From the IMG/VR virus record IMGVR_UViG_3300008448_000874, positions 1 to 20,207 of that record: a stretch of DNA of 20,207 bases. One strand, written 5' to 3'. Under the pieces are notes generated by a model. The model did no database searches and had not been told where the DNA came from. It saw nothing but the letters and a program-made list of their open reading frames with translations. The position numbers and the translations under genes are program-made. Every line of letters starts with the position of its first letter. The first letter of the stretch is position 1. Positions 1-20,207 of the stretch are shown piece by piece. This stretch comes from a virus.

Positions 1-39
1 CCCAACTGACTCCATCCGATCCTAAACTTCAAACGAAGG

Positions 40-1104
40 ATGTCAATGACAAACAACGAAGACGCATCAGCTGCCTTCAGCTCAACTTCTAATGAACGTC
101 CATTGGAAGTTAACCCGGATCCAGCAACTACAGATCCATTTGCAACTCCAGAAGCCGAAGCTCCTATTATAGAAATCAATGAACCAATCAACCTACGTCC
201 AGACCTCAACCTCATCGGCATTGAGGAAGTAGATCGAGGCATTTGCGAAGACACGTTCGAGAACCGACAAATCCTACGTCGTGCGAAGTTCAACTGGATC
301 CCAGTCTACGCAACCAACGGAGTTCCAACGGGACTCATCCAGGCAATATCTCACGAGATGGCAACCGAGAAACGTATAATAAGCCTTGCCGAGAAAAAGC
401 CCATCCTCACAGACCCAACGAACAAAAACTCTGATTATATAACTGGCTACGATCTTCTAGCTGAAGAAGCTGCGGACTATATCGTTCCGCCTTGGGTCAT
501 TGGAGCTACCAGGGCCTGGATCAAAGAACAAACGGAGCCCGTTAGAAGTTCAAGAAGGAAGCCTGCTGCACTTCCTACTCGTTGTACGAACGTCAAGGAT
601 GACGGAATTCGATGCCAACTCTGGTCTTCGGGACGTCTGCAAGATGACGGGCTTTGTCGAATTCACCTCAGGAGTGTGAAGCATCGTCCAGGTGATGACA
701 TCGAACGAGCTCGTCAGAAGTTATTCCAGGCAGCTCCATACGCCGTCGACGTTCTCGAAGATATGATGTCCAACGCAGAAAGCGAACCGGTAAAACTTAA
801 AGCCGCCACCGAAATTCTTGACCGAGCCGGAGTCCGCGGAGGAATGGAAATTGACACGAACGTTTCGTTGGAAGTTAGGCCTGCAGCTAGCATCATCTCC
901 GAACGTCTGAACAAACTTGCAACAAACGCAATCGAAGCAGCAGCAAGATTGAATGAGGCTGGGATCCTGGTAACTTCTAACGAAGTTGAACCGATGAGCA
1001 CAGTCGATGCATCCGGTAAAACTTCTAACGAACTTGATTCGAACATTGTCGACGCTGAGCTCATTTCGGATGACGCACAGGAAGGAAAGGTAACGGATGA
1101 GTAA
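40..1104 (+). CDS. Terminase small subunit-like zinc-finger protein
   Basis: The product is 354 aa from ATG 40. ATG 46 is an alternative with better spacing from GAAGGA, and an in-frame stop at 7-9 shows the gene starts inside the window. Residues 1-50 are acidic and low-complexity. A zinc-knuckle follows: C182, C192, C206 and H209, with a GxRC...LCRxHL pattern. Then comes a helical stretch (about 220-265: AAPYAVDVLEDMM...LKAATEILDRAG) of the kind seen in small terminase and related DNA-binding proteins of actinophages. If so, it would recognise phage DNA for packaging, but no large terminase lies downstream, so the role is inferred. Several segments (STSNE, VTSNE, KTSNE) are simply the translation of the 13-bp repeat. 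The next gene overlaps by 8 nt. It could also be another DNA-binding structural or regulatory protein. Confidence 0.6.
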   Translation: MSMTNNEDASAAFSSTSNERPLEVNPDPATTDPFATPEAEAPIIEINEPINLRPDLNLIGIEEVDRGICEDTFENRQILRRAKFNWIPVYATNGVPTGLIQAISHEMATEKRIISLAEKKPILTDPTNKNSDYITGYDLLAEEAADYIVPPWVIGATRAWIKEQTEPVRSSRRKPAALPTRCTNVKDDGIRCQLWSSGRLQDDGLCRIHLRSVKHRPGDDIERARQKLFQAAPYAVDVLEDMMSNAESEPVKLKAATEILDRAGVRGGMEIDTNVSLEVRPAASIISERLNKLATNAIEAAARLNEAGILVTSNEVEPMSTVDASGKTSNELDSNIVDAELISDDAQEGKVTDE

Positions 1105-1303
1105 CGATCCCAAACTTCTAACGAAGGCACGCGAACTTGCAGCTCAGCTCGCTGCAGACGTCAACCAGGCGTCCACTAGACTAGAACATATAAGACTAAC
1201 CGCCAGAGCAAACGAAGCAGCGCATTTGCTTCAGGATCTGGAGAAACTTCTAACGACGGGAGAGATTGATGACGAAGAGGACGAACCGCGAAGCATTTCT
1301 TAA
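1097..1303 (+). CDS. Small helical hypothetical protein between TerS-like gene and lysin
   Basis: A 68-aa protein starts at ATG 1097 behind a strong AAGGAAAGG ribosome site, overlapping the upstream stop by 8 nt, so it is translationally coupled. It is almost wholly alpha-helical in character (Ala/Leu/Glu heptads about residues 6-52) with an acidic tail. Two KLLT segments (residues 6-9 and about 51-54) are each encoded by a copy of the 13-bp repeat. I recognise no family. Position and size would suit a small lysis or morphogenesis accessory, but it has no membrane segment, so it is not an obvious holin. Confidence 0.6.
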   Translation: MSNDPKLLTKARELAAQLAADVNQASTRLEHIRLTARANEAAHLLQDLEKLLTTGEIDDEEDEPRSIS

Positions 1304-2039
1304 AGAGGCCGCAGCACACTGCGGGTATCAAGTTCGAATGAACAACCCATCCGTTTACAGTATCAAGTTAGGGTACCCTAACAAAAGTTGGAGCGGAGCT
1401 TTCATTGACGTTGTTGCACGAACCGTTGGGCTGAATCTCCCATCGCATCTGAACACGGCCAGCGCGCTGAGCTACTACTTCCAACGAGGACAAACTCACG
1501 TACGACCGAAACCAGGAGACATCGTCTTCTTCAACTTCTCACAGGACTCCGATCAAGGTATGCCACACTGCGGAATCGTTACCGACGTCAACCACTTCGC
1601 AAAGCACGGCATGTTCCAGTGCATCGAGGGCCAAACTTCTAACGGAACTCCAAAAGGAAGTTCAGCCAACGATGGCGTCTACAGACGAAACCGATATGTT
1701 TACGAAGTACTCGCCTTCGCGCGGCCAAACTTCAAACGAATGTTCATTGAAAGTTTGGACGACGGCAGCTCAGATCCGGCAAAACTTCTAACGAAACCGT
1801 CCGTTATTAAACACGGGCTTCAGCATGCGTACGTGATTCCGATTCAACTTGCGTTGTCTGTAGTTGTTGGACTCCGCGGAGCAAAACGAGGCGAGTGGGA
1901 CCACAAGACTGCAGCTGCCTTCGCAAACTTCCAACGAAGAATTGGATACCTGGGAGATGACGTCAACGGACTTCCTGACATTCACAGTGCAAGACGTCTG
2001 TCCACAGAGGCAGGAAATCTTTTTAAAGTTATTGATTGA
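1269..2039 (+). CDS. CHAP-like endolysin with peptidoglycan-binding C-terminus
   Basis: The product is 256 aa from ATG 1269, six nucleotides after GGGAGA; an in-frame TTG at 1266 is less likely. The gene overlaps its upstream neighbour by 35 nt. Residues about 8-125 look like a CHAP/NlpC-type amidase-endopeptidase: a WSGAFID segment (41-47) where the family has its WC-nucleophile motif, KPGDIVFF (about 81-88), and PHCGIV with the candidate catalytic H100. In that alignment the nucleophile cysteine is replaced by S42. Residues about 185-250 resemble a PG_binding_1 repeat (LRGAKRGEWDHKTAAAFANFQ). The likely role is cell-wall cleavage at lysis or a virion-associated wall hydrolase. Four 13-bp repeats lie inside the gene, in all three codon phases. 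Loss of Cys makes classical cysteine catalysis doubtful. Confidence 0.72.
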   Translation: MTKRTNREAFLKEAAAHCGYQVRMNNPSVYSIKLGYPNKSWSGAFIDVVARTVGLNLPSHLNTASALSYYFQRGQTHVRPKPGDIVFFNFSQDSDQGMPHCGIVTDVNHFAKHGMFQCIEGQTSNGTPKGSSANDGVYRRNRYVYEVLAFARPNFKRMFIESLDDGSSDPAKLLTKPSVIKHGLQHAYVIPIQLALSVVVGLRGAKRGEWDHKTAAAFANFQRRIGYLGDDVNGLPDIHSARRLSTEAGNLFKVID

Positions 2040-2042
2040 GAG

Positions 2043-2071
2043 TTGCATTCTTTTATATAACGTGCTAGCTT
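2043..2071 (+). promoter_or_regulatory. Leaderless-type promoter for the 2079 operon
   Basis: TTGCAT (2043-2048), a 17-nt spacer, then TAGCTT (2066-2071), seven nucleotides before ATG 2079. No Shine-Dalgarno lies between, so transcription would start at or next to the ATG. An AT-rich TATATAA stretch lies in the spacer. Confidence 0.5.
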
Positions 2072-2078
2072 CTTCTGT

Positions 2079-2303
2079 ATGGAAGAAGAAAATTTATATT
2101 GCTCCCGCTGTTTAATGTGGGTGCCGACGTCTAAGATATTTACCGAGATGGGCGAGATAACCGCGTGCATTGATTGCAAAGGAACTTGTAGGGACTGCTC
2201 GAGTGAAGTAGATGAAGACTTACTCGAACATGGATTGTGCATGAGTTGCTGTCTTGACATTGAAGAAGAGGCAGAGGAGAATGGCTACTATGACGAAGAT
2301 TAA
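2079..2303 (+). CDS. Cys-rich zinc-ribbon hypothetical protein
   Basis: A 74-aa protein with repeated CxxC pairs: C8-C11 (YCSRC), C31-C34 (CIDC), C38-C41 (CRDC) and a late CMSC, then a strongly acidic tail. The pattern predicts one or two structural zinc sites, as in small phage zinc-finger proteins that modulate host enzymes, though no specific family is recognised. There is no Shine-Dalgarno; the -10 hexamer ends seven nucleotides before the ATG, indicating a leaderless transcript. The next gene begins inside its 3' end, making this the first gene of a four-gene operon. Confidence 0.65.
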   Translation: MEEENLYCSRCLMWVPTSKIFTEMGEITACIDCKGTCRDCSSEVDEDLLEHGLCMSCCLDIEEEAEENGYYDED

Positions 2304-2589
2304 TTATTGCTCAACATGTTGCAACTCCGAGGCAGATGCCGAACTAGTTTCCTCCTACACCGATCACAAAGGCAAACGCGCTTTTCAATGTAAAGACTGC
2401 ATGGAGGGTTCAAACTGCTTTACGTGTGAATGTTGCGGAGATGGTTTAGCAACCGAATGCGTAGATTACAAACCGAGCGGTTATAGGGAGTGGTGGTGCT
2501 TGGATTGTGCCATAGACCATGACAAAACAGTTTTTAGCAAAAAGAACAGCTGGTATTATGAACAACCAGAAAACCTGACAGAGGACTAA
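2281..2589 (+). CDS. Cys-rich zinc-binding hypothetical protein
   Basis: About 102 aa from ATG 2281; ATG 2290 is equally possible, and both follow GAGGAGA (2273-2279). It begins with a YCSTCCNSEAD segment and carries further Cys pairs (FQCKDC, CFTCECCGDG, WWCLDC), so at least two zinc knuckles are likely, arranged much as in the preceding gene. The two may be diverged duplicates. It overlaps the upstream gene by about 23 nt, and its stop shares one base with the next start (TAATG), so translation is coupled. Function is unknown. Confidence 0.65.
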   Translation: MATMTKINYCSTCCNSEADAELVSSYTDHKGKRAFQCKDCMEGSNCFTCECCGDGLATECVDYKPSGYREWWCLDCAIDHDKTVFSKKNSWYYEQPENLTED

Positions 2590-2942
2590 TGGAACCGTCA
2601 TACACTTATCACGAATTTCTTCCGCTACCTCGAGGAACATACAGCGTTATTATTTATTACAGCTTTAGACGTAATAACTACGTTTTAGAAGTTTTACGCA
2701 AAAAAGGAGTAAAGTTTACCGCTGGCGGGGATTACTTTCCAAGAGGAATCATGGGAATGAATCTTGACGATGAAGAAGCAAAAGAATTACAAGCGGTTGG
2801 CTTTGAAATGAGAAAAAACAATTATGAAAGTGTCAGCGCAGTTCAATTTGTAAAAACAATCGAGCGCAATCAAAAGCTTGACAAACTAGCAGAATCTATT
2901 AGACTTACAGCAAAACTAAAACCTAAAGAAAAGGAAATCTAA
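2589..2942 (+). CDS. Hypothetical protein, 117 aa
   Basis: The start overlaps the previous stop by one base (TAATG). The first half is hydrophobic/aromatic and beta-like (TYSVIIYYSF, YVLEVLRKKG). The middle has a GGDYFPRGIMGMNLDDEEAKELQAVGFE region, and the C-terminal third is a basic helix (TIERNQKLDKLAESIRLTAK). It is not recognised, and no catalytic motif is evident. It is the third gene of the operon that ends at the terminator near 3250. Confidence 0.6.
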   Translation: MEPSYTYHEFLPLPRGTYSVIIYYSFRRNNYVLEVLRKKGVKFTAGGDYFPRGIMGMNLDDEEAKELQAVGFEMRKNNYESVSAVQFVKTIERNQKLDKLAESIRLTAKLKPKEKEI

Positions 2943-3232
2943 TGGTTAATTTTCAAAAAGTAGAAGAAGCTCTCGAAGAAGCACAAGGAATTGCATGGGA
3001 CTCATGCCACAAGATCTATGTGCTACTAGATAAAGAGCAAGTTTCTATAATGCGCATTTACGAGTACGAGTACGTGTACGACACCGAAGACATGTCAAAA
3101 GAAGAAATGCTTGACAGGCTTATAGAATGGTATGACGATTCCTGCAACCTAAGGTTTATTCAATCAATCCGAACCGATTACGTAGAACCGAATGACGGTT
3201 TTGAAGATTTGATTGAACAATTTGCTGAATAA
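2942..3232 (+). CDS. Acidic hypothetical protein, 96 aa
   Basis: Coupled to the previous gene through another TAATG junction. The protein is acidic and mixed alpha/beta, with a repetitive YEYEYVYDTEDM stretch around residues 40-52 and no recognisable motif. Its stop lies only about 10 nt before the run of A that opens the terminator hairpin, so it is the last gene of this operon. Confidence 0.6.
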   Translation: MVNFQKVEEALEEAQGIAWDSCHKIYVLLDKEQVSIMRIYEYEYVYDTEDMSKEEMLDRLIEWYDDSCNLRFIQSIRTDYVEPNDGFEDLIEQFAE

Positions 3233-3241
3233 CAATTCAGT

Positions 3242-3279
3242 AAAAAACTTCCCCGCCTAAACAGCGGGGATTTTTTTTA
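3242..3279 (+). terminator. Rho-independent terminator
   Basis: A perfect CCCCGC (3251-3256) / GCGGGG (3264-3269) stem with a 7-nt loop, preceded by A6 and followed by T8 (3271-3278). It separates the 2079-3232 operon from the repeat-rich gap. Confidence 0.93.
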
Positions 3280-3310
3280 TCCGCACGAACGCGCGGATTA
3301 TTTCTCCTCG

Positions 3311-3475
3311 CATCCCGTCAAACTTCTAACGAAGCTCGTTAGAACTTCCACCATCCGGAAAACTATTCCAGCACACTGGAGCCGGTAAAACTTCCAACGA
3401 AACCGATTAGAAGTTGCACCAGGAAAATCCGGCCGCATCGGCTAACTTCCAACGAACTTCATCAGAAGTCAGGAA
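3311..3475. repeat. Intergenic cluster of inverted 13-bp repeat pairs
   Basis: This 300-base gene-free gap (3233-3532) contains three paired units of the repeat. At 3321-3344, TTCTAACGA and TCGTTAGAA form a perfect 9-bp stem with an AGC loop. At 3389-3415, AACTTCCAACGAA faces GATTAGAAGTT. At 3444-3467, AACTTCCAACGAA is followed by CAGAAGT. Units are about 55-65 bp apart, with CCGG nearby in each. No gene is visible. Candidate roles are protein-binding array, replication or packaging site, or structured RNA. Confidence 0.85.
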
Positions 3476-3498
3476 GCACCTGCACTCCAAATGGCAAC

Positions 3499-3526
3499 TT
3501 GACTTTTTCAACCGAACCGATAGAGT
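3499..3526 (+). promoter_or_regulatory. Leaderless-type promoter for 3533
   Basis: TTGACT (3499-3504), 16-nt spacer, TAGAGT (3521-3526), six nucleotides, then ATG 3533. No Shine-Dalgarno is present. Confidence 0.6.
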
Positions 3527-3532
3527 ATAGGT

Positions 3533-3739
3533 ATGTTTATTATTTGGGGATACTATGGTGCGAGCTACAAAGGTGTTGACCTAACCATAGATAAAATCTG
3601 CGACCACTATAAAGCGTCATTTTTACACAGCTCATCTTTATCTTGCGACTCCTCATGTCCAACCAATAACTATGGTGATTGTCTTTTGAGATTTTGCTTG
3701 AACTGCGATGCGATCGGTATATACTACAACCATGAATGA
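3533..3739 (+). CDS. Small Cys-rich hypothetical protein
   Basis: 68 aa, with an aromatic, hydrophobic N-terminus (MFIIWGYYG) and six cysteines in the second half (CDSSC, CLLRFCLNC). The -10 hexamer ends six nucleotides before the ATG and there is no ribosome site, so a leaderless mRNA is inferred. The 3' end contains the promoter of the next gene and overlaps it by 8 nt. Coding status rests mainly on the promoter and open frame; function is unknown. Confidence 0.5.
   Translation: MFIIWGYYGASYKGVDLTIDKICDHYKASFLHSSSLSCDSSCPTNNYGDCLLRFCLNCDAIGIYYNHE
3698..3725 (+). promoter_or_regulatory. Leaderless-type promoter for 3732
   Basis: TTGAAC (3698-3703), 16-nt spacer, TATACT (3720-3725), six nucleotides, ATG 3732. 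It lies inside the end of the upstream gene. Confidence 0.65.
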
Positions 3740-3968
3740 TTTTACGATAAGCGAAGACCGCAACAACGACTTAGAGGCTTGGCTGGAATACGGAAAGAAA
3801 CAAGGCTGGATAATTCCAAAAGTGTTCTGTAATACTCATGACGGAGTGCCTATGACTGACGAGGAAATGACCGAGTTTGATGACGGAGGAGATCCTTGTA
3901 TTCACGTAATCCGTATCTTTGAGGCTCCCGAACAGCAAGAACAAGCTCTAAGAAACTCTGGGGTCTAA
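3732..3968 (+). CDS. Acidic hypothetical protein, 78 aa
   Basis: Start chosen at ATG 3732 rather than the upstream in-frame ATG 3708, because a near-consensus TATACT ends exactly six nucleotides before 3732, the same geometry as at 3533 and 4284. The protein is acidic, with WLEYGKKQGWIIPKVFCNTHDGVPMTDEE in its middle and an IHVIRIFEAPE strand near the end. The CNTHDG and two later acidic clusters could bind a metal, but no family is recognised. Confidence 0.65.
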   Translation: MNDFTISEDRNNDLEAWLEYGKKQGWIIPKVFCNTHDGVPMTDEEMTEFDDGGDPCIHVIRIFEAPEQQEQALRNSGV

Positions 3969-4019
3969 TAGCCTATTTATAAACTCCTCTAAAATTGGGA
4001 TAGACCCTACGGAGGAATT

Positions 4020-4250
4020 ATGAAACACATAGAGCTACATATTTTAGATACCGAGCAAGACGCTTTACTTGCCGAAAATACCGGACTGACCACCTTTGCG
4101 ACCTTTGAGTATTGCTCAAATTGCGAGGAACAGATCGCTTTTACAGCTAACGGATTTTACCCTTGCGCTTTGGTGCTGTCTGAAATCGCAGACGAGGAAA
4201 TAGAGTTCCTGATCTGCCAGACCTGTATTTCACCTATCTTAGAAAACTAG
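4020..4250 (+). CDS. Hypothetical protein with CxxC pairs
   Basis: A 76-aa protein with an excellent GGAGGA ribosome site (4011-4016). It has YCSNCEEQIAF around residues 31-41 and a C-terminal FLICQTC, giving a CxxC...CxxC arrangement typical of a small zinc ribbon. The rest is acidic beta-like sequence. It is the only gene in the 3.5-4.5 kb cluster with a strong canonical Shine-Dalgarno. Function is unknown. Confidence 0.7.
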   Translation: MKHIELHILDTEQDALLAENTGLTTFATFEYCSNCEEQIAFTANGFYPCALVLSEIADEEIEFLICQTCISPILEN

Positions 4251-4277
4251 ACAAAACATTTTTTTTAGTGCTAAGTT
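4248..4277 (+). promoter_or_regulatory. Leaderless-type promoter for 4284
   Basis: TAGACA (4248-4253), 18-nt spacer with a T8 run, TAAGTT (4272-4277), six nucleotides, ATG 4284. The -35 overlaps the stop of the upstream gene. Confidence 0.45.
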
Positions 4278-4283
4278 TTGTGT

Positions 4284-4487
4284 ATGTTTGAAACAAAATA
4301 CACAGAGCTAACGCTAGAAATGTGTCTAAGACTTGGCTCTCTTATTTATAGGCAAGGTCAGTGGCAGGTAGCACTAAAAGTAAATAACTACATCACAATA
4401 GACAAAATAACGATAATTCAATCAGATGAACTTGATAGTTATTGGAAAAGCGTTGAGTATGATTGGATAAAGGTAGATATAATTTGA
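4284..4487 (+). CDS. Hypothetical protein, 67 aa
   Basis: Begins at ATG 4284; an in-frame TTG at 4278 is rejected because the -10 would overlap it. No ribosome site is visible, so a leaderless start is inferred. The protein is a mix of amphipathic helix (LEMCLRLGSLIYRQ) and beta strands (WQVALKVNNYITIDKITII) with no recognisable motif. Confidence 0.55.
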   Translation: MFETKYTELTLEMCLRLGSLIYRQGQWQVALKVNNYITIDKITIIQSDELDSYWKSVEYDWIKVDII

Positions 4488-4497
4488 TAAAGGTAGA
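4466..4497 (+). promoter_or_regulatory. Perfect -10 hexamer within a 20-bp-spaced direct repeat
   Basis: GATAAAGGTAGA occurs at 4466-4477 and 4486-4497. Between the copies lies TATAAT (4478-4483), with a weak TTGAGT -35 at 4453-4458 (19-nt spacer). The second copy runs into the AGAGAGGA ribosome site of the gene at 4510. The repeats flanking the -10 could be an operator or a recent tandem duplication. Confidence 0.5.
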
Positions 4498-4509
4498 GAG
4501 GATTTTCTA

Positions 4510-4761
4510 ATGATTTATGTTCGTCTAACGGATCAAGAACAAAAAAAAATAAACATAGGTGTAAGAAGTGGCAATGTTGGATTTGTAGCTGGCGAGTGGC
4601 GTTATGTTTATTGGGCAGAGAACAAAAAGGAATACAACAAAGCGCAAATAATTATTTTAGATAATTATAAAGAAGTGCTTGATGCGGGGGCTTGTAGCGA
4701 TTATTGGGACATAATGGTAAATCCGATAAGTATGGAGTTCGGGGAAACTTACCTTAGATGA
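4510..4761 (+). CDS. Hypothetical protein, 83 aa
   Basis: ATG 4510 follows GAGAGGA with about 7-nt spacing. The protein begins with beta-rich sequence (MIYVRLTDQEQKKINIGV) and contains GFVAGEWRYVYWAENKKEY, then an acidic C-terminus. The length and pattern resemble small phage 'moron-like' or inhibitor proteins, but I cannot name a family. It has its own TATAAT-type promoter. Confidence 0.6.
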   Translation: MIYVRLTDQEQKKINIGVRSGNVGFVAGEWRYVYWAENKKEYNKAQIIILDNYKEVLDAGACSDYWDIMVNPISMEFGETYLR

Positions 4762-4770
4762 TCACTAGAC

Positions 4771-4806
4771 TTTACAAAAGTAGAAAAATCACTTAGGATT
4801 TCTACT
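4771..4806 (+). promoter_or_regulatory. Promoter with overlapping inverted repeat
   Basis: TTTACA (4771-4776), 17-nt spacer, TAGGAT (4794-4799). An inverted repeat, AGTAGAAA (4779-4786) / TTTCTACT (4799-4806), covers the spacer and the region up to the expected start site, so it could be an operator or a 5' hairpin. Confidence 0.6.
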
Positions 4807-4835
4807 AAGAAAACAAATGACGGAAGGACACTACA

Positions 4836-5363
4836 ATTCACACTTCACAAATACTTATAGTTCAGGCAGATAACCACGCACAAGCTAGGGGGTTTGTTGG
4901 CACTTACTTAGCTGGTGGCGAACCTGCTTGGTCTGATTGGAACGAAGTAGATAGCAACCTTGATAGAAGTTTTGCTGGTCGGTGGGCTGGCGATAATCTT
5001 TTCGGTTCTACTGCCGAACACGACACACTACGCTATTCTGATGATCCTGAAACCGCTGAACTAGCTATCGGTAAGTATGTAAAACTGCGATACAGGGACA
5101 TAGAGGAATACCGAAACACTTTATATAAAGAGGGTAAGTCGGACATCTTATTTACAGAGAACTACGACCACGAGGTAAAATACTCTCTCAATATGCCACT
5201 TTATTACGCTAGAAAACTTACAGAACTTCTAAGTGATGTATGGACACCCGATACAGCTATTTATGATCTGGACACTTGGTCTGCCAATTTGTCCTATTTC
5301 CGTAAGCGTTTAGATACTGAACCTGAAAAACAATTTTTAGTTTTAGTAGATTTCCATTATTAG
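4836..5363 (+). CDS. Hypothetical protein with apparent ATT start codon
   Basis: A 175-codon open frame with no ATG, GTG or TTG near its start; the first in-frame ATG is around 5190, far inside well-composed coding sequence. An in-frame stop at 4818-4820 limits the start, and a GGAAGGA site (4822-4828) lies seven nucleotides before ATT 4836, matching the layout of other genes here. I infer an AUU start, as known for infC. The protein opens with HTSQILIVQADNHAQARGF, has a YLAGGEPAWSDWNEVD segment and ends in FLVLVDFHY. No family is named with confidence. Alternatives are a substitution or sequencing error at the start, or a +1 frameshift from ATG 4817. Confidence 0.72.
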   Translation: MHTSQILIVQADNHAQARGFVGTYLAGGEPAWSDWNEVDSNLDRSFAGRWAGDNLFGSTAEHDTLRYSDDPETAELAIGKYVKLRYRDIEEYRNTLYKEGKSDILFTENYDHEVKYSLNMPLYYARKLTELLSDVWTPDTAIYDLDTWSANLSYFRKRLDTEPEKQFLVLVDFHY

Positions 5364-5365
5364 AC

Positions 5366-5394
5366 TTGACTTCCCTAGAAAAAAGAATTACGAT
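5366..5394 (+). promoter_or_regulatory. Promoter for 5439 operon
   Basis: TTGACT (5366-5371), 17-nt spacer, TACGAT (5389-5394), about 45 nt before the ATG, which has a GAAAGGA ribosome site. Confidence 0.65.
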
Positions 5395-5438
5395 TTCAGT
5401 ATTAGCCGAAAACTAGACCCCGAAAGGACACAAATAAA

Positions 5439-5981
5439 ATGGCTGAACCAACAACAAATAACTCTGCTACTTTTGTAGGTTATGCGTTATACACCGAGTT
5501 TCGTAAAGAAACTCACACACTACAAATTATCTACACGCCTGAAAGTATGGCTACACTTCCCGACACCACTTCTGGTGGAACAAAAGAGGTTTATGTTCCA
5601 ACTACTATCTGGCGTAGGCAGATTTCGGAAATGAACCCTAGACGACCTTGGCGAGCTTATAGTCAAGCGTGGAAAGTCATAAACGATAGACGAGAATACC
5701 GACACAACAACTCTTACAACGCTGAAACTCTAACCGAGGATCAAGCAGTAGTTTATGCCATAGACACTTTGCTATTTATGGACAGAACTTTCCAAAGCAT
5801 AATGGAACAGGGTTGGGAACTTTACAAAGAACCCCTTGTTGTTGAGTTTTCCAAAGAGGACTTGTTAGACACTTCTAATTGGAACACGCCTAACGCTTTG
5901 ATTAGGCGAATACTAAGGTCAAGAAAAGCACACGATTTTTCTGATGATCTATTTGCTACAAAAACTTCTAGTGCTGTATAG
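5439..5981 (+). CDS. Hypothetical protein upstream of MoxR-like ATPase
   Basis: A 180-aa protein; ATG 5439 has CGAAAGGA 12 nt upstream. The N-terminal half is beta-rich and includes TLQIIYTPESM and a VYVPTTIWRRQISEMNPRRPW stretch. The C-terminal half is helical (QAVVYAIDTLLFMDRTFQSIMEQGWELYKEP). There are no signal peptide, membrane segment or catalytic motif. It sits 24 nt before the AAA+ gene without an intervening terminator, so it is probably co-transcribed with it and may be a partner or substrate of the ATPase-VWA pair. Confidence 0.75.
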   Translation: MAEPTTNNSATFVGYALYTEFRKETHTLQIIYTPESMATLPDTTSGGTKEVYVPTTIWRRQISEMNPRRPWRAYSQAWKVINDRREYRHNNSYNAETLTEDQAVVYAIDTLLFMDRTFQSIMEQGWELYKEPLVVEFSKEDLLDTSNWNTPNALIRRILRSRKAHDFSDDLFATKTSSAV

Positions 5982-6005
5982 TAAAAAAGAAAGTTGAGGA
6001 CACTA

Positions 6006-7037
6006 ATGATAAATACAACACAAAGTCTAAATGACGAACAAAAAGTAGCGTTAGACAGAATAAACGCTACCGAGAAACTACACGAAAAACTGCCAACTAT
6101 GTTGGTAGCAGTATCAGCTCAAAAGGTAAATGAAACTGCCAATGAGCAACTAAAATCAAATCTAAGCAAATCTGGAACGCTAACAATGCGTAATTCCGAG
6201 GACAAAAAGAAAGTCGTGAAAACAAAAATGGCAGAAACGCTAACTTCTGAAAATGCTATCAAGCGACCTAATGGCGAGATGTATTACACTCGGACTTGGG
6301 GCGAACACTCGGACACCGAGGTTCTGAAAAAACTGCGTGGTATTAGTCAATACGCTTTACTTTATGGTGAGGCTGGTTGTGGTAAAACTGCTCTGGTTGA
6401 GGCTAGTTTCGGTGAGGAACTTTATACAATTCTAGGATCAGGCGATACCGAGGTTGGCGATTTAGTCGGTTCTTATGTCCAAACTCCAAGTGGAAACTTT
6501 GAGTGGATAGACGGACCTTTGGTAAAGTCAGCCGAAAATGGTGGCGTATTGCTAATTGACGAGGTTGGACTTATTGACCCGAAAGTTATGTCGGTTGTTT
6601 ATTCCCTGCTTGACGGAAGAAAAGAGCTTGTAATCACTTCTAACTTGGATAGGGGAACAATAAAAGCAAAAGAGGGGTTCTTTGTAGTTGGTGCTACTAA
6701 CCCTAATGCCCCCGGAGTTGTTTTATCAGAGGCATTACTCTCACGCTTTACAGCACAAGTGGAACTGACTACCGATTGGTCGCTTGCTAAGAAGTTAGGT
6801 GTCCCTGCGATTATCGCTACTGCTAGTCAGAACTTAGCCAAAAAGCGTATCTCTGGCGAAATCTCTTGGTCGCCACAAATGCGAGAAGTATTAGCGTTTA
6901 GAGATTTAGAGATCGCCTTTGGAACGAAATGGGCAGTAAGCAACCTAATCGCCATAGCACCTGAACTAGATAGACCTATTGTTGCCGAGGTTCTATCTAG
7001 GGTTTATGGCGAGGAAGTAAAAACTGCTAAAATCTAG
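6006..7037 (+). CDS. MoxR/CobS-like AAA+ ATPase
   Basis: 343 aa from ATG 6006, five nucleotides after GAGGA; a TTG at 5994 is in frame but lacks support. The AAA+ core follows a charged N-terminal segment (1-90). It has Walker A GEAGCGKT (121-128), Walker B LLIDEV (D185, E186), sensor-1 GATNPN (N232), and an SRF arginine-finger candidate (R247). The fold type is AAA_5/MoxR, as in CobS of aerobic cobaltochelatase and phage relatives. These ATPases remodel partner complexes together with VWA proteins, and the next gene encodes exactly such a partner. A role in cobalamin metabolism is not implied; remodelling or maturation of a phage or host complex is the safer inference. Confidence 0.9.
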   Translation: MINTTQSLNDEQKVALDRINATEKLHEKLPTMLVAVSAQKVNETANEQLKSNLSKSGTLTMRNSEDKKKVVKTKMAETLTSENAIKRPNGEMYYTRTWGEHSDTEVLKKLRGISQYALLYGEAGCGKTALVEASFGEELYTILGSGDTEVGDLVGSYVQTPSGNFEWIDGPLVKSAENGGVLLIDEVGLIDPKVMSVVYSLLDGRKELVITSNLDRGTIKAKEGFFVVGATNPNAPGVVLSEALLSRFTAQVELTTDWSLAKKLGVPAIIATASQNLAKKRISGEISWSPQMREVLAFRDLEIAFGTKWAVSNLIAIAPELDRPIVAEVLSRVYGEEVKTAKI

Positions 7038-7050
7038 GCTCTGTGTCCTG

Positions 7051-7108
7051 CCTAAGTTTTAGCTTAGGGGGTAGAAATCCTTTTTCTTGTTTTCAGATTT
7101 CTACCCCC
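7051..7108 (+). terminator. Double hairpin, probable terminator or attenuator
   Basis: The first stem is CCTAAG (7051-7056) / CTTAGG (7063-7068). The second is a perfect 13-bp stem, GGGGGTAGAAATC (7067-7079) / GATTTCTACCCCC (7096-7108), around a pyrimidine-rich loop. The two stems share two bases, so they partly compete. The placement between the ATPase and VWA genes, just before a new promoter, suggests partial termination. Confidence 0.65.
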
Positions 7109-7114
7109 GACAAC

Positions 7115-7143
7115 TTGACTAACTAAATAAACAAGACTAGATT
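7115..7143 (+). promoter_or_regulatory. Promoter for the VWA gene
   Basis: TTGACT (7115-7120), 17-nt spacer, TAGATT (7138-7143), followed by a GAAAGGAAAA ribosome site and ATG 7173. Confidence 0.7.
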
Positions 7144-7172
7144 TATAGATACGACAACTGAAAGGAAAATAA

Positions 7173-9041
7173 ATGTCGCACTTTGGTAAGAACGAACTTG
7201 GCGTAAAGAAAACTCCTAGTGAGTGGCTAAAAGTTGGTAAGTCTGTTGGTGAATTGGCTAACAAGTGGTCGGGTAGAACTGACCTAATTGCTTATGTAGG
7301 TGGCGAAATGAAAGCACCCGCACCTGCTCTATTTGACCCTGCTAGTGCCGAGATAGAAGTGAATAATGAAGTTTGCTTTGGCAGTTTGCCACCGACACTT
7401 ATTCCCGATTTGTCTGATCCTGAAAATCACTATGACTTTCCAAAAGGCGTAGGTGCTATTTTCCACGAGGCACTCCACGCTAAGTATTCTCGCTGGTCTA
7501 TGGAACTAGCAAGTAAAGAACTAAATGGTAAGCAATACAAAGCTCTCAACTTCTTAGAGGAAATCAGAATTGAGGCGTTTGGTTCTAGGGAAATGCCAAC
7601 TAACAAATACTTCTTATCTGCTTGTGCCTTGGAAATTGTCTTAGGTGATGATAAGGCAGAGGACAAATTAGGGTCTATTGCTTTATCTGGAACTCGCTAT
7701 GTAGCAAAAATGGCAACCCTAATTCTAGGTAGGGTAGATGTCGGTATCTTGGAACTTTCAGATGTTCCTGAATTGGCAAAACTAATTGAGGGCAAGTTGG
7801 GAACTGACCTTGTAGAGAACCTAAGAGAACTTTGGATAAAAGCATCTTTACACTCTGATCACGATAACGCTGAAAAACTTTATCCACTAGCTATTGAGTG
7901 GGACAGGTTAGTTTCCGAAAAGGAAAAAGAAAATGGCGAGGGTGGCACTTGTGGCTATCCGTCAGGCGAGGGCGATGACGAGGGCGAGGGCGAGAACGAG
8001 GGCGAGGGCGAGGACAAGGACAAGGGCGAGGGTAAAAGTAGCAGTAGAGAAAAAACTATTGAGGAAATCCTTGCCGAGATAGAAAAAGCAAAAGAGAACA
8101 CCGAACTAACTGCTATTGAGAAACTTAGTAAGCAACAAATAGATAAGTTTTGGAAAGATACAGGCAAAGCAAGGGCAGATAAGTCTGCCGAAAAAGCAGA
8201 ACACAAGAAGTCAAGTCAGCGTGTATTTGGCGAACCTGAAACTGATAAGGGTTCTGGCTCTAACTCTAAGTTGGTAGAAGTTAGAAAACCTACTGCTAGT
8301 GAAAGAGCTAGTGCTGTTCTAATCTCTAAACTTTGGGCAAAAGCAAAATACAGAAACAGAACTGAAACTAGGATCACTTCGGTAATGCCAAAAGGTCGCT
8401 TGCGTAGTCGGGCAGTTGTTCAGCGTGAGGCTCTGAAATCTAAGGGCGTATTTACTCCTGTGGAAACTTGGAAATACAAAACTCGCAAGCATACCGAAAC
8501 TCCTAACTTGTCTATCGGAATTATGGTAGATGTTTCAGGCTCTATGGGTTCTGCTATGAAACCTATGGCTACTACTGCTTGGGTTCTAAGTGAGGCTGGT
8601 AGGCGTATCCAAGCGAGAACTGCTATGGTCAATTTCGGTTCAGGCGTGTTTCCAACTCTCAAAGTCGGGCAACGCTTAGATGAAGTAAATGTCTATTCTG
8701 CTAATGACGGAACTGAAAAGTTTGATTTGGCGTTTCAGGCTCTAAACGGACAACTAGAACTGCTAGACGGAAAAAGTGCTAGGTTGCTAGTTGTTGTTTC
8801 TGACGCTTGCTATACTGCCGAGGAAATCAACGCCACTAAGCATTGGCTCTCTCGGTGTATGAAATCTGGCGTAGGTGTTCTATGGATCACTTACGAGGGG
8901 GGACATTATGTAAAAGCTGTTTCTGCTGGAACTGATACCAAGATAGTCAAGGTCGGAAACTCCATAACCGAAGTTGCCGAGATAATCGGGAAACTAGGGG
9001 CAGAGGCTCTTACAAGTGCTAATGCGAAACAGGGTAGATAA
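7173..9041 (+). CDS. CobT-like VWA-domain protein with HExxH motif
   Basis: 622 aa. Residues about 90-135 contain IFHEALH (H98, E99, H102) followed by LEEIRIE (E130/E134), a metalloprotease-like zinc site also seen in degenerate form in CobT-type proteins. Residues about 265-300 are an acidic Gly/Glu-rich linker, and 300-350 is charged and helical. The C-terminal VWA domain has an intact MIDAS: D453-x-S455-x-S457, T514 and D544. VWA proteins of this kind pair with MoxR/CobS ATPases, and the ATPase lies immediately upstream. The likely role is metal-dependent partner binding, with possible proteolysis by the N-terminal domain. It has its own promoter. The GC-rich GAGGGCGAG repeats at 7960-8030 encode the linker. 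Confidence 0.88.
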   Translation: MSHFGKNELGVKKTPSEWLKVGKSVGELANKWSGRTDLIAYVGGEMKAPAPALFDPASAEIEVNNEVCFGSLPPTLIPDLSDPENHYDFPKGVGAIFHEALHAKYSRWSMELASKELNGKQYKALNFLEEIRIEAFGSREMPTNKYFLSACALEIVLGDDKAEDKLGSIALSGTRYVAKMATLILGRVDVGILELSDVPELAKLIEGKLGTDLVENLRELWIKASLHSDHDNAEKLYPLAIEWDRLVSEKEKENGEGGTCGYPSGEGDDEGEGENEGEGEDKDKGEGKSSSREKTIEEILAEIEKAKENTELTAIEKLSKQQIDKFWKDTGKARADKSAEKAEHKKSSQRVFGEPETDKGSGSNSKLVEVRKPTASERASAVLISKLWAKAKYRNRTETRITSVMPKGRLRSRAVVQREALKSKGVFTPVETWKYKTRKHTETPNLSIGIMVDVSGSMGSAMKPMATTAWVLSEAGRRIQARTAMVNFGSGVFPTLKVGQRLDEVNVYSANDGTEKFDLAFQALNGQLELLDGKSARLLVVVSDACYTAEEINATKHWLSRCMKSGVGVLWITYEGGHYVKAVSAGTDTKIVKVGNSITEVAEIIGKLGAEALTSANAKQGR

Positions 9042-9044
9042 AAC

Positions 9045-9072
9045 TTGACTTGTTCAGGAAAATCTATACCAT
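9045..9072 (+). promoter_or_regulatory. Promoter for 9104 operon
   Basis: TTGACT (9045-9050), 16-nt spacer, TACCAT (9067-9072); the ribosome site GAAAGGAAAA precedes ATG 9104. Confidence 0.5.
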
Positions 9073-9103
9073 AGAAGTATCACCATTACGAAAGGAAAAC
9101 TAA

Positions 9104-9433
9104 ATGAGTGAAAACTGCCAAGACCCGAACCACGATCACGAAAAGGGGCAAGACCTAATGGAAGTAATTGCCGAGCTGGAAACGACAGAGGAAATTGCTG
9201 GACTTGCTATCCAAATCTTCTGTGCTATGGCTACTACTGCTGTAAATCTGGAAATGCCTAATCCGTTCTTTCACCGAGCATTTGAGCCTTACAAAGCATT
9301 AGCAGAGAAGTTAGGTATTCAGGAAATTACTGATCTAGTAATTACAACTGAAATGGAACACACATCAGCAATAGAGCTAATGGCTTCTCAACTTAGACAC
9401 CCTGCTTTCAGAAAAAAGAGGGGTAAGAAGTAA
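9104..9433 (+). CDS. Hypothetical helical protein, 109 aa
   Basis: The N-terminus has a possible metal-binding NCQDPNHDHEKG segment, followed by three to four helices (MEVIAELETTEEIAGLAIQI, AFEPYKALAEKLG, SAIELMASQLRHP) and a basic tail (FRKKRGKK). The sequence is not recognised. The stop overlaps the next ATG by one base (TAATG), so expression is coupled to the Api92-like gene. Confidence 0.7.
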   Translation: MSENCQDPNHDHEKGQDLMEVIAELETTEEIAGLAIQIFCAMATTAVNLEMPNPFFHRAFEPYKALAEKLGIQEITDLVITTEMEHTSAIELMASQLRHPAFRKKRGKK

Positions 9434-10236
9434 TGCCAAATTGGGTCTATAACAAAGTAGAGATTTCTGGCTCTAAAACCGATTTGTTGGAGTTTGCTAA
9501 CAAAGCTAAACAGCAACACGAAACAAATTATTTATCTGATACTTGGATAAAGAACGCTGACGGAAACAATGTAAAGAACGAGGACAGGAAAAACGAAAAG
9601 AACATAAGCGAACCTTGTGATCTGTCTTTCTGGAACTTTGTATCGCCTAAGCAAGAACTACTAGATACTAACGAGTATTGGGGTAGAGAGGACTTTCCCG
9701 AAGGTTGTTGGTATCAGTGGAACATAGATAATTGGGGAGTGAAGTGGGACACATCAGGATCAAGCTTAGAAACTATCTTAGACAAGTTAGGCGAAACCGA
9801 CACGATAATCTATCGCTACGATACAGCTTGGAGTATTCCCTATCCTGCTATGGAGGCTATGGTAGAGCAACACCCGAACTTAGAGTTTCAGTTTTATTGC
9901 GAGGAGGAACAAGGTTGGGGGGCAGAGTTTCTTGGCGTAGAGGGGGAACTCAATGAAACTAGATCTTGGGAAATACCGAGTTGCCACGCTGACTATGTTG
10001 CTAATGGTAGTGAGGATAGTTGTATTTGTGCCAATGATGATGACGAGGAAAGTTGGTATTCTGACTGCCCTAAACCTGTTCAGCCTTACAAGGTTGTAAT
10101 CAGAACCGATTACTCGGTTATGGCTAGTGATCCTGCGAAAGCTTATGAGAGCATTACAGAGAACCTAGAAGTATCAGATAATACTTTCATAGAAGTATTT
10201 GACGAAACAGGAAATAAGGTTTATCCTGTGTTATAG
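9433..10236 (+). CDS. Api92/DUF1281-like protein (YubB ferredoxin-fold)
   Basis: 267 aa beginning MPNWVYNKVEISG, the hallmark start of this phage and plasmid family. Further family features are FWNFVSPKQEL (about 67-77), NWGVKWD (about 100-106), and a YDTAWSIPYPAMEAM...HPNLEFQF block followed by EEQGWGAEFLG. The family has a ferredoxin-like fold and no established biochemical function. A C-terminal extension (about 215-267), rich in Asp/Glu then beta-like, is probably an extra domain. It is translationally coupled to the upstream gene, and three tandem hairpins follow the stop. Confidence 0.8.
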   Translation: MPNWVYNKVEISGSKTDLLEFANKAKQQHETNYLSDTWIKNADGNNVKNEDRKNEKNISEPCDLSFWNFVSPKQELLDTNEYWGREDFPEGCWYQWNIDNWGVKWDTSGSSLETILDKLGETDTIIYRYDTAWSIPYPAMEAMVEQHPNLEFQFYCEEEQGWGAEFLGVEGELNETRSWEIPSCHADYVANGSEDSCICANDDDEESWYSDCPKPVQPYKVVIRTDYSVMASDPAKAYESITENLEVSDNTFIEVFDETGNKVYPVL

Positions 10237-10246
10237 AAATAAACTT

Positions 10247-10370
10247 CGGTAAGCTTTTTTCCTGCTTGTTGTGCTTACCGATAATGTGGATAGATGTTTC
10301 ACAACTTCCTTTCTGCTATCCACAACCGAGGGCTAGGCGATTATTTTTCCCCCTGTTTCTAATCGCCTAG
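10247..10370 (+). other. Three tandem hairpins with pyrimidine-rich loops
   Basis: Hairpin 1: CGGTAAGC (10247-10254) / GCTTACCG (10273-10280). Hairpin 2: GTGGATAG (10286-10293) / CTATCCAC (10316-10323). Hairpin 3: CTAGGCGATT (10333-10342) / AATCGCCTAG (10361-10370). All stems are perfect and of unrelated sequence, and each loop of 18-22 nt is C/T-rich. Loop 2 contains TTCCTTTC (10306-10313), the exact complement of the Shine-Dalgarno word GAAAGGAA used here. This fills the gap between the Api92-like gene and the XRE gene. It could act as terminator, RNA stabiliser, or anti-Shine-Dalgarno-like decoy. Confidence 0.8.
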
Positions 10371-10416
10371 CTCTCACCAGAAAAGAAGTTAGTAAATGAC
10401 GAAAGGAAAGTGTCTA

Positions 10417-10701
10417 GTGTTATTTAGAACAGCGTTATCTTGGGTGATCTCTGAATACCGGAAAGAAACAAGATACACTCTTAGGCAGATGATCAACAAT
10501 ACCAAAGCCGTAATCTCTCACAACTACCTATGGGAAGTAGAGCAGGGCAAGAAACAGCCTAGTAGTGAATTGTTAGAGGAAATTGCTAAGGCTATGGGAA
10601 TGAACACAGCCGAGCTTGTTATCAAAGTTGGTATTTGTATGGCAGGTGGAGTTCCAGATTATCCACCGAAAGAGCTTGACGAAACTTTGGTAAATCTATA
10701 A
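10417..10701 (+). CDS. XRE-family (ClgR-like) regulator
   Basis: 94 aa from GTG 10417, chosen because a GAAAGGAAAG ribosome site (10401-10410) sits six nucleotides before it. ATG 10396 is in frame but would put that site inside the gene. The helix-turn-helix covers about residues 20-60: TLRQMINNTKAVISHNYLWE then VEQGKKQPSSELLEEIAKAMGM. The wording YLxEVEQGKKxPSSELL is close to actinobacterial ClgR-type regulators of Clp protease genes. The likely role is sequence-specific DNA binding controlling phage or host promoters. The target is unknown, and ClgR orthology is not claimed. Confidence 0.75.
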   Translation: MLFRTALSWVISEYRKETRYTLRQMINNTKAVISHNYLWEVEQGKKQPSSELLEEIAKAMGMNTAELVIKVGICMAGGVPDYPPKELDETLVNL

Positions 10702-10732
10702 ACTTTTACTATCCAAACGAAAGGAAAATAAA

Positions 10733-11152
10733 ATGGATAACAACACAGAGCCACAGGCAACCGAATTAGAGATCACTAATCTTTGTTCTTGTGAAGTAGA
10801 GAACGAGGAAACAGGCGAGAGTGAGTTTAGTAGTGAGTGTTTTGGTTGCTTTGATGATGATAAGCAATACTTCCAAGACGAGTTCTTAGAGCCATACTTA
10901 CTTCATAAAGGTTGGACAGAGGAAACCCTGATCCGAGTTTATGGTGAGAGTGTGGGTTGGACAGGCAGTAATGGTTGGACAGATACAAAGGCAAAAGACT
11001 TGCTAGACGCTTTATCCATAAATGGCGATTACACGCTACGGATAAGTATTACGCCTGAAAAGGAAATGGTAATTACACGATCTAGCCACGATGAATACCG
11101 AGCTACATTTAGATTTGATTTATCGCCAGAGCAGGAGTATTCTGACGAGTAA
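10733..11152 (+). CDS. Acidic hypothetical protein, 139 aa
   Basis: ATG 10733 follows GAAAGGAAAATAAA. The protein is very acidic. Early Cys residues (CSCEVEN...CFGCFDDD) could bind zinc, and a middle segment (EPYLLHKGWTEETLIRVYGESVGWTGSNGWTD) and a beta-rich end (TLRISITPEKEMVITR) follow. The combination of acidic surface and zinc-like Cys pairs resembles small phage host-takeover proteins, but no family is recognised. Confidence 0.72.
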   Translation: MDNNTEPQATELEITNLCSCEVENEETGESEFSSECFGCFDDDKQYFQDEFLEPYLLHKGWTEETLIRVYGESVGWTGSNGWTDTKAKDLLDALSINGDYTLRISITPEKEMVITRSSHDEYRATFRFDLSPEQEYSDE

Positions 11153-11157
11153 TAGAC

Positions 11158-11270
11158 TTTCACTAAGCAGAACCCGAAACCGAGAAATCGGTGGAGAACC
11201 AAGATGTCCGTTCATAGAACCGACTAGTATGGTGGGTTCGGGGGATCGCTACCCTGAAAACTTAGTGAAA
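11158..11270 (+). ncRNA. Candidate branched structured RNA
   Basis: A perfect 10-bp closing stem, TTTCACTAAG (11158-11167) / CTTAGTGAAA (11261-11270), encloses nested helices. These are GAACCC (11170-11175) / GGGTTC (11234-11239), and ACCGA-GAAA-TCGGT (11179-11192) with a GNRA tetraloop; possible short ACC/GGT pairing at 11218-11233 adds a branch. It begins six nucleotides after a stop codon. No tRNA, known riboswitch or ribozyme core was recognised. It could be a 5' leader element, a processed small RNA, or an RNA antitoxin-like element for the tiny membrane peptide at 11350. Confidence 0.5.
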
Positions 11271-11349
11271 TCCGACCGGAGTATGTCGCTAAACTGCCCT
11301 TGTTCCTTAGCAAGAAAAAACTAAGCACCGATGATACTAAGGTGTAAAA

Positions 11350-11430
11350 ATGGAGGTATCCGTATTGGAGTTGATCGCAATACTATCCAGCTTTTTTGTA
11401 AGTTTAGTTGCTACAAAAAGAACTTGCTAA
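11350..11430 (+). CDS. Tiny single-pass membrane peptide, 26 aa
   Basis: Starts at ATG 11350 with AAGGTG (11339-11344) at good spacing. The peptide is MEVSVLELIAILSS followed by FFVSLVATKRTC: a hydrophobic helix of about 17 residues with a basic tail. That composition matches type I toxins, small holin-like or regulatory membrane peptides. It lies between a structured RNA candidate and ssb. An imperfect hairpin (CTTTTTTGTA 11391-11400 / TACAAAAAG 11412-11420) overlaps its 3' half. Coding status is inferred from ribosome site and composition only. Confidence 0.4.
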   Translation: MEVSVLELIAILSSFFVSLVATKRTC

Positions 11431-11433
11431 ACC

Positions 11434-11456
11434 TGAGTAAGTTGATAAACTGCTCA
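11434..11456 (+). other. Constant-loop stem-loop element, copy F
   Basis: TGAGT...GCTCA with the loop AAGTTGATAAACT, a divergent member of the family described at 11945. It lies between the tiny peptide and the ssb ribosome site. Confidence 0.45.
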
Positions 11457-11483
11457 CCTAACAACAAAAAGAAAAGGAATAAA

Positions 11484-11918
11484 ATGTCTGCTAATGAAAA
11501 CTCAACAATAACTATTCAGGGACTAGTTGCTACAACACCTAGGCACATAATAACTAGGGAAGATTTAGCGATCACTAGTTTCCGTTTAGCAAGCCACACT
11601 AAGATTTGGGACAGACACTCTGCTCGCTGGATTACAAAAGATACTAATTGGTTCACCATTACTGCCTTTGGACAACTTGCTATAAACGCCAATACATCTA
11701 TCGCCAAAGGGGACAGAGTTGTTGTGTCGGGGGTTCTAAGAGTTAGAGATTGGGACAATGGCGAGCGGGCTGGGACTTCGGTGGAAGTAGAAGCTTCATC
11801 TATCGGACACGATTTAGTTTGGGGAACTAGCACCTTTGTTAGAGTTTCTTACAACGAGGATAACGAGGGCAACCCTGATGATGAAAAAATGGATCTCACA
11901 TCAGAGGTATTGGACTAA
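11484..11918 (+). CDS. ssb: Single-stranded DNA-binding protein, SSB2-like
   Basis: 144 aa from ATG 11484 behind GAAAAGGAAT; the frame is open upstream but lacks a better start. The OB-fold is recognisable throughout: STITIQGLVATTP at the N-terminus, TSFRLASHTKIWDRHSARW, TNWFTITAFGQLA, KGDRVVVSGVLRVRDW, and SVEVEASSIGHDLVWGTSTFVR. The GHDL...GTSTFVR ending is characteristic of the secondary actinobacterial SSB type. The tail is short and acidic (MDLTSEVLD) and lacks the canonical DDDIPF end, so it may not recruit the usual SSB partners. It binds ssDNA during phage replication or recombination. Confidence 0.88.
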   Translation: MSANENSTITIQGLVATTPRHIITREDLAITSFRLASHTKIWDRHSARWITKDTNWFTITAFGQLAINANTSIAKGDRVVVSGVLRVRDWDNGERAGTSVEVEASSIGHDLVWGTSTFVRVSYNEDNEGNPDDEKMDLTSEVLD

Positions 11919-11944
11919 GCCACTCCTGAAAAACGGAAAACACC

Positions 11945-11967
11945 TAAGCAAGTGTCTAAACTGCTTA
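11945..11967 (+). other. Constant-loop stem-loop element, copy A
   Basis: TAAGCA (11945-11950) / TGCTTA (11962-11967) with the loop AGTGTCTAAAC, preceded by ACACC and followed by a T-rich stretch. Related copies are at 12620, 14629, 18253, 19033 and 11434. Confidence 0.7.
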
Positions 11968-11984
11968 TCAGCTTTATTTGCGAC

Positions 11985-12040
11985 TTGCCAATAAAAAAGT
12001 TGCGAAATGTCGGTGAGTTGCTATAAACTGACTTGGCAAT
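11985..12040 (+). promoter_or_regulatory. Promoter flanked by inverted repeat
   Basis: TTGCGA (12000-12005), 16-nt spacer, TATAAA (12022-12027). An inverted repeat, TTGCCAA / TTGGCAA (ends at 11985-11991 and 12034-12040), brackets the promoter and could be a paired operator. Confidence 0.5.
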
Positions 12041-12072
12041 AACAAAAAACCCTAGTGAAAGGAAAACTAAAA

Positions 12073-12588
12073 ATGGGTATGGATGTTTATGGCAAGAACC
12101 CTAAAAACGAAGTTGGCACTTATTTCAGGCGTAATGTCTGGGGCTGGCGGCCACTCTGGGACTACTGCGAGCAGATGTATAACGACCTAGTTGGTGAAGT
12201 ATCTGGACATTACAACGATGGCGATGGACTAGACGATAAAGGCAGTTTAGAACTTGCTAATCGCATAAAAACCGATCTGGAAAATGGCAGGGCTAACGAG
12301 TTTATTGTTCAGAGAAACAAAGCTCTATCAGAACTGCCAAGAGAAACCTGCGAAATCTGTAAAGGTTCTGGAATTAGAACAGACAGGGTTGGCGTGGAAA
12401 ATGGTATGCCTGACCGAGAACTGCCACAAGAGCAAGCAATTATTCTAGGCAGAATAAAGGGCTGGTGTAATAGCTGTAATGCCGAGGGAACAAAGGACAA
12501 CTTCGCTACTTGGTATTCCCTAGACCTTGATGATCTAAAAGAGTTTGCCGAGTTTCTGGAAAACTCTGGTGGATTTGAAATTTGCTAA
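12073..12588 (+). CDS. Phage conserved protein with DnaJ-like zinc knuckles
   Basis: About 171 aa from ATG 12073 behind GAAAGGAAAA. It starts MGMDVYGKNPKNEVGTYFRRNVWGW, a start I associate with a conserved phage and bacterial family of unknown function. A zinc site follows: CEICKGSGIR and GWCNSCNAEGT (CxxCxGxG style). The C-terminus is WYSLDLDDLKEFAEFLENSGGFEIC. The Cys knuckles suggest protein or nucleic-acid binding, not enzymatic activity. Confidence 0.75.
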   Translation: MGMDVYGKNPKNEVGTYFRRNVWGWRPLWDYCEQMYNDLVGEVSGHYNDGDGLDDKGSLELANRIKTDLENGRANEFIVQRNKALSELPRETCEICKGSGIRTDRVGVENGMPDRELPQEQAIILGRIKGWCNSCNAEGTKDNFATWYSLDLDDLKEFAEFLENSGGFEIC

Positions 12589-12619
12589 ATAAGGCGAACC
12601 TGCCTAATAGCAAAACACC

Positions 12620-12642
12620 TAAGCAAGTGTATAAACTGCTTA
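12620..12642 (+). other. Constant-loop stem-loop element, copy B
   Basis: TAAGCA (12620-12625) / TGCTTA (12637-12642) with loop AGTGTATAAAC, followed by CTTTCTTTAT. It lies in the gap after 12588. Confidence 0.7.
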
Positions 12643-12698
12643 CTTTCTTTATCCAAGTGTGCTATCTTGGAAACATCAAAACCGAACAGGAAACGGAA

Positions 12699-13046
12699 AT
12701 GGAAAATAAAAAACTACAACTAGCACTTATCTCAACTGACCCTGATACTGCCGAACAAGCGTTAGAACTTGCTAACGAGTTTAGCCAGACACTAGCCAAA
12801 GCTAATCCAAATAACTCTTTTACCAAGTATGCTGACCAGATGTTTATTACTGCTGACCTGATCCGAACTTGGAACAAGCGTTATGAAAGTTTGGCAGTAG
12901 AGATTATGAACCTTACGGACACTAACTCTTTATTTACAGCAGTAGATAGAAAACACACAGCAGACATAAATAGACTTGCTTATTCCGTAGTTCTTGCTAG
13001 GCTAGTAAAGCTTGCCGGTATTGCCGAGATGATTACAGGAGAATAA
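12699..13046 (+). CDS. Helical hypothetical protein, 115 aa
   Basis: ATG 12699 follows AGGAAACGGA; longer in-frame extensions lack a ribosome site and run through the stem-loop at 12620. The protein is nearly all helical (DTAEQALELANEFSQTLAKA, YADQMFITADLIRTWNKRYESLAVEIM, INRLAYSVVLARLVKLAGIAEMI), with no motif recognised. It is followed two bases after its stop by a 58-aa zinc-ribbon gene, so the two are probably co-translated. Confidence 0.7.
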   Translation: MENKKLQLALISTDPDTAEQALELANEFSQTLAKANPNNSFTKYADQMFITADLIRTWNKRYESLAVEIMNLTDTNSLFTAVDRKHTADINRLAYSVVLARLVKLAGIAEMITGE

Positions 13047-13048
13047 AA

Positions 13049-13225
13049 ATGACTACTTGTGCTGTATGTAAAAAAATTGTGTCTATGTATGACCTAACTA
13101 AGTATGTCTATCGCTACTCAATTACCAATGTGCCACCAAAAATCTATGCTGTATGTAAAAGCTGTAATTGGCTAGATGTTCCAGAAACTAACGCCACCGA
13201 ACATAGAGAATTGGAACTTGTCTAA
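13049..13225 (+). CDS. Small zinc-ribbon protein, 58 aa
   Basis: ATG 13049 lies behind AGGAGA (13037-13042). It contains TCAVCKK (C4, C7) and VCKSCN (C36, C39), a classic two-knuckle zinc ribbon spaced about 28 residues apart. The stop overlaps the next ATG by one base (TAATG at 13223-13227), so the trio 12699/13049/13225 is coupled. Such small ribbons in phages often bind host RNA polymerase or nucleases, but nothing here decides this. Confidence 0.7.
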   Translation: MTTCAVCKKIVSMYDLTKYVYRYSITNVPPKIYAVCKSCNWLDVPETNATEHRELELV

Positions 13226-13470
13226 TGGACTTAGAGAAAAGCAGAAGTAAAGTTGTAAAGGGTAGAGAGATCACCTATTCGGCAGAATACGGGGCAGAGA
13301 TACGAGCCACGATAACTTACCGAACACTAGCAGGGGAGTTATTAGCTAAGGTGAAGTATTACAACAGGGCAGAGTGTCTTAGAGATTATGCCGAGATCAT
13401 CAAAAATAAAAAGCTCTTGGCAAGGGTAGAAAACTCAAAAGAGTATTTGACTTGGCTAGAAAACTATTAG
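13225..13470 (+). CDS. Basic hypothetical protein, 81 aa
   Basis: Coupled to the zinc-ribbon gene by a TAATG overlap. It is a basic protein of beta-type N-terminal half (YSAEYGAEIRATITYRTLAGELLAKVKYY) and helical C-terminal half (CLRDYAEIIKNKKLLARVENSKEYLTWLENY). Family is not recognised. It is the last gene before the intergenic promoter at 13500. Confidence 0.65.
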   Translation: MDLEKSRSKVVKGREITYSAEYGAEIRATITYRTLAGELLAKVKYYNRAECLRDYAEIIKNKKLLARVENSKEYLTWLENY

Positions 13471-13528
13471 ACACGCCAGAAAAAAAGTTTCATAAATACT
13501 TGACCAAAAATACTAAAAGGCGTAATCT
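13471..13528 (+). promoter_or_regulatory. Promoter with upstream ACACGCC module
   Basis: ACACGCC (13471-13477) and an A-rich stretch lie 29 nt upstream of TTGACC (13500-13505). A 17-nt spacer and TAATCT (13523-13528) follow. The same layout recurs at 17923-17980. Confidence 0.7.
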
Positions 13529-13533
13529 GTAAA

Positions 13534-13550
13534 TACCGAAAGTTTCGGTA
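13534..13550. promoter_or_regulatory. 17-bp perfect palindrome at the start site
   Basis: TACCGAAAGTTTCGGTA has 8-bp arms around a central G. It begins five nucleotides after the -10, so it coincides with the expected transcription start. It is an operator or 5' hairpin candidate. Confidence 0.6.
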
Positions 13551-13583
13551 GCCGAGTAATCGGTATAAAACTAAGGAAACAAA

Positions 13584-13886
13584 ATGGAAAACGAGACACC
13601 GCAAGAAGTTAGACTAACGAGCAAGAAAGTCAAAGACGCTTACGATCTAGTAAAAAGTCTAAAAGACCAAATTGCCGAGTTGGAAAAGCAAAAAGCACAA
13701 GCAACAGAAATCTTAGCCAATGCTCTAAATGGGGCTAAGCGAGCAGTAGTAGTTGGTAAGGGTTCTTATGTCTTACAGGCAGGAAAGAACACTAGCTTTG
13801 ACCGAAACTTGATGAAAGAAAAATACCCTGCTGTATTTGACGAGTGCCTAAGAACTACCGAATACGAATACATCAAGTTAGTTTAG
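13584..13886 (+). CDS. Coiled-coil phage protein, 100 aa
   Basis: ATG 13584 follows AAGGAAAC. Residues about 13-48 form a coiled coil (AYDLVKSLKDQIAELEKQKAQATEILANAL). A compact C-terminal module follows, with VVVGKGSYVLQAGKNTSFDRNL, then a KYPAVFDECLRTTEYEYIKL end. This coil-plus-small-domain layout is common among phage proteins of unknown function. A promoter and operator-like palindrome precede it and a strong terminator follows, so it is a monocistronic unit under its own control. Confidence 0.72.
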   Translation: MENETPQEVRLTSKKVKDAYDLVKSLKDQIAELEKQKAQATEILANALNGAKRAVVVGKGSYVLQAGKNTSFDRNLMKEKYPAVFDECLRTTEYEYIKLV

Positions 13887-13897
13887 GTAGAAAAGAT

Positions 13898-13945
13898 AAC
13901 TCCCCTAATAAACTAAACCGAGAGTTTAGATTAGGGGAGTTTCTA
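13898..13945 (+). terminator. Long hairpin terminator
   Basis: Outer stem AACTCCCCTAAT (13898-13909) / ATTAGGGGAGTT (13930-13941), inner stem CTAAAC / GTTTAG after a 3-nt bulge, 5-nt loop. Only a short T-containing tail follows, so termination may be partial. Confidence 0.75.
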
Positions 13946-13965
13946 CTTTACGGAAAGAGAAAAAA

Positions 13966-14187
13966 TTGGATCAACAAACAACACCGAAACGGAACAACAC
14001 CGAAACGGAAAAGGATAAGCCACTAATTCATTTAGTAAAAGCCGATGAAGTAAATACGCCTAATGCTGTTGCTTTATGTGGAATAACGATCACTAGACCG
14101 CCAATAAAAAAATCTAAGCAACATAAACATAATCGGTGCGAGAAGTGTTGGATTATGTTAGAGTTGCTGAACGAGCTAGAAAACTAA
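13966..14187 (+). CDS. Small zinc-motif protein with TTG start
   Basis: 73 aa from TTG 13966, six nucleotides after GGAAAGAG; no ATG or GTG is nearby. The first 20 residues are Thr/Asn/Lys-rich and tandem-like (TTPKRN, NNTETE). The rest reads HLVKADEVNTPNAVALCGITITR...HNRCEKCW, matching the layout HL...LCG...CxxC seen in small actinobacterial and actinophage zinc proteins. Binding partner is unknown. Confidence 0.62.
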   Translation: MDQQTTPKRNNTETEKDKPLIHLVKADEVNTPNAVALCGITITRPPIKKSKQHKHNRCEKCWIMLELLNELEN

Positions 14188-14205
14188 ACAAGTAAAGGAA
14201 AAAAA

Positions 14206-14544
14206 ATGATTACTCAAATTGTAGAGTTGTATAACACCGAGAACCCTGATGAAAAACTTAGAGCTGTTGGCGAGATAGATACGGACAGAGTGTTCTTTGC
14301 TTATGTGGAAAGTTATGATCAGGAAACGCAGAAGTGGGACTTTGACGATACTTACTTACAATTCCAGAGAGATAGCGTAAGCGTTCTCAACTTGGAGTGG
14401 GACCCGGACTTTCTGTTGTTTATGGCTCTTACTTGGGGGCTACTCAAAAGAGAGAATAACTTGCCGATAGAGTATTCTGCCGAACTAGGTTGGCTAGTTA
14501 GGCGTAGAAAATACGAGCTTGACGAACAAATAAAAACCCTGTAA
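14206..14544 (+). CDS. Hypothetical protein, 112 aa
   Basis: ATG 14206 follows AAAGGAAAAAAA, 18 nt after the previous stop. It is acidic with many aromatics. Beta-like segments (QIVELYNT, VFFAYVESYDQETQKWDFDDTYLQF) precede a helical part (DPDFLLFMALTWGLLKREN) and end ELGWLVRRRKYELDEQIKTL. No motif was recognised. Two pyrimidine-loop hairpins follow the stop. Confidence 0.7.
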   Translation: MITQIVELYNTENPDEKLRAVGEIDTDRVFFAYVESYDQETQKWDFDDTYLQFQRDSVSVLNLEWDPDFLLFMALTWGLLKRENNLPIEYSAELGWLVRRRKYELDEQIKTL

Positions 14545-14552
14545 GTTTGGTT

Positions 14553-14622
14553 TATCGGTTGCTCTTTCTTGCCCACTCTCGCAACCGATAATGGCAGTAG
14601 TTTCTCTCATTTCCTACTGCCA
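14553..14622 (+). other. Two pyrimidine-loop hairpins
   Basis: TATCGGTTGC (14553-14562) / GCAACCGATA (14581-14590) around an 18-nt C/T-rich loop, then TGGCAGTAG (14592-14600) / CTACTGCCA (14614-14622) around the 13-nt loop TTTCTCTCATTTC. Stems are perfect. The second loop is identical to that of the hairpin at 18992. Confidence 0.85.
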
Positions 14623-14628
14623 AAGACC

Positions 14629-14651
14629 TAAGCAAGTCTATAAACTGCTTA
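14629..14651 (+). other. Constant-loop stem-loop element, copy C
   Basis: TAAGCA (14629-14634) / TGCTTA (14646-14651), loop AGTCTATAAAC, followed by TTTCTTTACC. The downstream T-rich tail matches the one after the terminator at 17884. Confidence 0.7.
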
Positions 14652-14681
14652 TTTCTTTACCCGAAACACGATCACCTAACC

Positions 14682-14711
14682 TTGACCTAAACCGATAAAG
14701 TATGCTTTACT
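14682..14711 (+). promoter_or_regulatory. Possible weak promoter for 14753
   Basis: TTGACC (14682-14687) has no clean -10 at 16-18 nt (TTTACT at 14706-14711 is poor); TATGCT at 14701-14706 is too close. It is listed because the gene downstream has no other visible promoter. Confidence 0.25.
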
Positions 14712-14752
14712 TGATAAGTGGAAACTCCACAGCTTAGAGAAATGGAAAGTAA

Positions 14753-15226
14753 ATGACCACTCAACAAATAATTTCAGCAATACCGCTAGCGTATTTATTA
14801 GTAGGGGCTATACCTGTTCTGGTGATAAACGCTAGACAGAGTAGAGTTCCAAATAAGTTTGTAGTCCCCCTGCTCTTTATCACACTTGCGACCAGCACGA
14901 CTAACGCAGTTCTGTTCGGCACTTGGGCAAATTGGGGAATTGGATTATTAGCAAGTTTGTTTATGCTTATCGGTATGACTATTTGGCACGAAAGATCGGG
15001 AACTATTGGTATGGGAGATGTAAAGCTAATCGCAACAGGGCTACTAATTATCTGTTCCGTATCGCTCTTACACGCTCTAATTTATTTAGGGGCAGTAGTT
15101 CTAGCCTTTATTCTTGTCTGGCTAGTAATGCTATTTGTTCTTAGGGACATAGAGCGACTTGTAAAGGTTGCCCCTGTTATTCTGGTAATCATTATCGGTG
15201 TAAGTTCATCAGCACTATTCGCCTAA
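14753..15226 (+). CDS. A24 prepilin-peptidase-like membrane protein
   Basis: 157 aa, almost entirely hydrophobic, with about five to six membrane helices (near 7-25, 37-55, 60-75, 92-112, 108-130, 138-155). The GMGDVKL motif (residues 86-92, D89) is the second catalytic motif of type IV prepilin peptidases (A24, GxGD aspartyl protease, also TadV/CpaA-like). The first motif region reads NARQSRVPN (26-34), where active enzymes have an Asp at position 26; here it is Asn. It may therefore be inactive or use another residue. A24 enzymes cleave and sometimes methylate prepilins in the inner membrane. In a phage this could interfere with host Flp/Tad pili, but that is inference. ATG 14753 follows a GGAAAG site. 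Confidence 0.68.
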   Translation: MTTQQIISAIPLAYLLVGAIPVLVINARQSRVPNKFVVPLLFITLATSTTNAVLFGTWANWGIGLLASLFMLIGMTIWHERSGTIGMGDVKLIATGLLIICSVSLLHALIYLGAVVLAFILVWLVMLFVLRDIERLVKVAPVILVIIIGVSSSALFA

Positions 15227-15244
15227 ACACGATCACCTAATTAG

Positions 15245-15280
15245 TCCCCTTAGTCATTGACTAGGGGGATTATTTATTTA
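15245..15280 (+). terminator. Rho-independent-like terminator
   Basis: TCCCCTTAGTC (15245-15255) / GACTAGGGGGA (15259-15269), 11 bp with one G:T wobble, 3-nt loop, then TTATTTATTT. It follows the A24-like gene. Confidence 0.85.
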
Positions 15281-15300
15281 CCGAAACGCTAGGGCTAAGC

Positions 15301-15330
15301 TTGACGGAAATAAGAAAATAGCCTTAGACT
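15301..15330 (+). promoter_or_regulatory. Promoter for 15356
   Basis: TTGACG (15301-15306), 18-nt spacer, TAGACT (15325-15330). Shares the TTGACGGAA start and GCCTTAGACT end with the next promoter. Confidence 0.65.
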
Positions 15331-15355
15331 AGACACCTAACCGAAAGGAAACAAA

Positions 15356-15568
15356 ATGGAAAGAGATACCGACAAAATCATAAACAGCCTGGGCGAACTG
15401 CCACTTAGAGCCTTTGTAGTAATGATAAAGAACCAAGTTTGCTTTGACGCATTAGAGAATGGGTATTGTTATCACCATAAGGGGAAATGTAGTGATCTAC
15501 TAAATCTGGTAGAGAGAATAGAGAACAAAATTGCTAAGACACACCAAGAAAATAACTTGACGGAATAA
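15356..15568 (+). CDS. Hypothetical protein, 70 aa
   Basis: ATG 15356 follows CGAAAGGAAAC. It is a mostly helical protein with a central CFDALENGYCYHHKGKC patch of Cys and His residues (about 29-45) that could bind one metal ion. The C-terminal helix is LLNLVERIENKIAK. The family is not known to me. Its 3' end contains the -35 of the following gene's promoter. Confidence 0.65.
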   Translation: MERDTDKIINSLGELPLRAFVVMIKNQVCFDALENGYCYHHKGKCSDLLNLVERIENKIAKTHQENNLTE

Positions 15569-15586
15569 ACAATTCAGCCTTAGACT
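15557..15586 (+). promoter_or_regulatory. Promoter for 15624
   Basis: TTGACG (15557-15562), 18-nt spacer, TAGACT (15581-15586). It overlaps the end of the upstream gene and resembles the promoter at 15301 across the whole length. Confidence 0.65.
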
Positions 15587-15623
15587 TTACATACCAAAAC
15601 AACAACTACCGAAAGGAAACAAA

Positions 15624-15977
15624 ATGGGAGATAGAGCAAGTGTCTTTATCACTAGTGAAAGTATGCCGAACCCGATAGAGCTTTATGGACAATGGGCAGG
15701 GCTAGACGGAGTGCGAGCTATTGCTAATGTCTTAGAGAGAACAAACAGAATAGGCGATCACTCATACCTTACAGCACAGGTATTCTACGAGTTCGCAATA
15801 ATTCTGGGGGACTACACAGGCAACTTAGGTTATGGTATTAGGTCATCAAGCAACACCGAAAATGGCTGGAACGATAATCCCGACATAACCCTAAATGCCG
15901 ATACAGGTTCGGTTTGGTATAAGGGCAAAATCTATACACGCACCGAGTTTATAGAGTTCGCAAAAGTCAAGGACTAG
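15624..15977 (+). CDS. Conserved phage protein, MGDRA...YGxWAG type
   Basis: 117 aa from ATG 15624 behind CGAAAGGAAAC. It opens MGDRASVFITSESMPNPIELYGQWAGLDG, which matches a recurrent phage family with an MGDRAxV start followed by YxHW/YGQW. Members are small single-domain proteins of unknown function. The rest has LGYGIRSSSNTENGWNDNPDITLNAD, then a WYKGKIYTRTEF strand. It is transcribed from its own promoter and followed by a hairpin. Confidence 0.75.
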   Translation: MGDRASVFITSESMPNPIELYGQWAGLDGVRAIANVLERTNRIGDHSYLTAQVFYEFAIILGDYTGNLGYGIRSSSNTENGWNDNPDITLNADTGSVWYKGKIYTRTEFIEFAKVKD

Positions 15978-15987
15978 TCTAGAATTG

Positions 15988-16020
15988 TTAGGGGGGTTAG
16001 CGTTAGGCTAATCCCCTTAG
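15988..16020 (+). terminator. Hairpin after 15977, possible terminator
   Basis: A 14-bp imperfect stem (15988-16001 / 16007-16020) with three wobble pairs and a 5-nt loop. There is no T run, so it may be an RNA-stabilising or partial terminator. Confidence 0.55.
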
Positions 16021-16047
16021 CACCGATAAAGAAAAGAGAAATGAAAA

Positions 16048-16296
16048 ATGGACAAAAGAGAACAAGAAATTAGAGAAATTGTTGCCGACCTAAAAAAGCT
16101 AAACTTAGAGAAAACAGCAATAACATCTCTAATAGACGGAATGCTGGTTATGTTTAGAAACTTAGATCCAAGAAGTCAGGGCGAAATAGATAATTTGTTA
16201 GAACACATAACAGCTACGGAAAAAAGATTATTGGATAACCGAAACGCAGTAGTAAAACTAAAAGAAAAGTTTGACGAACTTAGAAAAAATCTGTAA
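16048..16296 (+). CDS. Coiled-coil hypothetical protein, 82 aa
   Basis: ATG 16048 follows AAAGAGAAATGAAAA. The protein is highly charged and helical throughout (EQEIREIVADLKKLNLEKTA, LEHITATEKRLLDNRNAVVKLKEKFDELRKNL), a two-segment coiled coil with a short break near residue 33. The next gene is similar in size and character, and the pair could form a hetero-coil. Function is unknown. Confidence 0.7.
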   Translation: MDKREQEIREIVADLKKLNLEKTAITSLIDGMLVMFRNLDPRSQGEIDNLLEHITATEKRLLDNRNAVVKLKEKFDELRKNL

Positions 16297-16328
16297 GTTT
16301 AGATTACCGAGAGAAATGGAAAAGAGAA

Positions 16329-16553
16329 ATGGCAAGAACAAGCACCGAGAGATTACAAGAAACCAACACCGAATTAGAAACAGCGTTTAGGTTGATAAAT
16401 GAGATCTGGACTAATGAAAGTCTAAAATTGTCCTTTATAGACACAACTAAACTAACAGCTGAACAGCGAGAACTTAGAGAAAAAATTGTGTCTTGCCGAA
16501 TTGCCATAATGAACGCCTGTAATCAAGTAGAGTTATTGCTAGAAAACAACTAG
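16329..16553 (+). CDS. Coiled-coil hypothetical protein, 74 aa
   Basis: ATG 16329 follows GGAAAAGAG. It begins with basic/Thr-rich residues (MARTSTERLQETNTELETAF). The C-terminal helix is LTAEQRELREKIVSCRIAIMNACNQVELLLENN with leucine heptads. Its leader (16309-16316, GAGAGAAA) is complementary to the TTTCTCTC of the hairpin loops at 14601 and 19001. No family is recognised. Confidence 0.68.
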   Translation: MARTSTERLQETNTELETAFRLINEIWTNESLKLSFIDTTKLTAEQRELREKIVSCRIAIMNACNQVELLLENN

Positions 16554-16577
16554 CACCGAGAGAAAGAGAAAAAAGAA

Positions 16578-16868
16578 ATGAAAACACTAGCCGACCTAAA
16601 AAGAGTAGTTGCTGAACCTAATGTAAAGCTAACGCTGATAAAGTGTATTGACCCTAAAACTGAAAGTGATAAGGCACACCGGTATCTAAACGCAACTAGG
16701 GCAGTAAAGAAAATCCAAACTAATGGTTTCTATCTAGCCGACCCCGATAATCCAAAAAAATCTGGATCGTGGATAGATTACGGAAAAGCTACTCAATGGG
16801 CATTCACCGACACAACAGCAACTTACGCTGATGACTTTATTATTCTGGTTTATAGGGTTGATAGATAG
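16578..16868 (+). CDS. Hypothetical protein, 96 aa
   Basis: ATG 16578 follows AGAGAAAAAAGA. It contains LKRVVAEPNVKLTLIKCI, then YLNATRAVKKIQTNGFYLADPDNPKKSG and an aromatic end (WAFTDTTATYADDFIILVYRVD), consistent with a small alpha/beta protein. No motif was recognised. Its stop overlaps the next GTG by one base (TAGTG), so the two are coupled. Confidence 0.68.
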   Translation: MKTLADLKRVVAEPNVKLTLIKCIDPKTESDKAHRYLNATRAVKKIQTNGFYLADPDNPKKSGSWIDYGKATQWAFTDTTATYADDFIILVYRVDR

Positions 16869-17077
16869 TGGGCAGTAAAGGTTATGTATTGCTATGGAAA
16901 GTAATACACGAAAACGGACAAGTAGAAATCTGCCGACCAAGTAAGTTAGAGCAGATACAGAAAACTAGCAAGCTGGTTGCTGGCGTAGATTATGAACCTT
17001 ACAAGTGGGGAAGTTATGCCGACACGCAGAAATGGGCTGAATTGGAACAGCAAGGTATAGACTTGACCAATGAATAA
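16868..17077 (+). CDS. Hypothetical protein, 69 aa, GTG start
   Basis: GTG 16868 overlaps the upstream stop and has no strong ribosome site, so translation probably depends on the preceding gene. The protein starts GSKGYVLLWKVIHENGQVEIC, followed by a basic helix and an acidic/aromatic end. It overlaps the next gene by 8 nt. It is not recognised. Confidence 0.55.
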   Translation: MGSKGYVLLWKVIHENGQVEICRPSKLEQIQKTSKLVAGVDYEPYKWGSYADTQKWAELEQQGIDLTNE

Positions 17078-17258
17078 AAAAATTATGATCTGGTGCTGGA
17101 GTTGCGGAACACCTACCGAAGTAGATTACATAGGGGAAAACTCGCACCGACAAGAATGCCCTAAATGCCAAGAAGTAAGAGCAGAACGCTATAAGATTAT
17201 GAGAGCAAATAGCGAGAAAGCGAGAGCTGAAAATGAACAAGTTAGCCGAAATACTTAG
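17070..17258 (+). CDS. Small zinc-ribbon protein, 62 aa
   Basis: The start overlaps the previous stop by 8 nt. Residues 9-12 (CWSC) and 31-34 (CPKC) form a CxxC...CxxC zinc ribbon spaced about 20 residues apart. The rest is a long basic helix (RAERYKIMRANSEKARAEN). This combination is often nucleic-acid binding. The 3' end overlaps the next small gene. Confidence 0.68.
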   Translation: MNKKIMIWCWSCGTPTEVDYIGENSHRQECPKCQEVRAERYKIMRANSEKARAENEQVSRNT

Positions 17259-17358
17259 ATCACTAGCAGGGAAGTTATTTGGTATGGCACACCGACTAAA
17301 TTGGTATGCTAGTCAATTAGACAAAAAGGCAAGAGAGATTAGACACGCCAAAAAATAA
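17233..17358 (+). CDS. Tiny basic amphipathic protein, 41 aa
   Basis: ATG 17233 lies inside the end of the zinc-ribbon gene. There is no clear ribosome site (GCTGAAA only), so the call is tentative and depends on coupling. The 41-residue product is a basic amphipathic helix (LAEILRSLAGKLFGMAHRLNW then SQLDKKAREIRHAKK), similar in style to membrane-active or RNA-binding peptides. The ACACGCC promoter-upstream module lies inside its last codons. Confidence 0.45.
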   Translation: MNKLAEILRSLAGKLFGMAHRLNWYASQLDKKAREIRHAKK

Positions 17359-17429
17359 AGTTGCGGAAATTGTTGCCAAATGGTAATTTATTTATAGAGC
17401 AAAAGCTCACCGAAAGAAATGGAAAAGAA

Positions 17430-17735
17430 ATGACCGAGAGAATAGATAAAGAAGTCTTGTTTGTAAAACTTGCCGTAGCCAAGTGGAACTTATCCGTAGA
17501 TAAGAAAATAGATGCCCAAGACCCTTATTTCAGGAATTACCTAATACGGATACTATTTAGCGAACTTACCGATACAAAACTAGACGAGTGGATAACTTAT
17601 TACAGCGAGAAAGTGGAAACTTGCCCCGACTGCCAAGAGCCGATTACTGATGAAAACCAGAGAATAGGTGATCTAGGAAATCCAGAGAAGTTTGGAAATT
17701 GTGTTAGTTGCTATGACCCGACACCGACTAATTAG
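17430..17735 (+). CDS. Hypothetical protein with C-terminal zinc site, 101 aa
   Basis: ATG 17430 follows GAAATGGAAAAGAA; an earlier in-frame ATG is weaker. The helical N-terminal part (EVLFVKLAVAKWNLSVDKK, LIRILFSELTDTKLDEWITYY) is followed by TCPDCQEPI and NCVSCYD, a two-knuckle zinc ribbon. A weak promoter (TTGCCA at 17373, TAGAGC at 17395) may lie upstream. Function is unknown. Confidence 0.68.
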   Translation: MTERIDKEVLFVKLAVAKWNLSVDKKIDAQDPYFRNYLIRILFSELTDTKLDEWITYYSEKVETCPDCQEPITDENQRIGDLGNPEKFGNCVSCYDPTPTN

Positions 17736-17747
17736 GAAGGGGGAGAG

Positions 17748-17867
17748 ATGACGGATAAGGTTGCCGAGAAAATCAAAAAAATCTATGACCAATTTGAGAG
17801 CAGGGAGATTACTGCCGAGCAAGCACTAGCAGAATTGGAAGTAGTTATTGCCAAAATGAACGATTAG
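17748..17867 (+). CDS. Tiny helical protein, 39 aa
   Basis: ATG 17748 is preceded by a strong purine-rich GGAAGGGGGAGAG ribosome site, the best in this stretch, 12 nt after the previous stop. The product is a helical acidic-basic peptide (DKVAEKIKKIYDQFESREIT, EQALAELEVVIAKMND). A terminator follows its stop by about 16 nt. The strong ribosome site makes coding likely despite the size. Confidence 0.62.
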   Translation: MTDKVAEKIKKIYDQFESREITAEQALAELEVVIAKMND

Positions 17868-17883
17868 GCAAAACACGATCAAG

Positions 17884-17917
17884 AATAACCTTGCCGAGCT
17901 GGCAGGGTTATTTCTTT
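17884..17917 (+). terminator. Rho-independent-like terminator
   Basis: AATAACCTTGCC (17884-17895) / GGCAGGGTTATT (17901-17912), a 12-bp stem with one wobble and 5-nt loop, followed by TCTTT. It closes the 16048-17867 cluster. Confidence 0.85.
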
Positions 17918-17922
17918 ACCCG

Positions 17923-17980
17923 ACACGCCAAAAAAAAGTTTGCCGATAAACTTGCTAAATTGTTTCTATTCGGGCATACT
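17923..17980 (+). promoter_or_regulatory. Promoter for 18011 with ACACGCC module
   Basis: ACACGCC (17923-17929) and A8 lie 29 nt upstream of TTGCTA (17952-17957), followed by a 17-nt spacer and CATACT (17975-17980). Nearly the same module as at 13471-13528. Confidence 0.6.
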
Positions 17981-18010
17981 GAATAAGTGCCGATGAAACG
18001 AGGTGAGAAA

Positions 18011-18241
18011 ATGGCAAGAACTAAAAAGGTTGATACTTGGACTTGGTTTATTTCTAAGTATGAGCAACAGGGCTACAAGTCCCTAAATCAGTTTGCTATC
18101 GCAACAGGCTTACAGAAGTCTAGCCTGAGCCGATACTTTCACAAGCAACGACAAATCCCGTCAGGTATGATGGCTACTTTATGTCGTGAGCTGGAAGTTT
18201 CACCTAACGAACTGATGATCGCATTAGGCGAGTGGAAGTAG
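18011..18241 (+). CDS. Small XRE-like HTH regulator
   Basis: 76 aa from ATG 18011, four nucleotides after GAGGTGAG; in-frame GTG 17987 and ATG 17993 are alternatives. The helix-turn-helix spans about residues 25-65: SLNQFAIATGLQKSSLSRYFHKQRQIPSGMM, then LCRELEVSPNELM. It resembles phage Cro/repressor-size XRE proteins. The two identical palindromes at 18345 and 19114, placed at promoter start sites downstream, are plausible targets. Its own promoter is unusual in having a weak -35. Confidence 0.78.
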   Translation: MARTKKVDTWTWFISKYEQQGYKSLNQFAIATGLQKSSLSRYFHKQRQIPSGMMATLCRELEVSPNELMIALGEWK

Positions 18242-18252
18242 TGCCGAACACC

Positions 18253-18275
18253 TGAGCAAGTGTCTAAAAGGCTCA
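18253..18275 (+). other. Constant-loop stem-loop element, copy D
   Basis: TGAGC (18253-18257) / GCTCA (18271-18275) with the AAGTGTCTAAAAG loop. The stem differs from copies A-C by compensating bases, and it is followed by A-rich sequence. Confidence 0.65.
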
Positions 18276-18293
18276 ACAAAAAAATAAATAAAA

Positions 18294-18337
18294 ACACGCC
18301 AAGGGACTTGACGGAAAATCTAAAACACCGCTAGTCT
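18294..18337 (+). promoter_or_regulatory. Promoter for 18383
   Basis: TTGACG (18308-18313), 18-nt spacer, TAGTCT (18332-18337), with ACACGCC starting 14 nt upstream of the -35 (18294). Confidence 0.6.
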
Positions 18338-18344
18338 TAGATTA

Positions 18345-18363
18345 GTTAGGTAAGTTGCCTAAC
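18345..18363. promoter_or_regulatory. Near-perfect 19-bp palindrome, copy 1
   Basis: GTTAGGTAAGTTGCCTAAC with CGG after it. It begins eight nucleotides after the end of the -10, so it starts at about +1. The second copy at 19114-19132 has identical sequence and spacing. It is an operator or leader hairpin. Confidence 0.75.
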
Positions 18364-18382
18364 GGAAAAAGGAGATTACTAA

Positions 18383-18592
18383 ATGAGTGGATACGACATC
18401 GGGGGCGGTTATGACGCTTGGAAAACCGCTACCCCTTGGGATAACGATAAAGAGATAACACTTTACTTTGAGTGCGAGTGCGGAGTAGAGAACGAAGTTG
18501 AAGCAGTAGTTTCAGGGCGATCTGGAACTGCCGATGTTGAGTGTGCCGAGTGCGGTAAAACTAATTCAGTTGATTATGGAGATGACGAGTGA
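18383..18592 (+). CDS. Small zinc-ribbon protein, 69 aa
   Basis: ATG 18383 follows AAAAGGAGA. The N-terminus is glycine-rich (MSGYDIGGGYDAWK). Residues about 30-58 contain FECECG and VECAECGK, a two-knuckle zinc ribbon, and the C-terminus is acidic. The first gene of a three-gene unit linked by 4-nt overlaps to two membrane proteins. The unit lies under the duplicated palindrome-promoter. Confidence 0.72.
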   Translation: MSGYDIGGGYDAWKTATPWDNDKEITLYFECECGVENEVEAVVSGRSGTADVECAECGKTNSVDYGDDE

Positions 18593-18795
18593 GCAAGGGT
18601 AAGAGAATACTTATCGCAAGTGCGGTAATCACTAGCGGTTGCTCTATCGGGTATCTGTTAGTTTGCGTAATGCTAATCGCTTATGGTGCTAGTCCTAGCG
18701 GTAATACACCGCTGGACTACTTGGGTTATGGTGCGGTATTCGGTTTGCTAATGTCTGTCTGGTTCGCTGTGGAAGTGATTAGGGGTAAGAGATGA
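18589..18795 (+). CDS. Two-helix membrane protein, 68 aa
   Basis: GTG 18589 overlaps the previous stop by four bases (GTGA), so expression is coupled. Two membrane helices (about 7-30 and 46-62) flank a short GASPSGNTPLDYLGYG loop; the ends are basic. This is holin- or superinfection-exclusion-sized, but neither function is shown. The next gene overlaps by four bases and has a similar layout, so the two may form one membrane complex. Confidence 0.66.
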   Translation: MSKGKRILIASAVITSGCSIGYLLVCVMLIAYGASPSGNTPLDYLGYGAVFGLLMSVWFAVEVIRGKR

Positions 18796-18995
18796 TACCA
18801 ACCTTGTTGCTGTTTGCGGTGTTCTCTACTGCTTGCGGTATTTATTTCGGGATCACTAATAATAACCTTGCTGAGCTGGCGTGGGGAGTATTCTTGGGCG
18901 GGCTGTTCTGGTTTGTTGCTATGGTTCTAATAGTTGCCGAGTTAGCACCAGCAATAAAAAGCAAGCACCGAAAGAAAAAAATAAAAAGCGTGTAA
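18792..18995 (+). CDS. Two-helix membrane protein, 67 aa
   Basis: ATG 18792 overlaps the previous stop by four bases (ATGA). Two hydrophobic helices (about 2-20 and 27-52) with a short Asn-rich turn, then a strongly basic cytoplasmic tail (KSKHRKKKIKS). It pairs with 18589. Its stop codon sits inside the 5' arm of the hairpin at 18992. It may be a small membrane effector or holin-like component. Confidence 0.66.
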   Translation: MIPTLLLFAVFSTACGIYFGITNNNLAELAWGVFLGGLFWFVAMVLIVAELAPAIKSKHRKKKIKSV

Positions 18996-19022
18996 TTGGG
19001 TTTCTCTCATTTCCCCGATTAC
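18992..19022 (+). other. Pyrimidine-loop hairpin with the 14601 loop
   Basis: GTAATTGGG (18992-19000) / CCCGATTAC (19014-19022), one wobble, with the loop TTTCTCTCATTTC identical to 14601-14613 although the stem is unrelated. It overlaps the stop codon of the gene at 18792. Confidence 0.8.
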
Positions 19023-19032
19023 GAAAAACACC

Positions 19033-19055
19033 TGAGCAAGTGTCTAAACTGCTCT
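19033..19055 (+). other. Constant-loop stem-loop element, copy E
   Basis: GAGC (19034-19037) / GCTC (19051-19054) with the AAGTGTCTAAACT loop, preceded by ACACC. It is followed by TAAAAAATTAT. Confidence 0.65.
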
Positions 19056-19076
19056 AAAAAATTATCTGCGACACGC

Positions 19077-19106
19077 TTGACTAAATAGATTTAGGGCTGG
19101 TAAGTT
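19077..19106 (+). promoter_or_regulatory. Promoter for 19149
   Basis: TTGACT (19077-19082), 18-nt spacer, TAAGTT (19101-19106), with ACACGC immediately upstream (19071). Confidence 0.6.
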
Positions 19107-19113
19107 TGGAGTA

Positions 19114-19132
19114 GTTAGGTAAGTTGCCTAAC
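19114..19132. promoter_or_regulatory. Near-perfect 19-bp palindrome, copy 2
   Basis: Identical to 18345-18363, starting eight nucleotides after the -10, as in copy 1. Confidence 0.75.
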
Positions 19133-19148
19133 GGATACGGAGTAAAAA

Positions 19149-19436
19149 ATGAGCAAGAGAAAGTGCGGTCATACTCACTTACTAAAAAAGAATTACAGGG
19201 TTTATCAGTGGGTAGAGATTTACCCTGATGGCTATGACGGAAAATGTGAGATGAAAAAGTTGGAGTTCTCTGCTCCAATAAAGGCTCGCAGTTTCCACGA
19301 AGCAATAGAGATCGTAAAGTTTGATGAGGAAATTATTGGCGATGACTTTATTGGCTACCCTGACGATAACTACCTAGACAGCCACCCAGAGATAGAAATT
19401 GTTTGGACAGATAAGGTTTCTGCCGAACTTGTCTAA
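19149..19436 (+). CDS. Hypothetical protein, 95 aa
   Basis: ATG 19149 follows ATACGGAGTA. It begins MSKRKCGHTHLLKKNYRVYQWVEIYPDG, with a CxHxH-like start that might bind metal, then a beta-helix-beta part (KLEFSAPIKARSFHEAIEIVKFDEE) and an acidic C-terminus. The family is not recognised. It is under the second palindrome-promoter, hence probably co-regulated with the 18383 operon. Confidence 0.7.
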   Translation: MSKRKCGHTHLLKKNYRVYQWVEIYPDGYDGKCEMKKLEFSAPIKARSFHEAIEIVKFDEEIIGDDFIGYPDDNYLDSHPEIEIVWTDKVSAELV

Positions 19437-19446
19437 TTCCAACACG

Positions 19447-19482
19447 CCGAGCAAGTCCCTAGACATCTAGGGGCTTGTTCGG
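19447..19482 (+). terminator. Long near-perfect hairpin
   Basis: A 17-bp stem with two wobbles (19447-19463 / 19466-19482), starting CCGAGCAAG and ending CTTGTTCGG, with almost no loop. No T run follows, so it may serve as terminator or RNA-stabilising hairpin. It borrows the GAGCAAG word of the constant-loop element. Confidence 0.65.
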
Positions 19483-19520
19483 TATCCTAAAAATACATAC
19501 ACCGACAGAAAGTAGAGAAA

Positions 19521-19712
19521 ATGAGCAAGTATGTAAAGCACCTAACCAACGATCAACTATTAGAACGCCTTGCCGATGAATTGGTTGATACTCACGAAGA
19601 AACAGCAATAGACCTAGCGTATTGGGAAACAGCCCGAGAAGTTGTAGAACGCTTTTACGAAGTCAATGTTTCCGTTTCAATAGGCGAAAAGAAAACGACT
19701 AGGGGGAACTAA
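19521..19712 (+). CDS. Hypothetical protein, 63 aa
   Basis: ATG 19521 follows AAGTAGAGA. It is helical and acidic in the first half (YVKHLTNDQLLERLADELVDTHEET) and carries an AYWETAREVVERFYEVNVSVS segment. Coupled to the next gene by TAATG. It is not recognised; the layout resembles small phage regulators or inhibitors, without specific evidence. Confidence 0.65.
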   Translation: MSKYVKHLTNDQLLERLADELVDTHEETAIDLAYWETAREVVERFYEVNVSVSIGEKKTTRGN

Positions 19713-20008
19713 TGAGCAAAGCAACGCAACTAAAAAAGAGTAGTCCCGAGTGGCAGGAAATTATCGGGGCTAATAAAAATTGGTTTAGTGCCGAAACACT
19801 AAACTTTTTTGGATCAACTATTTTCTGGGGAACTCTTACCAATACCGGACTAGGCAGGGTATTCATAACGAGTGAGTGGAATTACACTCACGAACAAAAG
19901 TTATTTACTATCCGTCTAGTGAGTGCCGATAACAAGATAGACAATTATGGCGAGTTTCAGGGGTATAACTCTCTTGCCGAAACATTAGAAGTTATCGGGA
20001 AACTCTAA
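19712..20008 (+). CDS. Hypothetical protein, 98 aa
   Basis: The start overlaps the upstream stop by one base (TAATG). It looks beta-rich (LNFFGSTIFWGTLTNTGLGRVFITSEWNY, QKLFTIRLVSADNKID), with many aromatics and no cysteine. It is a likely small globular phage protein of unknown function. A T-tailed terminator follows. Confidence 0.7.
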   Translation: MSKATQLKKSSPEWQEIIGANKNWFSAETLNFFGSTIFWGTLTNTGLGRVFITSEWNYTHEQKLFTIRLVSADNKIDNYGEFQGYNSLAETLEVIGKL

Positions 20009-20024
20009 ACACGATCTAGAAACT

Positions 20025-20061
20025 AAACCCTTGCCGAGAAATTGGCAGGGGTTTATTTTTT
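20025..20061 (+). terminator. Rho-independent terminator
   Basis: AAACCCTTGCC (20025-20035) / GGCAGGGGTTT (20044-20054), 11 bp with one wobble and 8-nt loop, then ATTTTTT. Its stem core TTGCC/GGCAGG resembles that of the terminator at 17884. Confidence 0.9.
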
Positions 20062-20066
20062 GGTTG

Positions 20067-20078
20067 CCGAAGCTTCGG
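20067..20078. repeat. Perfect 12-bp palindrome CCGAAGCTTCGG
   Basis: A perfect palindrome between the terminator and the next promoter. It could be an operator or a chance site. Confidence 0.4.
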
Positions 20079-20079
20079 G

Positions 20080-20137
20080 ACACGCTAAACACGACACGCG
20101 GGGAATGTTGCTAAATGTCTGCGGTTAGGTGTAGGGT
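20080..20137 (+). promoter_or_regulatory. Promoter for 20166
   Basis: TTGCTA (20108-20113), 18-nt spacer, TAGGGT (20132-20137). ACACGC occurs at 20080-20085 and 20094-20099, 28 and 14 nt before the -35. A half-site GTTAGG is at 20124-20129. Confidence 0.5.
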
Positions 20138-20165
20138 TTAGATAGACCATACGAAAGGAAATCAA

Positions 20166-20207
20166 ATGGCAGAAGATAAAGAAAATGACTACTGCGGTTA
20201 TTGTGGT
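20166..20207 (+). CDS. Small protein, 5' part only
   Basis: ATG 20166 follows CGAAAGGAAATCAA. Only 14 residues are visible (MAEDKENDYCGYCG), ending at the window edge. The CGYCG pair suggests another small zinc-ribbon protein like those at 13049 and 17070. Confidence 0.6.
   Translation, partial: MAEDKENDYCGYCG

Follow-up and report, generated by a model that had tools for sequence, protein, structure and literature searches.

Genes and repeats at the left end of the window

The window, meaning the whole 20,207-bp viral record analysed here, is 99.98% identical to part of a 30.9-kb contig (G001, its near-identical twin) and is a fragment of a ~135-kb phage whose nearest named relative is Actinomycetia phage DSL-LC01. 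Its left end carries a terminase-small-subunit-like gene (ORF1), a short ORF2 and an endolysin gene, together with repeated copies of a 13-bp word, AACTTCNAACGAA. The features are as follows.

1-23, plus strand: loop remainder and right arm of a hairpin upstream of ORF1, whose loop (TCTC|CCC) is conserved; the first base of the window lies inside the loop
25-37, plus strand: exact word in the ORF1 leader, overlapping the ORF1 ribosome-binding site, ~27 bp from the hairpin loop
40-1104, plus strand: ORF1, terminase-small-subunit-like, 354 aa, with four words at ≤1 mismatch; homologous to gene 1 in the Microbacterium phages Cece and Big4
84-111, plus strand: bipartite element, word with one mismatch (84-96) and inverted half (99-111)
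864-876, minus strand: exact word, antisense in ORF1 at SLEV; common to G003, replaced in G025 and in wordless relatives
972-984, plus strand: exact word, VTSNE
1020-1032, plus strand: exact word, KTSNE, in a lineage-specific ORF1 linker
1097-1303, plus strand: ORF2, 68 aa
1113-1125, plus strand: exact word, KLLTK, near the ORF2 start
1245-1257, plus strand: word with one mismatch
1266-2039, plus strand: endolysin, CHAP/NlpC-like (PHROG endolysin families)
1634-1646, plus strand: word with one mismatch, QTSNG block
1728-1755, plus strand: exact word (NFKR) and inverted half
1783-1795, plus strand: exact word, KLLTK, in a variable endolysin linker
1926-1938, plus strand: exact word, NFQR, a substitution within a conserved protein block
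3246-3280, plus strand: hairpin resembling an intrinsic terminator, followed by the array and including a T run, as read from the sequence
3321-3347, plus strand: array unit 1, AACTTCTAACG-N5-CGTTAGAACTT
3389-3415, plus strand: array unit 2, AACTTCCAACG-N5-GATTAGAAGTT
3444-3470, plus strand: array unit 3, AACTTCCAACG-N5-CATCAGAAGTC
3500-3530, plus strand: promoter-like TTGACT...TATAGG, 3' of the array and belonging to the next operon, likewise a sequence reading

ORF1 has 24 relatives in IMG/VR; its structure prediction (pLDDT 57) is too poor for use. With the patterns used, no bacterial relative of the endolysin was found. Further downstream, a pair of genes for a MoxR-like AAA ATPase and a VWA-domain protein (5994-9041) is conserved in all relatives examined, including DSL-LC01.

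Eleven exact matches to AACTTCNAACGAA are present in the window, eight at 25-1938 (starts 25, 864 on the minus strand, 972, 1020, 1113, 1728, 1783 and 1926) and three at 3321-3456 (starts 3321, 3389 and 3444), with none 3' of 3456. The earlier note had described about a dozen copies within 2 kb, inside genes and in both orientations, and none in the remaining 16.7 kb. The cluster holds up, with eight exact copies in place of a dozen, or 11 at ≤1 mismatch. Most of the 5' copies do lie inside genes, the exception being the copy at 25-37 in the ORF1 leader. Reverse orientation is represented by the one exact copy at 864-876 and is otherwise weak, several other reverse matches in the window being imperfect inverted partners of forward copies. 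The supposed absence from the rest of the stretch is contradicted by the three exact copies at 3321-3456, which lie between genes. At ≤2 mismatches the window holds 24 matches, where dinucleotide shuffles average 3.4 and reach 8 at most, and an unbiased gapped k-mer repeat search ranks the word first in the window, in L138 and in L157. AACTTCNAACGAA was not found printed in the literature searched.

The exact copies reproduce the repetition in three codon phases noted earlier: the word reads TSNE in phase 2 (972 and 1020), KLLTK in phase 1 (1113 and 1783) and NFKR or NFQR in phase 0 (1728 and 1926), and the copy at 864 occupies the antisense frame (SLEV). An extension to CCGG(T/C)AAAACTTC, also claimed for several copies, is found at 1020, 1783 and 3389.

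Selection acts on the DNA word

Shuffling the codons of the three genes, with protein and codon counts kept, yields a mean of 0.53 exact words against 7 observed; the codon-shuffled control proposed in the earlier note thus fails to give similar counts. At residues conserved with G003, third codon bases are kept at 34/34 positions in words and at 295/471 (63%) outside them (Fisher p=3e-7); the corresponding figures for G025 are 27/30 and 282/456 (p=0.0014). Because shuffled controls, third-position conservation and recurrence in relatives agree, the word is shown to be real and under selection as DNA, whatever peptide it encodes. The suggestion that selection or insertion acts on the nucleic acid stands as regards selection; insertion is not general.

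Codon alignment with wordless relatives reveals both routes by which copies could be placed. The NFQR, SLEV and QTSNG words arose via substitution in conserved blocks, NFQR and QTSNG aligning gap-free, and some other copies lie in variable, lineage-specific linkers of ORF1 and the endolysin. Some peptide blocks, such as FQR, are conserved in wordless relatives too.

Word clusters in related phages

Circularly assembled relatives carry 28, 23, 15, 20 and 15 copies of AACTTYNAAYGRA per genome, where an order-4 Markov model predicts 0.26-0.58; a genome-wide count of this kind had been proposed at the outset. In the closest circular relatives of the window, 80% of words fall within 8.4 kb (G003) and 8.3 kb (G025); the spans are 15 kb in G008 and 19 kb in G033 and G031. 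The carriers form two clades, G003/G025/G008/L139/L157/L142 and G033/G031/G032/G035/G037/G030, the second group having been found through the dyad pattern. Word variants follow clade, with AACTTTTAACG favoured in L139, L157 and L142. Clusters are absent from L145-L159, DSL-LC01, Cece and Big4. Since the wordless phages L145-L156 fall between the two clades in the ORF1 tree, this tree requires the word to have been gained or lost at least twice; its strongly supported branches alone are still compatible with a single origin.

Other repeats occur in these phages. L145 (898-9282) and L146 (10423-19323), both wordless, carry ACATGGAAAA-N6-ACCCTTT in both orientations, within ORF1, the endolysin gene and intergenic DNA. 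Intergenic repeats around TAACGGCTTG(C/T)GTTA lie 3' of the endolysin gene in L150 (3963-4199) and L156 (11966-12337), in the place that word arrays occupy in other phages, and were not recovered in the blind search. L153 (10941-12675) has four ACGGCCCGC copies around ORF1 and the endolysin gene, with a different HTH gene (9193-9471) upstream of ORF1. Dense AGCTCAGCTC-type repeats share G008 33833-34254 with three words, and ~17 copies of a motif around CTAAAGATGTTATA, probably a phage promoter, are present among small early genes of DSL-LC01 (22606-43306).

A bipartite element with intergenic arrays

The word forms the strong half of a longer element, in which a weaker inverted half (CRTTNRAAGTT-like) follows an 11-bp core. 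Spacers to the inverted half are mostly 4-9 (range 3-9), with a peak at 5-6, and are never 0-2, 10 or 11 at the score used. The two halves do not covary across 27 sites (236 pairs observed against 237.2 shuffled, p=0.78), which favours protein contacts on the double helix over folding of a single strand. The copies are most likely protein-binding sites on duplex DNA, with a candidate for the reader described below; of the options listed in the earlier note, binding sites for a phage protein best fit a dyad that lacks covariation. In relatives, 27/142 words have TCCNG in the 16 nt on their 5' side and 1/142 in the 16 nt on the 3' side, the background being 4%.

Arrays of 2-5 units, ~50-70 bp apart, occupy the intergenic region 3' of the endolysin operon in the window, G003, G025, L139 and L157, and in the first three of these the array sits between a terminator-like hairpin and a promoter-like sequence. 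One word immediately follows a TTGACA hexamer on its 3' side in G003, G025 and L139. Words run along the transcription of their host genes in G003 (18 same, 4 opposite) and G025 (15 and 4), but the right part of G033 has nine copies antisense to or between plus-strand genes, several of them just 5' of small genes. Enrichment of -10-like hexamers 3' of words in G033/G032/G035 is marginal (p=0.04); promoter overlap in G033, convincing by eye, was set aside on this test.

The word cluster surrounds a probable genome end

In cultured Cece and Big4, the ORF1 homologue is gene 1, starts 62 bp from the physical left end and lies within direct terminal repeats, which are exact and measure 18,079 bp in Cece and 17,669 bp in Big4; in Cece the gene is annotated as terminase small subunit. 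The word cluster is placed at the inferred genome end because ORF1 homologues begin these repeats. A hairpin with loop (C)CTCTCCCC precedes ORF1 in nearly every relative, its stem sequence varying with pairing kept, and is single-copy in word-bearing and wordless genomes (L136 ~3210-3260, G003 25534, DSL-LC01 20644). This hairpin is perhaps the terminase cut region, and its counterpart at 1-23 of the window would mark the physical end of the present phage or be close to it. The phage has a large genome and is a freshwater actinobacterial one, and the word surrounds its probable genome end.

Words concentrate at the hairpin: 25/28 in G003 and 21/23 in G025 lie within 6.5 kb of the loop (2.2-2.6 expected), and G003, G025, G033 and the window each have one at a distance of 27-28 bp. 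Around the loop, orientation is mostly minus leftward and plus rightward.

Many IMG/VR contigs with ORF1 end ≤2 kb upstream of it (39 bp in the window, 6 bp in L158, 449 bp in L145), as expected if the physical genome end lies there. The DSL-LC01 record (OQ999401.1) annotates 127932-128171 as terminase small subunit and leaves its ORF1 homologue (20691-21644) hypothetical.

Candidate readers

Members of both word-bearing clades have an HTH_17/MerR-like gene immediately 5' of ORF1, in tandem form in G003, G025, L139, L157 and G035 and single in G008, L141 and G033. Most wordless relatives yielded no such gene (G018/L153 give a weak match); the association is confounded by kinship, as the carriers comprise only two clades. 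The AF2 model of the tandem protein (pLDDT 80; the L138 copy is encoded at 9272-9709) contains two winged HTH units, whose closest PDB folds are BldC, Pukovnik Xis and RacA, each a single domain matched with weak E-values. By co-occurrence and fold, the tandem HTH_17/BldC-like protein is the best candidate reader of the word.

Three other candidates were rejected. An XRE-type HTH protein (window 10396-10701) is also present in wordless phages, and a Cro/C1-type (XRE-type) HTH protein (window 17987-18241) was not found in the G033 group. Serine-resolvase res sites fit poorly with the distribution of PF00239, which is present in G003, G025, G008 and wordless DSL-LC01 and missing from word-bearing G033 and G031. 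The protein at 17987-18241 is 77-82% identical in G003, G025, G008 and G006, above most small proteins there, and was not found in DSL-LC01.

Regulation, packaging and other readings

The best reading, which we hold tentatively and rate somewhat short of probable, is that the words are operator and stoperator-like sites of a phage regulator that sets expression of the terminus-proximal terminase and lysis genes. Each word would be the strong half of a 26-31-bp bipartite site, AACTTYNAAYGRA plus a weaker inverted half NRTNNRAAGTT, with the inverted arm beginning 4-9 bp past the 11-bp core and often TCCNGG upstream of the word. A sequence-specific duplex-DNA-binding phage protein, the tandem HTH_17/BldC-like protein that most carriers encode upstream of ORF1 being the best candidate, would read the site. 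Bound at promoters, and in the array that separates the terminator of the endolysin operon from the promoter that follows, it would act as at an operator; bound inside genes, it may form an orientation-dependent, stoperator-like roadblock. Expression of the terminase and lysis genes near the terminus would be set by this binding.

Regulation would account for the promoter-proximal and array copies and for the coding-strand bias in G003 and G025. Against it alone, the location of the cluster at the genome end is left unexplained, and words towards the right of G033 run against the plus-strand genes there, unlike those in G003. The candidate regulator faces the further point that G001, the twin of the window, has no HTH_17 gene beside ORF1 in the ~31 kb known, most of that genome being unseen. 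No integrase (PF00589), ParB_N (PF02195) or ParA (PF13614) is found in G003, G025, G008, G033, G031 or DSL-LC01, and so there is no evidence of a prophage state for a repressor to maintain; DSL-LC01 has been called lysogenic by a published lifestyle predictor (PMC10611076).

Packaging or terminus marking is the main rival, doubtful as it stands, and accounts for location better than regulation does. Here the words would mark the genome end, so that terminase, with ORF1 as small subunit, or a DNA-bending partner cuts the concatemer and starts packaging there. The position of the cluster on either side of the probable genome end gives this role a better motivation: the ORF1 homologue is the first gene inside the direct terminal repeats of Cece and Big4, words gather within 6.5 kb of the loop with one copy 27-28 bp away and strands diverging from it, and the window itself begins inside the loop. 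Yet L145-L156 and DSL-LC01 share hairpin and ORF1 and lack words, and Cece and Big4 have no such words either, although a packaging site would be expected in all relatives sharing the terminase. Between word-bearing and wordless phages, ORF1 keeps 60-65% identity and shows no obvious switch of reader. The sites also cover 8-20 kb, and we know of no pac or cos region of such extent.

Partition or nucleoid-organising sites (parS-, matS- or ram-like), at which a DNA-bridging protein folds or tethers the phage genome, are a quite unlikely explanation. The clustered, dispersed and phase-blind layout in and between genes resembles such systems, and the HTH model has a likeness to two proteins that coat or organise DNA, RacA and BldC. 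Gene content speaks against the partition site proposed in the earlier note: neither ParB_N nor a ParA-type ATPase (AAA_31) is found in five word-bearing genomes, and the 145-aa HTH protein has no visible coiled-coil anchor. ParABS and integrase-based lysogeny were rejected, having no matches in the genomes searched. The proposal of a DNA-uptake word is not borne out, as the copies cluster in one phage region and bacterial genomes show no clusters; a dyad scan of 84,980 species' genomes returned 18 stretches with one match each, and such isolated single dyads likewise led to the rejection of a host uptake word or prophage.

A REP/RPE-like element, meaning a short mobile palindrome whose insertions are tolerated whatever the frame, is improbable. 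It would suit the copies in lineage-specific linkers of ORF1 and the endolysin and the arrays of 3-5 units in one intergenic region, but the NFQR, SLEV and QTSNG copies arose by substitution in conserved blocks, third positions are strongly constrained, and units diverge outside contact positions. An insertion element is disfavoured accordingly, the gene alignments showing substitutions in place of RPE/REP-type insertion.

Still less probable is an RNA-level signal, be it an mRNA hairpin or a motif for an RNA-binding protein or antisense RNA, even though copies lie mostly on the coding strand, form inverted repeats and in one case overlap the ORF1 ribosome-binding site. Compensatory changes between the halves are not seen and no Rfam match exists, and on these two grounds a hairpin was rejected; nine copies in G033 are antisense to or between plus-strand genes. 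Coding coincidence, in which the DNA word merely follows conserved peptides such as the FQR block kept in wordless relatives, has next to no chance, being refuted by the codon shuffles and third-position test, by three different peptides and codon phases, and by the intergenic copies.

A broader reading is one that we consider unlikely as a whole: the phage family would embed a dispersed, phase-blind code in its terminase-small-subunit and lysis genes to mark the genome end, a tandem BldC/RacA-like reader would couple late transcription or DNA folding to packaging, and related clades would have lost the code or swapped words. The word plainly shows a non-coding signal that prevails over codon choice in phage genes, using three frames simultaneously and conserved across a large family of uncultured actinophages, and codon-level analyses of word-bearing genes will be biased. 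Since it ties the array of sites to both a terminase-small-subunit-like gene and a probable genome end, control of packaging or late transcription becomes testable in direct-terminal-repeat actinophages.

Comparison with known systems

Operators and stoperators of Cluster A mycobacteriophages are described for L5 gp71 and the TipsytheTRex repressor (PMC9283540, PMC6550527), the stoperator being a 13-14-bp asymmetric site without dyad symmetry (PMC6550527). The present words resemble them in numbering 20-30 short asymmetric sites per genome, some in promoters and, in G003 and G025 though not in the right part of G033, mostly along transcription, and in the drift of consensus between related phages. 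In Cluster A a protein with two DNA-binding domains reads the asymmetric site; here the tandem HTH protein is a candidate for that part. Cluster A stoperators are spread genome-wide, mostly in short intergenic spaces and promoters, and lack a dyad, whereas the present words are clustered, largely intragenic and in many copies accompanied by an inverted half at spacers 4-9; unlike temperate Cluster A phages, these phages yielded no integrase or parABS. The layout is similar and the defining features fail, and the word is therefore not filed as a member of that class.

The cluster, around a terminase-small-subunit-like gene at the probable end of the direct terminal repeats, would have this setting in common with cos/pac and direct-terminal-repeat phages, including Cece and Big4. 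It differs from cos/pac sites in comprising 15-28 copies over 8-20 kb, and cultured homologues and wordless relatives manage without it. Rickettsia palindromic elements and REP sequences are palindromic repeats that occur within coding regions in several frames, as the word does, but the phage word is no inserted unit, many copies having arisen by substitution with only contact positions kept. The matS/MatP, ram/RacA and BldC-type sets consist of many short sites in one genome region served by small DNA-binding proteins. Like them, the word provides many short, phase-blind sites confined to one region; those sets are chromosomal, whereas here a phage carries sites of unrelated sequence.

Follow-up and report, generated by a model that had tools for sequence, protein, structure and literature searches.

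Hairpin loops following phage genes and their complementarity to translation starts of their own transcription units

Pairing of the 3′ end of a message with the ribosome site of the same message is already known in bacteria from a handful of mRNAs. In the icaR mRNA of Staphylococcus aureus, the motif UCCCCUG of the 3′-UTR pairs with the Shine-Dalgarno sequence of its own mRNA; initiation is blocked and RNase III cleavage occurs, as proved by compensatory changes (PMC3868564). CarZ and OppZ of Vibrio cholerae are autoregulatory small RNAs derived from 3′-UTRs and released by RNase E; CarZ binds Hfq and targets the first gene of its own operon, thereby lowering that operon (PMC7398697). Long-distance 5′-3′ anti-Shine-Dalgarno pairing has been described for the hok and aapA toxin mRNAs (PMC6733600), and a 14-nt pairing between the 5′- and 3′-UTRs of the hbs mRNA of Bacillus subtilis is reported to protect this message from RNase Y (PMC7821165). 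According to the sections of the latter source available to us, 3′ ends that pair with their own ribosome site are often not conserved between close relatives. Post-transcriptional control in phage T4, as far as the accessible part of the source describes it, relies on protein-bound operators, unlike loop-leader pairing (PMC3014915). The literature searched, which covered few subscription journals, yielded no report of phage 3′ loops that pair with leaders.

The window, meaning the whole stretch of DNA analysed here, is a virus record of 20,207 bases with all called genes on the + strand. Its ATPase matches that of Actinomycetia phage DSL-LC01 and, more distantly, those of Microbacterium and Gordonia phages; judged by sequence, the virus is related to large phages of actinobacteria. 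No relative was found in a search of a collection of genome contigs, and a literature search by the name DSL-LC01 found no paper. An earlier note on this DNA had described three tandem hairpins and similar ones at 7067, 14553, 14592 and 18992. All seven are present, and are listed here with the unit that precedes the trio:

7067-7108, + strand: hairpin after the ATPase gene (6006-7037), seen in the hairpin scan
9045-9072, + strand: promoter-like site of the unit 9104-10236 (TTGACT, 16, TACCAT), a consensus match only
9090-9097, + strand: ribosome site GAAAGGAA of gene 9104-9433, the proposed partner of loop 2; the 8-mer stands at seven other places in the window
9104-10236, + strand: two-gene unit preceding the trio, with genes 9104-9433 (109 aa) and 9433-10236 (267 aa, DUF1281_C-like)
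10246-10281, + strand: trio hairpin 1, 9 bp, loop of 18 = TTTTTTCCTGCTTGTTGT; orthologous hairpin in L005, L150 and L153
10285-10324, + strand: trio hairpin 2, 9 bp, loop of 22, with TTCCTTTC at 10306-10313
10328-10375, + strand: trio hairpin 3, 16 bp including one G-U, loop of 16 = TTTTTCCCCCTGTTTC
14552-14591, + strand: hairpin with loop TCTTTCTTGCCCACTCTC, no partner in its own unit
14592-14622, + strand: hairpin with loop TTTCTCTCATTTC, no partner in its own unit; 8-bp matches before genes 16329 and 16578
18992-19022, + strand: hairpin with loop TTTCTCTCATTTC, no partner in its own unit

The trio follows the stop of gene 9433-10236 and precedes an HTH gene with a possible start at 10396; GAAAGGAA also occurs inside the frame of this HTH gene, five bases past the ATG at 10396, and the gene caller chose 10489. 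The window contains 17 hairpins whose stems reach 9 bp or more (loops of 3-30), compared with a mean of 3.95 in 20 dinucleotide shuffles, and the hairpins of the trio are real, strand-specific and more than chance. The stems had been described as perfect and unrelated: unrelated they are, but hairpin 3 and the hairpin at 18992 each contain one G-U. The loops at 14592 and 18992 are identical and are carried on two unrelated stems. As had been noted, TTCCTTTC of loop 2 exactly complements GAAAGGAA, a sequence listed eight times in the window, seven of them directly before ATG; loops 1 and 3 contain no exact complement of this common ribosome site. Elsewhere in the window, a phage gene at 14753-15226 has a weak match, below the curated cut-off, to type IV prepilin peptidase (Peptidase_A24), and the 10-mer ACTTCYAAYG occurs 16 times on both strands, against 0.17 expected in shuffles (15 of the 16 matches at 85-3454, the other at 19983-19992); similar words are found in relatives.

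Hairpins with C-rich loops are known in actinobacteria as 6C RNA. The phage loops differ from these in having no fixed sequence, and with E values up to 1 allowed, the window gave no hit to the Rfam covariance model of 6C RNA. Two weak leader matches to Rfam, below the gathering score, were obtained at 3208-3280, away from the trio. Inside them, at 3250-3270, lies a short-looped, G+C-rich hairpin flanked on each side by T runs. It has the textbook form of an intrinsic terminator on either strand and contrasts with the trio-type hairpins.

In the window itself, loop 2 is the only loop of the trio that pairs at the start of its own unit, by 8 bp and with the common ribosome site. Its helix with the site at 9090 (-12.4 kcal/mol) ranks fifth among 45 starts, tied with other genes. 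Loop 1 has no partner within the predicted mRNA of the unit, and loop 3 reaches only -8.0 kcal/mol at the unit's start. Loops 1 and 3 do have matches, at 9055 and 9026 respectively, but the transcript is predicted to start downstream of both, near 9079, and these matches were not counted. The hairpin at 7067 has no good partner at the starts of its own unit (-7.4 and -9.3), unlike most relatives, and no hairpin follows the gene encoding a VWA-domain protein.

The character of the loops becomes apparent in a larger set of phages, from which loci of the same or near-identical records were removed before counting. In 38 related loci (707 kb), 49 of the 130 loops of intergenic hairpins between + genes are pyrimidine-rich and nine are purine-rich, compared with 13 and 14, respectively, of the 104 loops of coding hairpins. 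Likewise, in 13 longer phage records and the window, loops after genes (co-directional neighbours) are pyrimidine-rich in 67 cases and purine-rich in 35, and loops inside genes in 36 and 81. The pyrimidine bias is strand-specific, being tied to the mRNA sense of hairpins between genes. For 61 pyrimidine-rich loops, 5.2% of leaders reach a contiguous helix of -14 kcal/mol or better, versus 2.7% for the reversed loops (Wilcoxon p 6e-5); the same loops show no difference against coding sequence (1.2%, and 1.4% when reversed), and 142 other loops no significant difference between their own and the reversed order. The 5 kb preceding each of 317 hairpins were searched as well: the best complement fell in a translation-initiation region 47 times with the actual loops and 19 times with reversed ones. 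By their base order, beyond mere composition, pyrimidine-rich loops are thereby antisense to starts of translation, and they look pyrimidine-rich because these starts are purine-rich. The earlier description of the loops as anti-Shine-Dalgarno mimics captures this look, but not a sequence-conserved mimic: the loops are antisense to translation starts, and the partner covaries.

The clear cases are found in the relatives, in two transcription units neighbouring that of the trio. There, the gene after the ATPase gene encodes a VWA-domain protein, and the loop of the hairpin after this gene matches the gene's own ribosome site, about 1.9 kb upstream. Where the start was usable (34 loci), the complement shared by the 150 nt past the VWA stop measured 8.74 nt with the own leader and 6.94 nt with the VWA leaders of other phages (0 of 20,000 permutations). 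L013 and L024 had been left out of these counts (36 to 34), the VWA start being ambiguous, and two further loci without a hairpin, the window among them, were left out of the analysis of helix energies (34 to 32). The hairpin loops gave -15.17 kcal/mol with their own leader and -10.88 kcal/mol when swapped (n=32), and after deduplication -15.70 and -10.95 kcal/mol (n=27; 0 of 4,000 permutations). The excess in this last set, 4.76 kcal/mol, was obtained in the interval -60 to +10, and five other intervals gave -0.67 to +0.54.

A held-out set of new loci was fetched with a VWA profile and analysed by the unchanged procedure. From 80 loci, 62 on records not used before were kept, then 47 after dropping 15 look-alikes, 45 with a VWA reading frame, 40 with a hairpin and finally 39 with enough leader. 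Own pairs in this set reached -17.39 kcal/mol and swapped pairs -12.24 kcal/mol (0 of 10,000 permutations); 35 of the 39 lay above their swapped mean, differences in four other intervals were at most 0.55, and reversed loops showed a small excess (10.25 versus 9.77, p 0.047). VWA loop and leader change together from phage to phage, and only the interval -60 to +10 shows the signal.

Pooled over deduplicated phages, 53 of 66 VWA loci reach -14 kcal/mol or better. These strong pairs comprise 38 leader words and 39 loop words, with 11 G-U among 528 pairs, and the word begins at -21 to -9, over the ribosome site, in 46 of the 53. Matches of 13 nt were found in L007 and DSL-LC01, and one of 14 nt in L219. 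The partner lies further upstream in the leader in L033 and L039 (TTCGGAAG with loop CTTCCGAA) and in L034 and L053 (TTGGAAG with loop CTTCCAA); by our reading of the sequences, such upstream partners may be hairpin loops themselves. The own leader is the best of all phages' leaders in only 20 of 66 rows. Within genomes, 10.8 of 54 VWA-unit hairpins match their own start better than any other start, where 2.1 would be expected, and in most genomes another leader matches the loop as well as the own one, or better. Of the 14 VWA cases that combine strong pairing with a promoter score of at least 9, the promoters being predicted from sequence, 13 have their predicted transcript start upstream of the leader word, with leader and hairpin on the same strand.

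This replicated covariation argues against the view that the hairpins are only terminators or 3′-end stabilisers with incidental loops, as does the finding that the tails of all seven window hairpins lack the T run of an intrinsic terminator. The terminator scan, which admits loops of 3-8 only, lists none of the seven. The placement of the hairpins after stop codons and the terminator-like stems of some second hairpins in relatives (GAAACCCC..GGGGTTTC) would be in keeping with that view, which we nevertheless regard as very improbable; an added role of the hairpins in termination may exist.

In the ATPase unit of the relatives, a gene of about 150-210 codons precedes the ATPase gene by 10-47 nt, and the loop after the ATPase gene matches the start of the unit's first gene, that of the ATPase gene, or both. 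The loci were defined by position, in place of a sequence pattern that had found only three. Against the first-gene leader, the loop gave -11.47 kcal/mol with its own partner and -8.29 kcal/mol when swapped (n=33, 0 of 20,000), and reversed loops of this discovery set also showed an excess (9.40 versus 8.03). When resolved by interval (n=29), the excess was +2.85 kcal/mol in -60 to +10 of the preceding gene and at most +0.61 elsewhere. The held-out set (n=40) gave 13.02 versus 9.70 (+3.32) at the preceding gene and 12.82 versus 9.64 (+3.18) at the ATPase start, each with 0 of 10,000 permutations. Other intervals stayed at or below 0.47, except for +0.93 at +10 to +80 of the ATPase gene (p 0.0017), and reversed loops gave 9.61 versus 8.87 (p 0.012). 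Both leaders of the unit often carry the same word, such as CACCTAC at -25 and -26 in L056 and CAACCTAC at -23 and -26 in L219; in DSL-LC01, only 6 nt match at this unit. Many of the words are not ribosome sites but other parts of the leader, and some contain AUG, as in L043 (ACACCCATG with loop TCATGGGTGT); their loops are therefore not pyrimidine-rich, and the look of a loop follows its target.

These loops bear on the suggestion, made in the earlier note, that the loops bind a C/U-specific protein or serve as decoys. Pyrimidine-rich loops, and the one identical loop on two unrelated stems of the window, speak for such a protein. From phage to phage, however, loops vary widely yet stay complementary to the own leader, and in several of them pyrimidines do not prevail; because of this, the protein and decoy ideas gain nothing, and we consider them hardly credible. 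Loops not conserved in relatives had been named beforehand as a result that would refute the earlier reading. Taken literally, the loops are indeed not conserved, yet they covary with their targets: loop-leader covariation is seen in the VWA and ATPase units of related phages and was replicated in held-out phages.

Over all units (n=497), the first gene of the own unit was the best of all starts 39.4 times, with 17.5 expected, exceeding neighbouring units, and no signal was obtained with reversed or wrong-strand loops. Outside the VWA and ATPase-size units there was no unit-specific signal (z 0.14, versus 0.10 for the neighbouring unit), and most of the all-unit signal stems from the VWA and ATPase units. 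Other arrangements were tried and rejected. Initially, each loop was supposed to pair locally with the ribosome site of the gene downstream. The 260 nt following a loop did match it better than they matched swapped loops (p 0.006), but the unit tests favoured the own unit over the next. A genome-specific style of ribosome site was not borne out, the own genome's sites being matched no better than those of others (mean rank 0.47). Pairing of every gene with its own hairpin failed without VWA-size genes (z 0.07), which led to the testing of transcription units.

For the VWA and ATPase units, the own unit exceeds both its neighbours and the leaders of other phages, which makes it unlikely that the loops act mainly in trans on several genes, with 3′-end RNAs or fragments repressing sets of early genes that share leader words and own-unit pairing being one case. 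Several observations do point in that direction: the general antisense order of pyrimidine-rich loops towards leaders, the word shared by the two ATPase-unit leaders, and a weaker signal for the next unit (z 0.27), to whose start L016 has a 10-nt match. In G001, moreover, the 14-nt loop of a hairpin at 40605 is fully complementary to the leaders of genes 45324 and 45653, about 5 kb downstream, and may belong to a cross-unit regulator; the loop at 35649 of the same phage matches several leaders. A further hairpin, with a loop containing GTCCTCTCCCCAG, is sequence-conserved, unlike the other loops: it is kept word for word in L010 (4197), L016 (3459), L023 (1716), L025 (3422) and L046 (5392), several kb upstream of the ATPase gene, with variants in other phages.

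Among eight annotated cultured phages examined at the place of the ATPase unit, three are positive. In Microbacterium phage Pumpernickel, the loop TTGTCGTTG after the ATPase gene gp227 pairs over 9 nt with CAACGACAA at -16 of gp226 (-14.8), and gives -8.4 at the ATPase start; the 49 kb fetched contain three copies of this 9-mer, and there is a stronger match within coding sequence. The whole 8-nt loop of Cece pairs with gp211 at -24, and 7 nt of that of A3Wally pair with gp242 at -20. Big4 and Zooman have no such hairpin at this place, their first gene overlapping the gene before, and no convincing pair was found there in the Gordonia phages GMA2, Forza and GodonK.

The trio itself recurs in the three closest relatives of the window, L005, L150 and L153, again as three tandem hairpins after the orthologous two-gene unit. 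The third loop in these phages pairs over 12-16 bp with the start of its own unit, from the ribosome site to the AUG: L005 and L150 have TTTGGTGGTTCT with GGAACTACCAAA (-19.3 kcal/mol each), and L153 has 16 bp with its own start (-22.0 kcal/mol). The three are alike in sequence and therefore are not three independent cases. In G001, which has the same hairpins as L005, the own unit ranks second of 98 starts for the third loop. The trio stems, compared by eye, stay paired through two-sided changes, as in UCGGUAAGC/GCUUACCGA against UCGGUGAG/CUCACCGA and GUGGAUAG/CUAUCCAC against ACGGAUAG/CUAUCCGU. No such trio was found in L017, L018, L007, L159, L161 and L156, where a related DUF1281-like gene forms a single-gene unit. 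We infer that the trio of the window would act as a 3′-end regulator through loop 2 and the site at 9090, and that the partner may have moved here from loop 3 to loop 2.

Overall, the hairpins are probably 3′-end regulatory elements of early phage transcription units that autoregulate translation, in a manner resembling icaR and CarZ. Each loop would present a sequence antisense to a translation-initiation region, be it the ribosome site, its flank or the AUG, and the target in the best documented cases would be the start of the own unit. Loop and leader could meet by folding back within one mRNA, between molecules, or via a released 3′ fragment. Pairing would block ribosome loading, such that the unit is damped once complete transcripts accumulate. 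Pairing in the cell, repression and action in cis are proposed from sequence, and repression is favoured because the words lie over the ribosome site and AUG. The earlier suggestion that such hairpins could sequester ribosome sites is supported for the family, by the antisense order and by the own start in two units, while the window itself offers weak support. The contact could instead protect or circularise the mRNA, keeping nucleases off the 5′ end with no translational repression, and 5′-3′ pairing of one mRNA is compatible with either outcome, hbs providing a precedent (PMC7821165). This we judge rather improbable, given that 46 of 53 VWA words start at -21 to -9 and some ATPase words contain AUG, where pairing should hinder initiation.

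Autoregulation by 3′-end hairpins may be part of something wider, and we tentatively raise, as a possibility with the odds against it, a programmable layer of RNA control, in which the loop at the end of an early unit would be an antisense address for one or several starts, freely rewritten between phages as long as the leader or leaders change with it, and cross-addressed loops, for instance the 14-nt one of G001, would wire a network of timed shut-off. Such pairing appears to persist across dozens of divergent phages through the joint change of loop and leader; this is evidence from nature that two RNA segments 1-2 kb apart make a functional contact, and it points to control of a message's translation by its own end. 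The phage set is a ready series of natural compensatory variants, and its cultured members allow one to ask whether finished mRNA ends shut off early translation.

How do these hairpins compare with the described systems? In the literature searched, we found no phage system in which covariation of loop and leader maintains such pairing in two adjacent units and across dozens of genomes. The likeness to icaR lies in a pyrimidine-rich 3′-UTR motif antisense to the ribosome site of its own mRNA (PMC3868564), and a 3′ motif complementary to the own ribosome site was found for the VWA unit of the relatives in both the discovery and held-out sets. Unlike in icaR, the phage motif is located in the loop of a strong hairpin soon past the stop, occurs in at least two adjacent units, is known from sequence, and persists in dozens of genomes through covariation of loop and leader. 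As in CarZ and OppZ, an RNA at the operon end would pair with the initiation region of a gene in the same operon (PMC7398697); such antisense complementarity is present in the ATPase unit, at both starts, and in the VWA unit. CarZ and OppZ are released by RNase E, with CarZ on Hfq, according to the available text of that report, whereas the phage hairpins are known as sequences. With hbs they would share the contact between two ends of one mRNA, and they differ in that the phage words lie mostly over the ribosome site (PMC7821165). With hok and aapA they would share a 3′ end that masks the ribosome site of the full-length mRNA; those, as presented in the accessible part of the source, are small toxin mRNAs activated by 3′ trimming (PMC6733600), whereas the phage mRNAs measure 1-2 kb and more and encode an ATPase, a VWA protein and a DUF1281-like protein.
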